Origin: a virus | IMG/VR virus record: IMGVR_UViG_3300030430_003538 | Coordinates: 1-34,722 of that record | Length of the DNA stretch: 34,722 bases | Strand: one strand, 5' to 3' | Shown here: positions 1 to 34,722 of the stretch, one piece after another | Numbering within the stretch: position 1 is the stretch's first letter | Layout of the letters: each line of letters begins with the position of its first letter | The notes under the pieces: generated by a model | Database searches by the model: none | What the model saw: only the letters and a program-made list of their open reading frames with translations | What the model was told of the DNA's origin: nothing | Made by a program: the position numbers and the translations under genes

Positions 1-90
1 ACAAAATCAGAGTTTCAACATTTGTTGGATTGTTTAACAGCCTTAGATTTTTTAGAGCAATCATTTCAGAGAGAGAATTTGGGGGCATAG
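1..90 (+). CDS. 3' end of small early protein (second copy of the 33434 gene)
   Basis: The window opens inside a reading frame whose last 29 codons match the end of the gene at 33434-33646 almost exactly. The only amino-acid change is Leu for Val three residues before the end, and the stop is TAG instead of TAA. The function is unknown. Its 5' part lies outside the window, or the window edge is an assembly break in a repeated region. The stop codon lies inside a GC hairpin that precedes the next gene's ribosome-binding site, the same arrangement as in the other copy. Confidence 0.75.
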   Translation, partial: TKSEFQHLLDCLTALDFLEQSFQRENLGA

Positions 91-96
91 CCCCCA
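80..96 (+). promoter_or_regulatory. GC hairpin overlapping a stop codon, before a ribosome-binding site
   Basis: Stem TGGGGGC (80-86), loop ATA, stem GCCCCCA (90-96), followed at once by GAAGGGAGAGAAGGAG and the start at 120. It is one of three like it in the early block (others at 33636-33653 and 34454-34468). No T-run follows, so it is not a standard terminator. A role in mRNA processing, stability or translation control is inferred. Confidence 0.7.
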
Positions 97-119
97 GAAG
101 GGAGAGAAGGAGTAAGTAA

Positions 120-212
120 ATGAAATGGTATGAAATATTTTTAGAATTTATGGCTACAGCCGCATTTTTTGTAGCAATGTATTTGATCATGATATTTGTT
201 TTTATTTTATAG
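120..212 (+). CDS. 30-residue single-helix membrane peptide
   Basis: ATG at 120 is preceded by AAGGAG with eight bases of spacing, and the frame runs 30 codons to TAG at 210-212. After an N-terminal amphipathic start (MKWYEIFLEF) the rest is almost entirely hydrophobic (Ala, Phe, Val, Met, Ile, Leu), so it should be one transmembrane helix. The stop codon forms part of the AGGAGAAGAAG ribosome-binding site of the next gene, which ties the two together. The function is unknown. Small early phage membrane peptides often alter host physiology, but nothing here shows that. Confidence 0.65.
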   Translation: MKWYEIFLEFMATAAFFVAMYLIMIFVFIL

Positions 213-221
213 GAGAAGAAG

Positions 222-707
222 ATGATTGTCTTGAATGATAAAGAAGTGAATTTGGAAAAAGGTAAACAGCTAAGATTTTTAAATGATTTGCAACCAGAAG
301 ATTGTTTAATAGTCACCGACGCTAAAGAAAATATGAAATTAATGTCGGCTATTAAAAAACGTTATCCTACGGTCTCTACTGGTAAATATGAAAACGTATA
401 TCATATTAAGATTTTACCATACGATAATTTTAGAAATGTAGTGAGAGTTGTTAAAAAGAATGATTATATAAAAAGATTAAAATATCATGATTGGTGGTAT
501 GAGCATAGCGATGATCATAGCGTGTATACCAAGGGCAATGAGGCTCGAAATGAATTAATCAAGCTGCAAGAAGACATTGATATTGATTTTGAAATTTGGA
601 ATCAGCATTGTCCAAAAGAAAAAGTGAGACACAAAGAAAAAGTAAGACACGCACCAGTAGTCGATGGTGATGGTAAAGTTAAATATACTTGGAAATTTCC
701 AAGATAA
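222..707 (+). CDS. Unknown early protein, 161 residues
   Basis: The start has an AGGAGAAGAAG ribosome-binding site. The protein is soluble, charged, rich in Lys, Asp and His, with no membrane segment and no family I recognise. Residues around 92-100 are aromatic and acidic (DWWYEHSDDH). Near the C-terminus a six-residue unit, KEKVRH, occurs twice in tandem, from an 18-base DNA repeat at 615-650. It is the last gene before the strong terminator at 794-832, so it closes the rightward early transcript. Confidence 0.7.
   Translation: MIVLNDKEVNLEKGKQLRFLNDLQPEDCLIVTDAKENMKLMSAIKKRYPTVSTGKYENVYHIKILPYDNFRNVVRVVKKNDYIKRLKYHDWWYEHSDDHSVYTKGNEARNELIKLQEDIDIDFEIWNQHCPKEKVRHKEKVRHAPVVDGDGKVKYTWKFPR
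615..650 (+). repeat. 18-base tandem repeat, two units, in a coding region
   Basis: Units 615-632 and 633-650 differ at one base (GTGAG against GTAAG). The unit is a multiple of three, so the frame is kept and the unit KEKVRH is repeated. Copy number could vary between relatives. Confidence 0.85.
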
Positions 708-779
708 AAATTAACAATATGGGGGGTTTACAAAATAGCAATTAGAGAATTATAACTAATAGTGTAAGTCACTCTCAGC

Positions 780-941
780 TTACGATCTCCTGTAAAAGCC
801 CAAGTTGTCCTCCCTTCTTGGGCTTTTTTTTTGCATAATGACTGCATGATCGCCATGATGTCCTAAAATATAACTTTTAAAAACCCATCCGTTTTTTTTA
901 AATGATTCTACTTTTTCATGGGGAACGTATCGTAAAATCAC
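780..941 (-). CDS. 53-residue conserved-looking phage protein
   Basis: Leftward frame with GTG at 941 and TAA at 782-780. An in-frame TAA lies upstream of the GTG, so the start must be close to it. The ribosome-binding site (AAGAGA) is weak. The pattern RYVPHEKVESFKKNGW followed by GHHGDHAVIMQKK resembles a small family common in phages and proteobacteria (YVPHxxVxxYxxxGW ... HHGxYxxLM), from memory only. The function is unknown. The last 15 or so residues are encoded through the antisense of the early terminator hairpin, so they may be a recent extension. It is the last gene of the leftward operon. Confidence 0.6.
   Translation of the reverse strand: MILRYVPHEKVESFKKNGWVFKSYILGHHGDHAVIMQKKSPRREDNLGFYRRS
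794..832 (+). terminator. Strong intrinsic terminator of the rightward early transcript
   Basis: Perfect 11-bp stem: AAAAGCCCAAG (794-804) pairs with CTTGGGCTTTT (817-827) across a 12-base loop, and the T-run reaches nine bases (824-832). In the leftward direction the hairpin is followed only by TTTTA, so it would be weaker that way. It separates the rightward early genes from the converging leftward operon and lies inside the last codons of the leftward gene at 780-941. Confidence 0.9.
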
Positions 942-983
942 AAATATTCTCTTAATTTATATCGTAAATTGCGTTTTAGAGCC

Positions 984-1015
984 CATACACAGGCTTTAGG
1001 GCATAGCCGTGTATG
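984..1015 (-). other. Hairpin between the holin gene and the last leftward gene
   Basis: CATACAC (984-990) pairs with GTGTATG (1009-1015). Inside it GGCT (992-995) pairs with AGCC (1005-1008) around a nine-base loop. It sits 17 bases past the holin stop in the leftward direction. No T-run follows on that strand, so it looks like an mRNA 3' structure or processing site rather than a terminator. Confidence 0.5.
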
Positions 1016-1031
1016 TTTGTATCCCAGAAAA

Positions 1032-1397
1032 TTAGTCTTTTGGTTTCCTTTTAATAGATTCAGCTAAACCTCCTCCAAAGTAAAAGCCAATAATTAATAA
1101 CATTATTTCACCTATGTAAAAGTCATCAAGGACTGTTTTAATAGTGAACGTGTTTCCATAACCAAATAAAGTCATGCCTAACACCAGAAAAAAAGATAGA
1201 AGAAATGTACCGCCAAACATCAACGCTAAATATCTTTGCGCAATTTTGAACGGTGCATAACTTTTTAATAGCTCCACCTTTTGAGCCGTCTTTGCTTCAA
1301 TTGCTTCTGTTTCAGAAGTGTGCATGGAATCAATTAAATCCATACCTTTAGAAATAATTTTATCTGACCCTAATATTTTACCAATAATACCTATCAT
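1032..1397 (-). CDS. Holin, GTA-type three-helix (Holin_3TMs-like)
   Basis: 121 residues. An N-terminal amphipathic region (IGKILGSDKIISKGMDLID) is followed by a charged Glu/Lys/Ala stretch (residues ~28-45) and the sequence FKIAQRYLALMFGGTF. Two strongly hydrophobic helices lie at about residues 56-78 and 95-112, and a basic tail ends KRKPKD. This order fits the holin family first described with alphaproteobacterial gene transfer agents. In such systems the holin makes inner-membrane lesions that let the lysozyme reach the wall. It lies downstream of the lysozyme gene in the same leftward operon, which supports the call. Confidence 0.7.
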   Translation of the reverse strand: MIGIIGKILGSDKIISKGMDLIDSMHTSETEAIEAKTAQKVELLKSYAPFKIAQRYLALMFGGTFLLSFFLVLGMTLFGYGNTFTIKTVLDDFYIGEIMLLIIGFYFGGGLAESIKRKPKD

Positions 1398-1400
1398 GTG

Positions 1401-1619
1401 TTATTCCTCTGGGTGACAATGAGCCATTAATTTATAATATTCATTATTATAAAATGCTTGCCACATATTCTCGTTAATTAAATATTCACATTGCTCTAAC
1501 GTCATCGGTTGTTGCAAAACAATTTGATTGCCAATGTAGTGCCATTCAGCCCCAGTGTGACCCCACATAGAAATTACTAGAACATAAGCAATTTCAACAA
1601 TGTGGTGTATATCAGTCAC
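1401..1619 (-). CDS. Small exported-looking protein in the lysis cassette
   Basis: 72 residues. A hydrophobic stretch at residues ~8-18 (VEIAYVLVISMWG) could be a signal or anchor. The rest is polar with aromatic residues (WHYIGN, NMWQAFYNNEYY) and two cysteines near residues 44 and 68 that could form a disulfide if exported. Its start overlaps the stop of the EF-hand gene by four bases, and it sits three bases before the holin gene, so all three are probably translated together. A spanin or other lysis accessory role is possible from position only. No lipobox is seen. Confidence 0.6.
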   Translation of the reverse strand: MTDIHHIVEIAYVLVISMWGHTGAEWHYIGNQIVLQQPMTLEQCEYLINENMWQAFYNNEYYKLMAHCHPEE

Positions 1620-1945
1620 TGTTTACTCATGAACGCTGATACACCCATATACGCTCCCACAATAGAGCTACCAGCGATGTATAAAAGATTACTCAAATCC
1701 GTTAGTAATTTTATTCGAGAGTCTGGAATGAATGGTGCAAACATTAGCAAAGTGTAAACTGCCATAAAAATAAGTACCGCTGTTGCCATCCTTCTTTGTG
1801 CTGTTAACTTTCTAAGTTTGGCATTTTCTTTTTTGTCTGCCATCTCGATTTCATGCAGACGCATTTCATCATCGTCAACAACTCCATCACCATCGGCATC
1901 TAAATAGCTATACTTTGAATCTTTCTCAAGTTTCTTTTGAATCAT
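1616..1945 (-). CDS. EF-hand protein with two transmembrane helices, holin-like
   Basis: 109 residues with a good ribosome-binding site (GAGGAAGG). Residues 16-27 form a complete EF-hand loop, DADGDGVVDDDE, with acidic residues at loop positions 1, 3, 5, 9 and 12 and Gly at 6. A Lys/Arg-rich segment follows, then two hydrophobic helices at about 54-73 and 86-105. The loop is of the type that binds calcium; binding here is inferred. The two helices, size and place between lysozyme and holin suggest a role in membrane permeabilisation. The N-terminus overlaps the end of the lysozyme gene by 20 bases. Confidence 0.65.
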   Translation of the reverse strand: MIQKKLEKDSKYSYLDADGDGVVDDDEMRLHEIEMADKKENAKLRKLTAQRRMATAVLIFMAVYTLLMFAPFIPDSRIKLLTDLSNLLYIAGSSIVGAYMGVSAFMSKQ

Positions 1946-2384
1946 ACGCCTTCCTCATTCTGTCTGCTAAACGATTAGCACGATTTGGGGTTTGCTTACT
2001 CCAAAGCGAGTTCAACATCTCAGAAGCAGCCAACTCGTAATTTCTGTCATCGATTGCTTTTTTCATTTTTTTAAATTTTGACAATCTTGGTCTGCCCAGT
2101 TGGAAACACATATTTGCTATGCAATGTTGAACTTCTTCTGGCAGATCGTAAAGTTGAGGATATAGCATTTCACAATCTTTAATAACAATACTTATATCTG
2201 TTTCAAAGACTTCTTGGACTCTTGTATCAGATACCTCTGTACCAACTGGTTGACCAAACTCTGGATCATTTTTTGTTATTAAATGTCCGATACCAAACGT
2301 TGGATGATTTGCACTACACAGATACACTGATTTCACGCTTCCTTCTTCAAGGATAATTTCTGATTTTAATTTCTCAAGATTCAT
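1926..2384 (-). CDS. Endolysin, T4-type lysozyme (GH24) with Glu-Cys-Thr active site
   Basis: 152 residues, close to T4 lysozyme (164). The pattern aligns well: EEG at residues 13-15, TFGIGHLITK at 29-38, MCFQLG, and WSKQTPNRANR near the C-terminus, matching T4 positions around Glu11, Thr26-Gly-Ile-Gly-His and WYNQTPNRAKR. The enzyme should cleave the MurNAc-GlcNAc bond of peptidoglycan. Glu14 and Thr29 match catalytic Glu11 and Thr26, but the position of Asp20 holds Cys23. No signal peptide is seen, so a holin is needed for export. The start ATG overlaps the HTH gene by 11 bases. Confidence 0.9.
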   Translation of the reverse strand: MNLEKLKSEIILEEGSVKSVYLCSANHPTFGIGHLITKNDPEFGQPVGTEVSDTRVQEVFETDISIVIKDCEMLYPQLYDLPEEVQHCIANMCFQLGRPRLSKFKKMKKAIDDRNYELAASEMLNSLWSKQTPNRANRLADRMRKAYDSKET

Positions 2385-2565
2385 GGATTTTTGCTTTCAT
2401 GGGTTTAACGTTTAATTCATATCCTAAAATATTTAAAGCAAAATTTAAATCATTCACTCTTGGATTACAACGTGTACGCCAACCTCTAAGTGTGCTTGGG
2501 TTAATTCCTGTACGCTCAGAAAAATCTGCTTCAGTGCATCTTTGTCGATGCAACTCATCAAACAA
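2374..2565 (-). CDS. Small helix-turn-helix DNA-binding protein
   Basis: 63 residues from a TTG start with AGG a few bases upstream; no in-frame ATG is available. The segment CTEADFSERTGINPSTLRGW has the shape of a Cro/XRE helix-turn-helix, and FALNILGYELNVKP is a common ending in phage and plasmid regulators of this kind. It is probably a transcriptional regulator. Its place between the recombination genes and the lysozyme gene would suit a switch or delay for the downstream lysis genes, but that is inference. Confidence 0.6.
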   Translation of the reverse strand: MFDELHRQRCTEADFSERTGINPSTLRGWRTRCNPRVNDLNFALNILGYELNVKPMKAKIHES

Positions 2566-2587
2566 AAACCTAACAATACTATTATTG

Positions 2588-3139
2588 TTAATTACTGGGT
2601 TTTTTCCTCGATATATGCGGATTTCGAGACCTCTCTAATAAACCTATAGCCAAGTCAACCATCTGTTCACTTGTCATCGTTTTTTTTGTGCTTTTATTGT
2701 TAATTGTAACTAGTATGCCATCATCGTAAAGTCCAAACAAAACAAGGTTTTTTTCTTTTGAATTATTGCCCAATGTTGTTTTACCCACAAATTTTTTTTT
2801 ATTAAAGATTATATCGTAGGCTTTTGTCAATACAGTTAAATCATCATCCATTTCTCTATCTGTGGTTTTTCTAATCATGTAACTTACAGAAGTAATGTCT
2901 AAATTCATAAAACTCGAAATTTGACTTTGGCTCATCAACGACATGTCACGACATAAAAATGCTGTCATTCGCCTAGCAAAAGCTATTTCTTTTACACGAC
3001 TAGACGCAAGAATTTCTTCTGTTCTAATGCCTGTAATCTCTTGCACAGTCTCTATAATTTTTTGGAAAGTTTCTTTCGTGGGGGGCAGAAGTTTAGGTGT
3101 TGTGCATCTACCCCCATGAATCTTAGAACGGTATTTCAT
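2588..3139 (-). CDS. DnaA domain IV-like DNA-binding protein
   Basis: 183 residues from the ATG at 3139, which overlaps the SSB stop by 17 bases; a longer TTG frame from 3172 is less likely. Residues ~18-85 match the C-terminal DNA-binding domain of DnaA: EITGIRTEEILASSRVKEI, then ARRMTAFLCRDM, then SQSQISSFMNLDITSVSYMI, the helix-turn-helix and signature-like region. The AAA+ ATPase domain is absent. The remaining ~100 residues are unrecognised. It may bind DnaA-box-like sites at the phage origin, or compete with host DnaA. Position among recombination and SSB genes supports a replication role. Confidence 0.7.
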   Translation of the reverse strand: MKYRSKIHGGRCTTPKLLPPTKETFQKIIETVQEITGIRTEEILASSRVKEIAFARRMTAFLCRDMSLMSQSQISSFMNLDITSVSYMIRKTTDREMDDDLTVLTKAYDIIFNKKKFVGKTTLGNNSKEKNLVLFGLYDDGILVTINNKSTKKTMTSEQMVDLAIGLLERSRNPHISRKKPSN

Positions 3140-3461
3140 CGTCCAGCACGTTCTGTTTCTTTTCTGTGGCAAAACTTACATTGCCGAGTTTTAGAGCTAA
3201 ATTTTTCTTTTCAACACCGTCATTGCCTGTAAAATGCCTCTCACTCAACTCACCAATAACAGTAACAGTTGTGCCTTTTTTCAAATATTTATGCAGTGTT
3301 TCGGCTCTTTTACCCCACAAGTTACATTCGACCCAAATGGTATTCTTTTTATCTCCAAAACCAACGTTTGAAGCTACGTTAAAAACAAGTAAACTAGAAT
3401 CATTTACATTTTTTAACTCAGCATCTCTGCCAAGTCTTCCAACAAAAACACAACTATTCAT
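3123..3461 (-). CDS. ssb: Single-stranded DNA-binding protein
   Basis: 112 residues. The ATG at 3461 fits best, with AGGAAGGAAA upstream; a TTG two codons earlier is also open. The N-terminus MNSCVFVGRLGRDAEL is typical of SSB, as are the OB-fold sequence WVECNLWGKRAE and the TVIGELSERHF strand. The C-terminus DDEIPF is the acidic tip that recruits partner proteins in bacterial SSBs. It should coat single-stranded DNA in phage replication and recombination. It lies directly downstream of the putative annealing protein. Confidence 0.93.
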   Translation of the reverse strand: MNSCVFVGRLGRDAELKNVNDSSLLVFNVASNVGFGDKKNTIWVECNLWGKRAETLHKYLKKGTTVTVIGELSERHFTGNDGVEKKNLALKLGNVSFATEKKQNVLDDEIPF

Positions 3462-4098
3462 TTTCAATTTCCTTCCTTCTTTGTGTAAAAATTTCTATTT
3501 CTTCACTTGACCAATCTCTATCTGACCTCTGTTTAAAAACTTCCATTAATTCTTGTGTTGAATTTTTCTGTGATAGTGCAAACTCTAAATCTGTAAGGCT
3601 ATCTATTTGTTCATCTTCAACAATTTCTATTTCAATTTTTTTAAGCTCTGCATTGTTTTCTTTCTGTCTCACCTCAAACTCTTTTTCCTTTTGTTCAAGG
3701 TTTTCATGCAGAGTGCTTAGTTTATTAGCAGCGGCAATTAATTCATCACCACTAGCAAATTCATTGCCACTGAGACCTATGCTTGCTAAAGCACGACCCA
3801 ATGAGCTTGTCTCGCAATTCTCGATGGCACTAACTTTATTAACTCTACCATGAGCCCGAATTTCTTCTGCGTGACCGCAACCGATCTGAAAACCATTTTT
3901 ATCCCAGATAGTTGTTTTCATCACAACTCTGGTATCATCGTTAACCAATATCTCAGAATTAATACCAAAGTCTAATCCAAGAATTTTACGAAATGCTTCA
4001 ATCCGAGTGGATACCATTGTGTATTTCTTGCCACCTTGCACACGGACTCCACCCTCATTAAGTTTGGCTACCTCAGCCATCGCTTGTTGTATGCTCAT
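3454..4098 (-). CDS. Putative single-strand annealing protein (ERF/Rad52-like)
   Basis: 214 residues. The centre has IENCETSSLGRALASIGLSG followed by EFASGDEL, which resembles the conserved ENAETSAxGRALxxxG motif of phage proteins linked to ERF/Rad52-type single-strand annealing. The C-terminal ~90 residues are highly charged and probably coiled coil. It overlaps the upstream exonuclease gene by four bases and SSB by eight. Exonuclease, annealing protein and SSB together are the classic phage recombination set. The family assignment comes from one motif plus context, so ERF or Rad52 is not settled. Confidence 0.65.
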   Translation of the reverse strand: MSIQQAMAEVAKLNEGGVRVQGGKKYTMVSTRIEAFRKILGLDFGINSEILVNDDTRVVMKTTIWDKNGFQIGCGHAEEIRAHGRVNKVSAIENCETSSLGRALASIGLSGNEFASGDELIAAANKLSTLHENLEQKEKEFEVRQKENNAELKKIEIEIVEDEQIDSLTDLEFALSQKNSTQELMEVFKQRSDRDWSSEEIEIFTQRRKEIENE

Positions 4099-4931
4099 AC
4101 CTTGAAAATCTCCTTTGCTAATTCAATATTATCTTCATCATCCCAATAAAAAGGGTGATCGAAGTCAGCCTCTAAAATACCACCAAGGACGTAAGGGTCA
4201 TTGCTAACGGCAATAAGTTTCTGTCGTTTTAATGCCCTTTGGCGCATTTTCTCTACAGCATCATCAAGATTTGATTGGTGAAATGCTTCGCAATTCGTTT
4301 TATCAAATCTTACACAATCATTGTGTGATACATAAATAATCGAAGGGTTTACATGAGTAGCAGCTTGATAAATAGCCACTTGTTGTATATCTCTCTCAAT
4401 AGGTTCGGTTGGTAATTTGATGTTTCCGAGAGTGCGTGTGCCATCTTTTTTTGGCTTATGTAAGTTGCCAATTTTTGTTTTCAAATCAGTAACTTCTGTA
4501 TCTGAAATAAAATCTACAAATCCGATTATTGGTAGCACTAAATCAGGTAATTCTAACTTAATTGATTTCTCAATCTCATAATCTTGTAGATTTTTTTGTA
4601 GTTCATTTACCCCATTTTGGATACAAGGGGCAATTTTTTCACGATAGGCTCTGAATACTTCATCATCTTTTTTAGAAGTTTCACGCAAGTCATATAATGT
4701 CTGACAGGTCTCAACAGCCTTCTCCATCTCCCATCTTTCTGCCACTACTTTTTGAATACCAAAGTGGACTGCTGTGCCGTACCGAGCCTTGTAGCCTACT
4801 TTTATTTTGCTTCTTTGTTCAGCAGTCAACGCAACATATTGAAACATCCAAACTGCTAGGGGTTTAAGTAACTGGGATGGACTAAAATGCGTTAATTTTA
4901 GTTCCTCAAAATTTGTTATTGCATCTCTCAT
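4095..4931 (-). CDS. PD-(D/E)XK exonuclease (RecB/Cas4-like)
   Basis: 278 residues with an AAGGGAGAG ribosome-binding site. The RecB-type motifs come in order: SPSQL (17-21), GTAVHFGI with His56, GFVDF with Asp140, DLKT with Asp149 and Lys151, and Gln184 with Tyr188. These are the metal-binding and catalytic residues of PD-(D/E)XK nucleases. It probably resects duplex DNA to give the substrate for the annealing protein encoded next, as in lambda Exo/Beta-like systems. It is the first gene of the leftward operon, behind a long structured leader. Confidence 0.85.
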   Translation of the reverse strand: MRDAITNFEELKLTHFSPSQLLKPLAVWMFQYVALTAEQRSKIKVGYKARYGTAVHFGIQKVVAERWEMEKAVETCQTLYDLRETSKKDDEVFRAYREKIAPCIQNGVNELQKNLQDYEIEKSIKLELPDLVLPIIGFVDFISDTEVTDLKTKIGNLHKPKKDGTRTLGNIKLPTEPIERDIQQVAIYQAATHVNPSIIYVSHNDCVRFDKTNCEAFHQSNLDDAVEKMRQRALKRQKLIAVSNDPYVLGGILEADFDHPFYWDDEDNIELAKEIFKV

Positions 4932-4946
4932 TTTTCTCTCCCTTGT

Positions 4947-5001
4947 GAGCGCAGAAGTTTACCACGGCTGAATGATTCCGTCTGACAGCTCTTCTGCGCT
5001 C
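4947..5001 (-). promoter_or_regulatory. Structured 5' leader of the leftward operon
   Basis: GAGCGCAGAAG (4947-4957) and CTTCTGCGCTC (4991-5001) form a perfect 11-bp stem. Inside, ACGG (4964-4967) can pair with CCGT (4978-4981). The inner arm ends six bases upstream of the AAGGGAGAG ribosome-binding site of the exonuclease gene. It may control translation or mRNA stability. No T-run follows, so it is not a plain terminator. Confidence 0.65.
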
Positions 5002-5013
5002 TGATGCCTTAAA

Positions 5014-5019
5014 AGTATA
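5014..5019 (-). promoter_or_regulatory. Candidate -10 box for the leftward operon
   Basis: On the minus strand this reads TATACT, a good sigma70 -10, about 80 bases upstream of the exonuclease start. The best -35 match, TTGAAG, is 22 bases further up, which is too far, so the promoter would be weak or activator-dependent. The whole leader hairpin would be inside the transcript. Confidence 0.35.
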
Positions 5020-5082
5020 GTTGTTAAGTAAATTACTAAGACTTCAATTTTGCTGTCATAAAAAACCAATAATCGATTTCAT

Positions 5083-5111
5083 TTGACGGTGCAAGAAAAA
5101 AATAATATGTA
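5083..5111 (+). promoter_or_regulatory. Candidate promoter of the rightward block
   Basis: TTGACG (5083-5088) and TATGTA (5106-5111) are separated by 17 bases. The -35 is strong and the -10 moderate. The Cro-like gene starts 39 bases downstream. Confidence 0.55.
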
Positions 5112-5112
5112 C

Positions 5113-5128
5113 TTAATAATATTATTAA
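5113..5128. promoter_or_regulatory. 16-bp perfect palindrome, candidate operator
   Basis: TTAATAATATTATTAA is a perfect dyad at the expected transcription start, directly after the candidate -10 box and ten bases before the AAGGAG of the Cro-like gene. A repressor bound here would block the rightward promoter. The Cro-like protein encoded next is the natural candidate, by inference. Confidence 0.5.
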
Positions 5129-5149
5129 ATGTATTTTAAGGAGATTTGC

Positions 5150-5350
5150 ATGAATTTGGCAGAATACCTAGTATCAAAGGGTATTACTCAAGCGGATGCT
5201 GCGAGACAACTAAAAGTTAGCCCAGTAGCGATACATCAATACATTTACGCAAAGGCATTACCAAGCGGAACGATGATGTTACGAATTTATAAATGGAGTA
5301 ATAAACAAATTACAACGTATGACTGGCATAAGAGTTTTCCAGATGCCTAA
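5150..5350 (+). CDS. Cro/YdaS-like helix-turn-helix regulator
   Basis: 66 residues from the ATG at 5150, chosen because AAGGAG lies six bases upstream; an ATG at 5129 lacks a site. GITQADAARQLKVSPVAIHQYI is a clear helix-turn-helix (LAEYL... QADAARQL... SPVAIHQ), and MLRIYKWSNKQITTYDWH matches the common ending of Cro/YdaS-type proteins. It probably binds the divergent control region, where a 16-bp palindrome lies just upstream, to set the balance between the two operons. It is the first rightward gene. Confidence 0.8.
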   Translation: MNLAEYLVSKGITQADAARQLKVSPVAIHQYIYAKALPSGTMMLRIYKWSNKQITTYDWHKSFPDA

Positions 5351-5651
5351 TCGTCAAAAAGAAAAGGGTTCACGGTTTGAGAGAGACATTGTTGATAAAG
5401 CCAGAGTGCGTGATTTAACAGCCAACAGAGTGCCTTTAAGCGGCTCTGCAAGTGGATTTAAAGGCGATGTGCATATTAAGGTAGGTCGAGAAACTTGGGT
5501 TATTGAGGCTAAAAAAAGAAAATCTGGGTTTAAGTTTTTGTATAAGCATCTCGAAGGTGCAGACATTTTGGTAGTTGGTGAGGATAGAAACAGAGCATTG
5601 GCGGTTATTGACCTTGAGGATTTATTAGATTTGTTGGCAAAAAGGTTATGA
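5343..5651 (+). CDS. Holliday-junction resolvase-like PD-(D/E)XK nuclease
   Basis: 102 residues from ATG 5343, overlapping the Cro-like stop by eight bases; an ATG eight codons earlier is also open. The pattern KGSRFERD (Glu13), RVPLSGS (31-35 region), GFKGDV (Asp42) and WVIEAKKRK (Glu55, Lys57) matches small archaeal-type Hjc and related phage resolvases. It would cut branched DNA from replication or recombination before packaging. The Ser residues around 33-35 lie where Hjc has a conserved catalytic serine. Another PD-(D/E)XK endonuclease role is possible. Confidence 0.7.
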   Translation: MPNRQKEKGSRFERDIVDKARVRDLTANRVPLSGSASGFKGDVHIKVGRETWVIEAKKRKSGFKFLYKHLEGADILVVGEDRNRALAVIDLEDLLDLLAKRL

Positions 5652-6268
5652 TTAATAAATTTCCAGACAAAAAATACAATATCATTTATGCTGATCCGCC
5701 TTGGACATATCGTACTTGGAGTAAAAAGGGACAAAAGAGAACCGCATCATCTCATTACAAAACCATGAGCCTGATTGATATAAAAGAGTTACCAGTGTCT
5801 GAAATATGCCATGATAACTGTATTTTATTTCTTTGGGTAACTTTTCCTAATCTAATCGAGGGCATAGAAACAATCAAAAGTTGGGGTTTTACTTATAAAA
5901 CCTGTGGGTTCGTTTGGGTAAAAACCAACAAAAATTTTCCAGTAAACCAGTATTCGTTTTTGCCACTAGATTCTTTTGATAGTTTTTATGGGTTAGGACA
6001 TTGGACTAGAGCCAATAGTGAGATTTGTTTAATTGGCACGAAGGGAAAAATTAAGAGAAAAAGTAAAGGCGTACATCAATTGATTTATGACCCTATCAGG
6101 GAACACTCTAGAAAACCAGATTGTATTAGAGATTGTATTGTAAAGTTGGTGGGTGACTTACCAAGAATCGAATTGTTTTCAAGACAAATAAATCAGGGTT
6201 GGGATAGTTGGGGTAATGAAATTAACAAATTCAAGGAGATAAAAAATGTTGGAGAAGAGAGTAGATAA
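5648..6268 (+). CDS. MT-A70 family DNA adenine N6-methyltransferase
   Basis: 206 residues. YADPPW (residues 14-19) is the catalytic DPPW motif of adenine-N6 methyltransferases; the segment SSHYKTMSLIDIKELPV and the ending LPRIELFSRQ...GWDSWGNE are typical of MT-A70. It should methylate adenine in phage DNA with S-adenosylmethionine, as protection from host restriction or as a mark for replication or packaging. No partner restriction endonuclease is seen. It overlaps the resolvase gene by four bases and the next gene by 23. Confidence 0.88.
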   Translation: MINKFPDKKYNIIYADPPWTYRTWSKKGQKRTASSHYKTMSLIDIKELPVSEICHDNCILFLWVTFPNLIEGIETIKSWGFTYKTCGFVWVKTNKNFPVNQYSFLPLDSFDSFYGLGHWTRANSEICLIGTKGKIKRKSKGVHQLIYDPIREHSRKPDCIRDCIVKLVGDLPRIELFSRQINQGWDSWGNEINKFKEIKNVGEESR

Positions 6269-6506
6269 GCTTTTTTTAGGAAAGTACGTTTCAATACGAG
6301 ATTACATTTGGCGTGATGCCATTAAAAAAGGGGGTCTTTTGATTACACATAAAGATAAAAAAATGTTTGTAGATGCAGAGGACTTACAGAGGCTCAAACC
6401 GTCTGGAAAGTTTCATCAATCTAAGTTTACAGGTAAATATCAATTGGTTGATATTGAGTGGGTAAGTGAAAAGGATACGAGGCAACAGGGGTTGTTTGAT
6501 GAGTGA
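6246..6506 (+). CDS. Unknown 86-residue protein
   Basis: It has a strong AAGGAGAT ribosome-binding site inside the end of the methyltransferase gene. The protein is basic, soluble and has no recognised domain; the middle region (GGLLITHKDKKMFVDAEDLQRL) looks like a small beta/alpha fold. Its end overlaps the replication gene start by eight bases. It may work with the methyltransferase or the replication protein, from position only. Confidence 0.65.
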   Translation: MLEKRVDKLFLGKYVSIRDYIWRDAIKKGGLLITHKDKKMFVDAEDLQRLKPSGKFHQSKFTGKYQLVDIEWVSEKDTRQQGLFDE

Positions 6507-7278
6507 TAGTTTAATTATCAAGAGCGATTTGAAAGAGAAGTTTTCAACACTTCCTAATGCTCTCATAAATGATAGTCGCATGTCAGCCGAACATCTGGGC
6601 TTGATAGTGTATTTGTTAAGCAAACCTAATGATTGGGTTGTCAGGGTCTCGGAGCTACGCAAACGTTTTGATTATGGGAGAGACAAAGTATATCGAATTT
6701 TGCAGCAATTGGAGCAGTATGGATACGTCAGTCGTGAGCAGATTAAGGTCGATGGCAAATTTGCTGAAACTCGTTACAGTGTCTCAGATACACCGTGTCC
6801 TGAAAAACCGTATACGGAAAAACCGTATACGGAAAATCCGACACTTACTAAAGAAAGAATATTACTAAATAAAGATAATACTAATTTACCGAAAAAGAAA
6901 AAAGTAGAAAAAATGCTTTTGATTGATTATGAATTGGATAACGATGATAAGAAATATGCAACCGATAAAGGATTGGACTGGGAAGAGATTTTAGAAGATA
7001 TACGTCTCTGGAATGAAAAGAATGGAAATAAAGCGTCTTACGCTTCGTGTAAGGCATTTTGGCAACAATGGTGTCGTAAAGAGGCTAAGAAGTCTTATGG
7101 GGTTGCTAAGAGCGATAAATGGGTGGATAAAAGTAAGGTAGTAGGATTTGAAAGAAAAATGATAACGTTGTCTGAGTGGAATGACTTGAGCGATGTTATG
7201 AAAGATTTTTATAGAAGAAACCGACCCGATATCATTAACGAATTAAAATTAGAGCAATATAATATTAATAATAAATGA
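6499..7278 (+). CDS. Replication initiator-like protein with N-terminal winged helix
   Basis: 259 residues from ATG 6499, chosen because the upstream ATG at 6466 lacks a site and would overlap the previous gene more. Residues ~14-100 form a winged helix as in plasmid and phage O/DnaD-like initiators: LPNALINDSRMSAEHLGLIVYLLS, then RVSELRKRFDYGRDKVYRILQQLEQYGYVSRE. A low-complexity linker follows with a tandem KPYTE unit, encoded by palindromic DNA repeats that may be the origin. The C-terminal part (YATDKGLDWEEILEDIRLWNEKNGNKASY..FWQQWCRK) matches the usual ending of such proteins. It probably binds the origin and loads host replication proteins. Confidence 0.75.
   Translation: MSDSLIIKSDLKEKFSTLPNALINDSRMSAEHLGLIVYLLSKPNDWVVRVSELRKRFDYGRDKVYRILQQLEQYGYVSREQIKVDGKFAETRYSVSDTPCPEKPYTEKPYTENPTLTKERILLNKDNTNLPKKKKVEKMLLIDYELDNDDKKYATDKGLDWEEILEDIRLWNEKNGNKASYASCKAFWQQWCRKEAKKSYGVAKSDKWVDKSKVVGFERKMITLSEWNDLSDVMKDFYRRNRPDIINELKLEQYNINNK
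6802..6840 (+). repeat. Iteron-like repeats, candidate replication origin
   Basis: The 15-base unit GAAAAACCGTATACG occurs twice in tandem (6802-6816, 6817-6831), then a shortened unit (6832-6840). Each full unit makes a CCGTATACGG palindrome (6808-6817, 6823-6832). An AT-rich stretch follows. Lambda has its origin in the same relative place, inside the O gene, so an origin here is likely but unproved. Confidence 0.55.
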
Positions 7279-7712
7279 AGTTCACACCTGAAATAATCGA
7301 AACTTTTTTAAGAAGAATTGCAATTGATGGTCGCTCTGCCAGAGATATTGGTAGAGATAATGATATGCCAAGCTATGAAGCTTTTTATAATCTGATGAAC
7401 GCAAATGAAGAAGTCAGAAATAAATATTATTTAGCACAAGAAAGTAGAGCGACTGCTATCGATGAAGAGATTGATAGAATATTAAATCGGGTTGAGAAGG
7501 GTGAATTGGAGTATAATCAAGGTAGATTGATGATTGATACTTTAAAGTGGCGCATGGCTAAGTTTTTCCCAAGACTATATGGCGAAGCAACACAGAAGAT
7601 TGAGGTGGAGCATAAAGCAAACTTTATCGAGGAATTAAAACGTGTTTCTACAATCGTTCAAAAGAGAAAAGAAATAGAAAATAAAACGATTGATGGGGTG
7701 GTAAATGAGTAA
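7275..7712 (+). CDS. Terminase small subunit
   Basis: 145 residues, overlapping the replication gene by four bases. The N-terminus has a helix-turn-helix (ARDIGRDNDMPSYEAFYNLM) and the middle has YYLAQESRATAIDEEIDRIL. The sequence RLMIDTLKWRMAKFFPRLYG matches the signature end of Sf6-like small terminases (DTRKWxxxKxxPKxYG). The C-terminal ~30 residues are charged. Such proteins form rings that recognise the packaging site and regulate the large subunit, which is encoded about 300 bases downstream. Confidence 0.85.
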   Translation: MKFTPEIIETFLRRIAIDGRSARDIGRDNDMPSYEAFYNLMNANEEVRNKYYLAQESRATAIDEEIDRILNRVEKGELEYNQGRLMIDTLKWRMAKFFPRLYGEATQKIEVEHKANFIEELKRVSTIVQKRKEIENKTIDGVVNE

Positions 7713-7923
7713 AGAAGAATGGTTAAAAAATCGATGGTATTTGGATTGGGTATCTGAAAAATACTTGGAAGATACGATAAAAACACTTAACCGTTACACG
7801 CACGTGCGTGAGAAAATTTCACAATTTTCAGACACTTTTACAACCAATAGTTGTGACCAAAAAACAGAAGTCAATAAAAACAAAGACTTAGCAAAATCAC
7901 AAGCAGAAAAAAGTCTTCCATAA
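7705..7923 (+). CDS. Unknown 72-residue protein between terminase genes
   Basis: It starts inside the end of the small terminase gene (eight-base overlap). The N-terminal half is basic and aromatic (EEWLKNRWYLDWVSEKYL); the C-terminal half is polar and Lys/Ser-rich and looks disordered. No family is recognised. The coding region contains a 14-bp GC palindrome at 7797-7810. Its stop TAA overlaps the ATG of the next small frame. Confidence 0.55.
   Translation: MSKEEWLKNRWYLDWVSEKYLEDTIKTLNRYTHVREKISQFSDTFTTNSCDQKTEVNKNKDLAKSQAEKSLP
7797..7810. other. 14-bp GC palindrome, possible packaging signal
   Basis: CACGCACGTGCGTG is a perfect dyad in an AT-rich genome, between the two terminase genes. 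Packaging signals often lie in or near the small terminase gene, so this is a candidate terminase or regulator site. It also falls within coding sequence. Confidence 0.4.
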
Positions 7924-8030
7924 TGGACATTATGCGACAAAACAGCGATTACCCCCCCTTTTTTCGCACACGGTGGCGCAATAAAAAAAATATACCATCC
8001 TACCTACCCCCCATTTTATTTGAGATATAA
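7923..8030 (+). CDS. Possible 35-residue protein bridging to terminase large subunit
   Basis: The frame opens with a TAATG overlap with the previous stop and ends with TAA directly before the ATG of the large terminase gene at 8031. The translation is basic and rich in Pro and aromatic residues (DYPPFFRTRWRNKKNIPSYL), which accounts for the two odd C-runs as Pro codons. It lacks a clear ribosome-binding site and would rely on translational coupling. Without it this stretch is a 107-base gap. Confidence 0.45.
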   Translation: MDIMRQNSDYPPFFRTRWRNKKNIPSYLPPILFEI

Positions 8031-9440
8031 ATGACACCCCAGACCGAAAAATCGAAAAGCACAGATACGTTAATTGAGTTACATGATAACCCAGTTTTAT
8101 TTGTGGAAGAGATAATTGGGGTTAATCCGTTTGATTGGCAGAGAGAAGCGTTAGAAGCTATATCGAATAATGACAGAGTTTCGATTGCCAGTGGTCATGG
8201 CGTTGGCAAAACTGCTTTTTTGTCATGGCTCGCTCTCTGGTGGTTGTGTACGCATTACCCATGCAAGGTAGCGGTTACTGCAAATACGGCTCACCAGCTT
8301 TCGGATGTTCTTTGGACAGAGATAGATAAGTGGGCAAGGGGGCTGCCAGAGGGGTTTAGGGAGTTATTGGAGTTTAAAAGCGATAAGATAAGCTTAAAGG
8401 GCGCACAAGATAGTTTTTGTGTTGCAAGGACGAGTAGAAGGGAGAATCCAGAGGCGTTACAGGGGTTTCATAGTGAGAATATGTTGTTTATCTGTGAAGA
8501 GGCGAGTGGTATTCCAGATGTTGTATTTCAGGTTGGGGAAGGTGCGATGTCTACACAAGGGGCTAAAACGGTAATGTGTGGAAATCCTACTAGGTCTGAG
8601 GGGTTCTTTTTTGAGAGCCATCATTCTCAGCGTCATAGGTGGCATACAATGACGGTAAGTTGTTTGGATAGTCCATCTGTTTCGGAGCAGTTTTTGGAGA
8701 ATATGGCTGACAAGTATGGGGTCGAGAGCAATGTATATCGAGTGAGGGTGTTAGGGCAGTTTCCAACGCAGTCTGATGATGTATTATTGCCCTTGTACTT
8801 GATTGAAGAAGCAGTCAAGAGAGATATTGAGTCAAGCCCTACTACGCCAACTGTTTGGGGTGTTGATGTAGCCCGATTTGGGGGCGATAGGAGCGCAATA
8901 GCCAAAAGACAGGGGAATGTGTTGTTAGAGCCTATTAAAACGTATCAGGGGCGAGACTTAATGGAAATGGCTGGGATAGTGATGAGTGAGTATGAGGCGT
9001 GCCCATATATGCTCAGACCAACAGCGATTTACATTGATGCGATTGGTATTGGAGCTGGTCTTGCTGATAGGCTCAGGGAGCTAGATGTACCAGCCATTGC
9101 GATCTCGGTGAGTGAATCTCCTAGCTTAAAAGACAGATTTAATCGTTTAAGAGATGAATTGTTTTGGAACGCTAGGGAGTGGTTTGAAGGAAGAGATGTT
9201 AAAATACCACAAGATGATACGTTAATTTCAGAATTAAGTGGTATTCGCTACAAGTATTTGAGTTCTGGCAAGTTAAAGGTTGAAAGTAAGGACGAGATGA
9301 AAAAACGAGGTCAGAGATCGCCAGACGTAGCTGACGCATTTGTTCTTAGTTTTGCTGAGAGTGGGGCAATAGCTGGTGGGTATTCTAGAGGATATAATTC
9401 AAATCGAAGGTTGTCAGCTAACAGGGGGTGGATTGTATGA
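8031..9440 (+). CDS. Terminase large subunit
   Basis: 469 residues. The ATPase domain has Walker A SGHGVGKT at residues 54-61. A Walker B-like MLFICEEASG at 151-160 has Glu156 where Asp is usual. The C-terminal RNase H-like nuclease domain has WGVDVARFGGDRSAI (Asp near 278), AIYIDAIGIGAG (Asp near 336) and DVADAFVLSFAE (Asp residues near 432-435), the three metal-binding sites. It powers DNA translocation into the prohead and cuts the concatemer, docking on the portal protein. Length is normal for the family. Confidence 0.96.
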   Translation: MTPQTEKSKSTDTLIELHDNPVLFVEEIIGVNPFDWQREALEAISNNDRVSIASGHGVGKTAFLSWLALWWLCTHYPCKVAVTANTAHQLSDVLWTEIDKWARGLPEGFRELLEFKSDKISLKGAQDSFCVARTSRRENPEALQGFHSENMLFICEEASGIPDVVFQVGEGAMSTQGAKTVMCGNPTRSEGFFFESHHSQRHRWHTMTVSCLDSPSVSEQFLENMADKYGVESNVYRVRVLGQFPTQSDDVLLPLYLIEEAVKRDIESSPTTPTVWGVDVARFGGDRSAIAKRQGNVLLEPIKTYQGRDLMEMAGIVMSEYEACPYMLRPTAIYIDAIGIGAGLADRLRELDVPAIAISVSESPSLKDRFNRLRDELFWNAREWFEGRDVKIPQDDTLISELSGIRYKYLSSGKLKVESKDEMKKRGQRSPDVADAFVLSFAESGAIAGGYSRGYNSNRRLSANRGWIV

Positions 9441-9718
9441 TGGAAGATAATGTGATTTTATTTCCTACGAAGGAAGAGCAAAAAGAATTATTAGAATTTG
9501 AAAGAAATTTTGAGATACATGGTAAACTTGTAGATTCTGTTGAGACAATGTTAGATTATCATATACAAGGATTGGTGAATTGCTCTGACAGTGTTGATTG
9601 GGGTATAGCGATGGAAGCATTAGGACGGCTAGTTATCATGTCTGGTTATAGATTTGGAATGGATGAACAAGAAATAACGCAATATGTGTCAGATTTAAGT
9701 AAATTGAGACCGAAATGA
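9437..9718 (+). CDS. Unknown 93-residue protein after terminase
   Basis: ATG at 9437 overlaps the terminase stop (ATGA) and has a G-rich region upstream; a GTG three codons earlier is open. The protein is acidic and mostly helical, with the pattern LVNCSDSVDWGIAMEALGRLVIMSGYRFGMDEQEI. No domain is known to me. It overlaps the next gene by four bases, so translation is coupled along this string of small genes. Confidence 0.6.
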   Translation: MMEDNVILFPTKEEQKELLEFERNFEIHGKLVDSVETMLDYHIQGLVNCSDSVDWGIAMEALGRLVIMSGYRFGMDEQEITQYVSDLSKLRPK

Positions 9719-10005
9719 GTAAAGACCCAAGATTAAAAAGAGTTGGCGTTAGTGGGTATAATAAACCCAAAAGAACGCCTAACCACCCAACAAAAAGCCA
9801 TGTTGTAGTAGCTAAATGTTCGGATGGTAGTATTAAAACTATCCGTTTTGGGCAACAAGGCGCAAAAACGGCTGGAAAGCCAAAAAAAGGCGAAAGCGAA
9901 GCGATGAAGAAGAAACGCAAGTCCTTTAAAGCAAGACATGCTAAAAATATTGCCAAGGGCAATTGTTCTGCGGCTTATTGGGCAGATAAAGTAAAATGGA
10001 GCTAG
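9715..10005 (+). CDS. Conserved basic phage protein (DPRLKR...GVSGYNKPKRTP type)
   Basis: 96 residues, strongly basic. The start DPRLKRVGVSGYNKPKRTPNHPTKSHVVVAK and the ending SFKARHAKNIAKGNCSAAYWADKVKW match, from memory, a conserved small protein of marine phages usually found near packaging and head genes. The central TIRFGQQGAKTAGKPKKGESE is a Gly/Lys linker. The charge suggests contact with DNA or acidic head proteins. Its biochemical role is not known. Confidence 0.7.
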   Translation: MSKDPRLKRVGVSGYNKPKRTPNHPTKSHVVVAKCSDGSIKTIRFGQQGAKTAGKPKKGESEAMKKKRKSFKARHAKNIAKGNCSAAYWADKVKWS

Positions 10006-10009
10006 TGTA

Positions 10010-10507
10010 GTGTTGGTGGAACGTGAACTAAAACTGTGGACACAAGAAGTTTTAGACGTTCCGACAGATAGTTTTGGTGGTTTGCCCCCTTGTCCTTACG
10101 CAAAAAAAGCTTGGAAAGATAAAAAAGTATCTATTTTTGAGTCAGATGATTTAAACCTTGTATTAGAAAAACAAAGATTATTTGACCCTCAATCTGACAA
10201 ATTAGAGATTATTGTTTGGTATAATATCGAAAATATGTGTGTCGTTGAATTTAATAAATGGATTGATATTCATAATAAAGATTATGAACAGATTTGGTTG
10301 ATGGGGTTTCACCCTGAAGCCAGTGATGATGCGTTAACACCAGAATTTGAAGGCATCATAGATGAGACCTATGGGTTGATATTTGTGCAATCTTTGAGAT
10401 ACTTGGTTAACGCTTCTGAGCGTCTATTTACAACAGACTACTATAAACTGTATCCTACAAAGGATATTAATTATGTCAAAGAAAGGAATAAAAAATGCGT
10501 GGTATGA
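10010..10507 (+). CDS. Conserved unknown protein with GGLPPCPYAKKAW motif
   Basis: 165 residues from GTG 10010 with GGAG eight bases upstream; TTG and GTG codons follow in frame. The N-terminus has FGGLPPCPYAKKAWKDKKV, a motif I recall from a family of unknown proteins in phages and bacteria. The rest is an alpha/beta pattern with LEIIVWYNI, YEQIWLMGFHPEASDD and YGLIFVQSL. No catalytic residues can be named. Unlike its neighbours it is not basic, so it may have an enzymatic rather than a structural role. Confidence 0.65.
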   Translation: MLVERELKLWTQEVLDVPTDSFGGLPPCPYAKKAWKDKKVSIFESDDLNLVLEKQRLFDPQSDKLEIIVWYNIENMCVVEFNKWIDIHNKDYEQIWLMGFHPEASDDALTPEFEGIIDETYGLIFVQSLRYLVNASERLFTTDYYKLYPTKDINYVKERNKKCVV

Positions 10508-10551
10508 AAAAACCTATGAAAAAAAATAAAAGAGGCAAGAAGAAAAAGTAA
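10495..10551 (+). CDS. 18-residue highly basic peptide
   Basis: ATG 10495 follows GAAAGGAATAA, a fair ribosome-binding site, and overlaps the previous gene by 13 bases. Of 18 residues, 11 are Lys or Arg and two are Gly (MRGMKK...KRGKKKK). Such lysine/arginine micro-genes occur beside DUF5872 genes in other marine phages, from memory. It could be a DNA-condensing or packaging peptide. The short length leaves real doubt. Confidence 0.45.
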   Translation: MRGMKKPMKKNKRGKKKK

Positions 10552-10554
10552 GCT

Positions 10555-10752
10555 ATGGCTAAAGATAAATCGAGTAAAAGTCCTAAACCAAATAACCCTA
10601 GCCTTTGGTCAAAAGCAAAAGCAGAAGCAAAACGCAAGTTTGATGTATATCCAAGTGCTTACGCTAATGCCTATGCAGCCAAGCGTTATAAAGCTATGGG
10701 GGGCACTTGGTCTGGTAAAGATAACAGAGTGAAACGGAAATCTCGTGGCTAA
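10555..10752 (+). CDS. DUF5872-like small basic protein
   Basis: 65 residues. The segment PSLWSKAKAEAKRKFDVYPS followed by AYANAYAAKRYKAMGGTW is the recognisable core of small DUF5872-type proteins of aquatic phages. The ends are Lys/Ser-rich. The function is unknown; position between terminase and portal suggests a head or packaging role. It begins three bases after the stop of the 18-residue peptide and overlaps the next gene by eight bases. Confidence 0.75.
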   Translation: MAKDKSSKSPKPNNPSLWSKAKAEAKRKFDVYPSAYANAYAAKRYKAMGGTWSGKDNRVKRKSRG

Positions 10753-10969
10753 GAAAGAAGGATTAGGAAAGTGGTTCGATGAGGATTGGCGAGACGTTAA
10801 AACTGGCAAAAAGTGCGGTCGGCAAAAAGGAGAGAAAAGAGGATATCCAGCTTGCCGACCAGCGAAAGTAGCCTCTCGTATTTCCAAAAAAGAAGCAAAA
10901 AAGAAAACAGGTAGAAAAAGAGTAAACTGGTCAGTTACCGCCTCTGGTAGAAAAAGGAAGTCTGCGTGA
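10745..10969 (+). CDS. DUF5872-like small basic protein, second
   Basis: 74 residues from GTG 10745. The pattern GLGKWFDEDWRDVKTGKKCG then YPACRPAKVASRISKKEA fits the other common form of the DUF5872 group. Cys24 and Cys37 could bind metal. The C-terminus is basic. Like its neighbour it is probably a head-associated or DNA-binding protein; this is inferred from charge and position. Confidence 0.72.
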   Translation: MAKKEGLGKWFDEDWRDVKTGKKCGRQKGEKRGYPACRPAKVASRISKKEAKKKTGRKRVNWSVTASGRKRKSA

Positions 10970-13290
10970 TGGAAGGTTTGCTACAGATGAGTTCTATTCC
11001 TTACTTTGATGAGCTATCTCCAGAAGGTCAGGCTCAAAGAAGAAAAGAGGGAATGGAAGCTCTCTTAAAAGCCCCTAAATACGGAGCTTTGATGTTACCA
11101 GCATCGGGGGTTACTGAAATGATGGGGTTAATGGCTGATCCAGAAGGTGAGGGTTATTTACCTTCCACAATGAGTTTACTGAAAGAAGGCAGATTTGGTG
11201 ATGTTGGGTATCAGCTATTAGGCGGTTTAGGTGATGTATTATATGCCGCAAGTCCTGTTATACCGCCATTAGCTATACCAGCAACAGCGGCTAAGGCGGC
11301 TAGGGCTGGAAGATTAGCAACTCAAGGTGAATCTTTAGGTTTGTTAACTGAAGATGAAAGAGTCAAACAAGTGAAGGAATTACCTTTTTTTGGTACAGAA
11401 GAATTTCCAGCCGAAACTTTATTAGGTGAGGAAATAGTTTTTATTCCAGCCGATAGGATGGCAACTGGATTTGTTTATGAAGGATTGGCAGAAGCTCCGA
11501 TAGACCAACCAAGAGGCTTGAGAGGTGGTCAATTGTTTGGGACAACTAGGGAATCTGTAGAGCAAGGTTTGGGATTTGCTTCTTTGGATGAGGCGATAGC
11601 AAAGAGAATATCTCAGTCAGGTGCTAAGTACGGCATAATAGGAGCAATGGATACCGCTTCACAATTATCTAACAGAGATATGGCAAATATAGTTGCTCAA
11701 CAAGTTCAATCCTACATAAGAGAAGGATTAATTTCATCTGAAAACGTTTCAAAATTAACACAAAGATTAAAAGATAGAGGGAAAGTAGCTCAAGATGCAA
11801 TATCAAAGAAAAAAGCTGATGGCAAAAAACCAAATTCTGGTGACCTTGATATTGCAAAATTAATTAATATACCAGATATTGATAGCCCACAAATATTTGA
11901 TTGGTTAGATTCACAAACTTTTGAAACTAGAAAACAATTCTCATTAATTTTAAATCAAGCTGGTAGTAGAAATCTAGGAGCACCCTCAATTGATAGAATT
12001 TTGTCTGATACAATAGATGCAAGTCAAGCTGGAGTTTTGCCATTACAGGGCAACACCCTTATACGATTAACAGGGGAAGCTCCTATAGATGTAGCTAAAG
12101 AGGGTGGTTTTTCACATCCATCTTATCCTATAGGAATTTTAGGTGAGCCAGTGGCTCAGATTAAATATGGAGTAAGAGGGGAAGATTTATTTTCTGAAAA
12201 AGTAGCAGAATGGTTAGAAGGGGGTGGTCAACCTTCTAGGTTACAGAGAATGATGAATATGAGCTTACCAAAGACAACTGTTACACCCGAAAAACTACAG
12301 TTATTTCCAGAAGGAGCACCTGAAGCTATAACCTCAGCAAGACAAGCAAGACTGTTGGTTGATTTTATGAACGGTAATTGGAGAACAACGCAACAATCTG
12401 TGAAATCTGGCGGTTTAGGAAATGCAGAAATCATAAGAGCATATAAAGATAATATGTTGTCAGAAACTCTTACCCCATATTCAGAAGCAGAGTTAAAAAA
12501 AGGTGCTCAAGACGGTTCACTCGTTTTCTACGGTTTAGGAATAGGAAATCCTCAAGCCGTAAAAAATATAAATGGCAATGAAGGAAAAATCTATTTTGGT
12601 TTGAAGAAAAATACAGACTATAAAGAATTATATGGTATAGATAACCCAGAATTAACGCCTAACGAAGTTTCTATAGTAGGTGTGATGAACAATGAACTAG
12701 GACAAGCTGGGGCTAGTTTGGGAGTTCCTACATCGATGTTAAAAGCAATAGAAGAAGGTGCTACTGTTTTAGATGCTTATGCCGTTCCTAGCCAAAAAAA
12801 CCCTAAAGGGTTTTTGCCAAAATATTATAGTCAATTTGGTTTTAGAGAGGTAGAAAGAATACCTTTCGATGAAAAATATGTTAGAAATCCAAAATTTGGT
12901 GGTAGCGAAAGAAAATATAAAGCATTAATTAGTCAATGGAGAAAGTCGGGTTGGGATGAATCAATGGGCAATCCTGATCTGGTAATTATGAAATGGAGAG
13001 GAAATGATAATGATAGATCAAATGCAGTTAGAGATTATGTCGGACAAAGTGTTGAAAGTTTTGGGGCAAAGGATACAGGGATTGTCACAAGGACAGAAGA
13101 AAAGCTTGGAACACGCTTTGACCGAAGTTCTGGAAGACAACAACTTTCAAGCGGCACAAGTATCGGAAGCGGAGATAGAGGGGGCTTACTCAGTGATGGA
13201 AGCGTTCTATCCTCAAGATTCAATAGAGCTATCAGAGAGATTCCAAGCCTTACAACAACTGAACAACGTGCGTTAGGATTATTAGAATGA
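10969..13290 (+). CDS. Large polyvalent-type phage protein, possible internal virion protein
   Basis: 773 residues from ATG 10969 (TGATG overlap with the previous stop, AGGAAG upstream). The N-terminal ~120 residues include a hydrophobic Gly/Ala/Pro stretch (VGYQLLGGLGDVLYAASPVI). The middle has FIPADRMATGFVYEGL and QLSNRDMANIVAQQ, features I associate with polyvalent proteins that are packaged and injected. Near residues 600-690 the pattern LDAYAVPS, LPKYYSQFGFREVERIPF and DLVIMKW looks like an acetyltransferase-like (GNAT) fold. The C-terminal 90 codons also encode a second protein in another frame. The family call is tentative. Confidence 0.65.
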   Translation: MEGLLQMSSIPYFDELSPEGQAQRRKEGMEALLKAPKYGALMLPASGVTEMMGLMADPEGEGYLPSTMSLLKEGRFGDVGYQLLGGLGDVLYAASPVIPPLAIPATAAKAARAGRLATQGESLGLLTEDERVKQVKELPFFGTEEFPAETLLGEEIVFIPADRMATGFVYEGLAEAPIDQPRGLRGGQLFGTTRESVEQGLGFASLDEAIAKRISQSGAKYGIIGAMDTASQLSNRDMANIVAQQVQSYIREGLISSENVSKLTQRLKDRGKVAQDAISKKKADGKKPNSGDLDIAKLINIPDIDSPQIFDWLDSQTFETRKQFSLILNQAGSRNLGAPSIDRILSDTIDASQAGVLPLQGNTLIRLTGEAPIDVAKEGGFSHPSYPIGILGEPVAQIKYGVRGEDLFSEKVAEWLEGGGQPSRLQRMMNMSLPKTTVTPEKLQLFPEGAPEAITSARQARLLVDFMNGNWRTTQQSVKSGGLGNAEIIRAYKDNMLSETLTPYSEAELKKGAQDGSLVFYGLGIGNPQAVKNINGNEGKIYFGLKKNTDYKELYGIDNPELTPNEVSIVGVMNNELGQAGASLGVPTSMLKAIEEGATVLDAYAVPSQKNPKGFLPKYYSQFGFREVERIPFDEKYVRNPKFGGSERKYKALISQWRKSGWDESMGNPDLVIMKWRGNDNDRSNAVRDYVGQSVESFGAKDTGIVTRTEEKLGTRFDRSSGRQQLSSGTSIGSGDRGGLLSDGSVLSSRFNRAIREIPSLTTTEQRALGLLE
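13010..13276 (+). CDS. Nested out-of-frame gene, 88-residue helical protein
   Basis: This frame lies wholly within the end of the large polyvalent gene. ATG 13010 has AGAGGA seven bases upstream; another ATG at 13004 is in frame. The product is helical and mildly acidic (VLKVLGQRIQGLSQGQKKSL, ALTEVLEDNNFQAAQVSEAE, then SVMEAFYPQDSIELSERFQA), unlike the random composition of a shadow frame. Both frames look protein-like, so the region seems to code twice. The function is unknown. A virion assembly or internal protein is possible. Confidence 0.6.
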   Translation: MIDQMQLEIMSDKVLKVLGQRIQGLSQGQKKSLEHALTEVLEDNNFQAAQVSEAEIEGAYSVMEAFYPQDSIELSERFQALQQLNNVR

Positions 13291-13478
13291 ACGAAAAAGA
13301 AAGACATAATAAATTAAATAAAATTGGTGTTACACCAACTGAAACACCAATAACAAAACCAGTTCCTGTAAAAACAACATCTGGTGTTGGGTCAACTGGA
13401 ACAACAGTAGAAAAGAAAGAAAAAGTCAAAAAAGATGCTGTCAAAAAAACAAAGAGCAAAAGTAAAAAAAGTAGCTAA
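13287..13478 (+). CDS. Small Lys/Thr-rich protein
   Basis: 63 residues; ATG overlaps the previous stop (ATGA) with TTAGGATT upstream. The centre is Thr/Pro/Val-rich (TPTETPITKPVPVKTTSGVG) and the C-terminus is almost all Lys and Ser. It is probably disordered. No family is recognised. It belongs to the group of tiny basic proteins between terminase and portal. Confidence 0.6.
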   Translation: MNEKERHNKLNKIGVTPTETPITKPVPVKTTSGVGSTGTTVEKKEKVKKDAVKKTKSKSKKSS

Positions 13479-13557
13479 AGGATTGAGTAAGGCATCAAAA
13501 AAACATGCCTCTCAGTCTAAAATGTTATCAAGTGTTCTCAAAAAGGTTAAGAGATGA
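13435..13557 (+). CDS. 40-residue basic protein (KKVAKGLSKASKKHA type)
   Basis: ATG 13435 lies inside the previous gene in another frame, and TGA is at 13555-13557. The sequence LSKKQRAKVKKVAKGLSKAS then KKHASQSKMLSSVLKKVKR is a regular basic amphipathic helix, like a small family I recall beside portal genes of marine phages. The ribosome-binding site is weak (AAAGAAAAAG). Its stop overlaps the ATG of the next small gene, so coupling is likely. It may bind DNA or head proteins. Confidence 0.55.
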   Translation: MLSKKQRAKVKKVAKGLSKASKKHASQSKMLSSVLKKVKR

Positions 13558-13706
13558 TAACAGTTATGACTCGTCCAAAAGTTCTCAATATTGAACAAAC
13601 GGAAAAAATATTTTGTAGCTGTGATAATTGTGTCACTAAAAAAAAGTGTGTAAACGAATCTAAATGCCTGTTTGGTTCAAAATCGAAAAGGAAAAAAAAT
13701 GGCTGA
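13554..13706 (+). CDS. 50-residue Cys-rich protein, possible zinc binder
   Basis: ATG 13554 overlaps the previous stop (ATGA), and TGA is at 13704-13706, eight bases into the portal gene. Cysteines at residues 21, 23, 26, 32 and 38 (FCSCDNC...KKKC...KC) form a tight cluster that could hold a zinc ion. The C-terminus is Lys/Arg-rich. The function is unknown. The AAGG in its last codons serves as the portal ribosome-binding site, so the two are linked in translation. Confidence 0.6.
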   Translation: MITVMTRPKVLNIEQTEKIFCSCDNCVTKKKCVNESKCLFGSKSKRKKNG

Positions 13707-15741
13707 AATTGAAGAAATGGATGAAACCACATTAAAGAGTATTGTTTCTTCTGAGATCACAGATGCTCTTAATCATTTTGACAGCCATTTCTCTGAAGAC
13801 AGGTTACAAGCTCAGGATTATTACATGGGCGAGGAACTTGGTAACGAGGTTGAAGGTCGCTCATCCGTCATTTCTACAGAGTTCGCAGATACAGTCGAAT
13901 CTATCATGCCATCACTTATGCGAGTATTTACAGCCAATGATAAGTACGTGCGCTTCAACGCAAGAACAGAAGAAGACGTTGAGAAGGCTGACCAGATTTC
14001 AGACTATGTAAACTACATCATTAATCACGACAATGAAGGCTATCGTATTTTACACGATTGGTTCAAAGATGCGTTAATGTTTCGTCTAGGTGTAGTAAAA
14101 TTTTACTATGAAGAGGAAGAAAAAGTAGACGAAGAAGAATACAATAATCTATCTGAGTCAGAGTTAGTCATGCTTCTGCAAAATCCAGATATAGCGATTG
14201 TGTCTCAAGAGGAAACAATTGTTGAAAGTTATACCGATGATGATGGTCAGGAAGTTCCAATTACAACGACTTACAACTTAGTTGTTAGGGTTACTGAGAA
14301 AAAAGGCAAAATCAAAATTACAAACGTACCACCAGAAGAGTTCTTGGTTAATCGTAGAGCAACGAGTCTCGAAGATGCTTACTTTGTCTGTCATCGCACA
14401 AGCATGACAGTTTCAGAACTTGTATCTATGGGTTATGACAGAGAAGAAGTAGAGGCATTTGCTGGTGAATCTGATTTGTCTGTTGATGAAGAGAGAACAA
14501 ACAGATTTGGCGATATTGAGGCAACAACAGGAACAGATGCTTCTGACCCTACTTTGAAAGAAGTAATGTATTATGAATCAATTATTAATATTGATTTTGA
14601 TGGCGATGGTATAGCAGAGAGAAGGCGAGTTTGCAGTATTGGCGCAGATGGCTCTCATATTCTCTTTAATGAACCATTTGACCACATTCCATTTGCGGTA
14701 GTCAGTCCGATTTTAATGCAACATCGATTGGTTGGTCGTTCTGTATTCGATATGACAAAAGATTTGCAAGTCATTAAATCTACTCTTCTGCGTCAATATT
14801 TAGATAGCGTTTACACAAGCACACTCCCTCGAATGGAAGTTGTCGAGGGTATGGCGAACATTGATGATGTGCTAGATGGCACGGCTGGTGGTATTATAAG
14901 AGTTCGTCAAAGTGGTGCTGTAAGACCTATTACTGGGACTCAAGTAGGTGGGGAAGTAAGACCACTTATGGATTATGTAGATGAGATAAAAGAACAAAGG
15001 ACTGGCATGAGTAAAGCTTCTATGGGCTTAGATGCTAATGCCCTTCAATCTACTACCGCAAGTGCGATTTCAGCTACCGTGAGAGGGGCTCAAATAAAAT
15101 TAGAGAGCTATGCTCGTAACATGGCAGAAACAGGCGTGAAGAGCTTGTATAAAGGATTGTTACATTTGGTAACAAAGTTTGATAATAAGCCTCGTATTGT
15201 AAGACTAAGAAACAGTTTTGTGCCGATAGACCCAAGAGAGTGGACATCTGAGTTTGACGTAGTTGTACAAGTTGGTTTGGGTACAGCCGATGATGAACAA
15301 AAAATATCATTTCTGACACAAATTGCGGCTAAGCAAGAACAAATATTAGTTCAAATGGGTGCAAACAATCCACTAGTAAGCATGGGGCAATATGTTAACA
15401 CCCTTAGAAGTATAGCTGAGATAGGTGGATTTAAAGACGCTGATTTATTCTTTAATAATCCTCAACAAATAGCAATGTCACAGGCACAGCAAGCGCAACA
15501 GCCACCACAACCTGACCCAGCCACCATACAGGTTCAAGCAGAAATGCAATTAAAGAAACAAGAAGCAGAAGCTGATATTGCTCTCAAACGTGAAAAGATG
15601 ATGATGGAAATAGAATTACAACGTGAAAAAATGAAAATGGATTTGGAACTCAGAAAGCAAGAACTACAGATGGAATCTGAATTAAGAGTTGCAAAGGCAG
15701 TTACTGATTCTCAAATAAGTGCAAATTTACCAAGAGTATAA
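13699..15741 (+). CDS. Portal protein, P22-like
   Basis: 680 residues (P22 portal is 725). ATG 13699 is preferred over an upstream start at 13672 because AAAAGG precedes it. Typical features include SVISTEFADTVESIMPSLMRVF near the N-terminus, NVPPEEFLVNRRATSLEDA in the middle, VGRSVFDMTKDLQVIKSTLL and the clip-region-like AISATVRGAQIKLESYARN. The last ~70 residues alternate Lys, Glu and Met and should be a long helix, like the P22 barrel. Twelve copies form the DNA channel at one capsid vertex and bind terminase and adaptor. Confidence 0.88.
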   Translation: MAEIEEMDETTLKSIVSSEITDALNHFDSHFSEDRLQAQDYYMGEELGNEVEGRSSVISTEFADTVESIMPSLMRVFTANDKYVRFNARTEEDVEKADQISDYVNYIINHDNEGYRILHDWFKDALMFRLGVVKFYYEEEEKVDEEEYNNLSESELVMLLQNPDIAIVSQEETIVESYTDDDGQEVPITTTYNLVVRVTEKKGKIKITNVPPEEFLVNRRATSLEDAYFVCHRTSMTVSELVSMGYDREEVEAFAGESDLSVDEERTNRFGDIEATTGTDASDPTLKEVMYYESIINIDFDGDGIAERRRVCSIGADGSHILFNEPFDHIPFAVVSPILMQHRLVGRSVFDMTKDLQVIKSTLLRQYLDSVYTSTLPRMEVVEGMANIDDVLDGTAGGIIRVRQSGAVRPITGTQVGGEVRPLMDYVDEIKEQRTGMSKASMGLDANALQSTTASAISATVRGAQIKLESYARNMAETGVKSLYKGLLHLVTKFDNKPRIVRLRNSFVPIDPREWTSEFDVVVQVGLGTADDEQKISFLTQIAAKQEQILVQMGANNPLVSMGQYVNTLRSIAEIGGFKDADLFFNNPQQIAMSQAQQAQQPPQPDPATIQVQAEMQLKKQEAEADIALKREKMMMEIELQREKMKMDLELRKQELQMESELRVAKAVTDSQISANLPRV

Positions 15742-15742
15742 A

Positions 15743-16438
15743 ATGTTAGCTCCTGATGAAAAAACTTTAAAACAACAAATTCGAGAGGATAAGTCTGGTG
15801 AAATGCAGAAAGCATTTAATCGGACTAGAAAAGAAAGAAGAAAAAGAGGTATCCCAGACGCTGGTTTGACAAGAGACCAAAATTTACAGAGACAAGAGCA
15901 AATTAGACAAGCAACTGCCAACTTACAAGCAAAATTGGAAGAGCCAAAAAATTATGGTTTTGATCTTTTTGGAATTAAAATACCTAGTTTCTTTGGTCTT
16001 TTAGGAACAGGATTAGCTAATCTCAATAACACCATGATGTTTGATACATTAACAAATCCAGAGTTAGTAAATAAACAGGAAGGTGGGTATCCAATATTAG
16101 ATAGTCAAGGAAACATTGTTGGTGTTAGAGATAAATTTGGAAGATTGATAGGGCGTGATCCTCAAGCTGCTTTACAGGCTAGACTCGATAAAATGAACAA
16201 TTCTGTGGAAGAGCCAGAAACTGTTGCGCCAAACCCTGTCACTGGACAATGCCCAACAGGTTACACGTATGATGTAAACCAACAAGCTTGTGTTCCGATA
16301 TTTGCAAGTCAGATACCATCCGCATTTAATTATGAGACTTACACTCCGACACCCTCGTTATTAGACCAACCAATGAATTTGTTAGACGCTGAACCAATTG
16401 ATTTTAGTTATAGTATGCCTAGAGTTAGACTGTTATGA
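15743..16438 (+). CDS. Unknown protein with a short CPTGYTYD...ACVP motif
   Basis: 231 residues from ATG 15743, one base after the portal stop; a GTG at 15719 is less likely. The N-terminal ~70 residues are charged and helical, and IKIPSFFGLLGTGLANLN is a hydrophobic segment. Near residue 170 the motif CPTGYTYDVNQQACVPI has two Cys and resembles a motif seen in other marine phage proteins between portal and scaffold genes. It is probably a minor head or scaffold-associated protein, judged from location. Confidence 0.6.
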   Translation: MLAPDEKTLKQQIREDKSGEMQKAFNRTRKERRKRGIPDAGLTRDQNLQRQEQIRQATANLQAKLEEPKNYGFDLFGIKIPSFFGLLGTGLANLNNTMMFDTLTNPELVNKQEGGYPILDSQGNIVGVRDKFGRLIGRDPQAALQARLDKMNNSVEEPETVAPNPVTGQCPTGYTYDVNQQACVPIFASQIPSAFNYETYTPTPSLLDQPMNLLDAEPIDFSYSMPRVRLL

Positions 16439-16710
16439 ATGAGGGAAGAATCCGTGAAAAAATTGATAGAGGAACTAAGGCAGAGGTATTACTACGTAAC
16501 GAGTTACTTCGAGAAGCATTTGATTATTTGGAAAGTGAATTTATCAGTGCATGGAAGCAAAGTTCCGTACAAGATACGCAAGCTAGGGAGAGATTGTATT
16601 TATTATGTCAAAACTTATCAGCCCTTCAAGATTATATCAAAAATGTCGTTGAGGATGGTAAATTGGCTAAAGCAACTCTACAAGGGTTGAAAACAAACAA
16701 GAAATTTTGA
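16435..16710 (+). CDS. Conserved small protein before the scaffold gene
   Basis: 91 residues, ATGA overlap with the previous gene. The pattern IDRGTKAEVLLRNELLREAFDYLESEFISAWKQSSVQDTQARERLY is that of a small helical protein seen before scaffold or capsid genes in many podovirus-like phages, from memory. It is all helical with no Cys-rich or membrane part. The exact role is not known; a head morphogenesis function is inferred from order. Confidence 0.65.
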   Translation: MNEGRIREKIDRGTKAEVLLRNELLREAFDYLESEFISAWKQSSVQDTQARERLYLLCQNLSALQDYIKNVVEDGKLAKATLQGLKTNKKF

Positions 16711-16725
16711 TAAAAAGGAATAACA

Positions 16726-17736
16726 ATGTCGAATAACTCACAAGAGAATCGAAATCTTACATTAAACGATGCAGTTGATAGCCTTCTAAGCCCCCTTACG
16801 GATACGGCAAACGATGAGCAACAAGAGCTAGAAGTAGCTCAACCAGTGGAGACAGAGTTAGAAACTGAAGTCGAGGATAACTCGCAAGAGCCTGAGATTT
16901 TAGAGGAAGATGAAGTCGTTGAAGCTGATGATACTGAAGAAGAAGAGGTCGAAGAAGAGGTTGAAGAACAACCTCAACTATACACTGTCAAGATTGATGG
17001 TGAGGATGTTGAGGTCACGTTGGACGAACTCAGAAACGGTTATTCTAGGACTTCTGTATTTACAAAGCGTCAGCAAGAACTCGCTGAGCAACGCAAATCT
17101 CTGGAAGCGGAGATGTCGCAAGCAACGCAAATTAGAGATGCTTACGCTCAACAGCTTGAGGTTTTAAAAAACCAAATCCAGCAGACAACTCAAGCAGAGC
17201 CTGACTGGAGAGCTTTAGCAGAGCAAGGTTATAATGAAAAAGAGTTATTCCTCGCAAAAGCAGAATACGACAAAAACCAACAAGAATTGGTACGTATTCA
17301 GCAAGAGCAACAAAGGATAGCTCAGGAGCAAAATATTGAGAATGAAAAAAAAGTTCGTGAACATTTAAATGCACAAAGACAAGAAATGTTGGAACGATTA
17401 CCTCAATGGAAAGATGATGATAAAAGAAATAATGAAAGAGTTGAAGTTATTAAGTATGCTCAACAAAGAATCGGATTTTCTGAGGAAGAAATAACTAATG
17501 TTACTGATGCAAGAGCAATAGAGGTTATTTATAAAGCTTGGCAGTGGGATAAGTTGCAAGAAAAAACCCCCAATGTCAAAAAGCGCACAAGAAAAGCTCC
17601 TAAAATGGCTAAAGCTGGTCAACCAAAAACCAAAACACAAGTTGCAAATCGTGTTAAACAGCAAGCAATGGATAGGTTAACTAAAGAAAAATCTATCGGA
17701 GCGGCTGTTGATTATTTAATGAGCCGAAAAAACTAA
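16726..17736 (+). CDS. Head scaffolding protein
   Basis: 336 residues. The first ~85 residues are very acidic (Glu/Asp runs). A long Gln/Glu-rich coiled coil spans about 105-215, and the C-terminus is basic (KKRTRKAPKMAKAGQPKTKT). Acidic plus coiled-coil sequence with a basic C-terminal capsid-binding tail, directly before the capsid gene, is the usual layout of a scaffold. It would guide prohead assembly and then leave. No protease domain is seen. Confidence 0.82.
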   Translation: MSNNSQENRNLTLNDAVDSLLSPLTDTANDEQQELEVAQPVETELETEVEDNSQEPEILEEDEVVEADDTEEEEVEEEVEEQPQLYTVKIDGEDVEVTLDELRNGYSRTSVFTKRQQELAEQRKSLEAEMSQATQIRDAYAQQLEVLKNQIQQTTQAEPDWRALAEQGYNEKELFLAKAEYDKNQQELVRIQQEQQRIAQEQNIENEKKVREHLNAQRQEMLERLPQWKDDDKRNNERVEVIKYAQQRIGFSEEEITNVTDARAIEVIYKAWQWDKLQEKTPNVKKRTRKAPKMAKAGQPKTKTQVANRVKQQAMDRLTKEKSIGAAVDYLMSRKN

Positions 17737-17746
17737 GGAGGTTTAC

Positions 17747-18697
17747 ATGGCTACACACACTACTTCTACTGCTGTCGGTGAAAGAGAGCAGTTAGCGGAT
17801 GTTATCTATAGGATTGATCCTACAGAGACACCATTATTTTCAAACCTAAAAAAAGAAACTTCAAACGGTATCTTCACAGAGTGGCAAATCCAAGAACTTG
17901 CCGCAGCATCAGCTACCAATTTTGTGAATGAGGGAGCTGATAGCTCATTCGGTACACCAACTGCTACCGTTAGGCTTGGTAATCATCACCAAATTAGTGA
18001 GAAGTCCGTTGCTGTTTCCAAAACGCTAGACGCAGTTGAGAAAGCTGGTCGAGACAGGGAAGTTCAGTACCAGAAGGTTTTAAAAGGGCTGGAATTAAGA
18101 AGAGACATCGAAAAATCCGTTGGAGATACAGATGTTGCTCGTTCTGGTTCTGACCCTCGCAAATCAGCTTCTTTGTCATGCTGGATAACCAATGGTTCTG
18201 TAGGTGCTGGTTCGGGTGCATTTGCATCTGGCGATGGTACTGACGCAGTTACTGGCGGTACTGACAGAGCTTTAACATTGGCGTTAATTGAAGATGCTAT
18301 GCAAGATGCATGGACGGACGGTGGCAACCCATCTTTGATGGTTATGTCTGCTACGAATAGAGCAAACTTTTCAGATTTGACAGTATCAAACAACTTGGTT
18401 CAAAATCAGGTGAATATGACTGCTGCAAAAGAAACAACATTTGTTGGTTCAACAAGTGTGTTTTTGACAGATTTTGGTCAGCTCGAAGCAATACCATCCA
18501 GATTTATGGGCAATGATAGAACTTTTTTAATTGACCCAGAATTTGCATCAATCTGTACACTCAATGGACGCAACTTTGCAGAGAACGAAATTGCACCCAC
18601 TGGTGATGCAGAGAAGTTTCAAATTGTAACTGAATGGTCATTGAAAGTTTTAGCTCCAAAAGCGCATGCAATGGTGTTAGACCTAAATGGTTCTTAA
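17747..18697 (+). CDS. Major capsid protein, SU10/DUF5309-like
   Basis: 316 residues with a perfect AAGGAGG ribosome-binding site, fitting high expression. The N-terminus (EREQLADVIYRIDPTETPLFSNL) and the segment VRLGNHHQISEKSVAVSKTLDAVEKAGR are typical of DUF5309 capsid proteins with an HK97-type fold. LMVMSATNRANFSDL and the ending WSLKVLAPKAHAMVLDLNGS also fit. Hundreds of copies build the shell on the scaffold. An intrinsic terminator follows eight bases after the stop. Confidence 0.88.
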   Translation: MATHTTSTAVGEREQLADVIYRIDPTETPLFSNLKKETSNGIFTEWQIQELAAASATNFVNEGADSSFGTPTATVRLGNHHQISEKSVAVSKTLDAVEKAGRDREVQYQKVLKGLELRRDIEKSVGDTDVARSGSDPRKSASLSCWITNGSVGAGSGAFASGDGTDAVTGGTDRALTLALIEDAMQDAWTDGGNPSLMVMSATNRANFSDLTVSNNLVQNQVNMTAAKETTFVGSTSVFLTDFGQLEAIPSRFMGNDRTFLIDPEFASICTLNGRNFAENEIAPTGDAEKFQIVTEWSLKVLAPKAHAMVLDLNGS

Positions 18698-18704
18698 TAC
18701 AGCG

Positions 18705-18732
18705 AAGGGGGGGGTATAACTCCCCCTTTTTT
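18705..18732 (+). terminator. Intrinsic terminator after the capsid gene
   Basis: AAGGGGG (18705-18711) pairs with CCCCCTT (18722-18728), followed by T to 18732. It lies directly after the major capsid gene and before the tail genes, so it probably lets capsid mRNA be made in excess with partial read-through. Confidence 0.75.
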
Positions 18733-18741
18733 GGGTGATAT

Positions 18742-19056
18742 ATGAGACAACCTATTAAAAACATAGATGGCAAAAAAGTAGAATTAGTTACAGATACAGA
18801 TGGTTCTCGCAGAATTGTTGAGACTCAGACGTTTGACCCTTTGTTAAAACTCAATAAAGAAATGTCTAACGACTGGCGAAAAGGTCAATTGATTGGTTCG
18901 CAGAAACACATGGCACACGTAGCTGAAATACCAAACATTATTTACAATGAACTTGTAAGAAAGTTTGGTAGACCTCAAGATAACCCCAAAGCTTGGAAAC
19001 AATGGCTAAATAGTAATGAAAACAGAGCTTTTCGCACTGGTGGTGGAAATATATGA
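18742..19056 (+). CDS. Conserved head/tail-region protein
   Basis: 104 residues. The pattern GSQKHMAHVAEIPNIIYNELVRKFG then KAWKQWLNSNENRAFRTGGG is, from memory, a conserved small protein found just after the capsid gene in podovirus-like phages. It overlaps the next gene by four bases. A role in head completion is inferred from its place. Confidence 0.65.
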   Translation: MRQPIKNIDGKKVELVTDTDGSRRIVETQTFDPLLKLNKEMSNDWRKGQLIGSQKHMAHVAEIPNIIYNELVRKFGRPQDNPKAWKQWLNSNENRAFRTGGGNI

Positions 19057-19691
19057 CCATAACAAATTATACACAACTCAAAAGCACGATTGCTGATTTT
19101 CTAGCAAGAGATGATTTAACTTCACAGATACCAACCTTTATTCAGCTTGCTGAAGGTAGGATGAGCAGAGAGCTTGAAACCAGAGAGCAAGAAAAAAGAG
19201 CTACAACTAATTTAACGCCTTCTGACCAATACATTACACTTCCCAGTGACTTTCGAGAAGTTAGGGAAGTAAAACTTAATATCAATCCAGTAAAAGTTTT
19301 GACGTACCATAGTCCTACCAATTTAGATCAAACTTATGGCACTAACGCTAGTGGAAAACCAGAGGGTTTTAGTATTGTTGGCTCTGAAATGAAAGTAAGA
19401 CCTATACCAGACACCGCCTACCAAATGGAAATAATTTATATTGGTACATTACCGTCTATTTCTGATTCAACAGTTCCTACATTATTTAGTCGGTCTCCCG
19501 AATTATATTTATACGGTGCTTTAGCAGAAGCCTATATTTATTTGCTTGATGAACAAAGAGCCACTGTCTATGACAGTAAATTCACTAGAGGGCTCGAAGA
19601 AGTAAAGATAGATGAACAAAGAAGTCATTATGGTACAGGTTCTTTACAAATAAAATCAGTATATTCAAGACAAGATTCATTGGCTAATTAG
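19053..19691 (+). CDS. Head-tail adaptor (connector) protein
   Basis: 212 residues. The N-terminus YTQLKSTIADFLARDDLTSQIPTFIQLAEGRMSREL and the sequence ITLPSDFREVREVKL fit the phage adaptor family that sits below the portal (functionally like P22 gp4 or T7 gp11). LFSRSPELYLYGALAEAYIYL is the usual helical part. It should join the portal to the tail and help hold packaged DNA. Confidence 0.75.
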   Translation: MTITNYTQLKSTIADFLARDDLTSQIPTFIQLAEGRMSRELETREQEKRATTNLTPSDQYITLPSDFREVREVKLNINPVKVLTYHSPTNLDQTYGTNASGKPEGFSIVGSEMKVRPIPDTAYQMEIIYIGTLPSISDSTVPTLFSRSPELYLYGALAEAYIYLLDEQRATVYDSKFTRGLEEVKIDEQRSHYGTGSLQIKSVYSRQDSLAN

Positions 19692-19700
19692 GAGTAAAAA

Positions 19701-20129
19701 ATGGCAACAACAAATGCGGCAACAACTTATCTCGAAAATAAACTTCTTAGTTTTATTTTTAAAAACAATGCTGGGTCTTTTGCAACGCTTGGCAATTCAA
19801 TTTACGTGGGTTTAGCAACAGCAGTCTCTGACGCAGAGGGTGGTTCTTTAACAGAGGCTACATTTGGAGCATACGCTAGACAACAAGTGACAGCGGCAAA
19901 TTGGACGTTAACAGCTGCAAGTTCTGATACTCAAACCTGTAGTAATACCAATAATATTGAATTTTCCGCATCCACAGGCACTGACAATACCGTTACGCAT
20001 TGTTTTGTTGCAGACGCATCAACAAGCGGTAATATTCTGTTTGTCGGTCAATTAGATAATCCCAAAACAATTCAAACTGGAGATATTTTTAGAATAAATT
20101 CTGGTAACATTTCAATAGAGTTAAAGTAA
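19701..20129 (+). CDS. Small beta-rich structural protein (Gp80-domain-like)
   Basis: 142 residues. The pattern YLENKLLSFIFK, SIYVGLATAVSDAEGG, YARQQVTAANW and IQTGDIFRINSGNISIELK matches a small beta-sandwich domain found in many tail and fibre loci. AGGAG lies upstream. It is probably a minor tail or fibre-attachment protein. Confidence 0.65.
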   Translation: MATTNAATTYLENKLLSFIFKNNAGSFATLGNSIYVGLATAVSDAEGGSLTEATFGAYARQQVTAANWTLTAASSDTQTCSNTNNIEFSASTGTDNTVTHCFVADASTSGNILFVGQLDNPKTIQTGDIFRINSGNISIELK

Positions 20130-20130
20130 A

Positions 20131-22500
20131 ATGGCTTTAGTATTAGCAGATCGTGTCAAAGAAACTACAACAACAACTGGAACAGCGACTTATACATTAT
20201 CTGGAGCAGAAACTGGGTTTGAAAGTTTTGGTGCAATTGGGGATGGTAATCAAACATATTATTGTTGCACCGATGGCACTGATTTTGAGGTTGGTATAGG
20301 CACATATACTGCCTCTGGTACAACATTAGCCAGAACGGTAATCTTACAATCAAGTAATTCAGATTCGGCTGTAAGTTGGTCAAGTGGAAGTAAGAATATT
20401 TTTTGCACCCAACCAGCAGAGAAGGCAGTGTTTTTAGATGCGAGTGGTCATATAATTGCATCAGATGGACGCAATCTAACTAACGTAGATGCCACCACTC
20501 TTGACAGCCTCGACAGCACACAGTTCCTTAGAAGTGACCAATCTGACACAATGACAGGAGACCTCACCCTTACTGCCACAGATGATAGTTCTAATTCAAC
20601 ACCAGAACTCAAACTTGTTAGGCACAGTGCTTCACCAGCCGACTTTGATTATATTGGTGGGTTGTCTTTTTTTGCCGATAATAGCGCAGACCAAAATATT
20701 GAATTTGGTACGTTAGAAGCAAGAATAAGAGATGTAACTGATGGAACAGAAGATTTTGCGGGTTTTGAATTATTTGGAATAAAAGAAGGAACTGCACGAC
20801 AAAGATTTATGATTTTAGGTCAATCAATTTTTCATTTAATGAATCAGCAATTAATAAGATTTGATAATATCACAGGTACACATGATTTAGATATATCTCC
20901 CCCTTCTTCTCTCTCAACTTCACAGACCATTACATTACCTGATGCCACAGGTACAGTATCTTTGTTAACAAACACTGAGACACTTACAAACAAGACTCTC
21001 ACAAACCCCACAATAAATGCTTTCAGTGGAACTGGTGATGCTTCTATCACAGGCGACCTTACCCTTGTCTCAACAGATGCTGGAGATACTGCGCAACCAA
21101 CTTTATCTTTGTATCGTAATAGCGCTTCCCCAGCTTTTGTAGACAACTTAGGTCAAATACAGTTTTTTGGAGAGAATGATGCTGATGAAAAAGTAGAATA
21201 TGCACGAATTGATGCAGTAGTTATAACAGTAACAGATGGTAGTGAAGCTGGACAATTAGATTTTGCTGTAGCAGAAAGCGGCTCAACTCCTACTTATTTG
21301 CGTATGGTTGCTGGTAAAAACCAGTTTTTTAAATCTATATATCTTGGTGCTACTTATAATCTTGTTTTTGAGGGTTCAGCTTACAATGACCATGAAACGA
21401 CCCTCACTGTCACCAACCCCACAGCCGATAGAACGATTACCTTACCTGATGCGTCAGGTACTGTTCTTCTAAATACTGGCGACCAAAGCATAACAGGCGA
21501 CCTTACCCTTACCTCAACAGACGCTGGTGCAACAGAGAACCCCACACTAGACCTATTTAGAAACAGCGCAAGTCCAGCAGTAAATGATGTAATAGGACAC
21601 ATTACTTTTTCTGGTGAAAATGATGCTAGTCAAAAAACTACTTATGCAGAAATTGAAACAATAATTACTGATGAAACTGATGGAACTGAGGATAGTTCCG
21701 TAAAATTTAACGCAATTAGAGGTGGAAGCAGTACAACTTATTATCAAATAGGTTTTGGGGTAAATCAATTTCATAAAGACGTTTTGATAGAGAGTAATGA
21801 CGCTGGTGCTACAGAAAACCCCACACTAGACCTTTATCGCAACAGTGCTAGTCCAGCAAATGATGATATTATGGGTGAGATTGTGTTCTCAGGAGAAAAT
21901 GATGCTGGAGAAAAGATAACATACTCTTCAATTCGTTCTCACCCAAGTTCAGTAGCAGATGGAGCTGAAAGTGATAGGTTGGTGTTTCGTGCAATAAGAA
22001 ATGGTACTCTTCTTACTTATATGGAAATGAAATTTGACCTTATTCAATTCAATAGGGATATATTTTTAAATTCTGGACAAACGATTATGTTTGAAGGGGC
22101 TACAAGCGATAATAACGAAACGACCCTGACTGCTACCGACCCAACCGCAGACCGCACCATAACATTACCTGATGCGACAGGCACTGTTGCATTAAACGAA
22201 TCTGGCATTTTAAACCTTACAAACTCAGGCTCACAGTCAGAGCTACGATTATACTGCGAAAGTGCTAACGCACACTATGCCGCTTTGAAAGCACCAGCAC
22301 ATTCTGCATTTTCTGGGAATGTCGATATAACGCTACCAGCAACGGCTGGAACATTAGCTCTTACGAGCGGTGACATTACTGGTAATGCCGCTACAGCTAC
22401 CACAGCTACAAATGCTGACACGGTAGACAATAAGCATATAGCTGTCGTTTCAGCCCTACCGTCATCACCTGACTCAAATACAATTTATTTTATAACCTAG
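20131..22500 (+). CDS. Tail fibre with repeated modules
   Basis: 789 residues, starting one base after the previous stop. The N-terminal ~110 residues (LADRVKETTTTTGTATYTLSG...VGIGTYTASGTTLARTVILQ) form a virion-binding domain common in marine phage fibres. Four divergent copies of a module starting near residues 157, 322, 470 and 564 carry L-L-RNSASPA, then F-GENDA, then TDG. Three carry the phrase TADRTITLPDASGTV or a close variant. The C-terminus ATTATNADTVDNKHIAVV then SALPSSPDSNTIYFIT is also typical. It likely forms a trimeric fibre for host recognition. Confidence 0.82.
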   Translation: MALVLADRVKETTTTTGTATYTLSGAETGFESFGAIGDGNQTYYCCTDGTDFEVGIGTYTASGTTLARTVILQSSNSDSAVSWSSGSKNIFCTQPAEKAVFLDASGHIIASDGRNLTNVDATTLDSLDSTQFLRSDQSDTMTGDLTLTATDDSSNSTPELKLVRHSASPADFDYIGGLSFFADNSADQNIEFGTLEARIRDVTDGTEDFAGFELFGIKEGTARQRFMILGQSIFHLMNQQLIRFDNITGTHDLDISPPSSLSTSQTITLPDATGTVSLLTNTETLTNKTLTNPTINAFSGTGDASITGDLTLVSTDAGDTAQPTLSLYRNSASPAFVDNLGQIQFFGENDADEKVEYARIDAVVITVTDGSEAGQLDFAVAESGSTPTYLRMVAGKNQFFKSIYLGATYNLVFEGSAYNDHETTLTVTNPTADRTITLPDASGTVLLNTGDQSITGDLTLTSTDAGATENPTLDLFRNSASPAVNDVIGHITFSGENDASQKTTYAEIETIITDETDGTEDSSVKFNAIRGGSSTTYYQIGFGVNQFHKDVLIESNDAGATENPTLDLYRNSASPANDDIMGEIVFSGENDAGEKITYSSIRSHPSSVADGAESDRLVFRAIRNGTLLTYMEMKFDLIQFNRDIFLNSGQTIMFEGATSDNNETTLTATDPTADRTITLPDATGTVALNESGILNLTNSGSQSELRLYCESANAHYAALKAPAHSAFSGNVDITLPATAGTLALTSGDITGNAATATTATNADTVDNKHIAVVSALPSSPDSNTIYFIT
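20590..22195 (+). repeat. Divergent internal repeats of the tail fibre gene
   Basis: Four modules of about 95 to 165 codons each. At DNA level the closest are around 21535-21600 and 21815-21890, sharing AACCCCACACTAGACCT, and the blocks around 21420-21470 and 22120-22190, sharing ATTACCTGATGCG. The modules could recombine to change fibre length or specificity. Confidence 0.7.
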
Positions 22501-22510
22501 CGGATACAAA

Positions 22511-22693
22511 ATGATTATCAACAATTTTGAAGTGCTTCATCCAGACGTTAATCTCAATGAAGTGAAAATACGATGTTTTAATTCAAAAACTAGTGAAGAA
22601 CTGGTTGTTTATGAAGATATTACAGGTATCCCATTTCATGCAGTTTTATTACAATGTGTCAGTGTGGCACAAGAATGGGAGAATAATCAATGA
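22511..22693 (+). CDS. Unknown 60-residue protein between tail fibre genes
   Basis: The protein has alternating beta-like segments (NFEVLHPDVNLNEVKIRCF) and a short helix at the end. It overlaps the next gene by four bases. No family is recognised. Its position between two fibre-like genes would suit an assembly chaperone or a small adaptor, which is only a suggestion. Confidence 0.55.
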   Translation: MIINNFEVLHPDVNLNEVKIRCFNSKTSEELVVYEDITGIPFHAVLLQCVSVAQEWENNQ

Positions 22694-24762
22694 CTGTTTA
22701 TTGGTGTGACCCATATCTTGAAGCTAGTACGCAAGGTAATGGAACTACTGATACAAGCACACGTAGCGGAACGTATGCAGCCCCATTTAGTTTAAGTGAT
22801 TTGAATAATCAAAGTACAGCTTCACCAAACGTTCATACATATAACAGTGTGGCACTAGCTGATGGTGATGAACTCAGATTTAAGGGTTTGCCTTTTTCTA
22901 CTTTGTTTGAAAGTTGGGGGGATGTTTATTGTTCTGGTTCAAATCTTGTTAGAAGTAGTGGTAACTCACAAGACTTTTCAACTCCAAATTGGAACGCTGG
23001 TTCTGGCAATGGTAGTAGTAGTATAAGTCATGTTTTTGCTATTCCTGACACTATCTGTCAAGCAATGACAGGCAACTGGACTCATCCTCTCTTTATTACT
23101 CATAATGGTGATAGCAATTCAAGTCAGTTAAATTTCAATGCTTGCGGTAATTTTATACAAGCACTTCAATTTAAAGGTTATGATATTAACAATCCTTTCA
23201 CTCTCTATCACTTAAAAGACACATATTTCAACAAACACAACTTCCCAAGTGGCGCAACTTATTACATGGCAACAGGAACTAGTGCTGTTGAAATAAAGTT
23301 TAGTGCTGGTTGGACAAGCACAACATCACAAGACGGATGGAGTATTTTTGAAAATGGTATGCAAAGTAATTTTAATCAGTGGAGACTAGGTATATATAAT
23401 GATGGCTCTAAATTCGATTTATTACGTATGCCAATGATAACCACCCAACATTATGGTTCGAGTGGTGGTTATGCCTATGTTTATAATTATTTTTCTGAGA
23501 CTACTTTTACTCATCAAGTTTACCAGTTCCATTGGTGGGGTGCTGGAAGTAATTATGTTTATGGTTCGACAACTAATGTCGAGTATTATCAGGGTGGTGG
23601 TCAATCGCAAAGAGACCAATATATATATGGATACGGTAGTGTCTACAAAAAACCTTTATCAATAGGAACATCTAGCGACTATTTTCGCATTTTGACAAAC
23701 GGTTCAGAGACTCATATTGGTGATACTTTTCAATTCGCATCTAACACAGGAGATAGAAGAGGATTTACTGGGGATGCTAGTACAAATAACTTTAATTTGT
23801 ATTTTATGAATAATTCTTCATATTATTTCGCACAACTATCATCAGGTGGATTTTTAGATTGGTTTGGTTCTGGTAACAGACCAACCATTACTTATGGAAC
23901 TAATCTTTCTCGCCCTACAGTCGGTAAATTAAGTCCGTGGAGTAGCACAAGTTATGTACAGCCTACTGCCGCTGTTACCTCTGGTTTAGGTTTTGCATAT
24001 TGTAAAGAAAACTTAAAACTTAGTGGTAATAATTGGTGGGATACTCAGATAGAAAAAGGTAACTCTTCCAATCCAATTGTCATTGGTAACGTAGGTTTAT
24101 TGGAGTGTAATGGTAATAATTATAAAACAACTAATCCAGATATGAAAGTAAATGCTATTGCAGCAGATTACGACCAAACGAATAACACGGCTGTCAAACT
24201 TGCCATGTTTAGCTGTGAGGCGAATGATTATGATGGAAAACCAGTGTTGTTATTGTGGACGCATAACATCACCAGTGATGCAGTTATTACACCTCACCTA
24301 GCTTGGAATGATACAGTCGGAAGTGATGATGTTTTGACGGTAAGATATAATCAATCCAACGAAGGCTCGTTATCTAATATGGAAAGTGCTTGTATTCCAC
24401 TTGAATTGAAAGTGCCAGACTATACACAAGCATCAGATAATTTGCGTTTAAAAGTTTCAATGAGTTACGAAACTACTGGTACGGCAACTTCAAGGACTTT
24501 AGGAACTGTGACGCATTTTAGAAATAGTGCAGTTCCCAATAATTTAGGTATTGTAGCACGTAACCATACCATAAACACTAGCTCTACACCGACTGTTGTA
24601 TATTCCAATTTATCTGGTAACAGTAGTCCTAATGATAGTGTGCCAACATCAGGTCAAACAAAAATAACCAGTGTTCTAGTAGCTTTGTATTTAGGGTTTG
24701 AGAAGAGCGCAACTATAGCGCAGAAATTTCATTTACACTCCGCTGAAATTGAGACTTATTAA
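22690..24762 (+). CDS. Large tail protein, probable receptor-binding or adhesin
   Basis: 690 residues rich in Ser, Asn, Gly, Thr and Tyr. The start (VYWCDPYLEASTQGNG...GTYAAPFSLSDL...ADGDELRFKG) resembles the cap of a right-handed beta-helix, as in many tailspikes. The middle is rich in aromatic and Gly repeats (YVYNYF, WWGAGSNYVYG). No enzyme motif can be named. The C-terminus KFHLHSAEIETY ends one base before the next gene's frame. It may form the receptor-binding spike. Confidence 0.65.
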   Translation: MTVYWCDPYLEASTQGNGTTDTSTRSGTYAAPFSLSDLNNQSTASPNVHTYNSVALADGDELRFKGLPFSTLFESWGDVYCSGSNLVRSSGNSQDFSTPNWNAGSGNGSSSISHVFAIPDTICQAMTGNWTHPLFITHNGDSNSSQLNFNACGNFIQALQFKGYDINNPFTLYHLKDTYFNKHNFPSGATYYMATGTSAVEIKFSAGWTSTTSQDGWSIFENGMQSNFNQWRLGIYNDGSKFDLLRMPMITTQHYGSSGGYAYVYNYFSETTFTHQVYQFHWWGAGSNYVYGSTTNVEYYQGGGQSQRDQYIYGYGSVYKKPLSIGTSSDYFRILTNGSETHIGDTFQFASNTGDRRGFTGDASTNNFNLYFMNNSSYYFAQLSSGGFLDWFGSGNRPTITYGTNLSRPTVGKLSPWSSTSYVQPTAAVTSGLGFAYCKENLKLSGNNWWDTQIEKGNSSNPIVIGNVGLLECNGNNYKTTNPDMKVNAIAADYDQTNNTAVKLAMFSCEANDYDGKPVLLLWTHNITSDAVITPHLAWNDTVGSDDVLTVRYNQSNEGSLSNMESACIPLELKVPDYTQASDNLRLKVSMSYETTGTATSRTLGTVTHFRNSAVPNNLGIVARNHTINTSSTPTVVYSNLSGNSSPNDSVPTSGQTKITSVLVALYLGFEKSATIAQKFHLHSAEIETY

Positions 24763-25382
24763 TGTCTGCGCCTGTCGTAAGCTCATTAGGATACTATCGT
24801 AGCTTAGATATCGGCTCACTTGGTTTCTACATTGGCAACATGCCTAGTGGCGGTGGTGGTGGCGGTGGTGGTGGTGGCGGTAGCAATTTAAATAACATTA
24901 AAATAGGTGTTACTCCAGCAGCAGCTACTTTAACGGATGGCACACCAACCTCTATGACCGTTTCTGGGTCTGGAACGCAATCTGACCCATTCACAGCTGA
25001 ATCATTTAACCAAACACATAACAGCACTGGCACGATTGAATTTACTGTCTCTGGGTCAGGTGAGGTATTCTGGGCTACTTCTGTTTCCTCAGAGCAAAAC
25101 TATGATTTTGCAAGATTATTTATTAATGGAACTCAAGTTAGTTCTATATCAGGAAATGGTAGTACCGATAGTGGAAGTAGTAATCTTGTGAATGGCGATA
25201 CTGTCGAATTTAGGTACACAAAAGACCATTCGGTTTCACAATTTAGCGACAAAGGTTATCTAACTAGTTTATATATTGTTTCGTCTGGGGGAAGTAGTAG
25301 TTCAGTAACGCCAACGGCAATATACGTCGGCAGTGTTCAAGTGACAGAAGTCTATGTAGGTAGTACAAAGGTTTGGGGATAA
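24762..25382 (+). CDS. Tail protein with an 11-glycine linker
   Basis: 206 residues. The N-terminal ~30 residues (LGYYRSLDIGSLGFYIGNMP) are followed by a run of 11 Gly (residues 30-40), then a beta-rich Ser/Thr/Gly domain (IEFTVSGSGEVFWATSV, SVSQFSDKGYLTSLYIVSSG). The C-terminus IYVGSVQVTEVYVGSTKVWG is a short beta repeat common in phage tail proteins. The flexible linker would let the distal domain move; carbohydrate binding is possible. Its ATG overlaps the previous stop by one base. Confidence 0.65.
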   Translation: MSAPVVSSLGYYRSLDIGSLGFYIGNMPSGGGGGGGGGGGSNLNNIKIGVTPAAATLTDGTPTSMTVSGSGTQSDPFTAESFNQTHNSTGTIEFTVSGSGEVFWATSVSSEQNYDFARLFINGTQVSSISGNGSTDSGSSNLVNGDTVEFRYTKDHSVSQFSDKGYLTSLYIVSSGGSSSSVTPTAIYVGSVQVTEVYVGSTKVWG

Positions 25383-25386
25383 AAAA

Positions 25387-26091
25387 ATGATGTTTGGTTC
25401 TGCAAGTTTTTCACAAGCCCCTTTTGCTACACAAGCTACACAGATTCATCTAGGTAGCTGTAATATGATAGGCACAAGTAGTAAAGTATCTGCTGGAGTT
25501 GGCATATTATCAGGTACAACAGATATTTCTATGAACTTTACTCAGTCTTCATCAATTAATTTTATTTTCAGTGGCATTACGAATCAATCAGCAAATTTTT
25601 CACAAACAACAGGTGCGAGTAGACTTCAAAAACTATCTGCGTCTATGTCTGCAAATTTTTCACAAACAAGTAGCATAATTCGTATATTAAGTTTGTCTTC
25701 ATCACAAATTGCTAATTTTGTAATCAGTCAAAGCTCCAGTATAGTCAAACCCTCATCTGCAAGTATAACATTTGATTTTAGATTAGGAAGTACAGGTGTT
25801 GTTTTAAAAGACGCAACCAGTAATATTACTGCTTTATTTATCAAGACAACTTCGGGTAATGTAGTATTATCAGGCACAACAAACATGGTATCTGAATTTT
25901 TACAAAGTCAAAATTTAACAGCTATATTTTCTGGATCGCAAACAATGTCTAGTCAATTTAACACATCAACGCTTGGTGAAATTCTATGGGAAAACGCTGT
26001 ATCACCTACAGAAGTTTGGAGTGATATATCGTCAGATGCAGAAAATTGGACTATTGTAACTGATACTGCACAGAATTGGATTGAACAATGA
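25387..26091 (+). CDS. Ser-rich repeat tail protein
   Basis: 234 residues. The N-terminus FGSASFSQAPFA is a short motif common in marine phage tail proteins. The body is a chain of weak repeats of 20-30 residues with Asn-Phe-Ser/Thr-Gln cores (MNFTQSSS, ANFSQTTG, ANFSQTSS); one 18-base DNA stretch recurs near 25590 and 25650. The C-terminus WENAVSPTEVWSDISSDAEN is also of a recurring type. It looks like a fibrous tail component. Confidence 0.6.
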   Translation: MMFGSASFSQAPFATQATQIHLGSCNMIGTSSKVSAGVGILSGTTDISMNFTQSSSINFIFSGITNQSANFSQTTGASRLQKLSASMSANFSQTSSIIRILSLSSSQIANFVISQSSSIVKPSSASITFDFRLGSTGVVLKDATSNITALFIKTTSGNVVLSGTTNMVSEFLQSQNLTAIFSGSQTMSSQFNTSTLGEILWENAVSPTEVWSDISSDAENWTIVTDTAQNWIEQ

Positions 26092-27545
26092 TTGAATTTG
26101 CGGAATGGTTGCCAGACCAACCACCAATTGCAAGTGGCACAATAACAGCCACCAATGTTATACCAGCAGCAAAAGGATATAGAAGTATGCCATCTTTTGT
26201 TGAATATTCTAATGCGGCAGATAGTACCATAAAAGGGATTTTCGCTGCAAAAGATGATGCTGGAAATGCAAATCTTTTTGTTGGTGATGGCGGTAAACTA
26301 TATAAGCACAACTCTGGTACTAATAATCTTGACGATATTAGTAAGGCTGGTAGCCCAGCGTATGATTTAGTTTCAGATGAGCGATGGAGATTCATACAAT
26401 TTGGAAATTTTGTTATTGCGTCAGGGGGAGTTGGTGAAGAATTACAGGTTTTTCAGTTAGGAACTTCTTCTAATTTTTCAAATTTAGGTGGTTCTCCCCC
26501 CAAAGCAGATTTTATCACTACTGTAAGAGATTTTATTTGGGTGGCTAACTTAGATTCTGGAACTGGTCGCATACCGTTTCGAGTGCAATGGTCAGGTTTC
26601 AATGCAGTAGACAGTTGGACGGCTGGTACTGATCAATCCGATTTTCAAGACTTACCTGATGCTGGTAACATAACTGGGTTGGTCGGTGGAGAATATTGCA
26701 CGATTTTGACTGAAAGAGCTATTTTTAGAGCAACCTACTCTGGTTTGCCCTTAGTATGGCAGTTTGACAAAGTAGAAGCACAAAAAGGATGCGCTTTTAA
26801 ACATTCCGTTTGCAATATCGGTAATCTTGTATTTTATCTGTCTGATGATGGTTTTTATGCTTTCAATGGTGAGCGTTCAACGCCAATTGGAACAGAAAAA
26901 GTTAATGATTTTTTTCTATCTGATTTTGATTCAAATTATGATGATAGGTTATCTGCAAGCGTTGATCCTAATCGAGAGATTGCTATGTGGAGTTACACTT
27001 CAACCCAGTCTTCGTCTGGTCAACCAGACAAAATACTTGTTTACAACTATGTGTTGAACAAGTGGAGTTTGCTTGAAATACAAGCAGATTTATTATCACC
27101 ATTTTTTGCCAGTGGATACACAACAGACAATTTAAATCAGATAAATACTTTAGTGGATAACATAAATACGAATGTTGACTCAAGATTATTTAAAGGGGGG
27201 CAATATGTGTTTGGCGGTGCGTTTGGACAAAAAATATTTGCATTTACTGGGTCTCCATTGTCAGGAACGATTGAAACAGCGGAAGCTACGTTAAACTTAG
27301 GCAAACATACATTAGTAACAAAAGTGTTTCCGTACTACGAGGGGGGTACAGTCAATCTGCAAATAGGCACAAGAAACAATCAATCGGTTGATGCTACGTT
27401 TACAGCGTCTGTTGCACCGAATAATGATGGTTTTGCTCCGTTTCGCAGTCAGGGCAGATATCATAGAGCCAAGTTTTTAATTTCTGGTGCTTGGAGTAAT
27501 GCATTAGGCATAGATTACGAAGGTACGCCAGTTGGGGGAAGGTAA
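26088..27545 (+). CDS. Tail accessory protein, P22 gp10-like (DNA stabilisation)
   Basis: 485 residues. The opening EWLPDQPPIASGTITATNVIPAAKGYRSMPSF is a typical start for this protein class, followed by repeated beta-rich blades (WRFIQFGNFVIASGG, IWVANLDSGTGR, YCTILTERAIFRATY, FYLSDDGFYAFNGE, NKWSLLE). The layout fits a beta-propeller tail hub or nozzle, like P22 gp10 or T7 gp12, that plugs the tail and keeps DNA in the head. It overlaps its upstream neighbour by four bases and its downstream neighbour by one. Confidence 0.72.
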   Translation: MIEFAEWLPDQPPIASGTITATNVIPAAKGYRSMPSFVEYSNAADSTIKGIFAAKDDAGNANLFVGDGGKLYKHNSGTNNLDDISKAGSPAYDLVSDERWRFIQFGNFVIASGGVGEELQVFQLGTSSNFSNLGGSPPKADFITTVRDFIWVANLDSGTGRIPFRVQWSGFNAVDSWTAGTDQSDFQDLPDAGNITGLVGGEYCTILTERAIFRATYSGLPLVWQFDKVEAQKGCAFKHSVCNIGNLVFYLSDDGFYAFNGERSTPIGTEKVNDFFLSDFDSNYDDRLSASVDPNREIAMWSYTSTQSSSGQPDKILVYNYVLNKWSLLEIQADLLSPFFASGYTTDNLNQINTLVDNINTNVDSRLFKGGQYVFGGAFGQKIFAFTGSPLSGTIETAEATLNLGKHTLVTKVFPYYEGGTVNLQIGTRNNQSVDATFTASVAPNNDGFAPFRSQGRYHRAKFLISGAWSNALGIDYEGTPVGGR

Positions 27546-27856
27546 TGTCGAGACTATCTAATTTTAGATTACTTAATCCAGTTTTAGCCACGACTAGACA
27601 AATTGCTGAAATATTAAATAATACCATTAATGGAAAGTTGAATTGCACTGGTGAGTTTACTATTTCTTCTGGCACTACAACCACTACTGTTACAGACCCT
27701 CGAGCTTCGAAGGATAGCATGATATTTTTTACAGGGTTAAACAATACAATGACAAATTCCAACCCTTTTATTAGCACCAGAAATAACGGTAGTTTTGTTG
27801 TAACACATTCAAGTTTTGGGAGTAATGTAGTTGTTGGATATGCAATTATTGGATAA
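27545..27856 (+). CDS. Small conserved structural protein
   Basis: 103 residues. The pattern ATTRQIAEILNNTINGKLNCTGEFTISSG...TTVTDPRAS matches, from memory, a small protein beside gp10-like and injection genes in many phages. It has a helical N-terminus and a beta-rich rest ending SNVVVGYAIIG. Probably a minor virion component. Confidence 0.65.
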   Translation: MSRLSNFRLLNPVLATTRQIAEILNNTINGKLNCTGEFTISSGTTTTTVTDPRASKDSMIFFTGLNNTMTNSNPFISTRNNGSFVVTHSSFGSNVVVGYAIIG

Positions 27857-28211
27857 CGATTGGGCTAGGTGCGAAAAATATATAGAGGCGGCTTTGAAAT
27901 ATGCACATAATAGTCATCAGTTGGGAGATGTTCGGAAATCCGTGGAGCAAGGCACAGCCCAGTTTTTTCCGTTTGAAAAATCTGCTATGATAACAGAAAT
28001 AGTAGATTATCCAAATAAATCTGTTTGCCGAATTTGGTTAGCTGGTGGAGATTTAGAAGAACTTGTAGAAGCGGAAAAGAAAATTTGTGATTGGGCTCGA
28101 AGTCATGGTTGTGATGGGATTGAAATTATTGGAAGGCATGGATGGAAAAAAGTATTAAAAGATTATTTGCCAACATCAACAGTTTTAGTAAAGGATTTGA
28201 AAAATGAGTAA
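27840..28211 (+). CDS. Conserved phage protein with acetyltransferase-like (GNAT) features
   Basis: 123 residues from ATG 27840; a TTG three codons earlier is open. It overlaps the previous gene by 17 bases. The pattern ARCEKYIEAALKYAHNSHQL, DVRKSVEQGTAQFFPFEKSAMITEIV, RIWLAGGDLEEL and ARSHGCDGIEIIGRHGWKKVL is common in podovirus tail operons. The end resembles the GNAT strand-helix at the CoA site (GCDGIEIIGRHGW), though activity is unproved. It may modify or help assemble internal proteins. Confidence 0.65.
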   Translation: MQLLDNDWARCEKYIEAALKYAHNSHQLGDVRKSVEQGTAQFFPFEKSAMITEIVDYPNKSVCRIWLAGGDLEELVEAEKKICDWARSHGCDGIEIIGRHGWKKVLKDYLPTSTVLVKDLKNE

Positions 28212-28962
28212 AGGTGGTGGTGGTTCAACTAGAACCTTAACTTCGACGACAGGTGCAACTCCTTTTGCACAACCGTTCTTAAAGTTTGGGATTGAGGAAG
28301 CTCGAAGATTATATGAAAGTCCTACACCTCAGTTCTACCCAGAAAGTACAGTTGTTGATTTCAGCCCAGAATCTGAGATGGCGTTGGATGCGAGAAGACA
28401 ATATGCACTACAACCAAATCCATTAGTCTCAGGTGTACAAGAGGTTGTAGCTCAAAATTTAATGGGAACAAATCCCCTTCTATCTGCTGCTTTCAAACCA
28501 GTCGTTGAACAAGTTGAAGGCTCGTTGAGTAAGGCTGGAAGATATGGTTCTGAGTATGGCACACAAGCAATGGCTCAAGCATTAGCTCCATTTGCACTTC
28601 AAGCGCAACAAAATGCTATTTCTCAAGCCCCAGCCGCTTTTAATTTTGGACTTGCTCCAAGTAGTACGTTAGCAGAAGTTGGTGCGGCAAGAGAAGCTCA
28701 AGAGCAAGCAGAACTAGCCGCTGATATCGAACGCTTTACGTTTGAGCAAAACAAACCATTACAGAAACTAGCAGATTACATGACGTTAGTTCAAGGTGGT
28801 TCTGGTGCATTAGGAACGCAACAAGCTACGCCTTACTATGCTAATCCTACTGCTGGTTTTCTTGGAGGCGCATTAGGGGCTGGGCAATTGGCATCACAGA
28901 TGGGGGCTTCTAACCCTCTATTATATGCACTGGGCGGTGGATTATTAGGAGCGCAAGTATAA
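28204..28962 (+). CDS. Probable internal virion / ejection protein
   Basis: 252 residues, Ala/Gln-rich. The N-terminal Gly tract (KGGGGSTRTLTSTTG) leads into a helical body (GSLSKAGRYGSEYGTQAMAQ, ALAPFALQAQQNAISQAPAA) and a Gly-rich hydrophobic end (GFLGGALGAGQLA, YALGGGLLGA) able to insert in membranes. This shape, beside two further proteins of the same kind, suggests a packaged protein ejected to help DNA cross the cell envelope, as P22 gp7/gp16/gp20. Confidence 0.62.
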   Translation: MSKGGGGSTRTLTSTTGATPFAQPFLKFGIEEARRLYESPTPQFYPESTVVDFSPESEMALDARRQYALQPNPLVSGVQEVVAQNLMGTNPLLSAAFKPVVEQVEGSLSKAGRYGSEYGTQAMAQALAPFALQAQQNAISQAPAAFNFGLAPSSTLAEVGAAREAQEQAELAADIERFTFEQNKPLQKLADYMTLVQGGSGALGTQQATPYYANPTAGFLGGALGAGQLASQMGASNPLLYALGGGLLGAQV

Positions 28963-30215
28963 TGGGATTATTTGACGATTATTTTTCAAAGGGAGTTCCA
29001 GTTTATGATTCTACAAGTCAAGGCGGTATGACGCAAAGACCTGTTGGTTATATTATAAATAACACTGCAAGTCCAATTCCCAGACCCAACATTCCAGCCA
29101 CACCTAAACCTATGTCTAATTTGAGAATATCTGGTTTACCTGTCTCTAGCCCATTACAGGCAATGGCTGAATATAATGAAAAGATGCAACAGCAAAGAAG
29201 CCCATCTTCAATGTTAGCCAAAATTCGCTCTGGTTTAGGAGCATCTCCTACAAGCCCTGTTGGTATGGCTATTAGCAGTGGCGCACAGAGCTTGCTAGAG
29301 CAGTCTGGATACTCTCCAGTGCCTAGAACCACTGGAGAGATATTCGGCAAGGCTTTAGGGGCGGCTAGAGAGGGTTACTTAGGTGGTGTAGCTCTCGAAA
29401 GAGATTTAGCAAAACAACAAAAACAATTTGAGTTAAGTGAGAGAGAATTAGAGATTTTATATAAAAGGGCTTCAAAAGATAGTGCTTTTGTAGAAAAGCT
29501 AAGATTAGCTGGAATTGACCATACTTCACCAGAAGGGAAAGCGTATATAAAAGAATTACTTAAAAAGTCTCCACAAACGGTTTTTATGGGTGGTGATAAA
29601 CAAAAAGAAGAGGCATATAAATCAGCTTTAGCAACTAGAAAAGATATGATAGAAAAAGTTAATGCTGATAGAGAACTTGGGGCAAGACTAGATATCGCAA
29701 TTGATTTGTTAACTAGTGGAGCGGAAACTGGAAGAATACAAAGTGCTTTAATGCCTCTAAGACAAATAGGTAGAGAACTAGGTTTTCTTTCTGATAAAGA
29801 TGTAAGAAATCTTTCAAACCAAGAAATAATAGAAAGCACAGCCGCTTTTCTAACACCTAGAATGAGAGTTGTTGGCTCTGGTGCTTCTTCCGACAGAGAT
29901 ATGGATTTTTTTGCTAGGGCAACGGTTAGGTTAGCTAACACTCCACAAGCAAATTTAGTTATAGCAAAAATGCAGAAACAACTTATGAACTATAACAAAA
30001 AAAGGTTAGAATTATTTGATGAATATGTAAGTAAAAACGGTAATGATTTCGGTTTTGGTTCTTTTGCTGATGAGAAAATGGGTTCAGTTTATCAAAGAGC
30101 TTCAACAGATGAAGAATTAACTCAATTAATTAAGGACGGTAAATTAAAAAAAGGTGATGTTTATTTTAACGGTTTTGCTAATGAATTTATGATTTTACTG
30201 GAAGAGGATATGTAA
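28962..30215 (+). CDS. Probable internal virion / ejection protein
   Basis: 417 residues; ATG overlaps the previous stop by one base. The N-terminal ~90 residues are Pro/Ser-rich and disordered. A short Gly/Ala region (ISSGAQSLLEQSG) and a long helical region (ERDLAKQQKQFELSERELEI and following) come next. The C-terminal ~60 residues (YQRASTDEELTQLIKDGKLKKGDVYFNG) look like a small folded domain. No enzyme is recognised. Context supports an ejection role. Confidence 0.6.
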   Translation: MGLFDDYFSKGVPVYDSTSQGGMTQRPVGYIINNTASPIPRPNIPATPKPMSNLRISGLPVSSPLQAMAEYNEKMQQQRSPSSMLAKIRSGLGASPTSPVGMAISSGAQSLLEQSGYSPVPRTTGEIFGKALGAAREGYLGGVALERDLAKQQKQFELSERELEILYKRASKDSAFVEKLRLAGIDHTSPEGKAYIKELLKKSPQTVFMGGDKQKEEAYKSALATRKDMIEKVNADRELGARLDIAIDLLTSGAETGRIQSALMPLRQIGRELGFLSDKDVRNLSNQEIIESTAAFLTPRMRVVGSGASSDRDMDFFARATVRLANTPQANLVIAKMQKQLMNYNKKRLELFDEYVSKNGNDFGFGSFADEKMGSVYQRASTDEELTQLIKDGKLKKGDVYFNGFANEFMILLEEDM

Positions 30216-31799
30216 ATGGCAACTTTACCAAAAAGTCCTAGAAATGCTCCGAAAGAAGGTCGTACTTATACAGACATTTTGATTGACATAGGTAGGGCAG
30301 CAGCTCAAGGGTTATCCTTTGGCACTGGTGACGAAATTGAAGCATTTTTAAGGTCAATTGGGTCTGATGCAAGTTATTCAGAGATTGTAAAAGATGTTCG
30401 AGAAAACATTGATCGTTATAGACAAGAAAATCCTGTAGTTGCTTACGGTGCAGAAATTATCGGAGCAATACCTACAGCACTAGTTGGTGGTGGGGCTATT
30501 TTACAAGGAGTAAGTAGAGGAGCAAGCCCATTACAAAAAGCAATGGCTGTTGGTGGTGCGGAAGGTGCTATTTATGGTGCTGGTGCATCTGATACACCTA
30601 CTTTAACAGAAAGAGCAAAATCTGGGGCAATGTCTGCTCCTTTCGGAGCGGTAGGCGGTGCTATAGGTCAAAAGCTTACTCCTGTTTTGCAAGAGGGTGC
30701 TAAATCAATGATAAAAAGGGGATTTCCCCTCACAATCGGGCAAGCGTATGGCGAGCCTCTATCTTCAATAGAGCAGAAAATATCAAGCCCTTTAATGCAA
30801 CCTGTTATTCAAGCTGCTAGAGCTAAACCGCAACAAAAATTTGTTACTGAGACTATTGACAACGCTTTAGCTCCGATTGGCGTGAAATTGCCATTTGGAG
30901 TTACTGGGGAAGAAGCTGTTGATAAAGCTATGGATGCCATTGCAGAGTCTTATGAAGCAATTTTACCTAAAGCAAAATTAAATGTTCAACCAGTAAATAC
31001 AAAAATTGATTCGATTATTGGTAAAGCGATGTTATCCCTCGATAAAGGGGGAGTTTCTCTCACTCCAGATGATGTAAAAGATTTTAGAAAAATTATAAAT
31101 GAAGTTTACGGAAGATTTGCTAGTGGTGCTAACAAAACTATAAGTGGTGAAAGATTTAAAGAATCTGAAGCTTTAATGTCCAAAGCTATAAGGAATTTAA
31201 AAAATCAGGGCAAACTTACAGAGACTAGGTTGTTAAGAGAGGTGCAATCTTCTCTAAGGGATGAGTTTGCTAAACAAAATCCTGATTTACCTGACCTACA
31301 AGCTGCTAACAAAGCATATAGAAATATGATGCCAATTGTAAAAATATCAGATGCCGCAGTGAGCAGACAGGGTGTGTTTACTCCTAGTCGATTGGTCAAA
31401 GAAGAGCAAAAAGGACGAGGAAGAAAAGCAGAAGAAGTAGTCAGAGCTAGGGAAGCAAGAGATATTCTAGGTTCGACCGTAGGAGATTCTGGAACGGCTG
31501 GAAGGCTAATGACAAGCCCAATGAAAACGTTAGCATCTCTGCCAAGTTATCCGCTTTTATCTAGCATGTATGAATTTCCTTCTTTTGGAAGAAATGTAGC
31601 AAAATTACCAGCTTTAGCAACCAAAGGAACTACACCATTTTTAGCGGCAAACGCACCTAGTTTATTGTCTGATTCGCTTTTATCAGAGGCACAAGCTTCA
31701 CCTATGGACAGAGAAGAGATGATGATGAGTTTATTAGAAGAGCAACCATTAAGTATTACAATTAGACCCAAAGGTAGCCAATACCTTTTAACAGATTAA
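30216..31799 (+). CDS. Internal virion / DNA-transfer protein
   Basis: 527 residues starting directly after the previous stop. The N-terminal region (FGTGDEIEAFLRS...YGAEIIGAIPTALVGGGAIL...GGAEGAIYGAGAS...GAVGGAIGQ) has Gly-rich hydrophobic segments suited to membrane insertion. The core (FPLTIGQAYGEPLSSIEQKI...KFVTETIDNALAPIG, later YEAILPKAKLNV) is a pattern I recall from large injected or internal proteins of phages in alphaproteobacteria. It is probably ejected with DNA to form or line the transfer channel. Confidence 0.65.
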   Translation: MATLPKSPRNAPKEGRTYTDILIDIGRAAAQGLSFGTGDEIEAFLRSIGSDASYSEIVKDVRENIDRYRQENPVVAYGAEIIGAIPTALVGGGAILQGVSRGASPLQKAMAVGGAEGAIYGAGASDTPTLTERAKSGAMSAPFGAVGGAIGQKLTPVLQEGAKSMIKRGFPLTIGQAYGEPLSSIEQKISSPLMQPVIQAARAKPQQKFVTETIDNALAPIGVKLPFGVTGEEAVDKAMDAIAESYEAILPKAKLNVQPVNTKIDSIIGKAMLSLDKGGVSLTPDDVKDFRKIINEVYGRFASGANKTISGERFKESEALMSKAIRNLKNQGKLTETRLLREVQSSLRDEFAKQNPDLPDLQAANKAYRNMMPIVKISDAAVSRQGVFTPSRLVKEEQKGRGRKAEEVVRAREARDILGSTVGDSGTAGRLMTSPMKTLASLPSYPLLSSMYEFPSFGRNVAKLPALATKGTTPFLAANAPSLLSDSLLSEAQASPMDREEMMMSLLEEQPLSITIRPKGSQYLLTD

Positions 31800-31809
31800 G
31801 GACTAAAAA

Positions 31810-32688
31810 ATGGCTAAGGATAAATTAACTGACTATAGCTCAACAGCAGCCTCTAATACGGATATTGGTGGTATATCCTTAGCAGAGGGGGGGATGCAAG
31901 TCTCTGATATAAATAACGCTCTGCGAGAACAAATGAGCCATTTGAAAAATTTTGCAGATGGTACTCATGGTATTGATGTTTTGAATTTTCAAGATGATGA
32001 CGCTAGTGCTTCAATAAAGCTACAAGCTCCATCTGTTTTATCTTCTTCGACAACTTTTACGTTGCCTTCCGAAGATGGAACGAATGGTCAATTTATTAAA
32101 ACAGATGGTGCTGGGGCTTTATCTTTTGGGTCAGTGGCTGAATTTACTTTACCGTCAGGACTCGTATTTCCTTACGCTGGTGCATCTGCTCCTACAGGAT
32201 ATTTATTTTGTTTTGGACAAGCCATTAGTCGAACCACTTATGCTAATCTATTTACAGCTATAAGCACTACTTATGGGGTTGGTGATAACTCAACCACATT
32301 TAATTTACCTGATTTGAGAGGGCGGATTATTGCTGGTCAAGACGACATGGGTGGGTCGAGTGCAAATCGTTTGACAAATCAAGCTGGTGGTCTAGATGGT
32401 GATACACTTGGAGCGACTGGTGGTTCAGAGACACACTTAAATACGTCTGCACAATCAGGGCTAGTTGGTCACAGTCACGGAGTTAGTGCAAGTTTACAGA
32501 AAACCACTGGTGGCGGCAGTGCTGTTGATGGTATTGACTTTGACGATAGTGCCAATCAGGGAAATAATGCTGGACAAAATACATCTGCTATAAGTGTAAG
32601 TGTTTCTGGTGTTTCATCGGCAGATGCTTCTGAGGCACATAATAATGTACAACCAACAATAATTTTAAATTATATCATAAAGACTTAA
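31810..32688 (+). CDS. Tail fibre protein with phage tail collar domain
   Basis: 292 residues. Residues ~114-175 carry the collar domain: FPYAGASAPTGYLFCFGQAI, TTYANLFTAISTTYGVGDN and FNLPDLRGRIIAGQDDMGG. A later HSHGVS and a final EAHNNVQPTIILNYIIKT are usual in this family and may form His-metal sites in a trimer. The N-terminus has the phrase SSSTTFTLPSEDGTNGQFI as in the other fibre. It likely forms a short fibre or spike for host contact. Confidence 0.85.
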   Translation: MAKDKLTDYSSTAASNTDIGGISLAEGGMQVSDINNALREQMSHLKNFADGTHGIDVLNFQDDDASASIKLQAPSVLSSSTTFTLPSEDGTNGQFIKTDGAGALSFGSVAEFTLPSGLVFPYAGASAPTGYLFCFGQAISRTTYANLFTAISTTYGVGDNSTTFNLPDLRGRIIAGQDDMGGSSANRLTNQAGGLDGDTLGATGGSETHLNTSAQSGLVGHSHGVSASLQKTTGGGSAVDGIDFDDSANQGNNAGQNTSAISVSVSGVSSADASEAHNNVQPTIILNYIIKT

Positions 32689-32690
32689 AA

Positions 32691-32858
32691 ATGGATAAAT
32701 TGACAGCGCATGAGCTTATCTGCGAGGAGCGATACAAAGGTCTGGTGGAAAAGCTAGAAGATATGAATAAGCGCATGTGGCGTCTTGAAGGTCTCACAAT
32801 GGTATCAACACTGTGCGTGGTAGGAGCGGCTGTAACTGTTGTTACGCTGATTGTTTAA
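32691..32858 (+). CDS. 55-residue membrane protein, coiled coil plus one helix
   Basis: ATG 32691 is two bases after the collar gene stop. The N-terminal half is charged and helical (YKGLVEKLEDMNKRMWRLEG); the C-terminal half is one hydrophobic helix (MVSTLCVVGAAVTVVTLIV). This XhlA-like layout is seen in some small lysis accessory and tail-locus membrane proteins. Its stop TAA overlaps the ATG of the next gene (TAATG). The function is unknown. Confidence 0.6.
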   Translation: MDKLTAHELICEERYKGLVEKLEDMNKRMWRLEGLTMVSTLCVVGAAVTVVTLIV

Positions 32859-33322
32859 TGGTTGTAGCAGAGGCACTTGCTGGTATTGCGCTTGTTAAAG
32901 GTGCAGTAGAGGGAATCAAAGGCGCAATCAATACAGCAAACGATATTTCAGATATTGCTCACCATATTGATGATCTTTTCAGAGGTGAACAAGAAATACA
33001 AAAAAAACGAAGTAAAGCACAAAAAGACCCCTTCTCAATACATTCGGTAGCCGAAGAAACAATAAACTACAAATTAGCGCAAGAACACATGCAAGAGATG
33101 AAAGCTCTAATAAACATGAGGTTTGGAGCTGGTGTCTGGGAATCTATCATAGCTGAGAGAGCTAGAAGAATCGCAGAAGCAAAAGAAGCTGAACGATTAC
33201 AACGTATCGAAAAGAAAAAAGCTCACGATAAATTCATACACGATTTAGAAATTGGGGGTGTAGTAGTAATTGTTTTATGCGGTGCAATTGCTGCTTTAGT
33301 CTTTTCTATCATACTTCTCTAA
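32858..33322 (+). CDS. 154-residue membrane protein, conserved in aquatic phages
   Basis: Start chosen at ATG 32858 (TAATG overlap); an upstream GTG at 32813 would add 15 residues in conflict with the previous gene. It has a hydrophobic N-terminal segment (EALAGIALVKGAVEGIKGAI). The charged middle includes GVWESIIAERARRIAEAKEA. The C-terminal helix at ~133-152 (VVVIVLCGAIAALVFSIILL) spans the membrane. It may act with the preceding small protein in lysis or in the envelope, by inference. It ends the rightward late block. Confidence 0.6.
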   Translation: MVVAEALAGIALVKGAVEGIKGAINTANDISDIAHHIDDLFRGEQEIQKKRSKAQKDPFSIHSVAEETINYKLAQEHMQEMKALINMRFGAGVWESIIAERARRIAEAKEAERLQRIEKKKAHDKFIHDLEIGGVVVIVLCGAIAALVFSIILL

Positions 33323-33362
33323 AACATCTAAGTTATTGTTTTTTAACAAAACATAATTGTGC

Positions 33363-33391
33363 TTGACTAATCTTTGAGAATTAAGTACACT
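33363..33391 (+). promoter_or_regulatory. Strong sigma70-like promoter of the early block
   Basis: TTGACT (33363-33368), 17-base spacer, TACACT (33386-33391). It lies in the 111-base gap between the late block and the small early genes, which is the expected place for an early promoter. It shows phage early genes should be read by unmodified host polymerase. Confidence 0.75.
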
Positions 33392-33397
33392 TTAATG

Positions 33398-33413
33398 GTA
33401 GGGATTTTCCTAC
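33398..33413 (+). other. Hairpin at the expected 5' end of the early mRNA
   Basis: GTAGG (33398-33402) pairs with CCTAC (33409-33413), loop GATTTT, starting seven bases after the -10 box. It may protect the 5' end or be an operator. Confidence 0.4.
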
Positions 33414-33433
33414 GCAATAATGGAGATAGTAAG

Positions 33434-33646
33434 ATGAACAACGTAGATAGAATGATAGCTCAATATACAGATTGGGGATACGACAAAGATCATACCGCAA
33501 TTATTCTTGAGCAGAACAAGCTTGAGTATGACAGGAATTATTTAAGGTCTCAATATACAAAATCAGAGTTTCAACATTTGTTGGATTGTTTAACAGCCTT
33601 AGATTTTTTAGAGCAATCATTTCAGAGAGAGAATGTGGGGGCATAA
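33434..33646 (+). CDS. Small early protein, 70 residues
   Basis: Start chosen at ATG 33434 because GGAGATAG is upstream. An earlier in-frame ATG at 33374 lies inside the promoter spacer, upstream of the expected transcription start, so it cannot be used from this promoter. The protein is soluble, with VDRMIAQYTDWGYDKDHTAI and LEQNKLEYDRNYLRS. No family is recognised. The C-terminal 29 codons are present again at bases 1-90. The first gene behind a strong promoter is often a host-takeover protein. Confidence 0.7.
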   Translation: MNNVDRMIAQYTDWGYDKDHTAIILEQNKLEYDRNYLRSQYTKSEFQHLLDCLTALDFLEQSFQRENVGA

Positions 33647-33662
33647 GCCCCCAGAAGGGAGA
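33557..33662 (+). repeat. Direct repeat, right copy (other copy 1-105)
   Basis: 106 bases matching 1-105, covering the end of the small early gene, the hairpin and the ribosome-binding site of the next gene. Two differences only. The flanking sequence is unrelated downstream. Confidence 0.9.
33636..33653 (+). promoter_or_regulatory. GC hairpin overlapping a stop codon, before a ribosome-binding site
   Basis: TGGGGGC (33636-33642), loop ATAA, GCCCCCA (33647-33653), then GAAGGGAGA and ATG 33668. The 7-bp stem is the same as at 80-96, although the loop is one base longer and the stop codon has changed. Confidence 0.7.
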
Positions 33663-33667
33663 TACAA

Positions 33668-34447
33668 ATGGCAGAATTTATTTACAACGATGGTGGCAGA
33701 GCCGATGCTGGTTACAAAGGCAAAACTGGTGACTGTGTAGTTCGAGCGATAGCGATTGCGGCTAAATTGCCTTATCAGCAAGTTTATGATGACTTAAAAA
33801 ATCTTAACAAGAAACATGCTCAAACAAGAAGAACAAGAGTTGCGAAGAAATTGAAAGAAAAAGGTTCAACTCCTCGCAAAGGCAATTATAAAGAAGTCTA
33901 TCACGATTACATTTTATCGTTGGGTTTCAAGTGGGTATCTACAATGGGAATTGGAACTGGATGTAAAGTTCACGTTCACCCTCATGAATTACCAAACGGA
34001 GTTTTGATTTTAAAACTTTCAAATCATCTAACAACGTTCATCGATGGCTTGGTTCACGACACCTATAATTGCAGTAAGGACGGTAAACGTTGCGTTTACG
34101 GATATTACCATAAAGAGGAAAAACTCACTTATGGATTGGGCGAGTTAATGATGAGAGATTTGCCTGAGTATGATGAAGATGATTTTGAGGATTTTTATTT
34201 ACAGCCAGAAAAGGAGGACAACACTATGGCATTAAATATCAAAGATTTAAATCCAGAGACAATCAACAAGCTCGGTTTACAGACAGAGGTTAAAAAAACA
34301 TCGAAGAGTAAACCTAGTAATACTAGCCGCATGTCTAAGGATAGTTGCAGATCACATGCGCTACAATGTTTGGGGGTGCTTTCAAAGCTAACTCCATCCG
34401 AAAGAAAACGTGTATTGCTCCAAGCAATCAAAGTTAATGAAGTATAA
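33668..34447 (+). CDS. Papain-like cysteine peptidase-like early protein with C-terminal extension
   Basis: 259 residues with a GAAGGGAGA ribosome-binding site. The N-terminal ~160 residues show YNDGGRADAGYKGKTGDCVVRAIAIA (Cys23), then NHLTTFIDGLVHDTYN (His120, Asp131). Phage proteins of this pattern are thought to have a papain-like fold, so Cys23, His120 and Asp131 are candidate catalytic residues. An acidic linker (residues ~167-185) follows, and then a separate ~73-residue domain that has its own strong ribosome-binding site and ATG in the same frame. Whether it acts as protease, amidase or only a binding fold is not known. Confidence 0.65.
   Translation: MAEFIYNDGGRADAGYKGKTGDCVVRAIAIAAKLPYQQVYDDLKNLNKKHAQTRRTRVAKKLKEKGSTPRKGNYKEVYHDYILSLGFKWVSTMGIGTGCKVHVHPHELPNGVLILKLSNHLTTFIDGLVHDTYNCSKDGKRCVYGYYHKEEKLTYGLGELMMRDLPEYDEDDFEDFYLQPEKEDNTMALNIKDLNPETINKLGLQTEVKKTSKSKPSNTSRMSKDSCRSHALQCLGVLSKLTPSERKRVLLQAIKVNEV
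34226..34447 (+). CDS. In-frame internal start: separate 73-residue product
   Basis: AAGGAGG (34211-34217), a perfect ribosome-binding site, lies eight bases before ATG 34226, inside the 33668 gene and in the same frame. The short product (MALNIKDLNPETINKLGLQT...LTPSERKRVLLQAIKV) has a basic middle and a helical end (SHALQCLGVLSKLTPSERKR). It could be made alone as well as fused to the peptidase-like domain. A similar gene may be separate in relatives, with the stop codon lost here. Confidence 0.6.
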   Translation: MALNIKDLNPETINKLGLQTEVKKTSKSKPSNTSRMSKDSCRSHALQCLGVLSKLTPSERKRVLLQAIKVNEV

Positions 34448-34453
34448 AAAGGT

Positions 34454-34468
34454 GGGGGCATTGCCCCC
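34454..34468 (+). promoter_or_regulatory. GC hairpin before a ribosome-binding site, third copy
   Basis: GGGGGC (34454-34459), loop ATT, GCCCCC (34463-34468), followed by AAAGGGAGAG and ATG 34485. Here the stop codon (34445-34447) lies just before the hairpin instead of in it. Confidence 0.65.
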
Positions 34469-34484
34469 TCAAAGGGAGAGTAAA

Positions 34485-34722
34485 ATGGTGAGACAAATTG
34501 TAAAAGATGCAATGAAGGTAGACGAATTTGCATATAAAGTAGAATGTGTTTGGTTAGATAATGAAAATTTATTTGAAGGCACTTTAGAAGAAGTTGACGA
34601 AAAGTTTGACGACCAACAAATAATCTATGAGATGGAGTGGATACTTGATACAGAAAATTCAAATCTACATGAAAACAACAACGAAGTAGATTTGAAAGTG
34701 TACAGAAAAAATATTCGCCAGA
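34485..34722 (+). CDS. Early protein, 3' end outside the window
   Basis: ATG 34485 has AAAGGGAGAG upstream. 79 codons are visible with no stop. The protein is acidic (VDEFAYKVECVWLDNENLFE, then GTLEEVDEKFDDQQ). No family is recognised. It belongs to the early block behind the 33363 promoter. Confidence 0.65.
   Translation, partial: MVRQIVKDAMKVDEFAYKVECVWLDNENLFEGTLEEVDEKFDDQQIIYEMEWILDTENSNLHENNNEVDLKVYRKNIRQ

Follow-up and report, generated by a model that had tools for sequence, protein, structure and literature searches.

A phage lysis-cassette protein joining a conserved, putatively cytosolic EF-hand to two predicted membrane helices of class II holin type

Holin timing sets when infected cells burst, and the mechanism of abrupt holin triggering is an open question. 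Class II holins adopt an N-in, C-in topology (PMC9636201), and in phage P1 several holin-like proteins cooperate (PMC9025707). The endolysins LysGH15 and EFm1 contain an EF-hand-like calcium site in a soluble CHAP enzyme that acts on the wall (PMC9316690). A published EF-hand holin was not found in the open-access papers searched, in keeping with the preliminary description of the present locus, which knew of no characterised holin of this type.

The window, which is the whole 34,722-base virus record analysed, carries on its plus strand a tailed-phage structural module (SU10-type portal, major head protein). A leftward gene group between 1.0 and 4.9 kb encodes SSB, a DnaA C-terminal-domain protein, a small HTH-like ORF, a GH24 lysozyme, a 109-aa protein referred to here as EF2TM, a 72-aa ORF and a 121-aa holin-like protein. 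EF2TM (1616..1945, minus strand) combines a putative cytosolic EF-hand with two membrane helices in a class II holin-like arrangement. Its ATG start is preceded by a strong Shine-Dalgarno sequence, GAGGAAGG, and is overlapped by the upstream gene for the GH24 phage lysozyme (endolysin; 1926..2384, minus strand; PF00959, E = 6.1e-7), in which no signal or anchor was seen. The EF2TM stop overlaps the GTG start of the 72-aa ORF (GTGA), in the style of a coupled operon. This downstream ORF (1401..1619, minus strand) encodes a small protein with a hydrophobic N-terminal stretch and Cys residues; it belongs to a cluster of 18 loci (c9), occupies the equivalent place in other loci, and could be a periplasmic antiholin-like protein. 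The 121-aa membrane protein (HOLB type; 1032..1397, minus strand) belongs to phrog_9646, of unknown function; it did not reach the Pfam model GTA_holin_3TM and its match to the PHROG holin family is no better than E = 0.23. In related loci, proteins matching Pfam GTA_holin_3TM take its place. The preliminary description had placed EF2TM between endolysin and holin genes, which holds for the lysozyme upstream and a holin-like gene downstream, with the qualifications that the 72-aa ORF intervenes and that only position and topology mark the 1032-1397 gene as holin-like. Scans for Rfam families, tRNAs, promoters and terminators around the EF2TM region gave nothing useful.

Several other features of the window were recorded. 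The lysozyme has Cys where T4 lysozyme has Asp20 (the GIGH motif is preceded by YLC instead of YLD); this natural Asp-to-Cys change is common to several relatives, most relatives having Asp. The DnaA-type protein (2588-3172, minus strand; PF08299, 1.6e-12) is a phage protein with the C-terminal DNA-binding domain and without the ATPase part. An MT-A70 type methyltransferase (5648-6268, plus strand; PF05063, 2e-32) adjoins a PDDEXK-like nuclease ORF (5319-5651). At the other end of the window lie a 55-aa protein with a coiled coil and a C-terminal membrane helix, XhlA-like by look only (32691..32858, plus strand), and a member of the C1 family (phrog_32327; about 165 aa, C-terminal membrane helix; 32777..33322, plus strand; tblastn 93% to the copy in locus L002). 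C1 is elsewhere a usual neighbour of EF2TM, lying near it in 72 of 148 loci; in phage CRP-345 it belongs to the tail region.

Hydropathy and structure prediction place hydrophobic helices at EF2TM residues of about 52-70 and 85-105 with a short loop between them, giving the two membrane helices of a class II holin. The AlphaFold model is of moderate confidence (pLDDT 68, pTM 0.36). It contains a long helix that starts as the exit helix of the EF-hand and continues as membrane helix 1 (residues 25-69, 1739..1873, minus strand; pLDDT about 65-78) and a second predicted helix with membrane helix 2 (residues 75-108, 1622..1723, minus strand), which includes a conserved G-x-V-x-A-[YF]-x-G motif. 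At the loop flanks this moderate-confidence model has a short helix at residues 12-14 and the long helix from residue 25; searched against PDB folds, the model, only moderate as it is, gave no significant match. Among 29 EF-bearing representatives the charge is +2.1 before helix 1, -1.1 in the loop and +2.0 after helix 2, a bias that predicts an N-in, C-in topology of the class II type.

The EF-hand loop, DADGDGVVDDDE, spans residues 16-27 (1865..1900, minus strand) and aligns with calmodulin. It has the expected D at position 1, D/N/S at positions 3 and 5, G at position 6, a hydrophobic residue at position 8 and E/D at position 12. The PROSITE EF-hand pattern fits residues 16-28 and occurs in 0.07% of shuffled proteins of the same composition (200,000 trials). 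Pfam single EF-hand models score below cut-off on the window protein (E = 0.02-0.05), and a profile built from 45 family members matches PDB calmodulins at 1.2e-5 over residues 10-32; the assignment is therefore secure on the strength of the family profile and conservation and not of the Pfam single models. Homologues were gathered with short peptides and membrane-helix patterns that avoid the loop, and were loop-bearing all the same; they were confirmed through full-length similarity, and EF-less relatives were tallied apart. A PROSITE-like loop is present in 111 of 112 distinct homologues, in 53 different loop sequences, the sole exception being the protein of Sinorhizobium phage phiM12, which departs at loop position 9 only. 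Across 133 distinct members (about 20 effective clusters) the invariant columns are loop positions 1, 6 and 12 (D16, G21 and E27) together with glutamine Q50; positions 3 and 5 are only D or N, position 8 is only V, I or L, position 12 is always Glu, and these columns rank among the most conserved of the protein. Ligand codons vary synonymously (GAT 79 and GAC 55 at position 1; GAA 83 and GAG 51 at position 12), so that it is the amino acids that are kept. The canonical EF-hand joined to two membrane helices that had been described from the window alone is accordingly borne out by the PROSITE match, conservation, the calmodulin profile and hydropathy. Glu at position 12 of an EF-hand favours calcium over magnesium, and judged from its sequence EF2TM very likely binds calcium.

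The loop-avoiding peptide search recovered 68 close relatives, and a wider search of viral metagenome contigs, where the family is numerous, gave at least 581 matches. The family has no name in Pfam, PHROGs or NCBIfam, NCBIfam giving only noise on EF2TM, and it matched no known holin family. An NCBIfam SLATT match to the phiM12 protein (E = 0.17) was not credited. Host genomes add little, since a scan of genome contigs produced three matches only, all in metagenome-assembled genomes.

In the window and most relatives an endolysin accompanies EF2TM in a lysis cassette, as for class II holins, the exceptions being T4-like phages and contigs with a terminase-portal location. Flanks of 2.5 kb on each side were available at 69 loci; within about 4.3 kb, 39 of these have a GH24 or M15 endolysin and 51 an endolysin or a 3TM holin, and 18 have neither nearby. 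Window-like loci usually run from C1 through EF2TM and, in some, the 72-aa gene to a 3TM holin (three types occur) and then a GH24 or M15 endolysin, and EF2TM stays put while holin and endolysin types swap. A group of 48 contigs resembling roseophage CRP-345 has EF2TM adjoining endolysin or lysis genes in all 25 with checkable flanks. Phage CRP-810 has the order EF2TM, GTA_holin_3TM, GH108. The preliminary description had suggested looking for the same domain pair beside endolysins in other phages; it does recur in many of them, next to endolysins of three families (GH24, M15 and GH108), with the calcium ligands preserved. We regard a role of EF2TM in lysis as quite probable.

The pore itself may be made by another protein, because a 3TM holin-like gene adjoins in most window-like cassettes, which counts against EF2TM as the pore. 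EF2TM lies directly upstream of holin-like genes of types A, B and C and keeps its place as the type changes, an arrangement that would suit an antiholin or co-holin regulating the adjoining 3TM holin, with calcium relieving or imposing the brake; cooperation of holin-like proteins within one phage has its precedent in phage P1 (PMC9025707). Against this stand the cassettes of CRP-1, CRP-9, CRP-345, the freshwater Limnohabitans phage DC31 and the contigs L235-L246, which keep EF2TM by an endolysin and a spanin and show no 3TM holin over the stretch surveyed. In the isolated roseophages CRP-1, CRP-9 and CRP-345 the partners of EF2TM are a spanin-like gene and an endolysin of the M15 type, and a further holin-like gene was not found nearby; DC31 has the order coiled-coil protein, C1, EF2TM, Rz-like, M15. 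EF2TM is the sole holin-like gene of the cassette in CRP-1, CRP-345 and DC31, and a small-gene scan of CRP-1 and CRP-345 found one other small two-helix protein, distant and in the early region. The relatives that lack the EF-hand, described below, likewise argue against regulation of a 3TM holin, none having been found at any of their 43 loci. We consider the regulatory reading rather unlikely. As a separate observation, the full-flank CRP-345-like cassettes (L235-L282) include 17 with a 3TM holin and 8 with a spanin and no 3TM holin, and the two look mutually exclusive there.

The EF-less relatives consist of the membrane part alone (RWKNRRRMAW...); Limnohabitans phage DC33 has one, as do many phages known from metagenomes. 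They fill the holin slot in cassettes of the order XhlA-like (often), two-helix protein, Rz-like spanin, GH108 or M15; 37 of the 43 loci are near an endolysin and 33 have a spanin. Profile comparison with EF2TM, excluding one sequence common to both sets, gave a probability of 98%; an alignment of the transmembrane part alone was too diverse for searching. In EF-less cassettes L197 and L207-L214, a 70-aa two-helix protein (c25, INPAFNMIVGAFVGTIAGIKIGK) lies between the Rz-like and GH108 genes. In a tree of the membrane part, EF-bearing rows fall on either side of the main division, with the EF-less clade branching from within them. This would suit an ancient EF-hand with two or more losses, or else repeated gain, the 63 columns resolving little. 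Homologues without the loop residues had been named in advance as refuting the calcium idea; in part they occur, since such a sister clade does exist, though it still sits in lysis cassettes.

As the EF-less clade demonstrates, the sensor is dispensable for the membrane part. EF2TM might be an ordinary class II holin that does no sensing, its EF-hand holding magnesium, or calcium constitutively, as a structural site that gives the N-terminus its shape or makes it dimerise. Such a site would agree with the EF-less relatives managing without the loop in the same cassette slot and with its retention in freshwater and soil phages. The isolates with an EF-hand are the marine CRP phages, HTVC008M and Melnitz, freshwater DC31, and phiM12 from Sinorhizobium; as DC31 and phiM12 keep the loop, it is not confined to seawater. 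The EF-less isolates are DC33 and cta1H496 from freshwater and DLP_6 from soil, and a marine versus freshwater split of the EF and EF-less clades, seen from isolates only, is suggestive at most and is not claimed here. A purely structural role is countered by the invariant position-12 Glu, a calcium-selective choice, and by the expectation that a lone EF-hand is empty at resting bacterial calcium; we judge it to be on the unlikely side.

Other members lie away from lysis genes. EF2TM is found between gp51 and a tape-measure-like gene in the T4-like phages HTVC008M and Melnitz and in phiM12, the HTVC008M and Melnitz proteins being loop-bearing members in a baseplate module. In contigs L093-L116 it is flanked by terminase and portal genes, and in some cases an endolysin is inserted alongside. 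Stenotrophomonas phage DLP_6 has a homologue without the loop, beside a large protein with a lysozyme domain at its end. A location off lysis genes had likewise been named as refuting; most members adjoin lysis genes, and the HTVC008M and Melnitz baseplate members and the terminase-portal members do not. These placements keep alive the alternative that EF2TM, though often near lysis genes, has no part in lysis and belongs to the late membrane or virion proteins, with a task such as DNA entry or the exclusion of other phages. The baseplate and tape-measure surroundings in HTVC008M, Melnitz and phiM12 and the terminase-portal position would accord with it; neighbouring endolysins of three families and spanins of two types, however, recur in unrelated genomes, and the T4 holin gene t does not adjoin the lysozyme gene e either. 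Moreover, no holin has been reported for Melnitz, and its authors proposed a curli pore as a pinholin substitute (PMC9004378). For pelagimyophages such as Melnitz, we infer that EF2TM is a plainer holin candidate than the curli pore, and a virion or late membrane function appears improbable. That the EF-hand motif is an acidic stretch arisen by chance, for which only the single-sequence Pfam scores under cut-off could speak, is ruled out by conservation, codon evidence and the calmodulin profile match, and its probability is negligible.

Domain architecture, preserved ligands, predicted topology and lysis-cassette context can be read from the sequence, and holin activity of EF2TM appears likely. 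The reading that we favour, and hold to be moderately likely, is a class II-type lysis protein, either pore or partner of a 3TM holin, with a cytosolic, calcium-specific EF-hand that may sharpen triggering in response to calcium. EF2TM would make the inner-membrane lesion itself or act with the adjoining 3TM holin. Its single EF-hand would lie on the cytosolic N-terminus, one of its helices continuing into membrane helix 1, and in the intact cell cytosolic calcium would be too low to occupy the site. Upon formation of the first lesions, periplasmic calcium would enter and bind to the EF-hand, which would then probably pair with that of a neighbouring molecule and drive or lock oligomerisation, giving sharper triggering and release of the cytosolic endolysin. 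That calcium is a trigger or amplifier of lysis, as first proposed for this locus, we hold only tentatively. The full form of the idea, a calcium-gated holin in which inflow through the first lesions loads the EF-hands of class II holins in the inner membrane and brings about their all-or-none assembly, a positive-feedback lysis switch of aquatic phages that are themselves very widespread, is a doubtful but specific possibility. If true, a holin equipped with its own calcium site would provide a defined chemical input to lysis triggering, and the preservation of the site across very diverse phages, many of them oceanic, suggests that calcium may help to time host bursting.

Among known systems, class II holins of the S21 type (phage 21) are like EF2TM in size, two helices, predicted topology and lysis-cassette place; no sequence similarity to them was found, and the N-terminal region of EF2TM carries a 12-residue EF-hand loop plus a long linker helix, which they lack. 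GTA_holin_3TM (PF11351) is often its immediate neighbour, with the same endolysin partners and a similar two-helix C-terminal layout, but has no EF-hand. Homology of EF2TM to 3TM holins including GTA_holin_3TM was considered and rejected, there being no Pfam match and an hhalign probability of 22-38%, which is not significant. XhlA/hemolysin (phrog_1193) matches the stretch from linker to helix 1 weakly (E = 0.023), and XhlA-like proteins neighbour the EF-less clade; XhlA itself lacks an EF-hand and spans the membrane with a single helix. The membrane part of EF2TM has sequence relatives in phrog_27150, which contains the phiM12 protein, and in phrog_22774 and phrog_14936, which match the EF-less type, all three being families of unknown function. 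LysGH15 and EFm1 share with EF2TM a DxDx-type calcium loop in a lysis protein; their site belongs to a soluble wall-acting CHAP enzyme, whereas that of EF2TM is predicted to lie in a membrane protein.
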